Of a DNA stretch of 64,000 bases, positions 1 through 64,000 are shown piece after piece. Origin of the DNA: Auricularia sp. M13. Lineage: Eukaryota > Basidiomycota > Agaricomycetes > Auriculariales > Auriculariaceae. The notes under the pieces were generated by a model. It was not told the origin of the DNA and did no database searches. It saw only the letters and a list, made by a program, of their open reading frames with translations. Made by a program: the position numbers and the translations under genes. Each line of letters starts with the position of its first letter. The first letter of the stretch is position 1. The DNA is taken from contig CM073194.1 of assembly GCA_037042915.1 (NCBI GenBank), positions 992,001 to 1,056,000 of the forward strand, given 5' to 3'.

Positions 1-88
1 TCGGACGGCGACCACACACTCCAGACCTCATTCGATACTATCACGTCGGGCCGCAGACGCCTCTTAGACCGCCATTCCCACTCTGACC

Positions 89-1566
89 ATGTGGGGTGCG
101 TTGGCCGCGGGGGTTGTCGTACTCCGAGTTGTCGGTTGTATTCTCCCGTCTTGGGCCAGGGAAGTCAACATCACCATCGACGACACGTTCGGAGATCCTA
201 CGACTGGCCAAATTCCGTCCTACGATCCTGCGGCACACCCTAAATTACAAGCACGCAGCGGACAAGCGGCCTGCGATGGTTGCAGACTTGGTTTGGATGC
301 GTCTCAGGTGTACAAGTCCACCTGGTGAGCCGACCCGGCATTCACGTCGTGGGCGCCCGCCTTACATTATGCATTAACCGCACTGGAAGGCATGACCTGA
401 CCTCAACGGAAACAGCATCGTCCAACCTCAGTTTCCAGTTCCGTGGTAGGTGGCCGCGAACTTCGGCTTTCTGGCGGTTTGAGGATTGACGATGTCCAGG
501 CACGGCAGTTTACGTTTATTTCATCCTGGCCAACAGCATTCAGGATGCGGATATCCATATGTCCTTCTTCATGGATGGGCAGCTGGTCGGGACCTTCACC
601 GATATTGGCAACCGCTCAACTGAGGCGCCGGCGTTCAGGTATCACCAAGTTGTGTACGCCAGCGGTAATCTGTCCAACGCAGTCCACTCGTTTGTCCTAT
701 CCGGTGCCCCCCGCTGCGCCGGCGGGTCAGTGGTTCTGTTTGACTATGCCGTCTACACGTGAGTTAACGCACTGCGTCTGTTCCGCTGCTCTAACGATGT
801 TTGTCATTCCAGCGCTGAAGATGAACCCTCTCCTGATACCTCTGTCCGTGAAAGAGCTGAAAATATTACGTGGGATACCCATGCAGCTTCGGTCTTTGCG
901 CCGACCGAGGATGATATCCCCCATACTAGCAGCTCGTTTCTGGCGTCATCAATTGCATATGGCTCCCCTGATCATGACGGGATCCCCCGCATGGAGGACC
1001 TTTCGACGCAACCCATGCCTCAACCAAGCGCTGACCATCCCGTGACGATTGGGCTGATAATTGTATCGATCGCCGCGGCCCTTGCTTACCTCGCTGGCCT
1101 CTTCTGGTATTGCAACCGCCGTCGGAAAACGCAGGAAAGCCAGATGAGACAGCTGGAGCCTCAACCTCTGAATCTACCTCCCCTGTCTTCACCTGCTACC
1201 GCATATCACTCGGATAGCACTGTTCGTCCGTTTATCCCGCCCGCGCTCGGGATGCCGGCGGCCGCCTCAGCCATGCACTCTTACGGCCATGCTGCCGTAG
1301 CTCGATCCGCAGGACTCACTCCTGGAGTTGCGGCGGCAATCTCGATGTCCTCTGTTGCAGCGAAGTACGCCTCGATTTCCAAAGGGAGAGCGGTACTTCC
1401 TCAACCCGATGCACCTGCTGGGCATAACTCGCAGCTTCATGAGGAGCTGGCTCAGCTGCGGGAGGAGGTGGAGATACTGCGGGCTCGAGATGATCCACCT
1501 CCTGGATACTACGATACCTCAATGCCGGGTCCTTCTCGACCAGCTCCTGCGGTATTGCGGCTGTAA
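89..1566 (+). CDS. Single-pass membrane protein with signal peptide, family of unknown function
   Basis: Four exons, 89..324, 390..445, 500..758 and 813..1566, close in one frame to give 434 residues. Introns are 65, 54 and 54 nt with GTGAGC, GTAGGT and GTGAGT donors. The protein starts with a hydrophobic signal peptide (residues 1-23). An ectodomain follows that opens with VNITIDDTFGDPTTG and contains TAVYVYFILAN and a SVVLFDYAVYT strand. There is one membrane span at about 262-284 (TIGLIIVSIAAALAYLAGLFW), then a basic stop-transfer NRRRK and a Ser/Pro-rich cytoplasmic tail with a short coiled coil (LHEELAQLREEVEILRA). I know this layout from many mushroom genomes as an uncharacterised membrane family; no enzymatic motif is visible. 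The spliced ectodomain reads smoothly through all joins, which supports the model. The role could be surface sensing or wall contact, which is a guess. Confidence 0.85.
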
Positions 1567-2311
1567 TATTTGAGTCATACAACTGTAAAGGTAAATTTCA
1601 GATAAAACAAAATTCGGCTGTGCGAAATATTTACGCGTTCTATTCCCTCCCTAAAAGCCTTTCGCAAGGACAGGCAGGTGTAATAGTCGTCTAAATCGGC
1701 ATTTCATTGTTCTTCGGGATCGGCCGGGTGCACAACAGTCTGCTTCCGTCACTCATGTGCGGAGTCCGCTCAGCGTATTTATAATTGGTTGTAATCAACC
1801 CCGTCTACGTGTTGAAGCATCGCACGCGGCGCAGAGAGCCAAGAAAGGCGAAGCACAAAGACATGAAGTCACTGCTCACACTGTGGGTCTGGACTGAAGT
1901 GGAAACGGCGGTCGGCTGGAAGGAAAGAAATCACGACTCTCGAAGAGCGCAAGGTGCGGTCCGTTGCGCGCAAAGACTCTGAGCTTTGGCTCGAGCTTTA
2001 TGACGAGGTACACGAGACGAGCTATGCTGAGGAGATAGCTTTGCTTATTTCAATCTTCGCACATTACAGCCTAAGGAACCGATGGTAGCCACGGTCGCCC
2101 TGTCTACTCGTCCAGCGACAACCTCGGCAGGCCCAGTGAGAGATACACTTGGGCCTGAAGCCTTCTCGAGCTGCCAACGTTAAACATCTCGTTCATTTCG
2201 AACAGACGTGTATATTGTCACGGAGATCATGTGCCATCGGATACTACAGGCCTAGTTCAAATCCATCGCTGCACAAGCATTTGTTATACAGTTCCAGCTC
2301 GAGACAAATGT
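1567..2311. other. Intergenic, shared 3' region of two convergent genes
   Basis: The stretch holds the 3' ends of the membrane-protein gene (+) and the PL14-like gene (-). Only short unsupported reading frames are seen and no repeat was recognised. Confidence 0.6.
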
Positions 2312-3445
2312 TCAAGCCAAGGGATACGCCGCCTTTCCTTGGGCAGGAGAAGCACCGTTGTCGATCACGGCGCCTGACATGCCGGCGAAGAAGACCTGCT
2401 GGTCCACGGGCGACGCCCACGTGCTGTCGGACCCTCCGAAGAAAGTCGAGAAATGAACGCCTCTGAAGACCGAGCTAGTCTGTTGACGGATAATGAGACC
2501 CGTGGCATGAATGATGCTGATGCCATTGACGAAGAGCTCGAGCTCGCCGTTTGCCTGGCCGACGTCGTTCAGCTGGACACGCTGGGCAACGACGGTCCAG
2601 TCTCCCGTTGCGAATTTGAAGGCGCCGCGTGCAACAGAAATGCCGAAGTTTGTATCGATGACCGTACCCTTGAGCTTTGAGACAGTTGCATTATTGGAGG
2701 TAAGCTCTGGGATATAGGCATATATTTCTCCAGCGCCGTTCGCGCTGAGAAACAAAGAGAAGCTTCTTCAGCGACGATGCTTGAACGGCAATGGGAATGC
2801 TTACCGCCACATCAGACGAAGGTCGAAGCATTGGTCACGATCCTCCTGACGACCTCCAGAGCATGCATATGCGGTATCTTCATTAGCACCTCCGTCTACG
2901 GCTTGTGTGAGTCGGATATTGCATCTGAATCAAAGTACGTACAAGGACCAGGAAGTTTGCCTCCTTTGCTGAAAGAATGTTATGAGTTCACAAGCCCGCA
3001 TGATTGAAAGGGGAACGCACACAAACTGGAAACCTGCAGGGAAGAAGACACCGTAGCTGAACAAGATCTGGGTCGAAGTTGTGTCGCTCCAATTTGAGCC
3101 TGAAGGGCCGGGATAATAGAGACTGATTTCGCCGCGTGGTGCATCGCTGGCACTGGGGTTTTGGCTTCCTTTGGGGTACAGCGCCAGCCAGGCCTTCGTG
3201 TTCGCGGGGGCACTGCCCGGCGCGGCGACCACGTCGTGCGTAAGGTTAGCAGTGACTTTGACGACACCAAGTGCCGCGTCACTCAGAGGGATAACCTTAG
3301 CACCGCTGCCGTTACCCGCAGGTGCGGATGGCAGGGTTGTATAGGCGAGACCGGCCTTGACGGGGATGGGGAACAGGTGAGACCCGTTGAAGCCAGCCGC
3401 CACCATTGGCACGAGAACTGAGAGCAGTAGAGAGCGGTTGAACAT
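2312..3445 (-). CDS. Secreted polysaccharide lyase family 14-like protein
   Basis: Exons on the minus strand are 3021..3445, 2943..2968, 2805..2895 and 2312..2744, giving 324 residues; introns are 52, 47 and 60 nt. The start at 3445 puts a signal peptide first (MFNRSLLLSVLVPMVAAG). An upstream in-frame ATG would bury this signal, so it was not used. Motifs seen across joins are FQFVKGGKLPG, then ACSGGRQEDRDQCF and LMWRANGAGEIYAY, then RGAFKF, VQLNDVGQANGELELFVNG and STFFGGSDSTWASP. This order (KGGKLPG, CSGG, RLMWR, GxGELELFVNG, FFGGS) is that of the fungal PL14/alginate-lyase-like beta-jelly-roll family. It is expected to be secreted and to act on a wall or algal-type polyuronide or glucuronan; the substrate cannot be told from sequence. 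Exon 2 is only 26 nt. Confidence 0.88.
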
Positions 3446-4281
3446 GAGTTGAGAGACGATCCTGGGGAGTATAGAGAAATCGAGGTGCATGAGTTCGCCT
3501 TTTAAGCCCAGGAAGACTATACCATGACTTGTCCGCAGCTGACTGGCGCACAGAAAAGTTGTGGCAACCGGCGAATCCTGCATGCTTATTGGTCATGTGC
3601 ATGAGAACAACTCTGAGTCGACGCGCCTTCAGGGTCCTCGTGATGCGCTCACCGTTTGCGGATGAGCATCAGTATGTAATCCGAGCATTTGAAGTGGGCA
3701 CTTGATGCAGTTGGAACGTCGGAAGAGCGGCCTGGACGATTCGGACGCTGCCTGAAGCGAGTGGCCAGACGGAGAGGTCTCACGTGGACGATAAGCGCGC
3801 GATGCATGTGCAAGTTCGAGGATGCAATTGTCTGGAATCAATAAATGGCAGCGCCAGGCCGCGCCGCCCACGGTACCGCGCGCCCAAGCCATGGGAAACC
3901 GGCGTTGCGCGACATGACAGGTGCCGGAACATTGTTAACTGCGCTTGATCCCCGATAAGACGCCGCACGTTTGAGGAAGGGCATGGGCGCGAGCGTTGGC
4001 GGCGCGACGGCCCAGCGACGGCCGCACCAAGGCCACCAAGGCTGTACAGGAGATGGGACATTGTACCACACAAAAGAGCTTCCAGTATATGGCGTACGCA
4101 ATGTTCTGACGCGTGGCTGGGAGCGCAGGGCGTTGACGAGGCGCCAACGAGTAAGAAGCAGCACAGCACGTGACTTAGCGGAGTTGAGCGCCAGATGCTC
4201 TGACGGAGTTTGGACTTGTTTCCCTCCGCAGGCACATGCCTCGCAACAGGTACGTATTTCACATTGTTTCAGAACTTGAAG
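3446..4281. other. Intergenic, upstream of the PL14-like gene
   Basis: No reading frame with family features was seen on either strand. It must contain the promoter of the PL14-like gene and the 3' flank of the AKR relic. Confidence 0.55.
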
Positions 4282-4480
4282 TTAATTAAGGCCCTGGAAA
4301 ATATTTGGAGGGTATGCCTCCTCGAGAAACTTGGTGTCTTTCTCTGTTAACTTGGTGACCGCGAGCAATTCGACGGCTGCCTGGATGAGCTTCTTCGAGC
4401 CGAGACCGGCTACTGTTTCCTGACCTTTTTAGGCACCCAGAAATGCCGTAACTTCTACATCCAAGGCAGATTCTTGAATA
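4282..4480 (-). pseudogene. C-terminal relic of an aldo-keto reductase
   Basis: The minus strand reads ETVAGLGSKKLIQAAVELL, then TKLTEKDTKFLEEAYPP and a stop at 4282-4284. This matches residue by residue the C-terminus of the AKR genes in this window ([33 protein letters not shown]). The preceding WVPKK stretch sits in another frame, so there is at least one frameshift. Nothing resembling the catalytic barrel lies upstream of about 4480. It is therefore a truncated, decayed duplicate lying about 220 bp downstream of AKR1 in the same orientation. The upper boundary is approximate. Confidence 0.75.
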
Positions 4481-4704
4481 GCTTGGGGCCAGAGGATCCC
4501 TTACAGTTACATATAACATCATCGTAGGCTCACACATCAGACAGCCAGCGTTCGAAATGTAGGATCGGCTGGGCGCATGTGCGGCTTGCGACGTGTGAGC
4601 TGCCTTCAAAATATCATTGAGCGTAACGCGGCTTTCGATTCACTAATTCTTACAAGACTGGTTTGGGTAATAAAACACTGGAGATCGAGCTTGAGACTTC
4701 AGGA

Positions 4705-6048
4705 TCAAGCAAAGCCCTTGACAGTCTTCGGCTGGTATGCCTCTTCGAGGAACTTGGTCTCCTCCTCGGTAAGCTTGACCTTGAGCGAGTCGACGGCCTC
4801 CTGGATGCGTTTCTCCGAGCTCAGACCGACTATCGGCGCTTGACCCTTGCTCAGCACCCACGCAATCGCAACGCTGGCCATCGGGACACCCTTGTCCTTG
4901 GCCACCTTCTCGACGCGGTTCGTGATCTCTTCATCGAGCTGACCCTCGCGCGTGCCCTTCGCATCTCCGAAAATCTGCACAAATAGTCTCAGCAATGGCG
5001 AGAGCAACGGGCGCACTATCACGGACCCTCTTGAACAGCATGTCCGAGCCGGTGCGTGTAGTAGTATTATTGTACGGGCGAGCGAGCACGCCGCGCGCAA
5101 CGGGCGACCACGGGATGAGCCCGACTCCCGTCTTGTTACCTGTAGCCCATGATCAGACTGCATTTCAGTACTAGGCGGGATAGACTCACAAAATGGGATC
5201 ATCTCGCGCTCTTCCTCGCGATAGAGCAGGTTATAGAAGTTTTGCATACTGATGAACTTCGTCCAGCCATGGAGCGTCGCCGTAAACTGAAGCGTCGCGA
5301 ATTCGTGCGCCCACATCGAGCTAGCGCCGATGTAGCGCACTTTCCCGCTCTTGACGACGTCGTGGAGAGCCTCCATAATCTCCTCCGGCGGGGTGTTCTT
5401 GTCCAGCCGGTGGATCTGCAGGACGTCGATGTACGTGCCGAGCCTGGCAACGCTTGCGTCGACGGCGTCAAAGATGTGCTTGCGCGAAAGGCCACTCTGT
5501 GCAATACCTTGGTAAGGGAAATAGCGAGGGCTGTTAGCAAGCTGACGGACCTGATTCACCCATTCGGGGCCTTGAGCGTCCCAGACGCGGTTACCCGGGT
5601 TTTCTTCGTCCACGGCGCCATGGCATTTCGTCTAAACATCCACTGTCAGACAACTGCCAGGCTGCGCAGATCCTTTGCGAACCAAAATGACTAGCTTCTT
5701 CCGCGGAATCTTGTACTTTTCGATTGCCTTGCGCACGACCACCTCGCTCAGACCGTTGCTGTAGACATCGGCCGTATCCCAGCTGCGTAGCATGTCAGGA
5801 CAGCTTTAGAGACGATCATTAGGCAAGGCCGTACGTATTGATACCAGCATCATAGGCCGCTTTGAGCAGGGGCAGACTCTGCTCCTCGTCAAGGACCCAC
5901 TCGGCCCACTTCGACGAGCCGTAACTCATGCAGCCAAGAATAATTTTCGATACTTTCAAGCCAGATGAGCCCAGACTACAATCAGTACCAGTCAGCGTGG
6001 CCTGTTCCTCAAAGCATCGAGACCATGAGCTCACCGCTGGTATTCCAT
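4705..6048 (-). CDS. Aldo-keto reductase, versiconal-hemiacetal-acetate-reductase-like (AKR1)
   Basis: Seven exons (6035..6048, 5835..5975, 5683..5782, 5551..5631, 5190..5496, 5027..5139, 4705..4974) close in frame to 341 residues. The first exon is only 14 nt and encodes MEYQR before the intron. The catalytic tetrad of the AKR barrel is visible: Asp54 (WDTADVYS), Tyr59, Lys87 (VILTKC) and His141 (LQIHRLD). Other family motifs are [49 protein letters not shown] and the NADP-site [11 protein letters not shown]. The reaction is NADPH-dependent reduction of an aldehyde or ketone in the cytosol. The sequence is closest in pattern to the fungal VrdA/YakC-type group rather than to classic aryl-alcohol dehydrogenases; the substrate is unknown. 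A TATATAT box lies about 63 bp upstream. Confidence 0.93.
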
Positions 6049-6110
6049 GATGATTGCGAGGTGGGGGTTCGGATCAGGTCAACCAGAGTACTGGTTCTAC
6101 ATTGCGCCCA

Positions 6111-6117
6111 TATATAT
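6111..6117 (-). promoter_or_regulatory. TATA box of AKR1
   Basis: The string TATATAT lies 63 bp upstream of the AKR1 start codon in GC-richer flank, a usual distance for a fungal TATA element. Confidence 0.45.
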
Positions 6118-6479
6118 CAGCCCAGGGCACGTCATGCGGCTGCATTATCTAGAAGGTGTGCGGGGGGCCGGGGCCGGCGTGCCGAAGCAAGCAGAGAGTC
6201 GGGCTTCAAAATCGTGAACGACGTTCCTTTCTCTACCAACCCAAATTTGGCCACAGGCTTGCAAATGTCTCCGACTAATGACGCTCAGTCTTATAGCCTG
6301 TATGCAAGTCATGTTACTCTTTGGCTTATCACCAGAACTCGTCGCCGGATTCCGTGGTTCAACAAGGATGTACCGACTCGTGGCCCGCGTCCGATTTGAT
6401 ACGCGCTTAGAGCTGTTTCACGGCTGCAACGAGAGCTGCGTGCCAATATTCCTAGCTCGAAGCTTGTTTTGCGACGCGC

Positions 6480-6930
6480 AGCCTGTTATTCATCAATTGC
6501 AAGACTGCAAGCCCCGTCTTCCCTCCACGGACGTGTCGAATTTCTTGAGCTGGTCTGGATGTCTTTCCGCCTTTCCCTGCAAATGAGGATTTTTCCCACC
6601 GATTCCCGGCTGGCTCGATGGTGTATCTGCTCGACACTTTGAAGATACCGTGACGGTTACGATCGCCAGGCGGAAAGACGACCTTGACAGCCTGTGCATC
6701 GAGCCTAAAGGCCGTCGCGTTCTGAAGCAGCTGTGCTAGAGACTCGTGGCATGGGGAGCTGAATGATCAGAGAGTCCAAACGGCTTATGCGAGGGTCGAG
6801 GTTCACATCAATCTCAACACCCTTCCGCGGCAGCGCAGGCAGATGAGCTTGCCACACAAGCGGGATATGGGCCTCCGACGCCAGTGCAGGAGCCCTGGTC
6901 GCAAACAATGCGACCCGCCATATAGGTCAG
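6480..6930 (-). pseudogene. Possible decayed coding segment, family not recognised
   Basis: The minus strand carries two gene-like stretches in different frames: VWQAHLPALPRKGVEIDVNL followed by DPRISRLDSLIIQLP, and then in another frame HESLAQLLQNATAFRLDAQ followed by VVFPPGDRNRHGIFKVSSR. Composition and flow look like real protein, but the frame changes with no intron signal between them. I do not recognise the family. The rest of the 2-kb gap (6049-8071) shows nothing else, apart from the AKR1 promoter and the TATA box at 7950. Confidence 0.3.
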
Positions 6931-7949
6931 ACTCCTTTGCTAACTATCCAAGCGCCGGCACTGCGTGCAAGCAGCACGCCGATCTGTTTCTCCTCGCGAC
7001 AGTCGCGCGCAGCCGTCCTCCCTACGTGACGGGTGAGTTCGGAACTGCGGCTCAACATACCGCGAGCATACGGGGCTGTCAATCGTGCAGCCTGTTCATT
7101 CCTTCCGATTGGGCTTTACGTCTGCATGATACTCCTCTCAGCCTCAGTACCAGCACAAGATAGGGTCATCTGGATGCCCTGAATAGCGTTTCTTGAAGGC
7201 ACAGCGCGCTGAATTCCGCTAGGCCCTCTGCATGCCGCCGAAAGCACATTGTGTGCATTCAAATAGTTGACAGCAACATACCAAGAATACATGGCAGTTA
7301 ATTGACCGAGGTTATGATGGGTTAAATAAGGATACATACGTCTTCTATTCGTAGCACACTAGATTTCTTTAGCTTCAAGCTTGACTGAGTCTGCGGAGCA
7401 ATTGCCGAGGTTCCTTGATGCGCATGCCCGAGACTCCCAGTGCTATCGATGGAGGACCGTTTCTTTGCATGCATATCTGGGAGCGATTAGCGGCGATACG
7501 ACGTCGTCAACGACTGCGAACTGTACACTGCGGAGAGGTGTTCATTCTGCCTCCAAGCCGACGACTTAGGAGGGCACCAAAAGTATCTCATCCTGAGCCA
7601 TTCCGTTGGTTTTATAGCAATGACATTAGCGTGCCGGAGAGCGCGGGTGGCACGGCTTCGAGGGTGAGCGCAATGACGACGGTCGCACTGGTGATAACTG
7701 AGGCCGACGCAGGGACGGAATGCGCGCAAAATAGCACTCATTCGCGCTTTCCTTCATATGTCCTGCATTGGGATAGTGGTAAAATTTGTGGAATAACGAT
7801 CTAAATGCGGGAGCCGCTGATCTGGGACGTTCCTGTACAGGTCGTGCGACGGGCACTGCTGCCAATGACGATGTGCGGTTGCGAAAGATCGACAGATACC
7901 GCCCGCCACGTTGCACTGCCTTCGTGCCGAGTCTAATATAGAACGATGG

Positions 7950-7957
7950 TATAAAAA
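7950..7957 (+). promoter_or_regulatory. TATA box of the secreted Asn/Gly-repeat protein
   Basis: TATAAAAA lies about 115 bp upstream of the start codon at 8072. A pyrimidine-rich leader (CTTTCACTCTTTTCCTTCAC) follows at about 8036-8055, as in strongly expressed fungal genes. Confidence 0.55.
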
Positions 7958-8071
7958 ACCCAAGCGTCGCCCGTCGACAACTGCACCCCACCTTCTTCCA
8001 AACTTTACTATTGCCAGGCGCAATACCTTCGTTCTCTTTCACTCTTTTCCTTCACTTCCTTAAACGACTTC

Positions 8072-8796
8072 ATGCTGTTCCGCACTGCAATCGTCGCGCT
8101 AGTCGCAGCTGCCGCTGTCGCGGCTTTGCCATGGCATGTCGGATCGGTTGAGCTCCAGCCGCGAGCGCAGGCCCTGACGTCGGGCGGGCGCAAGAAGTAC
8201 CTCGGCGCCCAATTCTCACCCAAGGTATGACTGTGTGGATCGACGTTCTTTACGCACGCTCAGGTTCGCGCGCCACTGCAGACGGTCGCCGCCAACGCCG
8301 CTTTCCGGAAGAAGAAGGGCGGGCAGCGCGGAGGAAAGAACGCGAACGGCAACAACGGCAACAACAATAACGGGAACGCGAATGGGAACGCAGGCAATGG
8401 TGCTGCCGCGAACCAGGGCAACAACAACAACAACAACGGCGGCAACAACAACAACAACAACGTGGGAGACACTGGCATCGAGAACGTCATCGAGCTGTGT
8501 CGCAACCCGGACGGCAAGACGAACTGCGCCGAGATCCTCGGCGACACGAAAGGGTCGTGCTTCACCATCCCAGAGCCATTTGCCGGCGACGTCAAGTTCT
8601 TCACGCCCGCGCCCAACAGCACCTGCACCCTGTTCGCGTGCGTATGGCTGCCAAGCCTGAAAGGACCTCCGCGCTGATCTGGCGGTACTTCAGAGACGAA
8701 GACTGCACCAAGGGCGACGTCCCTGCTGACGGCGTTATCAACAACGCGAACCAGTTGGCATGGTCATGCGACGCTGCAGCCGCAGCTGCGGCATGA
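8072..8796 (+). CDS. Small secreted cysteine-containing protein with Asn/Gly repeat
   Basis: Exons 8072..8224, 8264..8637 and 8694..8796 give 209 residues; introns are 39 and 56 nt. There is a clear signal peptide (MLFRTAIVALVAAAAVAALP). A basic stretch with RKKKGGQRGGKN follows, then a low-complexity Asn/Gly spacer of about 45 residues encoded by AAC/GGC repeats. The C-terminal domain carries six cysteines (CRNPDGKTNC, GSCFTIP, STCTLF, DEDC, WSCD) and ends in a run of alanines. The Cys pattern recalls fungal small secreted proteins with a crystallin-like fold, which is a weak resemblance. It is expected to be extracellular. The Asn/Gly linker should vary in length between strains. Confidence 0.75.
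8335..8462. repeat. AAC/GGC-rich microsatellite coding for an Asn/Gly linker
   Basis: Imperfect repeats of GGCAAC and AAC units lie in phase with the secreted-protein exon and encode NGNNGNNNN-type runs. It is prone to slippage. Confidence 0.8.
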
Positions 8797-10411
8797 ATGT
8801 TCCAAGACTTTCAATGGGCGTCTCGTCGTCCCAGAATGTTGTCTGTAATGATCGCCCAGTCCGTGTATATACGCGCCGTAGAAGGAGGGGACACTGCCCA
8901 ATGCTCAGAGATGGGCGATTACGATTGTCGCGGACCCGCCAGGGAGCAATGCAAGGATGCCGGAGCTGGTCAAGCAGAAACTGAACCCTGCCTGACTTTC
9001 GGATCATGTCCAAGACTGTGCTGAAGCACAGGGTCTGCCCTTTCAATCCACTCATCGACGTCAAGCGGTCAAGGGCGGTCGTCCAGAGTGCAGAGCAAAC
9101 CACCCGTAAAACAACATCTTCAGCTGCAAACGTTGCATACGAGTCTGAGAGGCTATAGGTTGAGCGGATGAGCGCACTCGTAGATGTGTCGCCCGCGCAG
9201 AGACAGAGCATCGCGGTAGATCCTTGCAGAACTACTATAACCTCGGGATGACGGGGACAGAAAAGACGCGGACGCGAGACCGGGTTGAGCCGATGCCACT
9301 TGAACCCTCAGCACCAACACGTTCGGATGCGCCGGTGCCTGCTGAAGGGCCCAGCGATCGTACCGTCTGCGCGCGCTCTTCTTTGCGAACTGTCTTATTC
9401 CTAGGGTGTCCAATTTCCTCGAGTCGCAGTGGCTCGGTCATTCGTCACCGCGCTTTCCGGAGCAGCCTGCTGCAGCCCTGGATTCTGCACTGCCACCTGG
9501 ATAGCTATTTCCAGCAGTGATATGGCCGGACATGAAGCCAGTTACTGTTCTGGTAACTCTCCGGGTCTTTAGCACTCCTCGGGCTCTTTGTGCGCTTGCA
9601 GCATCATGGAACTCTGAATAATGGGATCACAATAATTCTCGTCAACATCATGCTCATGCGGCCCATGATCAATTCAGGGTCACAGCCGGCTCCCTGCGCC
9701 GAAAAGGCAGTCCGGGATCACAGGCATTTGGGCTCGACGAGGACCTATGTCTTGACTGAACAGCTACCTTCTCGTCTCTCATTCACAAACAGCGGCGCCA
9801 CACTCAAGGCGTGCATACATAAACGGCTTTACATCGAAGATGTCGTCAACACATGCTGGATTTGGAAGCTGGGCATCTCGGAGACACCTATTCGCCGGTG
9901 AGGGTACATTCAATCCCGTAGTCTTGATTTCTGCCAGAGGATTTGGGGCGCCCTTGCTATATTCCGTCTTTGACCGGTTCTGCATTTGCCTATTCGTCTC
10001 GATGCTACGGCTGTCCTCCAGTCTCAGATGCGCATGGCGACGCTTTTGCAGCATACCATTCTTCGCTTCGAGGCTCAACTTTCGATGACAGTCAGGGCAG
10101 TCATATATGTACCGTCACGGCACTTCTGGCCCCGCAACCGGCGTTGCCCAACCCCCGGCAAGACTCGACAGTTCCCATGCGCAACATTCGCAAATTCCTG
10201 CGTCGTAGTCTCGTATATCTACCAGTTTGTGCCGCTTTCGCACTGAAAACTCATCGCAATGTCCGTTACAGATCGTGAATTGGACGTCTCGGCGGCGAGG
10301 GGTGATGATGCCGCCTCGTGCCCGTGAGCTATTCGCTCTCCGAGTGTGGAGTCAGCATAACGGCGCCGCAGGTCATCTCACGGACTGCCCAGCGCTTCTC
10401 ACTCTGGCATT
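8797..10411. other. Intergenic, no supported gene
   Basis: Only short overlapping frames without motifs are present on both strands, and no repeat or RNA gene was recognised. Confidence 0.5.
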
Positions 10412-10900
10412 ATGCCAGGCGAAGCCACCGTCGTCTGCGCCCCCCTCTCTCAGCCAACCTCATCGCGCGACGATCGTCGCACACAACTCAGCACATGGCG
10501 AGGCGCCTCTGAGTCTGAGCGCAGTCGTAGTGAACTTTTGCGAGCTCAGTCAGACACCGGAAGCGCGTCCGGAAGATCGTCTTACTCCAGCGACGAGTCT
10601 GAGTCTGACTGGACAAACTCCTCGGACTCCACTACACAGTCCTTGCAACACCTGCGGGACGAGCTCGAGTACCGCGATGAGACGATATCGTTCTTGCTCG
10701 CATACATCGCGTTCATGGCGCCGCAGGGTTCAGCTACTTCGTCAGCTTCGTCTCAATCGGGAGGTCACGGTGCTTCGGACGCAGGGGACGCCGCTGCCAA
10801 CGATCTTAAGGTTATTCCCACCAATCTACCCACGACATCACGTCTCCCCTCCGGTCAGCAAGACGAGGCCGAGATTTCTATCCAGGATTCCTCTCGGTGA
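10412..10900 (+). CDS. Hypothetical Ser-rich protein, weakly supported
   Basis: This is an open frame of 162 residues. The first 65 residues are rich in Ser, Arg, Asp and Glu (for example SSYSSDESESDWTNSSDS). A short amphipathic helix follows (SLQHLRDELEYRDETISFLL), then a Ser/Gly/Pro tail. The helical segment and acidic-serine run look more protein-like than the surrounding frames. I recognise no family and upstream exons may be missing. It could be a small regulatory or nuclear protein, or a chance frame. Confidence 0.3.
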   Translation: MPGEATVVCAPLSQPTSSRDDRRTQLSTWRGASESERSRSELLRAQSDTGSASGRSSYSSDESESDWTNSSDSTTQSLQHLRDELEYRDETISFLLAYIAFMAPQGSATSSASSQSGGHGASDAGDAAANDLKVIPTNLPTTSRLPSGQQDEAEISIQDSSR

Positions 10901-11186
10901 GGTGACATCGTGCTCGTCCGAATTGCCTCGCTGCCCGTGATGTCTCACTCGGTGGCGAATGCACACAAGCGACACCGCTCAAAGTTCTTGGTTAGCTCAT
11001 CTATCAACATGCGCTTGTGCTGAAACGGCCAGTTGTACAGGACAGTAACTGTGTCATAATTCATTGTGCTACGGGAAAGCATATTACAGATGACCAAGAG
11101 AACGGCAGGAAGATCGTAACAGCATGACAGAAGGAACCGACAAACGAAGACATCCGAGTTAGATACAAGTACAAGAAGAATACCGA

Positions 11187-11712
11187 TTATGAAGTGTGCT
11201 TGGGTTCGGGTTTGTGCAGCTTGTGCCTATGGTCGGCGGAAGCCAGGCCTTCCTCAACCTCGTCGCGCGCCTGTTCGCTCGGAACAGGCAGGTCGCCCAT
11301 GCGACTCTGAAGCGGTTGCGGAGTCAGGGTCACCGTTTACCAGAGCTACGGCTTTGAGGCAACACACCTGAAACGTAGATGGTACGCCTACCAAAGCAAT
11401 ACCCGGGCCCATGTACGCGGCGGCGATAAGGGCCTCCTTGCTGGCGTGCACAATGGACTCGCCCATCTCCCTGCCCGCGTGTGCGATCGACTCGCCCATG
11501 TGCTCGGGCATGTGTGGGTGCGGTACATGCGGCATGGCGACGTGCGGCATGTGCGGATGCGGGAGGTGGACGTGCGGGAGATGTAGGCCGTGGTGGCCCT
11601 CCGAGGATGGGGTCGACGCCGTACTGCTTGTCGTCGCGGCGCGGGGAATGGCTTCCTCCGCGGGTTTAGTAGCAGCAGGCGGTGGTGAAGACGCAGTAGG
11701 ATGTGCCTCCAT
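11187..11712 (-). CDS. Small His/Pro-rich protein (copy 1)
   Basis: Exons 11392..11712 and 11187..11306 with an 85-nt intron give 146 residues. After a Ser/Thr/Ala/Pro-rich leader come tandem units LPHVHLPHPHMPHVAMPHVP, then PHPHMPEHMGESIAHAGREM. A weakly hydrophobic stretch (ALIAAAYMGPGIAL) precedes the join, and the second exon encodes a charged tail (SEQARDEVEEGLASADHRHK). There is no signal peptide. The spaced His-Pro-Met units could bind metal ions (Zn, Cu, Ni); this is inference. The 5' side has a TATA-like box at 11781. A smaller gene with the same HVHLPHVHMP core lies 1.5 kb away in the opposite orientation. I know no named family. Confidence 0.65.
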
Positions 11713-11780
11713 TCGAGTGTTTGGTTGCGTTATATGAGTGACTTGTGTGTGTCTGCTGCGGTGAGGAGCAGCGCGGCGTC

Positions 11781-11787
11781 CTTATAT
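11781..11787 (-). promoter_or_regulatory. TATA-like box of His/Pro-rich copy 1
   Basis: On the minus strand CATATAAG lies about 70 bp upstream of the start codon at 11712. Confidence 0.4.
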
Positions 11788-12210
11788 GCGCCCGTCCGCC
11801 GAGCAAAGGCGCGAGCCGAGGTATTGCTCCGGAGCGGTCGAGACCGACAGACGCGCTGCTCGCCCACCAGTCGCCCGCTCTGGAACAGCAAGCTCATCAA
11901 ACCGCCGTCCGTTCTCGGAGAATGGGTGACGATCCGAATGTGAGATAAACACATGCTCCTATCTTGACCCCTGGTACTGCCACCATGAGCCCAATTACGT
12001 AACACACGGTATCCGCTTCAACTTCAAGGGTTGACCGGAAATATGATGGTGAAGGCGATTTTTGGACTAGTTCAATTGTTTTTCGCGTGCGATAAAAAGA
12101 AAACCTGTCACACGAGCACGACGGCGTTAACGGAAGACTTAGCGTTGCCACAATTTGATCGCTGCGTTTTTCCACCGTTCCACATCGCTGCAGCCTGCTC
12201 GTTCTCAAGC

Positions 12211-12714
12211 ATGAGCCAGAGCCGATCGCCTCTAACTCTCGAGGAAAGGTTTGCTAGGCTCGAAGCGAGGCTTGCCTCTAAGCAAGCTGCTGTTCAGACA
12301 GCTCACGAAAACGTCGCCTCCGCCAGGATCGGCCTCAACGACATTCACAGTGACCCAGACATCCGGGAAGCGGTCGTGGAACACGCTCTGGCCGAAAGGG
12401 CGTTAGAACGAGCCCAAAGGAAGCTGGACACCAAGACCAGGGAGCTCGAGACGGCGAAGGCACGCGTACGCCGGAGAATTCAAAGAGACCTGGACGACAA
12501 AGAACGCGCGTTGGAGGTTGCTAGCCAGGAGCTCGAGCATGTTAGGACCTCCCTTGAGGCAGCTCGGCAAGAGAAGGAGTCCCAAGCATCGAATCAACGG
12601 AAGCTCCTTGAAGACGAGCGTTTTGCTCACGACCTCGCGTTGGCCGAGTCAGACGCGCTGTCACAAGAAGACATATACGCTCTGCTGGTTCAGCGGCCTA
12701 CCATCCGAGCTTGA
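12211..12714 (+). CDS. Coiled-coil protein, function unknown
   Basis: The frame starting MSQSRSPLTLEERFARLEAR has 167 residues. It is nearly all heptad-type helix rich in Glu, Arg, Leu and Ala (for example ALERAQRKLDTKTRELETAK and DDKERALEVASQELEHVRTS). It ends QEDIYALLVQRPTIRA before the stop. The frame is open further upstream, but the residues before this Met are non-helical and look like leader sequence. No intron signals are needed. It lies between the two divergent His/Pro-rich genes. Coiled coils of this kind are seen in many unrelated proteins, so no role is proposed. Confidence 0.5.
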   Translation: MSQSRSPLTLEERFARLEARLASKQAAVQTAHENVASARIGLNDIHSDPDIREAVVEHALAERALERAQRKLDTKTRELETAKARVRRRIQRDLDDKERALEVASQELEHVRTSLEAARQEKESQASNQRKLLEDERFAHDLALAESDALSQEDIYALLVQRPTIRA

Positions 12715-13135
12715 AGCTTGAAGTCAGGCTCAATGTGGTATGGAGGGAATTTGAGGGAGGAACTCAGAGGTAAGCAACAGCACCTCGAACTTAATTTTTA
12801 TTCATTCGCAGACTCTTGCTCAAATCCTGCGCTTCTGCCGCATTCATTCAGATACTCTACCGTTCCCCGCGATTTACATTCGCTATTCTGATTCAAGCTC
12901 TAATTTTTCGCTACATCATGTTTTCGTCGCTCAATGCCCTCTCCGGGTACTTAGGAGATGCCATGGTAGTATACCCATTGTCTCAGACGAAGATCGTTCT
13001 TTTTTACTGGGTTTCCTATGCACGCTGCGCCAAGCTCATCGTCGCCAGTAGCCTCGACCAGGCCGGGACCATCCGACCCTCCTTCCGACTTCACCCGGCG
13101 GGCCAGCCACCATCGGAACGCCCATCGCCCAGGCA

Positions 13136-13142
13136 TATAAAA
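13136..13142 (+). promoter_or_regulatory. TATA box of His/Pro-rich copy 2
   Basis: A TATAAAA string lies 51-57 bp upstream of the start codon at 13193. Confidence 0.55.
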
Positions 13143-13192
13143 GCATGGCCTCGCGAACTGTGTGAAGCAGCTCGAATCATCACCTAACCCCA

Positions 13193-13509
13193 ATGCCACT
13201 ACTCCAAGTCTACTCTCCACACGTACACCTGCCGCACGTGCATATGCCCTCAGCGCAAGCTGTCGGCGAAGCGTTGCTAAACGCAATCACGATGCTCGCC
13301 CCGTCGCAAACTGCTGGATCGTATGCTCCCCCTTATTACCAGGTACGAATAGGCTCACTTCCGACTCTTGAGCTTGCGCTCACAACGTCCGCACGAAGAT
13401 GGGATTACACGGGAGCTGGTCGATGGATATTCCTCCGCTCGACTTTGAGTCTCCCCGCCAGAGAATCGGGTGGGAGGAGGTTGACCACAGTTCAGAGGAA
13501 CTGAGATGA
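13193..13509 (+). CDS. Small His/Pro-rich protein (copy 2)
   Basis: Exons 13193..13342 and 13399..13509 with a 56-nt GTACGA..AAG intron give 86 residues. The N-terminus YSPHVHLPHVHMPSAQAVGE repeats the core of the larger His/Pro-rich gene at 11187-11712 (LPHVHLPHPHMP..MGESI). The second exon encodes an acidic tail (DIPPLDFESPRQRIGWEEVD). The TATA box at good distance and an in-phase intron argue for a real gene rather than a chance frame. It may be a shortened paralogue of copy 1. Function is unknown; a metal-binding role is possible from the histidines. Confidence 0.5.
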
Positions 13510-13754
13510 TACCGACGAGATGGAAGGACTTGTTCGGCGCCGTATTGTAACATATGTACTTGCATCGCGAATCAGAACGCTGGGAGGTTTTGAGTTTGAG
13601 GGGCGACTGACCGGCAGCATCCCAACATTGAGTTCGATTCGCGCAATCGACGTGAACAGTGGTCGACTAAGATCTGTGCAGTACAAAAACCCTGCAGCAG
13701 CTGCTAGTTGCCTCTGTCACGACCGCACACTGCGGCACAGTTTGCTCGCTGAAG

Positions 13755-14311
13755 CTAAAATAGGATATCGATCGGGCTTCCGGGTGCGGTCCCCGGGACA
13801 GGGTCAACTTTCATTCCAGCATCGAGGAGAGCAAGTACACCCGGCTCCACGGCAAGAACCTGGTCATGACTGTCGCTTCGACCTCGTGGGATAGCTTGTA
13901 CTTCTTCGGGGTGGTTGACCTGCGAGGTAGACAAGAATCCTGTGCACTGGCCGTGCTGACCACCAAGCCCTTGAGCTCTGCAACCTCGTGAGCAATCTGA
14001 GACGCCGGCTTCCCGGCGATATGACGCAACAGTGCTTTTGATGATCAGATGCAGCACTGCGCTCCTTGAGTTCTCTCTCTTGCTGCTTGGAAAATGGAAG
14101 ACAATTGAACGAGGGCTGGTGTCACTTTCATTGAGGTCTTACCAGAGCTTGATACGAGAGTCGGATGCAGTAGCCAGCACACGCGGTTTCGGAGTGTTGC
14201 GGTGTCCGGCACGAGGCTCGAGACCCATTTCAAGGTGTCTGGCTTCTCCTTGGGCGCTGAAATCATTTTCTTGCCCATATTTGCTTCATTTTTGCGTCTC
14301 ACCAGCGTCAA
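13755..14311 (-). pseudogene. WD40-repeat-like relic
   Basis: On the minus strand one frame reads PRVLATASDSRIKLW immediately before a GTAAGA donor, a typical WD40 repeat end. Further on, IAHEVAELKGLVVSTASAQD and EATVMTRFLPWSRVYLLSSM occur in another frame, and VLAVEPGVLALLDAG in a third. The pieces look protein-derived but do not connect through recognisable introns. I read it as a decayed host gene. It could also be a real multi-exon gene whose introns I failed to place. Confidence 0.3.
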
Positions 14312-14432
14312 GGGGAGTTCAGAGCGTGTATAAGCGCTGTGACGATGAGGAGAAACACAAATGACGGAGTACGAACTACTGCCGGACTTCTTTTGCTCAG
14401 CTTGCCGCCGTCTGGCCTCGCCGTTCTAAGCG

Positions 14433-16916
14433 ATGGCAGACCCACAGAGTCCGGCGTCCCCACAACCAGACGATGGCCTGCTGGCGTCCTCGACGAGCAC
14501 TCCGACATCGACCACGGCGCCTGTGCCGCCGCCTGTGCCGCCAAAGCACAGTTATGTTGGCTCGCGCTTGAATCCCGACGCTACGCCGCGCTCACGGCCA
14601 TCCTCTCGGGCCGTATCTTCATCTGAGGCTGCTCCGGACAGCATGGGAGCCAACCGAGGCTCTATGGTGCTGTATCGGTTGGCCTCAGAGGAAAGCCAGC
14701 AATTATTAACTGGCCAGCCAGCGCCTTTAGCGGCGCCCACGCAGCCTCCTCAAAGATTCAGTCGAATCTCTTCCACTGGATCTGTTATGTCACTTGGAGC
14801 CGACCGCGACTCGAAATATCCGGGGGTGAACGGTCCAGGCACGCCGCCGTACACCGGCGCGTTCGTGCCATACGAGTATGACCCCGAAGACGACATCCCA
14901 GACGTCGGGGAAGAGGACAGGCTCGTAGAAACGAAATCCTATGGCTGGAACTCGCGTGGCGTTGTCAACCTCCTGGTTTTACTGGCGTTGACATCAGCTA
15001 TCGTCAGCCTGTTTGTCGTCTACCCCGTCGTCTCGTTCTTCGCCTACGAACCGATACGAGATCTTATTGGCAACAACGTGCAGATAAACGGCACTGGTCA
15101 GGCTCCCATTCTGGCCACAATCCCAAAACTGGTGGACCCCGAGACGCCGAAAGATGTGCGGACTCGTCAGGGCTTTGACGGACAAGAATACGAGCTGGTC
15201 TTCAGCGACGAATTCAACACCGACAACCGCTCTTTCGCGCCTGGAGACGACCCGTTCTGGGAAGCAGTCGATTTGTATTACTGGCCCACGAAAGATATGC
15301 AATGGTGCGCAACGGCTGTTTCCTTCTCGTACCTCAAGGCGCTGTCGCCGCGTTGTCGCCGCCACGCCAGCGCTAGGTCGGGCGCTGACAGAAAGTCTAT
15401 ACTCTAGGTACGACCCCGACCAGGTTACGACTGCCGACGGATATCTGCGCATCAAGCTCGAGCAGATCGACCCGAGCATCAACCACGATTTGAGTCTCAA
15501 GTCGGGCATGCTGCAGTCGTGGAATAAATTTTGTTTCACGAACGGATACATCGAGAGTACGTCAGCACAGCCAAGCTTCTGCTGCTCATGCGCTGATCCT
15601 CTCTATTTTTAACAGTTCGCGCGCAGCTGCCAGGCCCGCCCAACGTTGCGGGGTACTGGCCCGGCGCATGGACCATGGGCAACCTGGCACGGCCTGGCTA
15701 CGGCGCGACGTCAGACGGCACCTGGCCGTACACGTACGACACCTGCAACGTGGGCATCGTGCGCAACCAGTCGCTGGATGGCGTGAACCCGCCCGCGGCG
15801 TTCAACCTCGACCCGAGCGTCGGCCGCGCCAATTACAACTACGACCTGAGCTGGCTTGCTGGGCAGAAGGTGAGCGTGCGCGGCGGTTAGTTGCTCCGTC
15901 ATATGCTAAACCTAGGGTAGGTCAGCGCATGCACGTGCGAGGGCGAGGACCACCCTGGCCCGCGAGCGAAGAAAGGTCGCGGCGCGCCCGAAATCGACAT
16001 CCTCGAGGCCGAGAAGGACAAGCACGGCCGCGACGGAGGGAGCGTGTCGCAGAGCGCGCAGTTTGCGCCCTTTAGCGCCAACTACCTGTTCGACGAGACG
16101 CAGGTCGAAATACTGACGCCGGACATTACTCAGCTGAACACCTACAAGTGCGTGTTTGCCCTCGCACGAGACACCCTGCTGATCATCGACCACACAGAGG
16201 CTCTGCAGTGTGAGCCCAGACGCGCGTTTCATCCATATGTACCTGACGCTCGTTGTAGACAACAAGCCGTTTCGGCGTTGACGGAAACGTCGGATGACAT
16301 CTACAATGCAGGTCGCGGCGGAGGGCAGTTTGGCGTATTCGGTGCGTGTAGTCAAACGAGCGTCGCGCGTGTGCTGACATCAATGCTAGGTTTCGAATAC
16401 TTTGGTGACCCGAACGACCCTTCCAACAGCTTCATCACGTGGGTGAGCGAGGGCAAGCAGACATTCACGATGCGTGGCACTGCGATTGGTCCGGACCTAG
16501 CCACAGGCGTCGGCCAGCGCCTCATCTCGCCGGAGCCCATGGTGAGCACGCAAGGGTGCTCCAGGCGGGACTCCATCTGACATACACGTAGGCCATTATG
16601 CTGAACTTGGCGGTTTCGGAGTCCTTCCAGCCCGTCGACCTTGCGCAAATGACATTTCCGGCGGAATTCCTCATCGACTACGTGCGCGTCTACCAGCGCA
16701 AGGGCAGCCCGGAGAGCGCAATCGGGTGCGACCCGCCCGACTACCCGACGCTGGACTACATCAACCGGCACATCAACGCGTATACCAACCCCAACCTGAC
16801 GTCGTGGGCGATGGCCGGATACACATGGCCGCAGAACACGCTCGTGCGTTGTGCTCGATGTCTGTCGCGGGACCTGCTGACTGACGCCTTTGCCAGCAAA
16901 ACGACTGCACATAGCA
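14433..16916 (+). CDS. Beta-1,6-glucan synthesis-associated protein, Kre6/Skn1-like
   Basis: Nine exons (14433..15304, 15408..15556, 15616..15869, 15921..16147, 16198..16209, 16259..16341, 16390..16541, 16592..16843, 16899..16916) close to 672 residues. A Ser/Pro-rich cytosolic N-terminus is followed by one membrane span at about 178-203, giving a type II protein. The lumenal part is a GH16-like domain: [44 protein letters not shown], the GH16 acid motif EIDILE (Glu449-Asp451-Glu454), [25 protein letters not shown] and a C-terminal QNDCT. This is the SKN1 family, which works in the ER/Golgi in building wall beta-1,6-glucan. Exon 5 is only 12 nt and is required to keep frame and the KGSAVQQAVSAL sequence. 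Confidence 0.93.
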
Positions 16917-17935
16917 GTCGTTGGATGGGCCCGGGACACTCACTGCCTTTTCATGTTAGCTTAGTAGTACCTCTATTGCAGCAGCATCGCTGCCGTCTGT
17001 CCTTTATACTCCTACTGTGTCCGCCGCACCGCATCGCATCACGACCTTCACAGGCTACCGCTCTTCTCGCTTTACTTCTGCACTCGAGCTCCCACCGTGT
17101 ACAATGCTTTTCACTCACGCCAACGGACCCTCCCTCTACGTATCTGTCACATCACTTATTTTCCTTCCTCCCACTGCCGAACAATGCCTGAGTTTAGCTG
17201 TGTCCGGTTGTCCTGAGCCTTTCTCATCAGTATTTCGCCGTGGCTTGGGACGTTGCGAACGAGTAATAGACCGACTCAGGCTCTACTCTTCCCATTGGCA
17301 GCAACGCATGGCTGACATTCTCAACAACTAGATACAGACATATATGCAAAGGGCCACTTGTCGTCGATGGCAACGCGGTGTCACGCCCACAGAAAATGTC
17401 GCTAAGGTGCTGGGCAAAAGTCGAGGGAATCTAACCGAGGAAGAGACGATAAAAAGTTCGCGCGGAGTTGCGAACCGCGCTTTACAGTCAACGGGCACGT
17501 GATGAGTAACTCTACGGATCGGGCGTGCATGTAGAACAGTAAGTAAACTGTGACCGAGTACATAGGCGTTGTATCGTTGAGTTTATTTGAATTGCCTACG
17601 GAAGCAGGCGTGGGTTATCAAGGCACGCGACCGCCCAATTTCAAATGGTCGAATAGGGGCTCGCGATGACAATCCCAGCCACACTCGCTGATTGAGACTG
17701 CTCGTCGGCGCCTTGCTCGCTGCAGTGGTACGGGGCAAGTGCTGTGAGTTGGCGCTGTAACCAGGGACGGGCACGGAAGATAACTATGTGTCGCTCTGAG
17801 GTCAGACTCGACTGCTGTCAGGGCAGAACAACCGCCCGCGGGAGCGCTGGGCCGCTGGGAGCTGATAAGGCGCGAGCACGCAAGAGCTGAGTTTCCCGTG
17901 GTCTCCTCAGGCTTGCCGCCCCCACACCGTCGACG
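16917..17935. other. Intergenic, no supported gene
   Basis: The 3' flank of the Kre6/Skn1 gene and the upstream region of the next gene. Pyrimidine-rich stretches occur near 17040-17180. No motif-bearing frame or repeat was found. Confidence 0.5.
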
Positions 17936-18744
17936 ATGCGCTCCCTCCTCGCCGTCGCCGCCTTCCTGCTCTCGACGCTCGCTGTCGTGCGTGCGCAGGA
18001 CGACGCAGTGATCACGCCGCTGCTGCCCGACCCGGACGCTATCACGCCGCTCGTCCCCACTGGCAACCCGGATGTGATCACGCCGCTCGTGACGCCCTCC
18101 GCCGGCGCGGGCTCGGCGACGACGACTGCCACGCTCTGCTCGTCGGTATGCGCCTCGCCGTGAAACTCCAGCATTGAGAATAATGCATGCAATGCAGGCG
18201 AGGGCGATCGTCACGCCGAACGCCATGGGCGTGGAGATCGACCCGTACAACCCCCCCGCGGGCTGGGACTGCTACCTTGTCTACGAACAGGGCGGCGGAA
18301 GCTGGACCATCCCTATCGGAGTGTCCGTGTGCAATTCTCATGCCGTGCCTGCTCGCAACTCACACAATATACTTCCTCGATAGCAACGGAAGCTCGCACC
18401 ACACCGACAACCGCATCGTCAAGGTTGTCGTCCCCATTGTGGTCTCAGTCGGCCTCGCGCTGGGCCTCCTCGGTGTACGTATTACAATAAGTATTATGCC
18501 GGGTCGTTGACGTCTCCCTTAAATAGGTCGGTGTATATGCCATCCGCAGGCGCGCGCAACGGGCACACAAGACGGCTGCGACGCGCCCGTGGTTCAAGCG
18601 GCAAGGATGGGTCAACGGTTCCACTACCAGTGTCGCAGAAATGTGAGCACAGAGCGAGCCAGTGGATCTTCAACCAGCTGACACCTTGAATTTCATTCCA
18701 GCAGCAAACCCCAGCCGGCAATGGTGCAGACCAACATCGTCTGA
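17936..18744 (+). CDS. Small secreted or plasma-membrane protein with ITPLV repeats and one membrane span
   Basis: Exons 17936..18145, 18198..18328, 18384..18474, 18527..18642 and 18702..18744 give 196 residues. The signal peptide is MRSLLAVAAFLLSTLAVVRAQ. It is followed by three near-repeats, DAVITPLLPDP, DAITPLVPTGNP and DVITPLVTP. A short ectodomain (WDCYLVYEQGGGSWTIPIGV) leads to a membrane span (VVVPIVVSVGLALGLLGVGVY). The cytosolic tail is basic (AIRRRAQRAHKTAATRPWFK). I know no name for it. The final intron is inferred from GTGAGC..TTCCAG signals; without it the protein would stop two codons into that intron. Likely a single-pass surface protein. Confidence 0.7.
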
Positions 18745-18990
18745 TCAGAGGTCCAGCCTCCAGGAAGCGGAGCGGTTCTGTGTGGTTTTGCTGGCGATCC
18801 GGATACGCTACTCTCACGAATGTTGCTCACGTTCCTCTCATGTTTGTACAACAGTTAAATGCTCACTTGTGTTATGATGATGATGTCACGCGTTCGAAAG
18901 GGGCCGCGAGATCGACGACCGAGGACTCCGGGCGTGCACGATCGCGCCCGCGGCAGCCACTTAAGTCAAGGACCGCACGCCAATGGAGGG

Positions 18991-19018
18991 TCCAAGTCCA
19001 AGTCCAAGTCCAAGTCCA
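18991..19018. repeat. Hexanucleotide repeat TCCAAG
   Basis: Just under five tandem TCCAAG units lie directly before the SDR start codon. An in-frame ATG just upstream would translate them as Pro-Ser repeats. I favour leader sequence, with the gene starting at 19019. Confidence 0.8.
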
Positions 19019-19795
19019 ATGTCTGCCACGCGCTTCGCACTCGTCACGCCCGCGACGCGCGGGCTCGGGCTCGCGCTGACGCGCCGGCTGCTGCGCTCGA
19101 CGGCGCTGCCGGTCTACGCGACGTACCGCCGCGGGTCCGCCGACGAATTCGCCGAGCGCGTCCTCGGGCCCCTGAAGGACTCGGGCGCCAACGTGGACGC
19201 CGGGCGTTTGCGCGCGCTGCGCCTCGACCTGACGGACGAGGCGAGCATCGCGGCCGCCGCGCAGGCCATCCCGGCCGGCGCGCGCGTCCAGACGGCGTTC
19301 TTCACCGGCGGCGTGCTGTACCCCGAGAAGCAGCCCGCCGAGCTCGACCTCGAGAAGATCAGGCACGCGTTCGACGTCAACGTCGTGGCGCACTTGCTCT
19401 GCATCAAGCATTTCGCGCGCTTCCTGCCGGGCGGGCAGGATTCGGACGGTGGCGCGTTGGCGAAGTGGGTGCACGTGTCGGCGCGCGTCGGCTCGATCTC
19501 GGACAACAGGCAGGGCGGGTGGTACAGCTACCGCGCGTCCAAGGCCGCGCTGAACCAGGTCGTGCGCACGTTCGACTGGCAGATGAAGCTGCGCAAGAAC
19601 AGCGCCATGTGCGTCGGCGTCCATCCCGGCACGATGAAGACCGAGCTGAGCAAGGAGTTTTGGGGCTCGGTCGAGAAGGACAAGTTGTTCGAGCCCGAGT
19701 ATAGCGCGGAGAAGTTGCTTGAGGTCGTGAATGCGTTGACGGAGGAGCAGCGCGGCAGGATCTGGGACTATAAGGGCGAGGAAGTTAAGCCTTGA
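19019..19795 (+). CDS. Short-chain dehydrogenase/reductase, CsgA-like
   Basis: An intronless frame of 258 residues from MSATRFALVTP. It has a Rossmann fold with the cofactor turn TPATRGLGLAL (residues 10-20; the usual TGxxxGIG is altered to TPATRGLG). The NxxA-like strand is reduced to FFTGGVL, and FDVNVVAHLL is helix 4. The catalytic site is Ser154 or nearby in HVSARVGS, with Tyr171-Arg-Ala-Ser-Lys175, followed by GVHPGTMKTELS. Family role: NAD(P)-dependent reduction or oxidation of a small carbonyl or alcohol in the cytosol. The absence of introns and very high GC stand out against its many-exon neighbours. A SDR of the CsgA type (developmental signal in Myxococcus) is the nearest general group; the substrate is not predictable. 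Confidence 0.88.
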   Translation: MSATRFALVTPATRGLGLALTRRLLRSTALPVYATYRRGSADEFAERVLGPLKDSGANVDAGRLRALRLDLTDEASIAAAAQAIPAGARVQTAFFTGGVLYPEKQPAELDLEKIRHAFDVNVVAHLLCIKHFARFLPGGQDSDGGALAKWVHVSARVGSISDNRQGGWYSYRASKAALNQVVRTFDWQMKLRKNSAMCVGVHPGTMKTELSKEFWGSVEKDKLFEPEYSAEKLLEVVNALTEEQRGRIWDYKGEEVKP

Positions 19796-19959
19796 GCAGT
19801 GCGATAGACCCCAATAATGATAGAGTTCGTGATCAACTGCTGTCGCACAAAGTAATATGGCACACGGACGACGACTACCTACAACATGCTTTGGGATACA
19901 CTAAGTTCCACAGCAACGCCAGAGTGCGCGAGAACTTACGCCTACTGCATGCGCCACGA

Positions 19960-21690
19960 TCAGAAAGGCAACATGGCCTCCGGGCTGTCGCACGCCGCCA
20001 GCCACGGCTCGTCCATAGCGGGCGGCTCCTCGATGTGCTGCAGCCGCGAGCGCACGATCTCCTGCTCGTCCCCGATGAGGTCCGCGGCGCTGACGGACAT
20101 GGGCGGCGGCCAGGTGACCACGGGCATCCACCCGTCGTCGCTGTCGCTGTCGGGTATCTCAAACGACTTGACCGACGCCGGAGCGTCGACTTGGGGCAAC
20201 GGCACCACGGCCCCCCTGTTGTCGAAGCCGTGGTCATCGTTGTGGTCGGAGCCGGAGTCATCGTTTAAGCTATAAGGGCCGGAGTCGTCCGCGCTGGAGT
20301 CGTCCGCGTCATCATCCACGTCTGGCATGCTGAGGCGCGAGCCATCGTCCGCCGGGTCGAACACGGCGTCAGGCGCCAGGCCAGGAACGAGCGCGCGTCA
20401 GGCCGCATAGTCCGGCTCGTCCGCGAAGCCGAGCGCACAGGCGTACTGGACAAACTCAGCCAGTACGACGGGGCGCCGGTCCACACGAGCTTCCGGCGCA
20501 GGACGCCGTTCCGTGCCCGTACGCGTCGTTCCACGGCAGGCGGGCGACGACACTGAAGCTCGGCGAGCGAATAATGATTATGCCAACGACATGATGTCGT
20601 CGCGGCGCGCGGGCGTGCGGTGCATGTGCGCGTGGATGCTGGCGTACCGCGCAGGCTGCTCGTCTCGACGGCGTACGTCGCGGAACAGCGCGGCCAGCCC
20701 AAAGTCGACGAGCCTGAGCGTGCGGTAGTCCGCGGTGAAGAGAAAGTTGCCGGGCTTGAGCTTGATGTCGCCGTGGACGATGCCGTGCACGTGGACATGC
20801 TCCAGAGCATCGAGCATCACACAAGCGATTATCGCAAAATTCCGCACCGAGTCAGCCCCTTGCGCACGGCGTGCACGTCGGCCCCGAGCAATTCCAGCGC
20901 CAGATAGTCGTAATATTGCGAGCGGCCCCAGGCGTAGACCTCCGGGACGCTCGGGTGCCCGGCGAGCAGCACTGGCTAGGATGCTGTTAAAAAGTTGCCA
21001 GGACTTTTTAACGAGTTTAAAACACAATGTGTTTAAAACAGGCCGTTAAAAACACTGTTAACAACATATGTGCCATATATAGACAGTACAATCAGCAGCT
21101 GGAAGCTGAGCCTGTCTGTATGTTATCCAGCTGCGATTTTTCGACCACACAGTGTGCAGAAAGTGATAGTTGACGGTTTGAAATGCCACTCTCAGTGTCC
21201 GTGGCTAAATCTCACCCCTCACCCCCAGTCTGAGGTGCATCCAGCTGCTGAGTAATCACAGATGGTGTTGGAAGACTGAATGAAGTCAAAACATGTGGGA
21301 AAATATGTATTAGACCGCACATTGAGTGGTCTCATGCAGCATCCCAGCTTAATGATATGTACATACTGAGTTAAAAACATGTTTCCAGCGGCCGCTGGGT
21401 GTTTAAAACGTGTTTTAAACAGCCTGTTAAAAACAATGTTTTTAACTTGACCCTTTTCCACAGCATCCTAGCACTGGCAGATACGCGCAAGCCTCGTGCC
21501 GCAGGACCGAGTTGGGCATGTGCTTGGTGATGTGCATCGTCTTCACCGCGACGACCGCGCCGATGGCCACCGCTGGCGACGTCACCCGCGCCACATACAC
21601 ACGGCCTGGAGAAAAATAAGTATCTCTCCCTCATCTTCAAGATAAACGCACTGTGGCCGCCCTTTCCAGCAACTGATTCAAGCCAGAGCC
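19960..21690 (-). pseudogene. CK1-like protein kinase, decayed copy A, split by a MITE
   Basis: Minus-strand pieces follow kinase order: SPAVAIGAVVAVKTMHITKH (beta-3 lysine strand), LRHEACAYLP, then the MITE, then GHPSVPEVYAWG and the ALELLG hinge region. After that come IIACVMLDALEHVHVHGIVH and GDIK..PGNFLF (catalytic loop), LRLVDFGLAALFRD (DFG), FVQYACALGFADEPDYAA, and an acidic tail ending DEPWLAACDSPEAMLPF. These are the features of the CK1-like kinases expanded in mushrooms. The copy is broken by the 494-bp insertion between ACAYLP and the GHPSV region and by several frame changes. The catalytic loop has GDIKLKPGN in place of the normal RDIKPxN. The upper boundary is approximate. Confidence 0.7.
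20977..21470. mobile_element. Non-autonomous hAT-type element (MITE) 1
   Basis: The element begins TAGGATGCTGT and ends ACAGCATCCTA, perfect inverted termini, flanked by the 8-bp direct repeat GCACTGGC (20969-20976 and 21471-21478). The inside is AT-rich with many TTTAAAAC and GTTAAAAAC motifs near both ends and no coding frame. An 8-bp duplication and TA(G)G termini are hallmarks of the hAT superfamily. It lies inside kinase copy A. Confidence 0.88.
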
Positions 21691-21927
21691 TCATGGTAGG
21701 AAAAGGTAGGAGGATTGAACGGCTTGATCCGAACCCAGGCTTCGACGCGGAGCTTGGCGCGCCGCTTGCAACCCGAGGCCTGAAGAACTCCATTGTAGAG
21801 TGAGAGAAAGATGATGAAAACATTCTTATTGAAGAGCCGCGCCTTTCCCAAGTTTTGCCTCGGGGAGGTGAGATATATCATCTCACAGGCACCCCGACCG
21901 CACTCGGGCAAGAGATCAGAAAAGCGA

Positions 21928-23380
21928 CATGGCCTTCAATCTGTCGCCGAGTCATGGCTCGTCCAAGCGGGCAGCTCCGCAATGTGCTACCGTGACAGGA
22001 CACGGACACCGGCGACTCGGACCACGTGTGCACGGGCACCCACCTGTTGTCGCTGTCGGCTACCGTGACAGTATCTTGTCCGACTCCACCGACGGCCGCC
22101 GCGACCTTCTCATCTGACTCGTTCGTGTCCGGCCCCCTAAGCCCGAGGCGCCGCCGGGTCGGACGGAGACGAGCACGCGCCAGGACTCGGCCGCGAAGTT
22201 CGAACTCCAGCGCCCACGCGTACCGGACAAACTCGGCCAGGACGCCCATGCGAGCTTGCGTTGCAAGATGTTGTCCGGGTCCCCATGCACGCGGTCCCAC
22301 GGCATGCGTCGCGAGCGCTTGCGCCAACGACATCGGGTCTGTGCGGGCGTGGATGCTCGGTGACACTCCGGCTACTCGGGCGTGGAACAGCGTAGCCACG
22401 CCGAGGTCGGCCAGGTTCTGCCCACAATAAGTAGTCGGAGGTGAACAGGAATATGTAGAACTTGACAGTGTTGGTTTGTAAGGGGTTAATAACCCTTGGG
22501 AGTGATTGTAAGCCTTAATTGGGTTATTAACCTTAGCATAAGGCTTAACTTGAAGCCTTAAATATCAGAATTAGTCCAAAATCATCTTTGAGTATTGGCC
22601 ACATCATGTTATTGTTCAGAACCAGCTCTGAACAGATCTTCGGGTTGCTGGTCAGGACAGCTACCGGGACCAATCTCTGTCCTATACAATGATTACAAAT
22701 CTGCTGTGATGCCACTGAGAGAGTTTCTTGGCAAGGTTTTCCCTAAGTACTTTGAGCTGACTGTTGGGGTACTATGAGTGAAATATAATTGTCTCAGAAC
22801 TGCAACAGGGGCTCAGATCAAGCTTAGCAAGGGCTGAATCCTTCCAAGCAGCCATTAACTGCCTGGATCATTGTAACCATAAGGCTTATGATCCCCCAGG
22901 ACCGAATGTAAGCCTTAAATTTAAGGGGTTATTAACCTTAAGTGAAGTTAAGTCATAAGGCTTACAACCAACACTGGAACTTGATGGCGCAGCGTAAAAG
23001 ATATCCGAAGTCGAACTGTACACATTGGGCGGGCGTTACACTACAGCTGTTTCCAGGCAGAGATGCACCACTGGCATGGTACAAGCAATGATAGAAAGAT
23101 TGCGCAGCGCGGAGTGCACGTCGTCGCCCAGCAGTTCGAGCGCGGTATGATCGTGATCCAACGAGCAGCGCCAACCGCAGAACCCGGATACATATGCTGC
23201 CCGGGCGAGGACGCGCAGCAGATACGCATGCATCGCAAGACCGACTTGGGCGTACAAAATTCCAGACGACGCAGTGGCAGCCAAGTCAAGCTCCAAGTGC
23301 AGTACGTTGATAAATCGACAATTTAGCCAGCCAGCACTTTCGAGTTGCAAGAGGACCCTCAGCAACTTGAAGTGCAAGAA
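21928..23380 (-). pseudogene. CK1-like protein kinase, decayed copy B, split by a MITE
   Basis: A second, more decayed copy lies in tandem with copy A. The minus strand reads HTALELLGDDVHSALRNLSI, IIACTMPVVH, then the MITE, then the YLLWAE region, VATLFHARVAGVSPSIHART, DPMSLAQALATHAVG and VLAEFVRYAWALEFELR. The tail ends with a VPVHTWSES segment equivalent to VPVVTWPPP in copy A. The catalytic loop is largely lost. Frames change several times. The two copies share tail motifs, so they arose by tandem duplication. Confidence 0.6.
22466..22976. mobile_element. Non-autonomous hAT-type element (MITE) 2
   Basis: The element begins CAGTGTTGGTT and ends AACCAACACTG, with the 8-bp direct repeat GAACTTGA on both sides (22458-22465 and 22977-22984). 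The sub-terminal regions hold repeated inverted AAGCCTTA and GGTTATTAACC motifs. It has no coding capacity. Termini and duplication length fit the hAT superfamily. It differs in sequence from MITE 1 and lies in kinase copy B. Confidence 0.9.
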
Positions 23381-23519
23381 CCACGGCTATGAACCCGTAA
23401 TATCGCTGCAGATAATAGGCCACATGCTCGCGAAATAAAGCAGAAGACAAGACGCGACGCGTCGGACTTGAATTTTTTCGTCGCGCGTCTAGATCTCCTC
23501 CTCCCGCCCACCGTGTACG

Positions 23520-25627
23520 ATGGACGCGCTCGTCGCGAAAGCCAACGCCCTGCAGCCCTCAGGCCGCAAGCCCAGCGGCCGAAAAACGCCGAGCTCGTCC
23601 CGCAAGCCGAAGAAAGCGCGCACAGCAGCAGACGACCCCACGGCGCGCTCGGTGCTCCGCAACACCCAGCTCCCGCCGTCGCTGCGGCCCAAGGGCAAGG
23701 AGGCCGAGCGTACGGGCCGCGCCTACCACCATATTGCCGACCGCCGGCTGCGCGCGCACCTGGCGTCGCAGTCGGCGCAGACGGTGCGCGCGAAGGCGCT
23801 CGTCGACGAGCTGCAGGATTTGGTCGTCGACGACGAGGCCGTCGGCGGGCTGCAGACTGAACACGAGCTGGAAAGGACCTGGCGTATTACTCAGGACGAA
23901 ATTGCTAAGGTCGTAGGCAGCGATGCTGCTGCTGGCCGGCGAGAATGGAAACTCGACGGGGGGAGCTACCGGGCGCGGTACACGCGAAACGGCCGGTAAG
24001 CCCACTTCAAATTGCTTTTGAATAATGTACTGAAATTCTCTTATTACAACGCAGGCATTTAGCAATAGTCGGCAAGAAAGGCCATGTCGCGACATTCGAC
24101 TGGCAAACCGGCACACTGCACTCCGAGCTGCAGCTGCGCGAGACGTGCAGAGACATAACGTGGGTACCCGCCTTTCAACTGGGGAATACTGAAATATTGA
24201 CTGACGGCTGCGCGGGCAGGTTCCTGCAAGACCAGTCGATGTTCGCCGTCGCGCAGAGCAAGCACGTCTACATCTACGACCAGAACGGCGTCGAGCTGCA
24301 CCGCCTGGCGAACCACATCGAGCCCACGCGGCTGGAGTACCTGCCGTACCACTGGCTGCTCGTCAGCGTCGGCATGCCGGGGTACTTGAAGTACCAGGAC
24401 ACGTCCACCGGCCAGATCGTCGTCGAGCACCGCACGAAACTGGGCGCGTGCCATACGATGGCGCAGAATGCGCATAATGCGGTCATCCATTTGGGCCACC
24501 AGAATGGTGCGTATCCCGCTCTGTCCCATACTTGCCCATGAAGTCTGACAGCGCATTTTTATTTTATGAAGGCACGGTAACACTCTGGACGCCCAACATG
24601 CCGCAGCCGGTCGTGCGCCTGCTCGCGCACATGGGCCCCGTGGCGTCGCTCGCGATGGACCCGACGCACGCGGGGCGCTACATGGCCACCGCGGGCCACG
24701 ACGGCCGCGTCAAGATCTGGGACTGCCGCAACTGGAAGGGCTGCATCCGCGAGTGGGCCGCGCGCGGCGGCGCGGCGGAGGTGGAATGGAGCGCGCGCGG
24801 GCACCTCGCCACCGCGTCGGGCGGGACGGTCAACGTGCGTCCCTCTCCCTCTCCTCCCGACAGAACGACACTCACATCGCCGACAGGTCTACGCCCCGCC
24901 AGCGCTCTTCACCCCGCACACGCCGCCCGTCCAGCCGCCGCTCTACCTCACGCACCCCCTGGCGCACCGCCCGCTCACCTCGCTGCGCTTCTGCCCGTTC
25001 CAAGACGTCCTCGCCGTCGGGCACGCCGCGGGGCTCTCGACGGTGCTCGTGCCCGGCGCGGGCGAGCCGCAGTACGACTCGCGCGAGGCGGACCCGTTCG
25101 AGGGCCGCCGCGCGCGCGCGGAGCGCGAGGTGCGCGCGCTGCTGGACAAGATCCGGCCCGACGCCATCGCGCTCGACCCGGAGTTCGTCGGGGCGCTGGC
25201 CGAGGAGGATGGCCAGCATCACTGGGCGAGGGAGGAGGAGAGGAGGAAGACGCCGTTTGCGCGGTTGCCGCGTATGCAGAGGCTTGCGATTTCTGGCAAG
25301 GCGGATACGTCTGAGCTTCCCCCTGACTCCGAAGAGGGCGAGGAAGAGGAAGAGGGGCACGGTGGGGAGGGCGGCAATGGTGGGAAGGCAGGGCACGGTG
25401 GGGAGGGCGGGAAGAAGGAGGTGATCAAAGTGAAGAGCAAGCGCAAGATGCGCGGGCGCGAGTCGGCGCTCAAGCGCTACCTGCAGAAGAAGCGCAAGAA
25501 CGTCGTCGACCCGCGCACCGAGGCCATGCGCGCCAAGCTCGAGGCGCAGCGCAAGGCGCGGCGCAGGGCGGCGGGCCTTGGCGATGCGGAGGGGAAGCCG
25601 AGCGTGCTGGATCGGTTCAGGCGGTAG
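23520..25627 (+). CDS. UTP7: U3 snoRNP protein UTP7, WD40/BING4 domain
   Basis: Five exons (23520..23995, 24055..24159, 24220..24506, 24572..24834, 24887..25627) close to 623 residues, a little longer than yeast Utp7 (554). A basic N-terminal region precedes a helical segment (YHHIADRRLRAHLASQSAQT). WD40 blades follow: HLAIVGKKGHVATFDWQTG, FAVAQSKHVYIYDQNGVELH, GYLKYQDTSTGQIV, GTVTLWTPNMPQPV and YMATAGHDGRVKIWDCRNW. The BING4 C-terminal domain is seen in LTSLRFCPFQDVLAVGHAAG and EPQYDSREADPFEGRR. The tail is acidic then strongly basic (KRYLQKKRKNVVDPRTEAMR), suiting a nucleolar protein. It acts in the small-subunit processome in 18S rRNA maturation. An acidic/Gly-rich insert at about 480-510 is extra. 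Confidence 0.95.
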
Positions 25628-25952
25628 CGCGCACTTTGGCTTTGGCTTTGCGATTTATTTGGAGCTGTCGTGCGCTTTGTTTCGTTCTGCATACTGTAAT
25701 AGCTGCCACATTTAAAAGCAGGCATTTAATATTGCGAAACTCTGGGAAAGTTGCTTGTCGGCAGAACTTGTCTGGACTTGCAAGTCTATAGCTACTCACT
25801 GCGTTGACAGTAATGGTCGAAATTTACACAGGTAGTGTACTAGTATTACCTACGACAGAATTCACAAAGTGTATTGGACAATCGACAATCAGACTGTGCA
25901 GCGATATGCATGACATTGGCAACTACAGTGGCCAGGCACTATGTGCTCTTCT

Positions 25953-28796
25953 CTACGCCGCACCGGCCATGCCGACTCGGAGCGGCTGTAGCGCAGGCCG
26001 TATGACACTCGGATACACCCACGGACTTGCGCTATTTTGCACCATGGAGATGGGACTCTCCACCATGGCCATCGGATCCTCCCCAACTTGCTGCGGCGTC
26101 TTCCCATCGAGTCTGCTGCGAGACAGCCATCTCGTCCGCAGCGGGAATACTGGCCGCGCCAGGCCAGGCGGTCGCTGCGATGTGGGGAGGAGCGCCCCAG
26201 CATGAGGAGACGTCGTGCGGTGACTGCCAGTGCCAGCGGTGTCGTGCGTGCTCGTCGACGACCGGCCGGTGAACGAGAAGCTGGCGCTCCTCCGCGCCGA
26301 TCCGCGCTTCAAGTTCTTCAAGCTGGGGAACCATCCCTCGCTGGGACTCGCAGGCTCGACATCGATAGGACTCTCAACGGCAGTCGTCGTGCTCCAGATA
26401 CCAGTGGACATCCTGCGAACGGTCTTCGCGAAGGTGTGCATCCTCGAAAGCCTCGGTGGTACGGTCGGGGCGGAATCCTCTGCCAGTGATCCGCCTGCAC
26501 AAACTGTGTTGTCGGCTTGCACGCCTTCAACTGCGTCCGGATCCGCGGCGGCCTCCGAGTCGGGTTCCTGCCAGTGTGGTGGCAACACCCAGGTCGACCC
26601 CTTGCGCGCCGGCTCCAGTTTGCGGAAGTACCATATCTGCGTGACGACGAGCAGGATGGCGATGCCCGTCGTGGCGGCGACGAAGGGGCTGGCAATGTGC
26701 GAGAAGCTCATGAAGCTGAACGACAGTATGCCGGCGATGAAAAGGATGAGTGACCACAGCAGCATGCCGAAGGGCAGGCTGAAGAGGACGGCGGCGGTGT
26801 ACAGGCCTGACCCCCGCTGAGCGTAGGCGTGCATGTATTTGTTCTAGATGCCCATGTGTAAGTGAATGTACGTCGAAGGCTGAGACACCTACCGCGTGCT
26901 CTGCTGTGCAGAATTCGGTGTCGAGCGCACGATGTTGGTGCCGAAGAATCATTCCGGACACGATAGAGCCCAGGGAGAATAACGTAGATGTGACGCTGAG
27001 GACCTGCGCCAGCAGTGGCAAGTCGTGTTCCTCTTGTCCACCACCACCGCCGAGTTGATTGATTGCAAGAAAGCCAGTATTGACGCTAGAAGTTACTCGA
27101 CGGTGAGCTCTTTCATTCATAGGGTCAAGGTGCAAGCTCACGCGAGGATGACGGTAGCCTGCATATCGTCAGTGTCTTGGTATGAAAGGTGAGTGCTACA
27201 TTGGTACTCACCATGAAACCAGTGCTCTTCCACTCCTTTTGCACATCTCTCAACAGTGACCTCCATTGATCAATGTAGACTGTTCTGTCCACCCATGTCT
27301 CACAGAGCCGTCTATAAAACGATTGCGGTTCATCGAAGATAAACGCGAAAGAGAATATTTTCAGCGCTCGGCCGAGCAGGCTTTTCGGGGTCTCCGGAAG
27401 AGGCTCGTGATAGCGACTTTGGGTGCGGTCCATGCGGGCAAAGGGTGTGCCATATAGGTTCATACTGCGTTCTTCATCTAGAAACCCGTCAGAGGGGGGA
27501 GCATGCGCCATACCAACATGACTCGCATATCTGAGATAGATGTCTCCCTGCGCATCATAAGGATCCTTCACTTAGAAGACCAGTCTAGGACATAACTGAC
27601 CTATGTATGTATTGATATAGCGTCTGTGGAGCGGGTCGTCTGCTAATGTCAGGAACACAGCATATCCGGACAATGCATCATACCGGTTTCTTCTGGAAAT
27701 AGCTGCAAGGATGTTTCCAAATCTTTTAATTGTCGAGAGACGGTCGAGTCGAACGAGGTCATACGATCTACATCCAAGTTGAAGAGCAACCAAGACGAGT
27801 GCCTATCATAACGTACCAAGCGCTGCGTGCTGCAGAATGAGCTTCAGCTCCCGCAGACTATTCGGCGGATGTTTACGATGCCCTGAGAAGCTTCGCAGAC
27901 GTGTAAGTGTTAGATCATTCCAGCTTAATTTGGGCTTACTATTCGACATGTCTCCAGAATTCAGCCTGCAGAGACAAGTCTGTAATTTACTGTGTCAACA
28001 GACGGGCGATAGTTGGATTGACGGACACGCACGCAGCTGATCGTAAGACGCTTGCACATCTATGCCCAGCATCGACGTCTTGAGGGGGTTCGGTGTGTTT
28101 TGATCCTTCCAATAATCCTCCTCGAGCCAGAACACACAGCAGCGTTGCCAGTCGGCAATGTAGTACTTGCACTTGTCTTCGCATTTGCCGTCGCCTGGAA
28201 TGACTTCGAGGGTGACCTCCCATTCGGGCAGACCCCAGTGCCACGAGTCCATGGAGGGCACAGCGTCGCTCCGCTCGTCAAGGTGCAACTTGATATCTTC
28301 CTTTGGCAACACAGCGGTCATCCGGCCCCGTATCACCTCCAGCGCTCTATCGACTATTGCAGCAATGGAGTCCTCGAAAATATCACTGTGGGTGATGACC
28401 TGGTGCTCGCTATTCCAGTAGTAAACTCCACCCTCAGGATGAATATGTTTTTCCCATCCACGTGGAGTAGCCCGGTCTTCATACGAACTGCATGAGAGTT
28501 AAGCTGGGCACGGCACCATGAATTCAAGCTTAGGACGCACATGTATGGGCTGATTGGATTGCAAAACATCACCGGGGGGATGAAGTAGTCGGCTTGAGGA
28601 GCACTGTGCGCAGATCGGAGTCAGCGAACGGAGCATCCGGAAAGTGTCGAGCGTACTATTTATCGGCAGCCGTGTAACGGTCGAGCATCATGGGCGTTGC
28701 AGGCACAAGATCGACCAACATCGGCGCTGGGTCCGCGGTCGCTTCAGACGGTACAGCTGTTTCCGTGGGGCTCCGTGCGAGATCACAGCGATTCAT
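25953..28796 (-). CDS. WW-domain-containing multi-pass membrane protein, Agaricomycete family of unknown function
   Basis: A many-exon gene; exon ends in the 27.5-28.6 kb part are uncertain. The N-terminus from 28796 is disordered (MNRCDLARSPTETAVPSEAT). A WW-like motif follows (RGWEKHIHPEGGVYYWNSEH), then VIPGDGKCEDKCKYYIADWQ and CCVFWLEEDYW. The middle has YLRYASHVGMAHAP and IFDEPQSFYRRLCETWVDRT. The C-terminal half has at least four membrane spans: MATVILAVNTGFLAINQL, LLAQVLSVTSTLFSLGSIVS, the double span in LYTAAVLFSLPFGMLLWSLI..FIAGILSFSFMSF, and SPFVAATTGIAILLVVTQIW. A Ser/Thr-rich tail follows. Clear introns lie near 26834-26905, 27075-27140 and 27148-27215. I recognise the layout from other mushroom genomes, where it has no known function. 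Confidence 0.75.
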
Positions 28797-29745
28797 GTCG
28801 CCAGGCTCAGATGTAAAGCTTGCGGGCATGATTTTCGAGCCGCAACGGCGACAGGACGGTAGCGGCGAGGCACGAAGCGGGGTCTGCACAAGGGCAAGGA
28901 ACTGTTGTCCGAACACGAGGCAAGAAGTAGTGCCTTCGAATAGAAGCCGTGTGAGCTTTTCCGCTAAGCGCCAGAATGTGCGGTCGGAATACTGAGTCGG
29001 CGCAACAGTCAACAGGTGACAAGACAGTGGCTGTCGCCCGATACAAGAGCATAAACAAGTCCTTGCTGTGGATCCGACAGAATGGAGCGGGGCCAGGAAG
29101 AATGGCTGCGGTGCATCTGTAGGCATTCAGTGCCACAACAGGCCCATGCCATGCAGACCGTGCAGGACGCTGAACATTATCCTAGAGGCAATCCTATCAA
29201 AACTCGCGGGAGAACAACGAGCGGGCCCTGGCGGTGCCTACAACTGCGTGGATGTCGGCGAGAACATGTCCGCGAAGGTGGATGCTGGAGCCCAACAAAG
29301 TCAAGGCGACAAGAGCAACATTCCGTCGAGAGCGCTTCGAACTGGGCAGCGGCAGGAATTGGCCTGGCGTGGATGGAACCTGGACAAGATGCCATTGTAG
29401 GGAGAGAAGTTGACTCGTCGGAGTTTGCACGTCACTTTGACCCAACTTTGACCAGGGCTTTTGAAAGATCGCAAGCCAAGCCGCTGGCAACGATTCAAAA
29501 GGATATTCATCTCAGACACAGACTTTTCTCGATCAAAGCAGAACATCTTCGGGATGGAAGACTCGGGAATCTACCTCGCATTGTCCTCACCGTTCATCGA
29601 AAACAAGTCTGATTCCTGATACGTAGTCGATGTCAGTTTTCTTAAAGGGCAGCTCGTGGGCTCTGGTAAAACACCCTGAATCCCTAGGTATAACGATCGT
29701 ATGCTACATTATGTACTATTTCCTTTCGTAAGTTTCGTGACTCAT
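28797..29745. other. Intergenic, between two minus-strand genes
   Basis: It contains the promoter side of the WW-domain gene and the 3' side of the adenylate-forming reductase. Reading frames on both strands lack motifs. Confidence 0.5.
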
Positions 29746-32700
29746 CTACTTGGGCACAACACCGCTCCGGCGCCAGTACGCCACCCACTTCTCGACATCC
29801 GCGTTTTGCAGCTCTTGCATCTCACGGAGCGTGACACTGGCGCGCTGGGCATTCTCGGTCGCGAGGTACTCGAAGCCCGTGAAGCCCTCGATGCCCGCAC
29901 CGGCCTCGCCGCCGATGGCCCGGAAAAAGTCGAGCAGACGTAGCACAGGGATTGCGCGCGCCTTCGCGACGTCGATGGCGCCGTGCTCTGTCACCTCCTT
30001 TTCGATCCTAGCCAGCCATTCAGGGTAGGGTACTAGCGGCACGCCAGTCTGCTGCGAGAAAGTGGTGAAGAGCGAAGTCCATTTGACAGGCCGCGGGTGC
30101 ACGAGATGCAGCACTGGCGCCTGGGAGTCCGTCATCTCCAGCAGGACAGCCGCGGCCTCATCCAAGCGGACCCATGAAATCGATTGCTAAAACAAGTATG
30201 AGCAAATGAACGATTCCACGTTCGAAGATAGTACGCACCCCGGATGCGTCGGGCAGGCATCGAAGAGCATGTGCCGAGCGCACAATAGCCGGTACCCAGT
30301 CCGATACATTCCAGTTGCCGTTGCCGCCGCCAGACAGCTGACCCACGCGCACACTGACGGCGCGCAGAGGCGTAACTTCGGCGGCCTTCTTCAGAATGCT
30401 CTCTGCGACGAACTTGCTCTCTCCATACCCCAGACCAACGACCGTGGCGGGATCTTCCACGAATTCTTCTGGTGTAGGCGACCCGGGAGTTGCATCTGTG
30501 AATATGACATCAGACTCCACCCTTGTGCGCCAGGATTCACGGGAGGACGCACTGCGCACAACGGACACGCTGCTAACAAACAGGAATTTCGGTGGCGCGG
30601 GAAGCGGCGACTTCAGCGCAAGATCGATAAGCTCCTTGACGCCTTGCACCGCCGGCTCGAAGGTCTGGATTGTGTAGTTGAAGTTAACAGGCCAGGCTGC
30701 ACGAAGTCAGTATACAGAATAGCATAGCGTTGGAGCACCCACCGTTGTGAATGATATGCGTGATTGAGGTCCGGATCTACACAACGCATCGGTCTTTGCC
30801 CAGCTCGAAGCCGGGTTTCTGAGCGCACCTCTTCGTACTGCTCGTCGGGCAAGCCCAATTTTGGCCGGGCCGTCACAGCCTCGACCAGCACAAGCTTGCT
30901 GCTCTTCAATAGACTCTCGTCCAGCCCGCGATCTTTAAAAGTGGCCACATGGCGTTCCAACAAGGTCTGGCTCTTGTTGCTGGCGCGGTTCACTGCATAG
31001 ACCTTCTCGACCGCCTCGTCCTTCAGCAATAGCGCAAGCAGGTTGGACCCGAGTCCGCCCGTAGTGCCCGTGATGAGGACGACCTTGCCCTTCGGCGGCA
31101 CCACGCTGGGCGACGGGACATGCTGGGGGAACGACGCCGTGTATTTCTCGATCATGGCTGTGAGCTCGCGCGCCTTGCTGGCGGCAGCGCTCCCGTTGGC
31201 GTGTCCGTTCGCGTCGGAGGCCCGCGCAGCCGCCGCTACGACTGCTGCCAGCTTCGCTATCGTCGGATGCTCGTAGACGATCTCGCGCTTGAGCATCCTG
31301 CCCTTATCGCCGAGGGTGTGCGCGAGCGTGTTCCGGATCCACGCGGCACGCAGACTGTCGCAGCCATAACCGAACAGATCGTCGTCGTCGCTTGCGATGG
31401 TGGGGATGACCTTCTTGACAACCTGGCGCACGAGATCGCGCGTCGCACCCTCCGACCACTCCGCCGGGGCCTCGAAGTTCGAGTCGGCGGAAAGCTCGAA
31501 TGCCTCGTACGCCGCGTTGATCTCGGGCGCGTATTTTTCGTACGCGTCAGAACGCAATGGCGTGCCCTTCTGCGTGATCGTGAATGGCCGATCAGGCGAG
31601 GTGACGATGATCATCTAAGACGAGTTGAGCAGGATGTTGGACCAAATGAGTGGCGAGGTGAACCTACCTCGCGCATGATGCGGGAATGAGTTGGCGCATA
31701 TGCGTTCAGCCTGTCAACGGAAGGTCTGGACCAGGAAACATCAGTACCGAGTGTAGCAGGGCAGTGGGATTCGCACTGAATGGCATCAAGGAATTCGCGC
31801 AGTTTGTCCTCGTCTTTAGGATCAAATGCAAACTGCGGCTTGGGCTGGATGATCACGCCACCATGCGGGCGCCCGCGGCCAAACGAGACGACCTGGCCTA
31901 TGCGCGGGTCTGTCATTAGAATGCCTTCGAGCGGCACCGGGTTCGTCTGAGGAAAGGAAATCGAGCATCGTGAGTGGCCGTAGGACAAATGCGATGGGAA
32001 CTGGCGAACCTTCTCGCCCGTGCTGAGCACAATCTGGTCGTCAACGCGGCCAATGATGCGGAACGCGTTGGGGTCCGTAGGATGGCGCATAACAACGTCC
32101 GCCGTGGTGTATCCCTTGACGCCGTCGATCTCGATGTTGTTCACGTTATTGCGGTGCCATTCGGATTCCTTTCCAAGTACGATCATCGATTAGATGATGT
32201 CTGAATCGAAGTTGAGTACACACACCATGATGATTGGCTCATAGGTGCCATGACCGAGGTCACGGTAGTGGATGCGACAACCTTTGTGAGTGTGTACGTA
32301 CTCCCAGTCGTACGGCGAAGGAGCTAATACTGGTAAGCGCAGTTTTGCAGCGGGGACCTTACTGAATGCTTACAGGGAATGAATCTACAGATTGCAAGCA
32401 CCTCGGTCCTATACCACATTGAGAGACTGCAAGGTGAGAGTACAAAAACAGACGTACATTCCGTACACGACTCCGATCTTGACGCCAGCTGCTACCATGG
32501 CATCGCCGACAGCGCGGTTCAGAGGGCCTCCTCCGTATGCCTATCAAGACGCGTAAATATCAAGGACGGACGCGTTAGAACGACGTACAACGACTTTCAG
32601 CTTGGCGAGGATGGGAAGTGTCTCTTTCGGCTTCATCATGAATGCATGCAGTAGGATAGGCGGGAAGATCGCGAATTCACAGTTGGTTAGGACAAGGTGC

Positions 32701-33750
32701 GAAAGTGCGGTGTCCGGCGTGGGCACCACGGGCGGGCTGACCGGCGGGTACATGGATATCGTTGACCCCGCGAACGACGAGATGGCGAGCTGGCCCACCC
32801 CGAGCAGGTGAAACATAGGCGGGACGTGCCAAGCGATCGTGGTGCAGTGATCATAGAAGCTGTGATCTATTTGCGCGCCGTTAGGATGTTCTGGCCGTCG
32901 AAGGCCGCGTAGAGCATGTGCGCGGATGATGGTACGCACAAGGAAGGATGCCCATGAGCACCATGGCGCGATGGGGATAAGGCACAACTTTCGGCAACGA
33001 GGTCGAGCCTTTACGACGCGTCAGACACATGAACTATGGTGCGCGGGGATAGCACACTGACCGCTCGAGTGCAATATAACGGCGGCATCATCGAGGCTCG
33101 GTCTGAAGACGGGCGGAGCCTCGACGGGCTCCTTAGAGTAGAGCTGCTCGAACGACGGCATTGGTAACACCACAACCTTTTCCTTCAGTGCTTCCTGTGT
33201 GGCCGCGATAAGCTGCTGCATGGCGGCATCACTGCTGACGAAGACATGGGTGGTGCCCTGGGTGCTGAGCAGGTGGGTGAGCACCGCGGGCGACGAGCGC
33301 GGCGACACCAGGAAAGCCTCGAAACCCGCACGAATGACGCCCACAGCGACGGTGGCATACGTGATTGAATCTATCCAGCAAGTCAGTCGTCGGCTTCAAG
33401 CTGCGCGGTTCCACAAGACGCCCACCAGTAACGCCGACCAAGGCGAACTTTGGCTTCTTGGTTGCGCCTTTAACGCCGGGAGCTGCCAGGGCGATGTGGC
33501 CAGCCCGGTACGCGGCAGGGACGGTCTCGCCCCAGGTGAGCTTCACTGGCTCGTTCGTCGCGGGGTCAACGTAGACGTAGTTGGCGTGGTTCGGGTTCTT
33601 CTCGAGGTTGTAGTCCCAGACCTCAGGGATCGTCAAGCCCGTGAGGGGCGGCGGCGTAAACGTCTTGGAGCCGACGGCCTGAGGGGTGATCACGTCAAAC
33701 TTAGGCCACATTGTTGGGGAGGAGGTCGCGGGGGTCTGGCGGCATGGCAA
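29746..33750 (-). CDS. NRPS-like adenylate-forming reductase (A-T-R), carboxylate reductase type
   Basis: A multi-exon gene of roughly 1,080 residues. Exon ends around 32.2-33.0 kb are not fully resolved. Domains in order: an adenylation domain (from SITYATVAVGVIRAGFEAFL, through AWHVPPMFHLLGVGQLAISS, to FRIIGRVDDQIVLSTGEKV, the A8 core); a carrier domain with DDDLFGYGCDSLRAAWIRNT, where the Ser takes phosphopantetheine; then a thioester-reductase domain with VVLITGTTGGLGSNLLALLL (NADPH site), KFLFVSSVSVV and GLGYGESKFVAESILKKA (Tyr-x-x-x-Lys). There is no condensation domain. Enzymes of this build activate a carboxylic acid with ATP, hold it as a thioester and release it as an aldehyde. The start may be at 33750 or at the Met 13 codons later (MWPKFDVITPQ). 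Confidence 0.88.
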
Positions 33751-35004
33751 TCAGCTTTATATCGTGCGCAGAATAAAGGCCGATAACGTGCACCCGATCC
33801 GGGATGGGCAGATTATCATGAATCTGCCATCACACTCCTCCGAAGACATCTTCCTATCCGTCAGCCAATAGTAGTACGTATACATGATCATCAGTGACCC
33901 AATCGGCCCTGCGCTCAAATCCTTTGGAAAGAAAGAATTGTGAATATCTTGATAGCAGTCGAAGGACATCCACTCACAGGGTCACGCACTGCGACAGACA
34001 CATGCCGCGTCCGGCGAACTTCTGTTGGATGAATGCGCATATGGCTTCTGTGATATGATCAGTCCGCTGCAGACGCTCCAAGACTGTTCTGCCACCTCAG
34101 GCTGGCCTTGCAGAGCATCGCCGATAGGTATGGGCTCAAACAGCGGCATTAGTCCCCTGACTAGGCACTCTACGTGATGATGATAGGCCAGCGCGAGTCC
34201 TCAGCGCTGTAGTGTACACATACCGACGAGGGAAGATCGTAGTTCCGGACCAGCCAAGGTCAGCAAAGGTGACAAGTTCGTAACAACCGTCTCCGATCAA
34301 TTTGGACTTCTGGCAGCTGCAGTCACGAACAGCGCCGTGCCGTCCAGCCGGTCGCCGTCAAGTGCGGATGCGCCCTAAGCACGTGTTATCTCCGGGATTC
34401 AAGTTGAACGCCGGGTGCGTGCGTTAAGACTATTAAGTTAAACTTGGGAGGCAGTTGCAGAAAGCATACAAGGCTTGAAATCCTGGTAGAGGTGCATTCC
34501 GATATGATATTGTACGAAGAAAGCCCTGCAAAATGAATTAGGTACTGCATTCGTCGGCGCCGTGGGAATGCCAACTGTACCTCCAGAGAAACGCGAACTT
34601 TCTCCGCGATATCAGCGTAAACGAATGGTGGCTACGAGCAACTCTGAAAGTGACTTACAGCCCAAGCTCGCTCCAGTTCCGGAGCTGCTTGTAGCGGTTC
34701 CGAGGCTTGATAACGAGCCCACGGCTTCATGAATTATATACGAGTCATGTGCAATTGTAGAAACAGCTGTATCTACGCGCCATGGTCAGCCCTGACATTA
34801 GAGGTGAGAAATCACACGGTCCGCACCATACAACCTGGCTGCTCTCGGTACAGACGGGAGCGCCGCCAGAGAGAGCAATGCCAGAGTAATTAGACGCGTC
34901 ATTGATGTTGACATTGATGATAAAGCTAAGCCATAAGCTGCGGGCAGGTCAAGGAGGACAAGGAAAAACGCGTGTTTCAAAGTCCGCACTCCTCCCGGAC
35001 AATA
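33751..35004. other. Intergenic, upstream of the adenylate-forming reductase
   Basis: No supported gene was seen. It ends at the outer transposon of the nested cluster. Confidence 0.5.
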
Positions 35005-35306
35005 CTGTACCATTACGACCGTTTGTTCATCTTATCGAAAAAATCTTATCTGATGGAGCTTCGATAAGTCCGATAAGTAATCGGAGGCGATTTTTGTATC
35101 TAACCTTTGTCCCAAAAATCGCAAACTGGTGATCAGCGATTATGCTCTTATCAGCTCACTATGTTCTGTGATAACTGTCTGTACACACCTATAGGATGCC
35201 TTAATTACTTGTCGGCCTTGGTAAGTACTGCTAAGCCGTCAGTGTAGTGTGATAATGGCGATAAGTGCCGATCAGCGCACTGCGGCCGGTGACAAGGTCT
35301 TATAAG

Positions 35307-36163
35307 TGTCACGGCAGAGCGCTCGTCACTCGCCGAGACCGACGCCCAAGAGAGGAAAGAGAGACGAGGAAGAACGGACAAGCGGTACAATTGACCAGAC
35401 CAAACCTAGGGTATACGCATCTACACCCTACAACCTATATACCCATCCCCAAGGTCCGCTGATCCGGTCCAGGGTGATCCCGGAGCTAAAGGGTCCATCC
35501 ACCATCGTCTCCCAAGATGCCAACACCCTACCACACCTCCAATCGAACCTGATCCGAGACAGGGCGAAGATGCCGAGGTATGCTATCCGCGCACACTCCC
35601 ACCGGGGGCACGGACCGAGAAGGAGAGCACCTCCCGAGTGCACAGGGAGAGCGCCGAGCTGCTGAGGCCACGGGCCGAGGGTCCGAGGATGTAGCCGAGC
35701 TTGTACCAGGCGATGATAACCGGCCTATTATCCATCCGAGGGGTATCGCACCAACGAGGAGTCCAATAGAGGCGTTCCCGACCCTCCGAGGTTGTTCAGG
35801 GTGACCCACCGAGTCCGCCCGAGGTCAGAAGGGTGGTCCTGGAGCCTGTCCCGAGCACCACAACGCCCATATCCGACGCATACAGCGAGGGGAGAGCTGC
35901 CGAACCTTGGTCCGAGGGTAGGAAGCCTCCACCGAGCCGAATTGGGGTATGCACTGAGGTCGTCTCACCCTCTGGGTGGGAAGAGAGCGGCGTGCAGATC
36001 ATATCCCGAGTTGAACAGCCCAAGGCGTATAACCCTGGCCGAGTCTCCGTCCGAGGGTAAACAGTGCGCCGACTGTATGCAGCAGCGACCGAACGCTCGG
36101 CAAAGCGGCGTAAAACCCGCGGACGAACGGACAGAGCTTGCGACGGCCGTGATGACCGCAACA
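35307..36163. repeat. LTR of element B, left
   Basis: 857 bp, TG..CA ends, near-identical to 38763-39619. Confidence 0.9.
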
Positions 36164-36332
36164 TAACCCCCCCTTCAAGCCGCGAGCCGAGGGACCGTCC
36201 GAGAGAGGGAGGCGAAAGGCGGGGAGGACGAAACAACGGACCGAGGGCGCCGCGGACTGAATAGCAATTCAGTTCGCGGTTTGACATAAAGCTTCGGCCT
36301 GTCAATTTGCTTCTTGTCCTCATACCACCACC

Positions 36333-37763
36333 ATGCCCGCTGCAGACCGCGTTGACGACGTCCGCGCCGACCAGCCCAGCAGCGGGGCGCCCGCCTGGGT
36401 GCCCGTGTTGGATGACTTTGTTCTTTCTCGCGCCCGGCCCGTTGACCTGGTGGCCCGTATTGTCGTGCTCGGCGACGCCGTGAACCGCATCGTCGCCGCG
36501 CTCGTCGATCCTGGCATCCCGCCCGCGCACCGTGACCTTGCCCGCCGCCGACAGCTCGAGTTCGAGACGGAGCGCCGCCTGTTGCTCGCGTTGCTGCCAT
36601 CCGCCCGGGTCCTGGCCGACAGTCTGGCTGCTTGCTCGTCGCCGTCGGACGCCCTGCTCTTGCCATCCATGACCGTGCCGCCGTCGCCGTCTGACCCGGT
36701 CCGTCCGCTGGCTCTGCGCTTGCCCCCGTTGCCGTCGGACGCCGCGTTTCGCCCACGTTGCTCGTCGCTCCGGGTCCCGCCGGGGCATCCTTTGTACGGG
36801 GAGTGCGAGGAGCTCACGCCGCCGCCGTCTGCTTCTGTTCCGCGGCCGCGTCGTCCCGTGCCGGCGCCGTCGTCGTCGCGCGCGTCGGGGCCGACTCCCC
36901 CTGCGCGCTCAGCGCCGACTCCTCGTCCGCCGCGCTCGTCGTCTGCTGCCCGCGCGCCGCCTGCGTCCGCGCCGCCACCGCCGGCCATTCTCCACCACCC
37001 GCGACGGCCGAGGACACCCCCGGCCGGTGTGTACGAGCGGCCGGCGCTGCGCGAGCGGCGTCAGGCGTGGGATAATGCGTTCGCCGACGGCCTGATCGAC
37101 CGTCACGGGGTCCCGACGTCAGTGAGTGTTTTGTTCTGCTGTTGCTGGTCTCGGGGTGTTGACATTCGACAGCCGTGTAGCCGATGCGTGGACCGTGACG
37201 ACGAGTGCCTTCCGGCGCAGGGGCTGGCGGCGTGCCTCGAGTGCTCGCGCCGGAAGGTGAAGTGCTCTTGGAAGGACCTGCGCGCACCGCTCGGGTTCGG
37301 GACCAAGACCGGGAAGGGCTCCAAGGCGCCGACGTCGGGCACGCGCGCGCCGCCTTCGCGTTCCCGCGCCGCGTCTGTCACATCCCAGGCGCCCGCGTCG
37401 TCTTCGCCCCGTCCGTCGCGATCCCGGGCCGCGAAGGAGAGCTTGCCGGCGCTGCCCATTGAGGCGCCGGGCGAGGTTGGGGTCGCGGCACCCGCGCTGC
37501 ACCCCAACTTCATGGGTCAGTTTGCGGCGGCGTGGGCTTTGGTCACCGGGGGTGCCGCGCCGTCTGCTTCGCAGCAGGCGTCCGTGCCGTTGCGCTCGGC
37601 CATGCGCTGCGGCACTCGTTTTGCGGCGGGCACTGCGACGCGGTCGTCCCGCTCGTCGGCTACGCCAGGGGCGAGCTCCTCGCGCGCCTCGGCACCACCT
37701 GAGTCGGGTCCGGAGGAGGAGGAGGAGGAGGACGAGGTGGAGGAGGTGATGGACTTGGACTAG
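36333..37763 (+). CDS. Internal open frame of LTR element B with a Zn2Cys6-type cysteine cluster
   Basis: A 476-residue frame open from end to end within the LTR element. The first 90 residues are mostly helical (LVARIVVLGDAVNRIVAALV, RRRQLEFETERRLLLALLPS). A long Pro/Ser/Ala/Arg-rich disordered part follows. At about residues 280-310 is C-x2-C-x6-C-x8-C-x2-C-x6-C (CSRCVDRDDEC, then CLECSRRKVKC), which fits the spacing of the fungal Zn2Cys6 (Gal4-type) binuclear cluster rather than a CCHC retroviral knuckle. The C-terminus is acidic (EEEEEDEVEEVMDLD). It may be a gag-like protein of this element or a captured host gene. Function is unknown. Confidence 0.6.
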   Translation: MPAADRVDDVRADQPSSGAPAWVPVLDDFVLSRARPVDLVARIVVLGDAVNRIVAALVDPGIPPAHRDLARRRQLEFETERRLLLALLPSARVLADSLAACSSPSDALLLPSMTVPPSPSDPVRPLALRLPPLPSDAAFRPRCSSLRVPPGHPLYGECEELTPPPSASVPRPRRPVPAPSSSRASGPTPPARSAPTPRPPRSSSAARAPPASAPPPPAILHHPRRPRTPPAGVYERPALRERRQAWDNAFADGLIDRHGVPTSVSVLFCCCWSRGVDIRQPCSRCVDRDDECLPAQGLAACLECSRRKVKCSWKDLRAPLGFGTKTGKGSKAPTSGTRAPPSRSRAASVTSQAPASSSPRPSRSRAAKESLPALPIEAPGEVGVAAPALHPNFMGQFAAAWALVTGGAAPSASQQASVPLRSAMRCGTRFAAGTATRSSRSSATPGASSSRASAPPESGPEEEEEEDEVEEVMDLD

Positions 37764-38762
37764 AAGCTCGGCTCCGTGAACTTGTACTTAGCTTTCTTGT
37801 CGCAATGGGCGCGGGTATAGAATATAAATAGTTTTCTTGAACTTGCGATTGAAGTGGGGGGGTCCGAACAAACGTAAAACCAAGTGGACTTCTTCCTGAG
37901 GGTCCGAGGTTTTGGCTCCAGTCGTCGGCGTGTCCCTCCTGGCGTGGCACCGTCCGACCCAAGCATCCTGCAGCCGAATCCAGGGTCCGAGAGAGGTTGG
38001 ATTCCAGTCCTGTACCGTGTCCTGTTGGTCCGACTGCGCCTGCGCACCGACCCGTAAATGATAAGGGAAATAAGGAGCGTGTGAGAATCGCCTTTGGCGA
38101 CTGTGATTTGCGCAGCGAGCGAAGTTACTGGTCATTGGGGCCTCGGCGCGAGCTCAGGGCATCGTTAAACGTCGTACATGTCGTCCAGCCAGCGGCCGGT
38201 GGTTCGTGACGTCCTCGGGACGAGGATATTCATATCTCGGGCGTTGCGGCGCGTGCATCCAGTCCGTCCGGATCACAGCCGAGGCCCCATCTGCCGATGG
38301 CGTGCGAGAGGGGGAGGTGTAACAGCTGTGGCTTGAGCGCGCAAGTCCAGACAACCGGGGCGGGGTTTTGGGCGTGGGCGAGTGTCTCGGTTTACTCGCC
38401 GAGGTAGAGGGTGCGAAGGAGGTGCTGCACCAGGGGTCGTCGAGGGCGGGATCGGGGTATCCCGCGCGACCGTGTGGAGAGGCTGTGCCAAGGGCTTGGT
38501 CATGCGCTGCGGCCGATGGGGTGGAGATAGGGCCTTGGCAGCGTACGCCTCGCTTCTCGGTGTGGGTGGCGACTCCGAGGGAGAAGGATGCGGGTGCCAA
38601 TGGACCTCAGCCGGTGCACAGCGGTTAACTGACGGCGAGGCCGGCCTGATGAGGTCGTCGGCGTGACACACGGGCGATAGTAGTCGAGAGGACGTCGCGG
38701 CCGTGTGGGGGAGGGATAAGAGGGATGAGCGTCGGTCGAAAGGGAGTGAAGGTTTGGTCTTA

Positions 38763-39619
38763 TGTCACGGCAGAGCGCTCGTCACTCGCCGAGACCGACG
38801 CCCAAGAGAGGAGAGAGAGACGAGGAAGAACGGACAAGCGGTACAATTGACCAGACCAAACCTAGGGTATACGCATCTACACCCTACAACCTATATACCC
38901 ATCCCCAAGGTCCGCTGATCCGGTCCAGGGTGATCCCGGAGCTAAAGGGTCCATCCACCATCGTCTCCCAAGATGCCAACACCCTACCACACCTCCAATC
39001 GAACCTGATCCGAGACAGGGCGAAGATGCCGAGGTATGCTATCCGCGCACACTCCCACCGGGGGCACGGACCGAGAAGGAGAGCACCTCCCGAGTGCACA
39101 GGGAGAGCGCCGAGCTGCTGAGGCCACGGGCCGAGGGTCCGAGGATGTAGCCGAGCTTGTACCAGGCGATGATAACCGGCCTATTATCCATCCGAGGGGT
39201 ATCGCACCAACGAGGAGTCCAATAGAGGCGTTCCCGACCCTCCGAGGTTGTTCAGGGTGACCCACCGAGTCCGCCCGAGGTCAGAAGGGTGGTCCTGGAG
39301 CCTGTCCCGAGCACCACAACGCCCATATCCGACGCATACAGCGAGGGGAGAGCTGCCGAACCTTGGTCCGAGGGTAGGAAGCCTCCACCGAGCCGAATTG
39401 GGGTATGCACTGAGGTCGTCTCACCCTCTGGGTGGGAAGAGAGCGGCGTGCAGATCATATCCCGAGTTGAACAGCCCAAGGCGTATAACCCTGGCCGAGT
39501 CTCCGTCCGAGGGTAAACAGTGCGCCGACTGTATGCAGCAGCGACCGAACGCTCGGCAAAGCGGCGTAAAACCCGCGGACGAACGGACAGAGCTTGCGAC
39601 GGCCGTGATGTCCGCAACA
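38763..39619. repeat. LTR of element B, right
   Basis: 857 bp, near-identical to 35307-36163. The roughly 1 kb between the internal frame and this LTR (37764-38762) shows no coding features. Confidence 0.9.
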
Positions 39620-39771
39620 ATAAGCGGTGATAAACCTTCATCACCAGCAAGTCCCCCCACTAAATTTCAACACAAGCCCTACCTGCTAGTAGACTAAATC
39701 ATCCATGAGAACATAATTACGAGTCTTTGGGAGCCGTGGGAGCCGCAGTCATCGGAGCTAGTGTAGCCGGA

Positions 39772-39902
39772 GTCCGGTTCGCGAACCTCCGAACCTCCGA
39801 ACCGAACCCGAACCGAACCGAGGTTCGGGCTGGTTCAGGTTCAGGTTCAGTGCCAAGCCGAACCTCGTCCGAACCGTGTTCAAACCGAACCGAACCTGCG
39901 AA
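39772..39902. repeat. CCGAACC/GGTTCGG sub-terminal repeats, left arm of element C
   Basis: Runs of CCGAACC and their complement GGTTCGG, mirrored at 47835-47945. They can fold into strong hairpins and belong to the hAT element. Confidence 0.8.
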
Positions 39903-40129
39903 CCTCCTCCTATATAAAGCTCATACATCTCAACTTTTCTTGGCTTGGAGACCACATTTATCCCAGTTCTGCTTATGTAATATGTATATCAGCTGTACCA
40001 AGGTGTCTATCAAACCTTAGGCATTGTTAGCAGGGAGCTGGGGAGGCAATCAGATGACATAATACATTCCCACAATGTGATATGCAAGCTTGCAGCTCTA
40101 AAATCGGGCTCTGCAAGACCTTAAAAGAG

Positions 40130-40670
40130 TGTTACGATCATGCCTTCCTATCTACTTCTCTACTGCTCCGATTCACTCCGTTCAACTTTCTAGTAACTTC
40201 TATCGTTTGTTCGCACCACTCGCACACACTCGAACCCTTAGAAACCATTCTAGACCTTTCCTAAGTTTAGATCGCCGGCTGTTGCGTCACCACTCTGTTC
40301 CGAGCATTAACACGTGCTTGTACCGAGTCATACCGGCTATCCGCTTGCTCCGAACTTATCACATGTATTCCGCAGTTCTCTCGAGATGTATATAATGATC
40401 TCGAGCTGTGATATTGATCCCCAGCTAGAAAATCGACTTAGCAACCTTTCCTCTTCTTCCTGCGTCCGACTTTGTCGTCCCGACCGCTCTCGCACTTCTC
40501 TCGACTTCTCGACGTCACCCTCGCTCGTCTCGGGCCTACATCACCTCGAGTAACCCTCGATAGGTTCCGATCGACTTCGATAGGTCCCGCGCACCGTCGC
40601 TCCGCTCGATTCGCACTCTAGGCATTCGCACGATCGAGTTCCGTCCTTCCGTCGCGCATAGCGCTTAACA
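40130..40670 (+). repeat. Element D LTR 1
   Basis: 541 bp with TG..CA ends. The outer left LTR, directly preceded by the AAGAG duplication. Confidence 0.9.
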
Positions 40671-42483
40671 GTATTTTCTAGCTTCCTCCGGAGGCTAGTA
40701 TATGCCAAGGACCGATCCGAACCCAGCAGTCACCAAACGAACCACTCAGAACACTCGTCGGGTCGTTGCTTCTGTCATTGCCTCTGCCGCTAGCTCCTCC
40801 GGCTCCGCATCCGCTCCTCCTCCTTCTCCCGACGTTTCCGGTCCTTCGGTCTCTTCGGTGCCATTTCCCACACTCCTTCGGTCCCCTCTCGCGTCGCCCT
40901 CGGTTCCTGCTATTACCCGATCAATGGCGAACCCTCTCGGACTCTCAGATGACCAATGGGCTGATGTTCAGCAGCTCATTTCGGCTGCTGTCTCTGCTGC
41001 AGTCCAGGCTGCACCCCCTCCTCGTCCGAAGCGCGTCGAGGTCAATCCTCCTGATCCTTTCGACGGCTCGGACCCCTCGAAGGTGCTCGATTTCTTCAAT
41101 CAGTGCGAGCTAGTCTTCCGCACGCGTTCGGATGACTTTTCCGATGACGCGGCGAAGATCAACTATGCTGCCACGTACCTTCGAGGCCAGGCTCAGCGCT
41201 GGTTCATGCCTCATCTCTCACTCGACCCTCCTCCGCCCTCGCCGGGTGGATCGGTGCCCAAGACAGTCCTCAACGCGTGGCCGATGTTCAGGCGCGAACT
41301 CTCGGCTACTCTCGGTCAAACCGATCTCGCTCGCTCTGCGCGCTCAAACTCGCGAACCTCTCGATGTCCGACCACCACCACGTCATGAAGTACTCGATTG
41401 ACTTCTCGGATCTCGCCTCGCACCTCCCGGACCTTTCGGACTCCTCGCTTTTCGCCGATTTCTATCGCGGACTCGCACCACGCATCAAGGACGATCTCGC
41501 GAAGCTCCCTTGGCCAAACTCGTACTCTGAACTCGTGTCCCTCGCTCGATCGATCGATCAGCGGTACTGGGAGCGAAGGGACGAGCAGTCCCGCGAGTCT
41601 CGACGCCCCTCGGCTCGTCCGATGCTCTCGATTCCGGCTCCTGCGACTCCTGCCACTCTCTCGACCTCGTCGACTCCCTCTTCGCAGCGAGAAGCGTTCC
41701 GCCTCTCCTGCTGTCAACCTCGGTGGTATTATCGGCCCCGATGGTAAGCTAACGCCTGCTGAGAAGCAGCGTCGTCGCGATTTAGGTCTGTGTCTCTTCT
41801 GCGGCTCAAGCGAGCATCTTCGCGACGCATGTCCGACTGCTCCGCCCAAATCCGCAATTTCCGGCACCTCCGCGCGCCTCAGCAACCGAGCCGAGCGTCT
41901 CGGGGAGCTCCTCGTAATCGCCTCGCTCTCGAAGACTTCAGTCTTCCCTCGGAGATCCTATCTCCATTTCCGGTGTGTTCTGGTTTCGTCCGCGCACCAT
42001 TCGTCTCGTTCCGCTCTCCCCTCCATTCGCCCCTCTTCCTTTCGATTTCGTTCGAGTCTTCGAGTCTCAGGTATCGCATTCGGCCCTACTAGACATCATT
42101 TCGATTGTCTCAGGGATTCCGATGCACTGTTCCGAGTCCTCCGGCTTTCACGTCTTCGTCCCCTAAAACGTGCACACCCCGATCTGTGTCTCTATCGAGA
42201 CCTTCGGGCACTCACATCCCAGTCATACTTCGATCGCATCGATTGACCCTAACGGGGGGATGATCTTGTCTTGTCCTGTCTTGTCTTGGCCTCTCCCCAC
42301 CTTCGCTTCTCTCCTTCTCGCTCGCTTTTCCCTCGGTCCTGCTCGCTATCATTCGTTTCGCTTCTAATATCATTCAACCATTCCTCGACACCATCCGATG
42401 CCCCTCTACCCATCGATTTCTTTTGTTCGCCACTCGACGTACTCTTAGGCTCCTCGAGGGCTCGTCGCCTAACGGGGGGATAC

Positions 42484-43024
42484 TGTTACGATCATGCCTT
42501 CCTATCTACTTCTCTACTGCTCCGATTCACTCCGTTCAACTTTCTAGTAACTTCTATCGTTTGTTCGCACCACTCGCACACACTCGAACCCTTAGAAACC
42601 ATTCTAGACCTTTCCTAAGTTTAGATCGCCGGCTGTTGCGTCACCACTCTGTTCCGAGCATTAACACGTGCTTGTACCGAGTCATACCGGCTATCCGCTT
42701 GCTCCGAACTTATCACATGTATTCCGCAGTTCTCTCGAGATGTATATAATGATCTCGAGCTGTGATATTGATCCCCAGCTAGAAAATCGACTTAGCAACC
42801 TTTCCTCTTCTTCCTGCGTCCGACTTTGTCGTCCCGACCGCTCTCGCACTTCTCTCGACTTCTCGACGTCACCCTCGCTCGTCTCGGGCCTACATCACCT
42901 CGAGTAACCCTCGATAGGTTCCGATCGACTTCGATAGGTCCCGCGCACCGTCGCTCCGCTCGATTCGCACTCTAGGCATTCGCACGATCGAGTTCCGTCC
43001 TTCCGTCGCGCATAGCGCTTAACA
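42484..43024 (+). repeat. Element D LTR 2 (shared)
   Basis: 541 bp, preceded by the purine-rich CTAACGGGGGGA tract that serves as the 3' end signal of internal unit 1. Confidence 0.9.
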
Positions 43025-44837
43025 GTATTTTCTAGCTTCCTCCGGAGGCTAGTATATGCCAAGGACCGATCCGAACCCAGCAGTCACCAAACGAACCACT
43101 CAGAACACTCGTCGGGTCGTTGCTTCTGTCATTGCCTCTGCCGCTAGCTCCTCCGGCTCCGCATCCGCTCCTCCTCCTTCTCCCGACGTTTCCGGTCCTT
43201 CGGTCTCTTCGGTGCCATTTCCCACACTCCTTCGGTCCCCTCTCGCGTCGCCCTCGGTTCCTGCTATTACCCGATCAATGGCGAACCCTCTCGGACTCTC
43301 AGATGACCAATGGGCTGATGTTCAGCAGCTCATTTCGGCTGCTGTCTCTGCTGCAGTCCAGGCTGCACCCCCTCCTCGTCCGAAGCGCGTCGAGGTCAAT
43401 CCTCCTGATCCTTTCGACGGCTCGGACCCCTCGAAGGTGCTCGATTTCTTCAATCAGTGCGAGCTAGTCTTCCGCACGCGTTCGGATGACTTTTCCGATG
43501 ACGCGGCGAAGATCAACTATGCTGCCACGTACCTTCGAGGCCAGGCTCAGCGCTGGTTCATGCCTCATCTCTCACTCGACCCTCCTCCGCCCTCGCCGGG
43601 TGGATCGGTGCCCAAGACAGTCCTCAACGCGTGGCCGATGTTCAGGCGCGAACTCTCGGCTACTCTCGGTCAAACCGATCTCGCTCGCTCTGCCGCGCTC
43701 AAACTCGCGAACCTCTCGATGTCCGACCACCACCACGTCATGAAGTACTCGATTGACTTCTCGGATCTCGCCTCGCACCTCCCGGACCTTTCGGACTCCT
43801 CGCTTTTCGCCGATTTCTATCGCGGACTCGCACCACGCATCAAGGACGATCTCGCGAAGCTCCCTTGGCCAAACTCGTACTCTGAACTCGTGTCCCTCGC
43901 TCGATCGATCGATCAGCGGTACTGGGAGCGAAGGGACGAGCAGTCCCGCGAGTCTCGACGCCCCTCGGCTCGTCCGATGCTCTCGATTCCGGCTCCTGCG
44001 ACTCCTGCCACTCTCTCGACCTCGTCGACTCCCTCTTCGCAGCGAGAAGCGTTCCGCCTCTCCTGCTGTCAACCTCGGTGGTATTATCGGCCCCGATGGT
44101 AAGCTAACGCCTGCTGAGAAGCAGCGTCGTCGCGATTTAGGTCTGTGTCTCTTCTGCGGCTCAAGCGAGCATCTTCGCGACGCATGTCCGACTGCTCCGC
44201 CCAAATCCGCAATTTCCGGCACCTCCGCGCGCCTCAGCAACCGAGCCGAGCGTCTCGGGAGCTCCTCGTAATCGCCTCGCTCTCGAAGACTTCAGTCTTC
44301 CCTCGGAGATCCTATCTCCATTTCCGGTGTGTTCTGGTTTCGTCCGCGCACCATTCGTCTCGTTCCGCTCTCCCCTCCATTCGCCCCTCTTCCTTTCGAT
44401 TTCGTTCGAGTCTTCGAGTCTCAGGTATCGCATTCGGCCCTACTAGACATCATTTCGATTGTCTCAGGGATTCCGATGCACTGTTCCGAGTCCTCCGGCT
44501 TTCACGTCTTCGTCCCCTAAAACGTGCACACCCCGATCTGTGTCTCTATCGAGACCTTCGGGCACTCACATCCCAGTCATACTTCGATCGCATCGATTGA
44601 CCCTAACGGGGGGATGATCTTGTCTTGTCCTGTCTTGTCTTGGCCTCTCCCCACCTTCGCTTCTCTCCTTCTCGCTCGCTTTTCCCTCGGTCCTGCTCGC
44701 TATCATTCGTTTCGCTTCTAATATCATTCAACCATTCCTCGACACCATCCGATGCCCCTCTACCCATCGATTTCTTTTGTTCGCCACTCGACGTACTCTT
44801 AGGCTCCTCGAGGGCTCGTCGCCTAACGGGGGGATAC

Positions 44838-45378
44838 TGTTACGATCATGCCTTCCTATCTACTTCTCTACTGCTCCGATTCACTCCGTTCAACTTTCTA
44901 GTAACTTCTATCGTTTGTTCGCACCACTCGCACACACTCGAACCCTTAGAAACCATTCTAGACCTTTCCTAAGTTTAGATCGCCGGCTGTTGCGTCACCA
45001 CTCTGTTCCGAGCATTAACACGTGCTTGTACCGAGTCATACCGGCTATCCGCTTGCTCCGAACTTATCACATGTATTCCGCAGTTCTCTCGAGATGTATA
45101 TAATGATCTCGAGCTGTGATATTGATCCCCAGCTAGAAAATCGACTTAGCAACCTTTCCTCTTCTTCCTGCGTCCGACTTTGTCGTCCCGACCGCTCTCG
45201 CACTTCTCTCGACTTCTCGACGTCACCCTCGCTCGTCTCGGGCCTACATCACCTCGAGTAACCCTCGATAGGTTCCGATCGACTTCGATAGGTCCCGCGC
45301 ACCGTCGCTCCGCTCGATTCGCACTCTAGGCATTCGCACGATCGAGTTCCGTCCTTCCGTCGCGCATAGCGCTTAACA
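44838..45378 (+). repeat. Element D LTR 3 (shared)
   Basis: 541 bp, preceded by the same purine-rich tract and near-identical to LTRs 1, 2 and 4. Confidence 0.9.
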
Positions 45379-45409
45379 GTATTTTCTAGCTTCCTCCGGA
45401 GGCTAGTAT

Positions 45410-46630
45410 ATGCCAAGGACCGATCCGAACCCAGCAGTCACCAAACGAACCACTCAGAACACTCGTCGGGTCGTTGCTTCTGTCATTGCCTCTGCCGCTA
45501 GCTCCTCCGGCTCCGCATCCGCTCCTCCTCCTTCTCCCGACGTTTCCGGTCCTTCGGTCTCTTCGGTGCCATTTCCCACACTCCTTCGGTCCCCTCTCGC
45601 GTCGCCCTCGGTTCCTGCTATTACCCGATCAATGGCGAACCCTCTCGGACTCTCAGATGACCAATGGGCTGATGTTCAGCAGCTCATTTCGGCTGCTGTC
45701 TCTGCTGCAGTCCAGGCTGCACCCCCTCCTCGTCCGAAGCGCGTCGAGGTCAATCCTCCTGATCCTTTCGACGGCTCGGACCCCTCGAAGGTGCTCGATT
45801 TCTTCAATCAGTGCGAGCTAGTCTTCCGCACGCGTTCGGATGACTTTTCCGATGACGCGGCGAAGATCAACTATGCTGCCACGTACCTTCGAGGCCAGGC
45901 TCAGCGCTGGTTCATGCCTCATCTCTCACTCGACCCTCCTCCGCCCTCGCCGGGTGGATCGGTGCCCAAGACAGTCCTCAACGCGTGGCCGATGTTCAGG
46001 CGCGAACTCTCGGCTACTCTCGGTCAAACCGATCTCGCTCGCTCTGCCGCGCTCAAACTCGCGAACCTCTCGATGTCCGACCACCACCACGTCATGAAGT
46101 ACTCGATTGACTTCTCGGATCTCGCCTCGCACCTCCCGGACCTTTCGGACTCCTCGCTTTTCGCCGATTTCTATCGCGGACTCGCACCACGCATCAAGGA
46201 CGATCTCGCGAAGCTCCCTTGGCCAAACTCGTACTCTGAACTCGTGTCCCTCGCTCGATCGATCGATCAGCGGTACTGGGAGCGAAGGGACGAGCAGTCC
46301 CGCGAGTCTCGACGCCCCTCGGCTCGTCCGATGCTCTCGATTCCGGCTCCTGCGACTCCTGCCACTCTCTCGACCTCGTCGACTCCCTCTTCGCAGCGCG
46401 AGAAGCGTTCCGCCTCTCCTGCTGTCAACCTCGGTGGTATTATCGGCCCCGATGGTAAGCTAACGCCTGCTGAGAAGCAGCGTCGTCGCGATTTAGGTCT
46501 GTGTCTCTTCTGCGGCTCAAGCGAGCATCTTCGCGACGCATGTCCGACTGCTCCGCCCAAATCCGCAATTTCCGGCACCTCCGCGCGCGCCTCAGCAACC
46601 GAGCCGAGCGTCTCGGGGAGCTCCTCGTAA
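45410..46630 (+). CDS. Gag polyprotein of element D, third unit
   Basis: A 406-residue frame. A Pro/Ser/Ala-rich N-terminus is followed by the retrotransposon gag domain (PPDPFDGSDPSKVLDFFNQC, LVFRTRSDDFSDDAAKINYA, TYLRGQAQRWF), then FYRGLAPRIKDDLAKLPWPN and a CCHC zinc knuckle CLFCGSSEHLRDACP. It would form the particle shell and bind RNA. Without pol it would need enzymes from a related full element elsewhere in the genome. Confidence 0.88.
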   Translation: MPRTDPNPAVTKRTTQNTRRVVASVIASAASSSGSASAPPPSPDVSGPSVSSVPFPTLLRSPLASPSVPAITRSMANPLGLSDDQWADVQQLISAAVSAAVQAAPPPRPKRVEVNPPDPFDGSDPSKVLDFFNQCELVFRTRSDDFSDDAAKINYAATYLRGQAQRWFMPHLSLDPPPPSPGGSVPKTVLNAWPMFRRELSATLGQTDLARSAALKLANLSMSDHHHVMKYSIDFSDLASHLPDLSDSSLFADFYRGLAPRIKDDLAKLPWPNSYSELVSLARSIDQRYWERRDEQSRESRRPSARPMLSIPAPATPATLSTSSTPSSQREKRSASPAVNLGGIIGPDGKLTPAEKQRRRDLGLCLFCGSSEHLRDACPTAPPKSAISGTSARASATEPSVSGSSS

Positions 46631-47196
46631 TCGCCTCGCTCTCGAAGACTTCAGTCTTCCCTCGGAGATCCTATCTCCATTTCCGGTGTGTTCTGGTTTC
46701 GTCCGCGCACCATTCGTCTCGTTCCGCTCTCCCCTCCATTCGCCCCTCTTCCTTTCGATTTCGTTCGAGTCTTCGAGTCTCAGGTATCGCATTCGGCCCT
46801 ACTAGACATCATTTCGATTGTCTCAGGGATTCCGATGCACTGTTCCGAGTCCTCCGGCTTTCACGTCTTCGTCCCCTAAAACGTGCACACCCCGATCTGT
46901 GTCTCTATCGAGACCTTCGGGCACTCACATCCCAGTCATACTTCGATCGCATCGATTGACCCTAACGGGGGGATGATCTTGTCTTGTCCTGTCTTGTCTT
47001 GGCCTCTCCCCACCTTCGCTTCTCTCCTTCTCGCTCGCTTTTCCCTCGGTCCTGCTCGCTATCATTCGTTTCGCTTCTAATATCATTCAACCATTCCTCG
47101 ACACCATCCGATGCCCCTCTACCCATCGATTTCTTTTGTTCGCCACTCGACGTACTCTTAGGCTCCTCGAGGGCTCGTCGCCTAACGGGGGGATAC

Positions 47197-47737
47197 TGTT
47201 ACGATCATGCCTTCCTATCTACTTCTCTACTGCTCCGATTCACTCCGTTCAACTTTCTAGTAACTTCTATCGTTTGTTCGCACCACTCGCACACACTCGA
47301 ACCCTTAGAAACCATTCTAGACCTTTCCTAAGTTTAGATCGCCGGCTGTTGCGTCACCACTCTGTTCCGAGCATTAACACGTGCTTGTACCGAGTCATAC
47401 CGGCTATCCGCTTGCTCCGAACTTATCACATGTATTCCGCAGTTCTCTCGAGATGTATATAATGATCTCGAGCTGTGATATTGATCCCCAGCTAGAAAAT
47501 CGACTTAGCAACCTTTCCTCTTCTTCCTGCGTCCGACTTTGTCGTCCCGACCGCTCTCGCACTTCTCTCGACTTCTCGACGTCACCCTCGCTCGTCTCGG
47601 GCCTACATCACCTCGAGTAACCCTCAATAGGTTCCGATCGACTTCGATAGGTCCCGCGCACCGTCGCTCCGCTCGATTCGCACTCTAGGCATTCGCACGA
47701 TCGAGTTCCGTCCTTCCGTCGCGCATAGCGCTTAACA
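47197..47737 (+). repeat. Element D LTR 4
   Basis: 541 bp. The outer right LTR, directly followed by the AAGAG duplication. Confidence 0.9.
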
Positions 47738-48009
47738 AAGAGTCATAATCATCAATTATGATCAAGCACCATCCATATGCGCTTCATACTAGCACTTGAA
47801 GTATCTATCCATGAGTATATAGTGTGTTCAGGTGCGAACCCCGAACCGAACCCGAACCGAACCCCAGGTTCGGGTTTGATGGTTCGGGACCAGGTTCGGT
47901 TCGAGGTTCGGAAAAAATGCCGCCGAACCGCACCGAACCGAACATCGGCTACACTAATCGGAGCGGAATGTCCAGTGGAGCTGTGGAGCAGGCTTGTATC
48001 CTTCGCTCC

Positions 48010-48110
48010 ACCATTACAGACAACTGGCAGAATGGGCTAGATGGTAGCTCGCGCGAGGACACAGGTGGCCTGCAGGCGAGCCCTTGGTTCGAATCAGGTC
48101 AAGTCGGAAA
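48010..48110 (+). mobile_element. tRNA-like RNA polymerase III promoter unit, possible SINE head
   Basis: TGGCAGAATGG at 48025-48035 fits the A box and GGTTCGAATC at 48086-48095 fits the B box, about 60 bp apart as in tRNA genes and tRNA-derived SINEs. No closed acceptor stem is visible, so it is not a working tRNA. AT-rich sequence with TAAGTAATAAG-type runs follows to about 48210. It lies in the right arm of the outer transposon and may be part of it. Confidence 0.4.
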
Positions 48111-48508
48111 GTAAATAAGAAATGTAGAACTGGAGTAAGATCAGTGTATGTATACAGAGTAGTAATACGAGTAAGTAATAAGTGTACATATGTAGTAACA
48201 TAAAGTAAGACCAGCTGCCGCATACGAGCGGCAGCTGGGGGAGTTTTCATAATATTGGGCGGGGCCGCTGATCAGCTCTTATCGGCCCTTGTCCACATTA
48301 TAAAGTGTATCGGCCTTGTCAGCCGTATAATAGGCCTGTAGGCGAGTATAGCCCCTGAAGCTGTTTGATCAGGTAGGGGGTCGGCTGACCCTGTTATCAG
48401 GACTCATCACACCTTGTCAAGCCTCATAGCCAACTTGCACTTTTTGGGACATTTTTCTTGGAGGCCAGTGTTACACGTTACAATGAACATATGGTCGTAA
48501 TGGTACAG

Positions 48509-48773
48509 TACGGCTGAGGGTCAACATGTGCCATAAACGTACCGTCACGTCACCTCCAATGGTTGACAGGGTAACATACTTCCTCCACACGACAAATACT
48601 GTATGGCATATTCGATGGTTTCAACTTCAGTGCAGCACTTTTGCTTGCACGCCGAAGTTTGAACTGCCAAACAGATAGGTACTCAGCGTTGCATCTACTA
48701 ATTATTCTATTCAACATTTTTCAATCACCAAGTATAAGCTCAGAGCGCGTTATCCTAAAGATATCGTCTAATT
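48509..48773. other. Short spacer between the transposon nest and OYE1
   Basis: The 3' flank of OYE1 with AT-rich sequence; nothing else seen. Confidence 0.5.
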
Positions 48774-50347
<1,574 letters not shown>

Positions 50348-51982
50348 CGATGGAAAGATATAGGTCGAGCTGGGTATGGCAAATTCCTCTGCGGGTCCCC
50401 GGCTCATATACTTCTCCCAGGGAAGGCTGACTAAACAACCGAATTACTCAGCTGCTTTCTAGAGCTCGAGCAAATCGAAATCGCCGCTCGTCCCGGGCAA
50501 GGCGCGCGCGTGCAAGCCATCGTGATCGACGCTGTTCGAGTCATTGTGTAGGAGGAGTAAGTCAGAAGCGCGCGTGTTGAACCGCCTCTATCTTCGTAAG
50601 GAGACCGAGACCGTTAAAAAGATGTTCCAGAGATGATTTGGCCTGATGTAAATATAACAAGAGAAGTTCGAGAATTGTCCTAGGAAGAGGCCACCCGAAT
50701 AATTGACAGTCAGTCATGCAAGAGATGTCGTGTCAATGCCGAAAGGTCATGAGAAGTGAAACTACGTGACTCCGTTGGGAGGCACATGGTGCCAACATGT
50801 GGATAAGTGTCGCACAGGTAAGGCGCAGGGCGATCGTGCCTTGTCCGTGTTAAACGGCTGAAAAAGGTAAAAAGAATACAAGCAAGTTAAAAGCTACCAG
50901 AAGTGTTATTCTTAGTGTTATAGAGTCAGTTTCTATTAGTGTAGCACTGCGCGGAGGAAAAGAAACAGATCGAGACGAGTAAAGGCATCGGGACGAACAC
51001 GTCTCAAACTCCGCTTTCCCCCCGGTGACTATTAACTTTGGCCGTATCGAATCAGTGCTGGGCTGACGTCACGCTGTCGCTGCAAGCGCTGTCCTCGACG
51101 ACTAGGACGGCCGGCGCAACGGCGACGAAGTGTGCTCGATCCGTCCTCGAAATATGGGCAGCAGAGCTGGCGGCAGCGTTTCTGTGGTGGTGGCGACGTG
51201 ACGAGCCGTTCCGCGTCGCCATCCCGCATTCGAGTCAAGGCTATCCGTGCGCTGACGCTTGTACTCCGGCACCGTCGTTGCTACTCGTCTCCTCACTACT
51301 GTGTATCCGCGTGCTCTCCGTTCTCGGCAGCGAGGGTGCGATGTGCATGCATGCGGCGTAGCGACACGGCGCGTACAACGTCGATCAGCACGCTTCACAC
51401 GCGGAACGCGCACCGCGGGGCAGCGCCGTAGGGTGTCCAGAGGACGGCGTGCGCGACGGCGCGACACGAGTCTAGCGTCGTGCGCATCATCGTGCCGGCT
51501 GAAGTGGCTGGGCCACGCTCACCCCGAGCGCGTGTTCGACGAGCCTGAGCGCCCGTGCTCGTGCGACTGCGCGGTGGACGAATCGCCGGGTATCATGTGG
51601 CTCCCTCGGCCCAGGACACATTCATCTTCTTGTCATCCTCGTCGGCACTCGGTGGCGAGTACGACGAGCGTGCTAAAGTCAGGTCTGCGTTTCTGCGCGG
51701 TCAAACTTGCGACCTCCAGTGGCGAACAGCAGTGTCGATGCGACAATGGAGTAGCTTATTGCCACTGCTGCTCACTTCGGCGATTTCTATGGCGCATTAT
51801 GCCTTCGCGCAGTATACGTGCCCGGTTCCGGCCTCTGTGAGCCGGCTTCGCGTTGTGGCATGACCGGCAACGGACAGCCGGACGAGCAGCCGCTGGCTGT
51901 GGGCCAGTAGCTACCCGCCCATCCGCTGTTTTTCAGGGCTGCTACAGTTGGTCTGCCAGCAGTGTCGCGCCTGTTCTCCAAA
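50348..51982. promoter_or_regulatory. 1.6-kb intergenic region between divergent OYE genes
   Basis: Both OYE genes are transcribed outward from this region. It contains a palindromic TGACGTCA (51064-51071). GC-rich frames at 51.1-51.9 kb lack any motif and are rejected as genes. No repeat was recognised. Confidence 0.5.
51064..51071. promoter_or_regulatory. Palindromic CRE/bZIP-type site TGACGTCA
   Basis: A perfect 8-bp palindrome that fits the ATF/CREB-type bZIP consensus, within the shared upstream region of the two OYE genes. A single short match could be chance. Confidence 0.3.
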
Positions 51983-53550
51983 ATGACGGCGATCGCTCTG
52001 AGGGAAGAAATCCTATTCCCATTCAGCGGTCGCATTGCTCGAAATAGGACGCTGAAAAGCGCCACGTCCGAGAGGCTGGCATCCTTCAACCCCGGGGACG
52101 AGTTCGACTGCGGGCAGCCGTCCGAGGCACTGATTAATCTCTTCAGGATATGGGGCGAAGGCGAAATTGGTACGACTCCATCATATGCAAGTTACGCAGG
52201 ATTATGCTAATGCAGTCTATAGGCGTCATTGTTACGGGCAACATCATGGTCCATCGTTTGCATCTCGAGAGCGCAGGTGAATACACTTGCGTCGCTCGAC
52301 ATTGAATGCAAGCTTATTGCCGCCATTACAGGGGCCATAATCCTCGACGAAGCGCTGCCTGTCGACTACACTTCGTCATTGCAGCGCCTAGCTCGTGCAG
52401 CCAAGGCGCACGGATCTATTCTCCTCGGCCAACTATCGCATCCCGGACGTCAGGTTGCCGGGGCCCTCCAACCTCACCCAGTTTCGGCATCAGACATCCA
52501 GCTTCTTCTGGAGGGAGAAACAAGCGATTCGGCAAGCCACGGCATACCTCGCGCCCTGTCAGTCACAGAAATCCACGAGATTATTGCTCGGTTTGTCTGG
52601 GCGGCTCGCGTGCTCTACAAGGCGGACTTCGACGGTGTACAAGTGAGCTCTCTTCTAGTACATACAGTCTTGTTTCACGAAGGTTCAATAGTACGTCAAT
52701 ATGACAGGTGCACGCCGCACACGGCTACCTGATCGGCCAGTTTCTCTCCCCGCGCACGAACCGGCGCACCGATGCATTTGGCGGGAACCTGGAGAACCGC
52801 GCGCGCCTGCTCGTCCAGATCGTGCAGGGCATCCGCGCAGCCATTCCCGACCAGCGCTTCATCATCTCCGTCAAACTCAACGTCGCCGACTTCACCGATG
52901 ATGGATTTTCTCTCGACGACTCGCTGCGAGTAGCCGAAACCCTCGAGACACTTCGAGTTGACCTCGTCGAGCTGAGCGGAGGCACGTACGAAGGTTGGCG
53001 ATTCCATCACACCGTTGAGTCCTCTGTGCAGTCCTGGGGCATTTTTTGACGCGACTCTGGCTGCAGACAGATTTGAGCGAGAAGCGCGAAGGATTCTTCC
53101 TTGAGGAAGCAGAGATTTTCAAGAAACGGCTTCGCAAGACCCGGCTGGCGGCAACGGGTGGTTTCCGCAGCTTGCAAAAAATGGAAGACGCCGTGCGAGA
53201 CGGCTTCGTCGATGGTGTGTCGCTCTCCTCATCATGCAATGGTCAGGATGAGACGGTCTTACTGTATCTAGTCGTCGGGATGGGCATACCCCTCTGCGGA
53301 GAACCTCATTTGATCAAGGCGATGTTCGCTGGCGACGCGGTGTCCGCAAAGCCAAATCTCTTGCCCGGTGCTATCGTCCAGGTGCGTGGATGCAGTTGAC
53401 TTCCGGTCGAAATCGCTTGTTGATACGAAGCATTAGATGGCAGCAGCATCTCAACAGCTGAAAGCGGTTGCAAACGGGCTGGTACCGGCGGATTACACAA
53501 CCCCAGAGGCCGTGGAAGACTGGCTGCGCAGCGCCGGAAGTGTCCACTAG
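51983..53550 (+). CDS. NADH:flavin oxidoreductase, old yellow enzyme family (OYE2)
   Basis: Seven exons (51983..52169, 52223..52276, 52332..52642, 52708..53013, 53067..53214, 53272..53381, 53437..53550) close to 409 residues. Exon lengths 187, 54, 148 and 110 are identical to OYE1, showing recent common origin. Motifs: [119 protein letters not shown] and GIPLCGEPHLIKAMFAGDAV. It is an FMN TIM-barrel ene-reductase type. The fourth intron uses a GTTGAG donor shifted 9 nt downstream of the OYE1 position, which adds three residues. Differences from OYE1 are spread over the protein, so both are likely functional. Confidence 0.92.
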
Positions 53551-53714
53551 AAAGCATTTATGAAATTCTCTTCACCAAATGTGTATATCACAATCTAGTT
53601 TCGAGGTCTGAATTCTAGAGAACATGCTTTATCTTGCTACTGAGGAGTTAGAATGAAAATTCTTGCAATTGTTTGAACATGTTTGGATTTGCGGCTTGAA
53701 CTCGTCTATTAAGT

Positions 53715-54210
53715 ATGTCACGCGTCGCGCGTATCCTCCAGCTGGGAGCACGAACGCGACGTGCAATGTCTACCACGAGCTTTGTTGGCCCCCAACCGAT
53801 GTTTCTCGTGTCGGCGCCGGACTACACCGACGAAGGCGCATTTGCGCGGCGCATGTCCGTTCGCGACGCGCACTTTGTCGACGCCAAGAAACAGCATGAT
53901 GCGGACGTCTTCCGTACGCTCGTGTAATGATGCAAGGCGCCATCAGTCCAATTGACGCCGGCGCCTTCATGTAGGATTCGCAGGGGCGATGCTCTCCGCA
54001 GATGGCACGAAGCTTGTCGGCTCGACGATTTTGGTCGCGGCCAAAGACATCGGAACTGCGCGGGAGATTATCGAAGGAGATGTTTACTATAGGGGGAATG
54101 TGGTACGCCGTACACCTTCCACCGCAAGAGATCGCCTAAACTTATGGTCCTTGAATTCGCAGTGGGATAAGGAGCGCCTCACAATAGTCCCTTTCCGACA
54201 AGCCTTCTGA
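53715..54210 (+). CDS. YCII-related domain protein
   Basis: Exons 53715..53913, 53975..54102 and 54163..54210 close to 124 residues. The core is FLVSAPDYTDEGAFARRMSV, RDAHFVDAKK, GAMLSADGTKLVGSTILVAA, AREIIEGDVYYRGNV and WDKERLTIVPFRQAF. This is the small alpha/beta ferredoxin-like YCII fold, whose DxxH-type pair appears as the RDAHF segment. YCII proteins are proposed small-molecule enzymes with peroxidase- or lactonase-like roles in some bacteria; the fungal role is unknown. The N-terminus MSRVARILQLGARTRRAMST is basic and amphipathic, so mitochondrial import is possible; a second Met at residue 18 would remove it. It lies between OYE2 and AKR2, all on the plus strand. Confidence 0.85.
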
Positions 54211-54687
54211 GCATGTACTCGACGATAGGATTCGTTTTATCCGACAGAAGAGAAGATGCATCCTCCGTCCAACTCGACAAGGGGATAGTCAGGAGCCGGA
54301 AGTGGTTCGGGGGAGGAATTTCTTGGATCCGATGCAGCACGAGTGAGCGGCCGCGAAAGTGTGCAATGTGGAAGAGAGAGAGAAGAGGGTCGAAGATCGA
54401 AATATGCGGAGGTCCAGACACTGATGTGCTTGTACTCAGTTACGAACAAGGAACGTGCAGCGGCGTACAAACGGTGATAAATCTAGCGCTCTCCTGGTGT
54501 CTGTGCTGCTCTGAGTCAGTGATATTCACGTACAGATCGTTCCCGGGCAAGAATGGCCGTTTCTTACAAGTGCATTCGTCAGCAACCTACAGATGTGAGC
54601 GCTCCGGTGTCCTAGTCCTGGCCGCAATATAGAAAGTTCCATGTCAAAGTTGGTCTCACCAAGAATTCCTACCAACCTACGCACGAC

Positions 54688-56013
54688 ATGGAGTATCAAC
54701 AGTTTGTACTACCTTGTCTCTTAATCGTGGCCCGAGCTGATGCTATGCACTGGTAGACTGGGCGTGTCGGGACTGAAGGTCTCACAGATCATCTTAGGCT
54801 GCATGAGCTACGGTTCGCCTCAATGGCAGGACTGGGTTCTCAACGAAGAGCAAAGCCTGCCGCTCCTCAAGGCAGCTTATGATGCAGGTATCAACACGTT
54901 CGTCCTCCTTTCGCCCGCCATCAGCTTCACAGTCGATAACCTGATCCTCTCAGCTGGGACACTGCCGATGTCTACAGCCACGGGCTCAGCGAGAAGATCG
55001 TGGGGAAGGCCATCCAGAAGTTCAACATCCCGAGGAAGAAACTCGTCATCCTGGTACGCGGCTAGTCGTTGGTTCGCTGGACACTGAGCAGATGATGCGT
55101 CCAGACAAAGTGCTACGCTGCTGTGACGGACGATAAACCGATGCAGCCGCTGCTCATCCCAACCTTCGAGGACCCGGAATGGATCAACCAGGTCCATAGA
55201 AGCATACCCTTCGAGTCCCGCGTCTGACGAGAAAGATACATGTCAGATTGGCCTTTCTCGCAAGCACATCTTCGACGCAGTGGACGCGAGCGTCGCGCGC
55301 CTCGGGACGTACATCGATGTACTTCAGATCCACCGGCTCGACAGGTCAGTGCCCTCCGAGGAGATCATGGAAGCGCTGCACGACGTCGTCAAGAGCGGCA
55401 AGGTTCGGTACATTGGCGCGAGCTCAATGTGGGCGCACGAGTTCGCGACGCTCCAGTTCACCGCGACGTTGCATGGGTGGACCAAGTTCATCAGCATGCA
55501 GAACTGCTACAACCTGCTCTATCGCGAGGAAGAGCGCGAGATGATCCCATTCTGTGCGGCGCCGCCGTGCTTGAACCTATTTGAGCTGACGAATGCAGGC
55601 AACAAGACGGGCGTCGGGTTGATTCCCTGGTCGCCCATAGCGGGCGGCAGCCTCGCCAGGCCGTGGAAGAAGAACGATACCGCGCGGGGATCGAGCACAG
55701 GCTCGGTATGCACTACCGCACATGCGTGTGATGGTTTGCAGTGATAAGCTGACCCGCTCACTGGTAGCGATTCACGTCCGCCGCAGACGAGGAGATCACC
55801 AAGCGCGTCGAGCAAGTCGCGAAAGACAAGGGCATATCGATGGCAAGCGTGTGCATCGCATGGGTTGTCAGCAAAGGCCAAGCGCCGATTGTCGGCCTCA
55901 GTTCTGTGCAACGCATCACGGAGGCCGTCGAAGCTCTGAAGGTGAAGTTGACTGAAGAGGAGACCAGGTTTCTGGAGGAGGCATACGCGCCAAGGGCTGT
56001 TCAGGGAATTTGA
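54688..56013 (+). CDS. Aldo-keto reductase, versiconal-hemiacetal-acetate-reductase-like (AKR2)
   Basis: Exons 54688..54701, 54757..54897, 54954..55053, 55105..55191, 55247..55553, 55599..55705 and 55768..56013 close to 333 residues. Exons 1-3 (14, 141, 100 nt) and exon 5 (307 nt) match AKR1 in length. The catalytic tetrad is Asp54, Tyr59, Lys87 and His143. It differs from its sisters at some usually fixed places: [10 protein letters not shown] in place of [20 protein letters not shown] for PxARGxLARP, and [10 protein letters not shown] for SSEKRIxEAV. The altered cofactor-end motif may shift NADPH binding. It ends RAVQGI. The cytosolic role is as AKR1, and the substrate is unknown. Confidence 0.92.
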
Positions 56014-57156
56014 TGCATATGCCTGTCTAGAGCCCCAAGTGACTCGTGAGCGCGTGTAATCGAAGCAGCTGCCAGTGACCAAATGTCTGCATCAATATTT
56101 CTGCGGAATTTCGGATGCAACCCGCGATGCAGAGTGCTGGATATGTCGAGGGGAACAACAGCATGCGCTAGTGAGCCCACGTCGTTGGAGGAGACCCAAG
56201 CAAGAGCCAAGGGTGCCTTATGCGCATGTCAGACTCTCGGAATTCCGTGTAAATCAACGACATGGGAGGAAGCAGAGGACGCGCGGTGAAGAGGCTTGCG
56301 CGGGCAATACAGGCCAGTAGAGCATGATCCATAAGCACGGACGTAGCAGTAAACGACCATGCGATTGCGCGTTGGCTTCGACGGACCGAAGACGGAGGAA
56401 GAGAGTCGGACTTGGAATGTGCGGGGTTACAGACGGCGATGTGGGTTTTCTTAAGAGAACAGGCCAGCAATTGGGATTTCAGCGCTCTCAGGCTCAGTAA
56501 TCGCAATTCAGTTGGACACCGTGACTGCTGACCGCTGACTGGGATATGCAATGCTGGAAAGCTTCATTCACCGTTTCCGTTCCCGCGCTCTTCCCAGAAA
56601 GTGCTTCTCAATGCCAAGAGACTGGCTCCGAGTCCCGCAATCTCTGTAGATTACCAAGTACACCCCTGGCCGTACGCGTCCGGGCTTGAACGGCCTCGCG
56701 ATTTCTTTGTAATGTTGACACAGTCACCTCACGGCGAGATCGACTGTTGTCCTGCTTCTAGTGCGTGCTTTCCATTCCCCCGCCTGGCCGACACGCCGCG
56801 GATAGCTTCCAGCACTATGATTAATATTCCTCTGACGATGAGGAGGAGAGGCTCATCATATGTCTGCCAGTCAGCAGCCCGGCGAGGGGAAATCTACGCA
56901 TTCTCTCTCTGAGCCGCTAAACACAAACAACATGTACAGGAGTGTCGCCGTTACAGTAAGCGTGCGATCGATTCATTGGCCCTTCGGCGGCCGCGTGAGA
57001 GAGTCTGAAGAGGGAGCAATTGGCGCCTTGCAGGGCTGACAAAGGGATTTGTCATCCTACGCGGTTCGCACTGAAAGCTATATAAGCAGGCAGCTCTTAT
57101 GTTATTGCATCCGCAACGTTTCTCCTGTCTCCCATACCCCCACACACAGACGAGCA
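56014..57156. other. Intergenic between AKR2 and AKR3
   Basis: Promoter region of AKR3 with a TATATAA at 57079. No supported gene was seen in the remaining sequence. Confidence 0.5.
57079..57085 (+). promoter_or_regulatory. TATA box of AKR3
   Basis: TATATAA lies 72-78 bp upstream of the AKR3 start codon. Confidence 0.55.
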
Positions 57157-58444
57157 ATGGAGTACCAACGGTACGCTGCCTAGTACCGTCACGCGACGTC
57201 TGGTGCTGACGGGTTGTGGTAGACTGGGAAACTCGGGCCTGCGCGTGTCCAAGATCATCCTGGGCTGCATGTCGTACGGCACGCCGAAGTGGCAGAGCTG
57301 GGTGCTCGACGAGGAGGCCAGTCTGCCGCTGCTCAAGGCCGCGTATGATGCCGGCATTAACACGTACATATGTCCGACCGTCGAGATGTCTGATAAGCTG
57401 ATTGGTTGGTAGGTGGGACACGGCGGACGCGTACAGCCACGGGCAGAGCGAGCGCATCGTGGGCAAGGCGATCGCCAAGTACGGCATCCCGCGGAAGAAG
57501 CTCGTCATCCTCGTGCGTCGCAACCTGCGTTGTTTGGTTTCTCACTCGCATTCCACATCTGGCAGACGAAATGCTACTTCGCAGTGGACGAAGCGCACCC
57601 CGAATCCGGGTTCATCATGCCCCCGCCGACCGACGGCGCGTACATCAACCAGCACGGCCTCTCGCGCAAGCACATCCTGGACGCAGTAGACGCCAGCATC
57701 GCGCGTCTGGGCACGTACATCGATGTCCTGCAGATCCACCGGCTGGACAAGGACACGCCGCCCGAGGAGATCATGCAGGCGCTGCACGACGTCGTCCGGA
57801 GCGGCAAAGTGAGGTATATCGGCGCGAGCTCGATGTGGGCGCATGAGTTTGCCACGCTGCAGTTCACGGCGTCGTTGCATGGCTGGACGAAGTTCATCTC
57901 CATGCAGAACTTTTATAATCTGTTGTATCGCGAGGAGGAGCGCGAGATGATCCCGTTCTGTACGTCGCTTTATTCGAAGCGGACGCTTGCCGCTGAGCTG
58001 ACTATCCGGACGCGCGACAGGCAACAAGACGGGCGTGGGCCTCATCCCCTGGTCGCCCATCGCGCGCGGGCGGCTCGCGCGCCCGTGGACGCAGAGCGAC
58101 ACCGTGCGCGCGGGGTCGGACGCCTGGGTGAAGGTGCGTCCCCGCTCCCCGCTCCCCTTCCCACCTTTCAACCTCTCACCGCCCTTCACTTTCAGCTATT
58201 CGGCGCAGACGCAGACGAGGAGATCGCGAGGCGCGTGGAGAAGGTCGCGAAGGACCGCGGGGTGCCGATGACGGCGGTGGCGATCGCCTGGGTTGTGAGC
58301 AAAGGCCAGGCGCCCATCGTCGGCCTCAGCTCGGAGAAGCGCATCAAGGAGGCCGTCGAGGCGCTCAAGCTCAAGCTCACTGAGGAGGAGACGAAGTATC
58401 TCGAGGAGCCGTATGTGCCGAAGCCTGTTGTTGGCTTTTCGTGA
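57157..58444 (+). CDS. Aldo-keto reductase, versiconal-hemiacetal-acetate-reductase-like (AKR3)
   Basis: Six exons (57157..57170, 57223..57363, 57413..57512, 57566..57959, 58021..58133, 58196..58444) close to 336 residues. The intron that separates exons 4 and 5 in AKR1 and AKR2 is absent: its 394-nt exon equals 87+307. Asp54, Tyr59, Lys87 and His143 are in place ([27 protein letters not shown]). Other motifs are [55 protein letters not shown] and [20 protein letters not shown]. The end is [15 protein letters not shown]. It is closest to AKR4, which shares the intron loss and the EEPYVPKP tail. Confidence 0.94.
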
Positions 58445-58582
58445 TGGTGCGTCGCGTGTAGGAGTAGAGTTCTGTATCGGTCGACGAATGCAAGAGAGAT
58501 ATGAATTCCCCGTAAGAGATTGTATAATGGTGTGTTCACTTTGCTTCTGTATTGATATTATTAAGGTCAATGTAGTCCATAA

Positions 58583-58664
58583 GACAACTTGGCGGAGTGG
58601 TTAACGTGCCACCCTGCTAAGGTGGTGCCCTCTGGGCGCGCAGGTTCGAATCCTGCAGTTGTCG
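58583..58664 (+). tRNA. tRNA-Ser (anticodon GCT)
   Basis: 82 nt with a 7-bp acceptor stem GACAACT/AGTTGTC and discriminator G. The A box is TGGCGGAGTGGTTAACG and the anticodon stem CCACC/GGTGG carries loop CTGCTAA (anticodon GCT at 58616-58618). There is a long serine-type variable arm, and the T arm is CAGG-TTCGAAT-CCTG. No intron. A TTTT run follows at 58670 for polymerase III termination. Confidence 0.95.
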
Positions 58665-58669
58665 AAGCT

Positions 58670-58673
58670 TTTG
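58670..58673 (+). terminator. Polymerase III terminator of tRNA-Ser
   Basis: A TTTT run a few bases after the mature 3' end. Confidence 0.7.
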
Positions 58674-59007
58674 TCCATTCAGGACATGTTTTTTCCTTGA
58701 TCCTGTTGCACCAAGATAAGGTTCAGATTCCAAAACTCGGTGTTACATTAACAGTATGTCCACGACCAAACTCAGCGCGCGAACCCCTCAGTGTTCACTG
58801 TTGCATGCAAGGCTGATTTTGGGGGCATATGAATTGTTCATGCGACGAGCAGTGGAACGGGTAGGGGTGGAGAAGTGTGCGGGGGTCGCGCAGCATTTAA
58901 TAACACAAAGGTGGTGGTCAAAGTGTAGAGACAGGGCCTGAGAGACGGGAGGGTACATGATGTCATTGTTCTTGATGGGGCAGAGATTAAGCTTTGCATT
59001 TGTACTT

Positions 59008-59053
59008 GTAGTTCGTGTTTTGCGAAGCACAGGTTCGAATCCTGTCGTCGATC
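59008..59053 (+). pseudogene. tRNA-like 3' half
   Basis: ACAGGTTCGAATCCTGT forms a perfect T arm, then CGTCGAT and a TTTT-containing tract (CTTTTCG). No matching 5' acceptor strand was found upstream, so it looks like the 3' half of a lost tRNA gene or a stray polymerase III unit. It lies between tRNA-Ser and the Mdm35 gene. Confidence 0.45.
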
Positions 59054-59149
59054 TTTTCGTTTTACTGCTGGCGAGCTTGTTTTCATGCTAGCGTTGTCGG
59101 GCGCATCCGGGCAGTCTTCGGTCATTCTACAGTAACCGCGACGGTCATT

Positions 59150-59533
59150 ATGGCGTCTTCGCTCTCGTCCGAGTGCACGCCGCTGAAGCAGAAGTACGAC
59201 GGGTGCTTCAACACGTGGTTCGAGTCGTACCTCGAGCCCGTCGTCAACTCGAGCTCGCCGGAGGAGCGGGCGGCGCTGCAGCGCGCCAAGGCCGAGGAGT
59301 ACGAGAGCCGGTGCGGCGGGCTGTGGACGGAGTACCGCGATTGTGTGCAGGTGCGTCTGGCGTCTTGAATCTGTGTGTGCGTATATGCTGAGTGTATGTT
59401 GTAGCGGGCGGTGGAGGCGAAGGGGCTGACGCAGCTGCTCGGCGAGGCGCGCGACGAGAACCCGCTCGTCACGCCGCCCGCTGCGCCGTCGCCGAGCGCT
59501 GGCTCTCCCGAGCAGCAGCAGAAAAAGGCTTAG
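59150..59533 (+). CDS. MDM35: Mitochondrial intermembrane-space protein Mdm35/TRIAP1
   Basis: Exons 59150..59350 and 59405..59533 with a 54-nt intron give 109 residues. Twin CX9C motifs are seen: Cys9-x9-Cys19 (CTPLKQKYDGC) and Cys55-x9-Cys65 (CGGLWTEYRDC), with the conserved NTWFE and EEYESRC segments of the family. Mdm35 is oxidatively folded by the Mia40 route, and as partner of Ups1/Ups2 (PRELI) it carries phosphatidic acid and phosphatidylserine between mitochondrial membranes. The second exon encodes a Pro/Ser/Gln-rich tail, longer than in yeast. It converges on Vps29, with only 88 bp between the two stop codons. Confidence 0.95.
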
Positions 59534-59621
59534 GACGGACGTTGTGCTTGCTTGTGTCCCTTGCTTTCGCGTTGAAACAGAAATGATAATTATTACATCT
59601 ACAAAATCCGAACACGCAGGA

Positions 59622-60320
59622 CTACCAGACGCTGGCGGCGGGCGCCGTCTGCTGCGTTGCGGGCGGCGAGCGCGGGGCCGCAGCGGGGGGCGGGGCGAGC
59701 GGCAGAGTCTCTGGCTTGCGCCACTCGACCTTCTCGACGCGCACGGGCGGGTCCTGGTCGACGAGCTGGTAGATGTACGTCGTCACGACCGGGCCCTGGA
59801 TGTCCATCAGCGCGAAGCTGGGGATGGCGTCCCTAGAGTCGTAGCAGTGTCAGAGTTAGATAGCAGGCAGGCGGGTCGAGACGCACCCGGGAAAGGCGCC
59901 GGTCCAGGCACCGCTGGCGCTGCCGGGGTTGACGAAGAAGCGGCCGTCGTGCTCGACGGCCTGGACGACGTGCGTGTGGCCCGAGACGAGCACGTCGACG
60001 TCCATCTGGCGCGCGACGGCCGCGAGCGCGTCGAGGTCGCCGTTCGGCACGGCCTGGTGCCCGTGCACGACGCCGACGCGCACCGGCGGGTGGCTCAGCG
60101 TGAGCGAGTAGGGAAACGCCGCGTCGTCGTGGTCGCCGCGGACGACGTTGAGGTCCGGGCAGACGGTGCGCAGGTAGTCGTACGTCTCCTTGTCGCACAC
60201 GTTGCCCGTGCAGATGATCTGCTGGATCTTCCCAGGCACCAGCAGCTTCTTGAACTTGCCAGGCAGCGCGTGCGTACGGTGCGGGATGTGCAGGTCCCCG
60301 ATTACCAGCACCAGCACCAT
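59622..60320 (-). CDS. VPS29: Retromer subunit Vps29
   Basis: Exons 59887..60320 and 59622..59832 with a 54-nt intron give 214 residues. The metallophosphoesterase fold shows [81 protein letters not shown] and NPGSASGAW. The usual GNLCTKE is GNVCDKE and VRGDFDE is VRGDHDD here, small changes in loops that are not catalytic in retromer. The C-terminal exon has [20 protein letters not shown] followed by a Pro/Ala-rich tail. With Vps35 and Vps26 it forms the cargo-recycling coat on endosomes. The start at 60320 (MVLVLVIGD) was chosen because upstream residues do not match the family. Confidence 0.96.
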
Positions 60321-60778
60321 CGTTGACTTGTAATGCGCGGAGCCGGAATGCGGAGTTGACACCGCATTGTCCTCCTCGTTCTTGGTTGTACAATGAGGGA
60401 AATTAGAACCTGGGAGCCCACACACGATGTGTCGTGTGCTTCGAATTTCGCTCATCGCCTTCCAGAATTTATGCGTTCTACACATGTCGTGTGAGTGTTC
60501 AGCATCACCGCTTACCAGACTTCATTGACAGTGCCGGCCCCCTCATCTACCGTGTCATATGGTGTCATTCTCTTCATTGCCTCCCCAGCAGTATTGCGGC
60601 AGAATGCCAGTGCACTGTGTGTAGAGCATCATTCCATTTGCTAGTCAGTCTCACTTTCCCCTTCAACATCCTCGCTCGATATCCTCGCGGCGGGGAAAGG
60701 AAGTTCCTCCCGTCTTCAATCTATTCCGATTGGTTCAACTGGCTGCCACCTTGCCATAGTACACACTCGAGTCTCCAA

Positions 60779-62095
60779 TCACGAAAAACCGACACCGGCA
60801 GGCTTCGGCACATACGGCTCCTCCAGGTACTCGATCTCCTCCTCGGTCAGCTTCAACTTGAGCGCGTCGACGGCCTCCTTGATGCGCTTCTCGGAACCGA
60901 GGCCGACGATGGGCGCCTGGCCTTTAGCGACGACCCACGCGATCGCCACGGCCGCCATCGGCACCCCGCGCGCCTGGGCGACCTTCTCCACGCGTTTCGC
61001 GATCTCCGCGTCAGCGGGGGTACCGAAGAGCTAGTGGGAAACGCGGTGAGCGACGGGTGCGGTGGGCGTGGGAGACCGCACCGTGTTGAGCCAGCCGTCC
61101 GTCGTCTCGCGCGCCGAGTTGGTATCTTCCCACGGGCGCGCGAGCCGGCCGCGCGCGATGGGCGACCACGGGATGAGGCCCACGCCCGTCTTGTTGCCTA
61201 ATATCCGCCGACGTCAGCCGCGCTGCTCCGAGTCCTTCCACTGGCATCGCGACCGCGACTCACAGAACGGAATCATCTCCCTCTCCTCCTCGCGATACAT
61301 CAAATTATAAAAGTTCTGCATGCTGACGAACTTGGTCCACCCATGCAGCGCCGCCGTGAACTGCAGCGTGGCGAATTCGTGCGCCAGCATGGAGCTCGCG
61401 CCGATGTACCTGACTTTGCCGCTGCGCACGACGTCGTGCAGCGCCTGCATGATCTCCGCGGGCGGTGTGTCCTTGTCCAGTCGGTGGATCTGCAGGACGT
61501 CGATGTACGTCCCGAGACGCGCGATGCTGGCGTCCACTGCGTCGAGGATGTGCTTGCGCGAGAGGCCGTGCTGGTTGGGGTACGCGCCGTCGAGGACGAA
61601 GGCGCCGGACTCGGGGTGACCGTCGTTGACTGGGTAGTAGCACTTCGTCTGTCGTGCTATCAGTGGGCAGTACGACAAGCATAAGTTGGCACTGAGACGA
61701 TCAGACTCACGAGGATGACGAGCTTCTCCCGCGGGATGCCGTACGTCGTGATCGCCTTGCCCACAATGCGCTCGCTCTGCCCGTGGCTGTATGCGTCTGC
61801 GGTGTCCCAACTACACATCATCAGCTACTAGATCTCTCGTACAGTACCCGCGCTGCGAGAGGCTGAGATGGCACGCACGTGTTGATCCCGGCGTCGAACG
61901 CGGCCTTGAGCAGCGGCAGGCTGGCGGCCTCGTCGAGCACCCAGCCCTGCCACTTGGGCGTGCCGTACGACATGCAGCCCAGGATGATCTTCGACACGTG
62001 CAGGCCGGAATTTCCGAGACTGCCGACCAGGTCATGATCAGTACGAAAAACCGTCGAGGACCGTATCACTGCGCGGCGTACCGTTGGTATTCCAT
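60779..62095 (-). CDS. Aldo-keto reductase, versiconal-hemiacetal-acetate-reductase-like (AKR4)
   Basis: Six exons (62082..62095, 61879..62019, 61711..61810, 61264..61648, 61082..61197, 60779..61030) close to 335 residues. Architecture and intron loss match AKR3. The tetrad is Asp54, Tyr59, Lys87 and His140. One active-site neighbour differs: [15 protein letters not shown] has Leu where all sisters have Trp, and [14 protein letters not shown] has Met. The cofactor motif is [20 protein letters not shown]. The tail is [16 protein letters not shown]. The Trp-to-Leu change lies in the substrate-pocket strand and may alter specificity, which is inference. It is transcribed toward Vps29 and away from the 3' end of the flavin monooxygenase. 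Confidence 0.94.
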
Positions 62096-62654
62096 TGATA
62101 GGTTTGCTAAGGTGAGACCTTGATTTGGAGCTTTGAGAAGTGTTGAGGGCACAGGGGGAGACGTTTTCGTCGCGCTGGTTTTATACCCCGGGCCACTTAA
62201 GTAACAGAAAATCCGAAGTCATGAACCGCAGTTTGCTCGTCCCGCTCCCACGGCAGCCGACCCACCGGTGGTATGTACCCCCATGACCAATTCAATTGCA
62301 TGCAGCTTTCTCATCTCAATGCGCGCCTTCCCCGCCAGTTGGCTCTGGGATTCGCCCATCGGCGAAAGCTGATATCAGCATGACAAAGGAACAGTAAAAT
62401 GCTGGACAACAACGGACGTCTTTCTCGCCCTGCTGATGCGCCTGTGTCAGCATGACAAAGAATGTGCGAGCGCTAGATACTGGTCCAGATGTTTGCCACT
62501 CATCGGGACCGTACGGCTACCGAGTCACCTGCAGAGGATTAGCCCCGAACAAACCCTCAAGTCAAAGCATGAGTATCCGTCAGCTCTCAGGCGCTTTCGA
62601 GCATCGCATCACATTCAATAGGTATTATGTAGCTAACGCGCCGAATTATAACAT
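62096..62654. other. Intergenic, AKR4 promoter and 3' end of the flavin monooxygenase
   Basis: The minus strand holds TATAAAA near 62179-62185, about 85 bp upstream of AKR4. No gene was seen. Confidence 0.5.
62179..62185 (-). promoter_or_regulatory. TATA box of AKR4
   Basis: TATAAAA on the minus strand, 84-90 bp upstream of the start codon at 62095. Confidence 0.55.
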
Positions 62655-63959
62655 TTAACCCCAGAACCAAGAGCGAACCGCACCGAGGAGGAACGCTACG
62701 CGACCTGCGAGGGTAGTATGCGACCTGAAAAAGGCGGCGTAGGTCTCAGCGGCGCCGTCCTTGAACGCCAGCTCGAGATTCTCAGCCGACTCCTTCGCAG
62801 CGCTCGCGGCGTACTTGGCGCGCTTCGCCTCGTACTTCTGCACCGCGGCGTCCCAGCCGTCCGGGGCCTTGGCCTTGCAGCCGATGAGCCCCTGGGCGAG
62901 GTCGAGCGCCGCGCGCATCGCGACGTTCGCGCCCTCGCCGGCGAACGGCGACATGAGGTTGGCCGCGTCGCCGACGAGCGTCACGCCGCGCCTGTGCGGC
63001 CACGCGTGGTCCGGCGGGAGCGTGAACAGCGGGCGCGGGTAGACGGCGCTGCGGTCCGCGCGCGCGATGATCTGCCGCAGCCACGGCGCCCAGTCGGCGT
63101 ACATCTCCTCGAGCCGCCTGAGCGTGTCCTCCGGATCCTGCACCGCGGCGCCGTCGGGCAGGGCAAACGCGTCGGGGTCGTCGTGCCGGAACCAGACGTA
63201 GGAGCGGATGCGCCCGTCGCCGTTGCGCTGCGAGATGATGGCCCGCCCCGGCGAGTCGAACGCGCACATCATGCCGTTGCCGATGTGAGGCTCCAGGTCG
63301 GGTGCGCTCCCTGGCGCAAGAGAAATTTCGACGCCCATAATCCCCGCAAAGACAGGTTGCGCGGGAGAGACTAAGGGACGGATGCGGGAACGCGCGCCAT
63401 CCGCGCCGACAAGCAGCGTGCAAGTCGTTTGAATTCCGTTCGCGAATTCTAGCTGATGTCTGCCAGAGTTGTCGCCTAAAGGAGTAGCGGATACTAGGGT
63501 GTGGTCCCACTTTACGCACTCGGGCGGGAGAACATCTAAGAGCAGTTTTCTGTGAAGTTCAGTGAGCCAACGAAAGACACGCCTGCAAGGAATGCCATAC
63601 CTTAGAACTGTTCTATCGATTTCAGGTCTCCCCGAGAGCGATTTTCCAGGCGGAGGTTGGTCTTCGAAAAGTGGAACGCCTGTCTTGTTCGTAACGATAA
63701 CAGCCTCGCCCTCCGGCCGCGCGTTTGCCTTGAATTGCTCCTCGAGCCCGGCGGCCTTCAGAGCAGCCTGTCCGGTGCCAGAGTGCATATCCAGAGTCCC
63801 GCCAAGGTGTTGGCGAACCTCTGCGCTCACGTCGCGTTCGTAGACGTGCACAGTCGCCTTTGAGGAGAAGCCAGCATGGTGCAACACAGCAGCAAGAGAA
63901 AGGCCACCCAGTCCAGCGCCAATGATTGCGATGGTTGGTCGTTCTGGAGAGCCAGACAT
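62655..63959 (-). CDS. FAD-dependent monooxygenase, TetX/PHBH-like
   Basis: The frame is open throughout, but a 51-nt segment (63550-63600, GTATGG..CACAG) has intron signals and interrupts the family motif. Exons 63601..63959 and 62655..63549 give 417 residues and restore EIDRTVLRKLLLDVLP. Motifs: the FAD dinucleotide site AIIGAGLGGLSLAAVL (Gly14-x-Gly16-x2-Gly19), the DG motif LLVGADGARSRIRP, and the second FAD site VTLVGDAANLMSPFAGEGAN followed by VAMRAALDLAQ. No signal peptide is seen. The family inserts one oxygen into an aromatic, polyketide or tetracycline-like substrate with NAD(P)H. A weakly hydrophobic end (VAFLLGAVRSWFWG) may touch membrane. If the intron is kept, a 434-residue isoform with a 17-residue insert results. 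Confidence 0.9.
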   Translation of the reverse strand: MSGSPERPTIAIIGAGLGGLSLAAVLHHAGFSSKATVHVYERDVSAEVRQHLGGTLDMHSGTGQAALKAAGLEEQFKANARPEGEAVIVTNKTGVPLFEDQPPPGKSLSGRPEIDRTVLRYGIPCRRVFRWLTELHRKLLLDVLPPECVKWDHTLVSATPLGDNSGRHQLEFANGIQTTCTLLVGADGARSRIRPLVSPAQPVFAGIMGVEISLAPGSAPDLEPHIGNGMMCAFDSPGRAIISQRNGDGRIRSYVWFRHDDPDAFALPDGAAVQDPEDTLRRLEEMYADWAPWLRQIIARADRSAVYPRPLFTLPPDHAWPHRRGVTLVGDAANLMSPFAGEGANVAMRAALDLAQGLIGCKAKAPDGWDAAVQKYEAKRAKYAASAAKESAENLELAFKDGAAETYAAFFRSHTTLAGRVAFLLGAVRSWFWG

Positions 63960-64000
63960 GATACAAAAGACTCGGAGTCGAGGTCACGAGCTACTTAAGA

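Follow-up and report, generated by a model that had tools for sequence, protein, structure and literature searches.

How a retroelement with no detectable pol comes to stand three times over at a single site in a fungal genome, and by what means it could copy itself, are the questions raised by the array at positions 40130-47737 of the window, the 64,000-nucleotide stretch of Auricularia sp. M13 DNA analysed here. As assembled, the array is composed of three head-to-tail units at one insertion site, neighbouring units using common LTRs (Table 1). Specifically, four LTRs of 541 bp each, with start-to-start spacings of 2354, 2354 and 2359 bp, alternate with three internal units of 1,813, 1,813 and 1,818 bp, and the set ends in an LTR on both sides; coordinates and spacing agree with the alternation of four near-identical LTRs and three internal units of about 1.8 kb described in an earlier sequence-only reading. 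A single substitution is found across the whole set of LTRs, private to LTR 4, and LTRs 1-3 are identical. Among the internal units there are no substitutions, and four small indels, each of 1-2 bases, account for every difference. Chance could not plausibly produce repeats so long and so alike. In a partial survey for other tandem loci, two same-strand junction pairs stand as candidates, with separations of 7,037 and 12,934 bp.

Table 1. Features of the array and of its insertion site, in window coordinates.
Feature	Position	Strand	Basis or remark
ATCGGAGC, 8-bp target duplication of host MITE, left copy	39751..39758	.	
hAT-like MITE split by the array; ends TAGTGTAGCCG...CGGCTACACTA	39759..47956	.	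585 bp without insert
AAGAG, 5-bp target duplication of LTR element, left copy	40125..40129	.	
LTR 1	40130..40670	+	repeat comparison
TATA box	40389..40395, again at 42743, 45097, 47456	+	starts 34 bp upstream of self-primer
Self-primer / presumed RNA 5' end, AGCTAGAAAAT	40423..40433, again at 42777, 45131, 47490	+	
Internal unit 1	40671..42483	+	gag frame broken by small indels
Primer-binding site, ATTTTCTAGCT	40673..40683, again at 43027, 45381	+	exact complement of self-primer
Second polypurine-tract-like site	42251..42264, again at 44605, 46964	+	
Polypurine tract adjoining LTR	42471..42483, again at 44825, 47184	+	
LTR 2, shared	42484..43024	+	repeat comparison
Internal unit 2	43025..44837	+	gag frame broken by small indels
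LTR 3, shared	44838..45378	+	repeat comparison
Internal unit 3	45379..47196	+	
gag, 406 aa, open, Retrotrans_gag domain	45410..46630	+	CCHC knuckle 46502-46543
LTR 4	47197..47737	+	one private substitution
AAGAG target duplication, right copy	47738..47742	.	
ATCGGAGC, MITE target duplication, right copy	47957..47964	.	

The pattern of differences bears on whether the three units exist in the genome as they do in the assembly. Indels without substitutions run opposite to the mutation spectrum normally seen, and those within the internal units fall in GC-rich short repeats, resembling the residual long-read error expected of a repeat beyond the reach of polishing; a genome holding one or two units, repeated by the assembler, would be read in this way. 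Such an artefact is nevertheless improbable, given that the units are not identical, that LTR 4 carries its own substitution, and that both outer junctions are clean and flanked by matching target duplications.

The insertion site itself is informative in this regard. AAGAG is present at the outer edges of the array only, the inner LTR edges adjoining the primer site and the polypurine tract instead, and a paralogous copy of the host MITE on C11 (L043), 97.6% alike and uninterrupted, aligns without a gap across the junction with one AAGAG. Because a single duplication surrounds the whole set and the paralogous MITE displays the uninterrupted site, the array represents one insertion, as had been proposed. 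The nesting within a MITE, along with the self-priming pair, solo LTRs and gag-less cousin family described below, extends beyond that earlier account.

Characterization of the coding content confirmed that the element encodes a Gag with a CCHC knuckle and revealed no pol. The unit 3 product scores 29.4 bits against the Pfam family Retrotrans_gag (cut-off 24.1), falls narrowly below threshold for Ty3_capsid (29 against 29.1), and carries the knuckle at residues 365-378. As assembled, gag is open over 406 codons in this unit only, the small indels cutting the frame short at 228 codons in unit 1 and at 348 in unit 2. Following gag, none of the seven forward open stretches of at least 30 aa has a Pfam match up to E 1, nor do the 4 of 11 open stretches searched on the other strand. 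When the post-gag region was compared by tblastx with two pol-bearing relatives, L059 and L060, only weak matches were obtained (E 0.005 to 0.1, the best to L060), and comparison with the gag-less L058 gave E values down to 7e-8; in each case the matches lie on both strands. They are read as probable products of composition and shared non-coding sequence rather than of pol, and a pol relic after gag, considered as a candidate, was rejected on the absence of Pfam matches in the stretches searched and on tblastx matches that are weak, on both strands, or both.

Searches elsewhere in the 52.1-Mb assembly, for which all family counts are lower bounds, recovered the array LTR at three solo LTRs and nowhere else, and recovered no further internal unit of the family; neither a single-unit copy, for which the sequence-only reading had proposed a search, nor a copy with pol between the same LTRs, which that reading had named as counter-evidence, was found in the assembly. 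The solo LTRs differ at 11, 13 and 16 of 541 positions and therefore point to older activity of the family, and perfect 5-bp duplications at all four family loci (the array and the three solo LTRs) indicate that it moved by integration. Solo LTRs are uninformative on what once stood between their LTRs. A whole-genome search with the array LTR retrieved no other family. The nearest other Gags are approximately 36% identical over Gag residues 110-334, and alignment to the LTR of the gag-less family extends over 18 and 13 bp only. Of the pol-bearing relatives, the two that were checked each match RVT_1, RNase H, integrase and the Tf2-type SH3 domain, with a chromodomain match in L059 and none at E 0.01 in the stretch of L060 searched. 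One hydrophobin match was above cut-off but weak.

These searches allow a further origin to be weighed, namely that the element arose recently by internal deletion from a gag-pol element carrying the same LTR, was dead on arrival and belongs to no trans-mobilised lineage. Non-autonomous LTR elements often arise by deletion, the parent could be missing from this one isolate, and the weak tblastx matches to the pol-bearing relatives, on both strands, count in its favour. However, the assembly yielded no gag-pol copy that has the array LTR or a close Gag, the seven forward stretches after gag are without Pfam matches, the 3' region of the array matches the gag-less family instead, and the solo LTRs speak of earlier activity; a derivative of this kind is accordingly quite improbable.

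Newly recognized here is a matched pair of sequences in the array by which its RNA appears able to prime its own reverse transcription. An 11-nt primer-binding site, located two bases beyond the LTR, is exactly complementary to an 11-mer within the LTR, and inspection by eye revealed no TGG-type site for a tRNA primer right after the LTR. An exact 11-nt pair at equal offset is present in all four families examined in this genome, each family's pair being different from the others and matched within itself: an exact complement reaches 11 nt within the LTR of the family itself, as against 5-7 nt in the LTRs of other families, and no match longer than 9 nt arose from 2,000 shuffled LTRs per family. 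In each of the four, a TATA-like box begins 34-35 nt upstream of the primer. Beyond these families, 21 of 24 other Gag loci, all of one type, possess an exact pair. The exceptions are L034, with a site bearing a one-base variant, L028, in which the site is present and the upstream stretch searched holds no exact complement, and L023. Tf1/sushi chromoviruses have a three-duplex (pretzel) structure at the RNA 5' end; at the array, folding of positions 40640-40760 alone gave a hairpin adjoining the primer site (z -2.38). The matched pairs of the four families amount to covariation, as expected of Tf1/sushi-type self-priming, and the array element is a predicted self-primer of this type, with its RNA start presumed from the position of the pair.

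Together, the anatomy, the single target duplication, the paralogous empty site, the lack of detectable pol and the covarying pair suggest that the array is probably a non-autonomous, Gag-only, self-priming element of Ty3/Gypsy type, likely mobilised by pol supplied in trans, whose copies at this site multiplied through recombination between LTRs. If expressed, its RNA would begin in the LTR just past the TATA box, and the first 11 nt would anneal to the site two bases beyond the LTR, priming reverse transcription. Gag would come from the element itself, and reverse transcriptase, RNase H and integrase would presumably be supplied by gag-pol elements of the same genome with similar LTR termini and polypurine tracts. 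Having entered the MITE as a single insertion, the element would later have reached three units by homologous recombination between LTRs, either through unequal sister exchange or through cDNA recombining into the resident copy. Counted against this explanation are the low Gag identity to the nearest relatives, the short LTR alignments and the failure of the LTR search to retrieve a family, the presence of an open gag in one of three units, and the Gag loci without an exact pair.

Also counted against it is that an identical structure would be left by direct integration of multimeric cDNA, whether the multimer came from read-through transcription or from a one-LTR circle; one event would then suffice, without subsequent recombination. 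The single target duplication, the complete inner LTRs and the near identity of the units fit this route equally well, and PMC11899658 leaves it open in discussing plant tandems. It is unlikely here: the assembly yielded no further complete copy of the family, and the unit-number variation reported at the Tf2-7/8 locus (PMC10836971) favours later recombination in such elements, a point counted in support of recombination at the array also. The confinement of the one LTR substitution to outer LTR 4 does not discriminate between the two routes.

It is possible, though doubtful, that fungal genomes more generally hold self-sustaining Gag-only and gag-less LTR families whose self-priming pairs covary independently of the gag-pol helper. 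If so, self-priming would free such parasites from the tRNA primer site held in common with a helper, so that they could diverge in LTR and Gag yet still borrow pol, and tandem growth at one site would be a way to persist when full copies are scarce. The array offers a clean case for how an element without reverse transcriptase might borrow pol while having little beyond terminal signals in common with its helper, and with matched pairs present in four families of the same genome that question can be tested. In addition, the unit number is a marker that can be scored between isolates.

Several known systems resemble the array in part. The sequence-only reading regarded a fungal array of this sort as out of the ordinary; however, fission yeast has tandems with shared LTRs and in plants they are common, and the array is therefore not unusual in kind. 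In Schizosaccharomyces pombe, Tf2-7/8 is a tandem with a common central LTR, reported in 2, 3 or 4 copies by strain in the portion of PMC10836971 covered, and is likewise a one-locus array of self-priming type; unlike the array element, which has gag only, Tf2 carries both gag and pol (PMC10085805, in part). Among plants, excerpts of PMC11899658 describe shared-LTR tandems as common, including rice TLI2, in which three LTRs and two internals lie within a MULE, and 28 tandems selected in Nipponbare rice that encode conserved retrotransposon domains. The array shares with these plant tandems its common inner LTRs, one 5-bp duplication and nesting in a DNA transposon, and differs in its fungal host and small Gag-only unit. 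Tandem TRIMs such as Cassandra and Wukong are also non-autonomous head-to-tail arrays with shared LTRs, as described in sections of PMC7215508 and PMC4528315, but are shorter and without gag. Related autonomous and non-autonomous elements often occur in one genome (PMC3248453, in part). No Gag-only, self-priming fungal tandem was found in the titles and abstract openings searched, where coverage of subscription papers is thin, nor in the available parts of PMC2864245, PMC5872316 and PMC3248453. With the array, a Gag-only element of a fungus joins the known tandems with shared LTRs.

With regard to class, the element is not filed as a Tf1/sushi chromovirus, a group whose pol carries a chromodomain integrase, because no pol was found in the array, though it would work like one. 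The match to the TR-GAG class of plants proposed from sequence holds for architecture, LTRs and gag with no pol (see PMC10552921), and does not hold for priming or kinship. The array has a polypurine tract, its priming site is of the self-priming and not the tRNA type, and its one complete locus, accompanied by three solo LTRs (both counts being lower bounds), differs from the dispersed family of complete Gag-only copies expected of TR-GAG. Plant elements have a tRNA-type primer site. Given its Tf1/sushi-type priming site and the chromovirus-like character of the pol-bearing relatives checked, the array element is more readily viewed as an independent analogue of the plant TR-GAG group than as a member of it.

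The set of four LTRs and three internal units claimed by the sequence-only reading is present as described: its coordinates and LTR spacings (2354, 2354 and 2359) were reproduced in the 52.1-Mb, 14-contig assembly searched, in which the window occupies C2:992001-1056000, and the structure, as assembled, is real. LTRs 1-3 are mutually identical and LTR 4 differs from them by one substitution at LTR position 430, a change private to LTR 4 since the three solo LTRs found at other loci all agree with LTRs 1-3 at this position. The internals (1813, 1813 and 1818 bp) show no substitutions and four small indels of 1-2 bases. Ageing repeats usually do not show indels without substitutions, and residual sequencing error is therefore a live possibility for these indels; the gag frame is interrupted in units 1 and 2.

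Coordinates of the array and of a gag-less LTR element (bare coordinates refer to the window)
Feature	Coordinates	Properties
LTR 1	40130-40670	
LTR 2	42484-43024	
LTR 3	44838-45378	
LTR 4	47197-47737	
gag, unit 3	45410-46630	open, 406 aa; Retrotrans_gag above cut-off; CCHC knuckle
gag-less LTR element	L058:3798-6722 (C10:229000-236000)	LTRs ~763 bp, 94% alike; internal 1.4 kb

The array lies within a 585-bp MITE (39759-47956 with the array inside it) flanked by the 8-bp duplication ATCGGAGC; this MITE, classed as hAT-like solely from that duplication and its inverted ends, has further copies in the genome. The array as a whole carries one copy of AAGAG on each side, and alignment to the closest MITE copy (L043 on C11, 97.6% alike) crosses the junction gap-free with a single AAGAG. 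The other five of six copies examined (L044-L048) are ~93% alike and have ten additional bases adjoining the insertion site, and so represent a related subtype rather than the same empty site. The MITE itself was inserted in another repeat, and its empty site is visible in both stretches examined (L051 and L052). Together these data show nested insertions in which the LTR element entered once, so that the single insertion proposed earlier is sound. Elsewhere in the window are a 123-bp repeat (39501-39623 and 36045-36166, 98% identical) with more copies in the genome, aldo/keto reductase domains in two open frames (4708-5631, minus strand; 57413-58441, plus strand), and an SKN1/KRE6 domain, which is fungal; together with a weak hydrophobin match, that domain is consistent with a fungal host.

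One insertion followed by LTR-LTR recombination would leave shared, near-identical LTRs, and integration of a multimer would do so equally; as the sequence-only reading held, either route explains the single entry. The rice tandems set out in PMC11899658 have the same geometry, one of them also within a DNA transposon, and the two routes are inseparable in that account. Later recombination is favoured by the Tf2-7/8 locus, for which PMC10836971 describes two, three or four copies depending on laboratory strain. The tandem form is thus of a known kind. Among 56 polypurine-tract/LTR junctions (up to two mismatches), repeated short spacing was seen at the array only, and the 21 LTR matches of the gag-less family include three same-strand pairs spaced at most 8 kb apart and nowhere three in succession; on this partial survey, the array looks exceptional in this genome. 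Two other same-strand junction pairs lie 7,037 bp (G000 C10:2005339 and 2012376, plus strand; a possible second tandem) and 12,934 bp apart.

A Gag with a CCHC knuckle and no pol had also been proposed, and unit 3 bears this out: none of seven forward open stretches of at least 30 aa downstream of its 406-aa Gag has a Pfam match. Genome match counts for the array queries are lower bounds. The LTR gave at least seven matches, four in the array and three solo LTRs (11, 13 and 16 differences in 541); a perfect 5-bp duplication flanks each solo copy. Among the matches listed, the internal query found only the three units and one short match at the L058 locus, hence no single-unit copy, and pol between array-type LTRs, named beforehand as a refuting result, was not found in this assembly. 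The Gag query gave at least 99 matches, six from the array itself; the strongest others among those listed are ~36% identical over Gag residues 110-334. Since the array has no pol, its family integrated with target duplications, and its LTR termini (TGTTACG...TAACA) and polypurine tracts are similar to those of pol-bearing elements, we infer that pol would have been supplied in trans.

The gag-less element L058, whose LTR has at least 21 genome matches, aligns with the array 3' region by blastn at 82% over 60 bp, 88% over 41 bp and 92% over 24 bp; no gag was detected in it by tblastn up to E 1, and this copy shows no target duplication. In each unit, and also in this element, the true polypurine tract has a second site resembling it a few hundred bases upstream (42251-42264, 44605 and 46964 in the array; L058:5526). 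The C8 pol-bearing element has a similar site within pol.

The sequence ATTTTCTAGCT, which stands two bases past the LTR, is exactly complementary to AGCTAGAAAAT, located at LTR position 294 and 34 bp downstream of the TATA-box start. L058 and two pol-bearing elements, L059 (C8) and L060 (C3), show the same geometry in different letters. When the four families are compared with one another, the site of each has an 11-nt match in its own LTR, against 5-7 nt in the LTRs of the other three; the longest match in 2,000 shuffled LTRs per family was 9, and a TATA-like box starts 34-35 nt upstream of the self-primer in all four. An exact pair also occurs in 21 of 24 loci drawn from the 93 non-array Gag matches but, all being of C3 type, these are one family's copies rather than independent events, and the independent evidence for self-priming is the four different pairs. 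The pol check, confined to L059 and L060, found RVT_1, RNase H, integrase and Tf2-type SH3 matches in both, and a chromodomain match in L059.

Less expected than the tandem form is that Gag-only and gag-less elements, alongside pol-bearing relatives, each have a matched and independent self-priming pair. The array is a Gag-only LTR element with self-priming signals of the Tf1/sushi type, as that mechanism is described in PMC10085805; it differs from Tf1/sushi elements in lacking pol, and for that reason is not filed among them, but is predicted to prime as they do.
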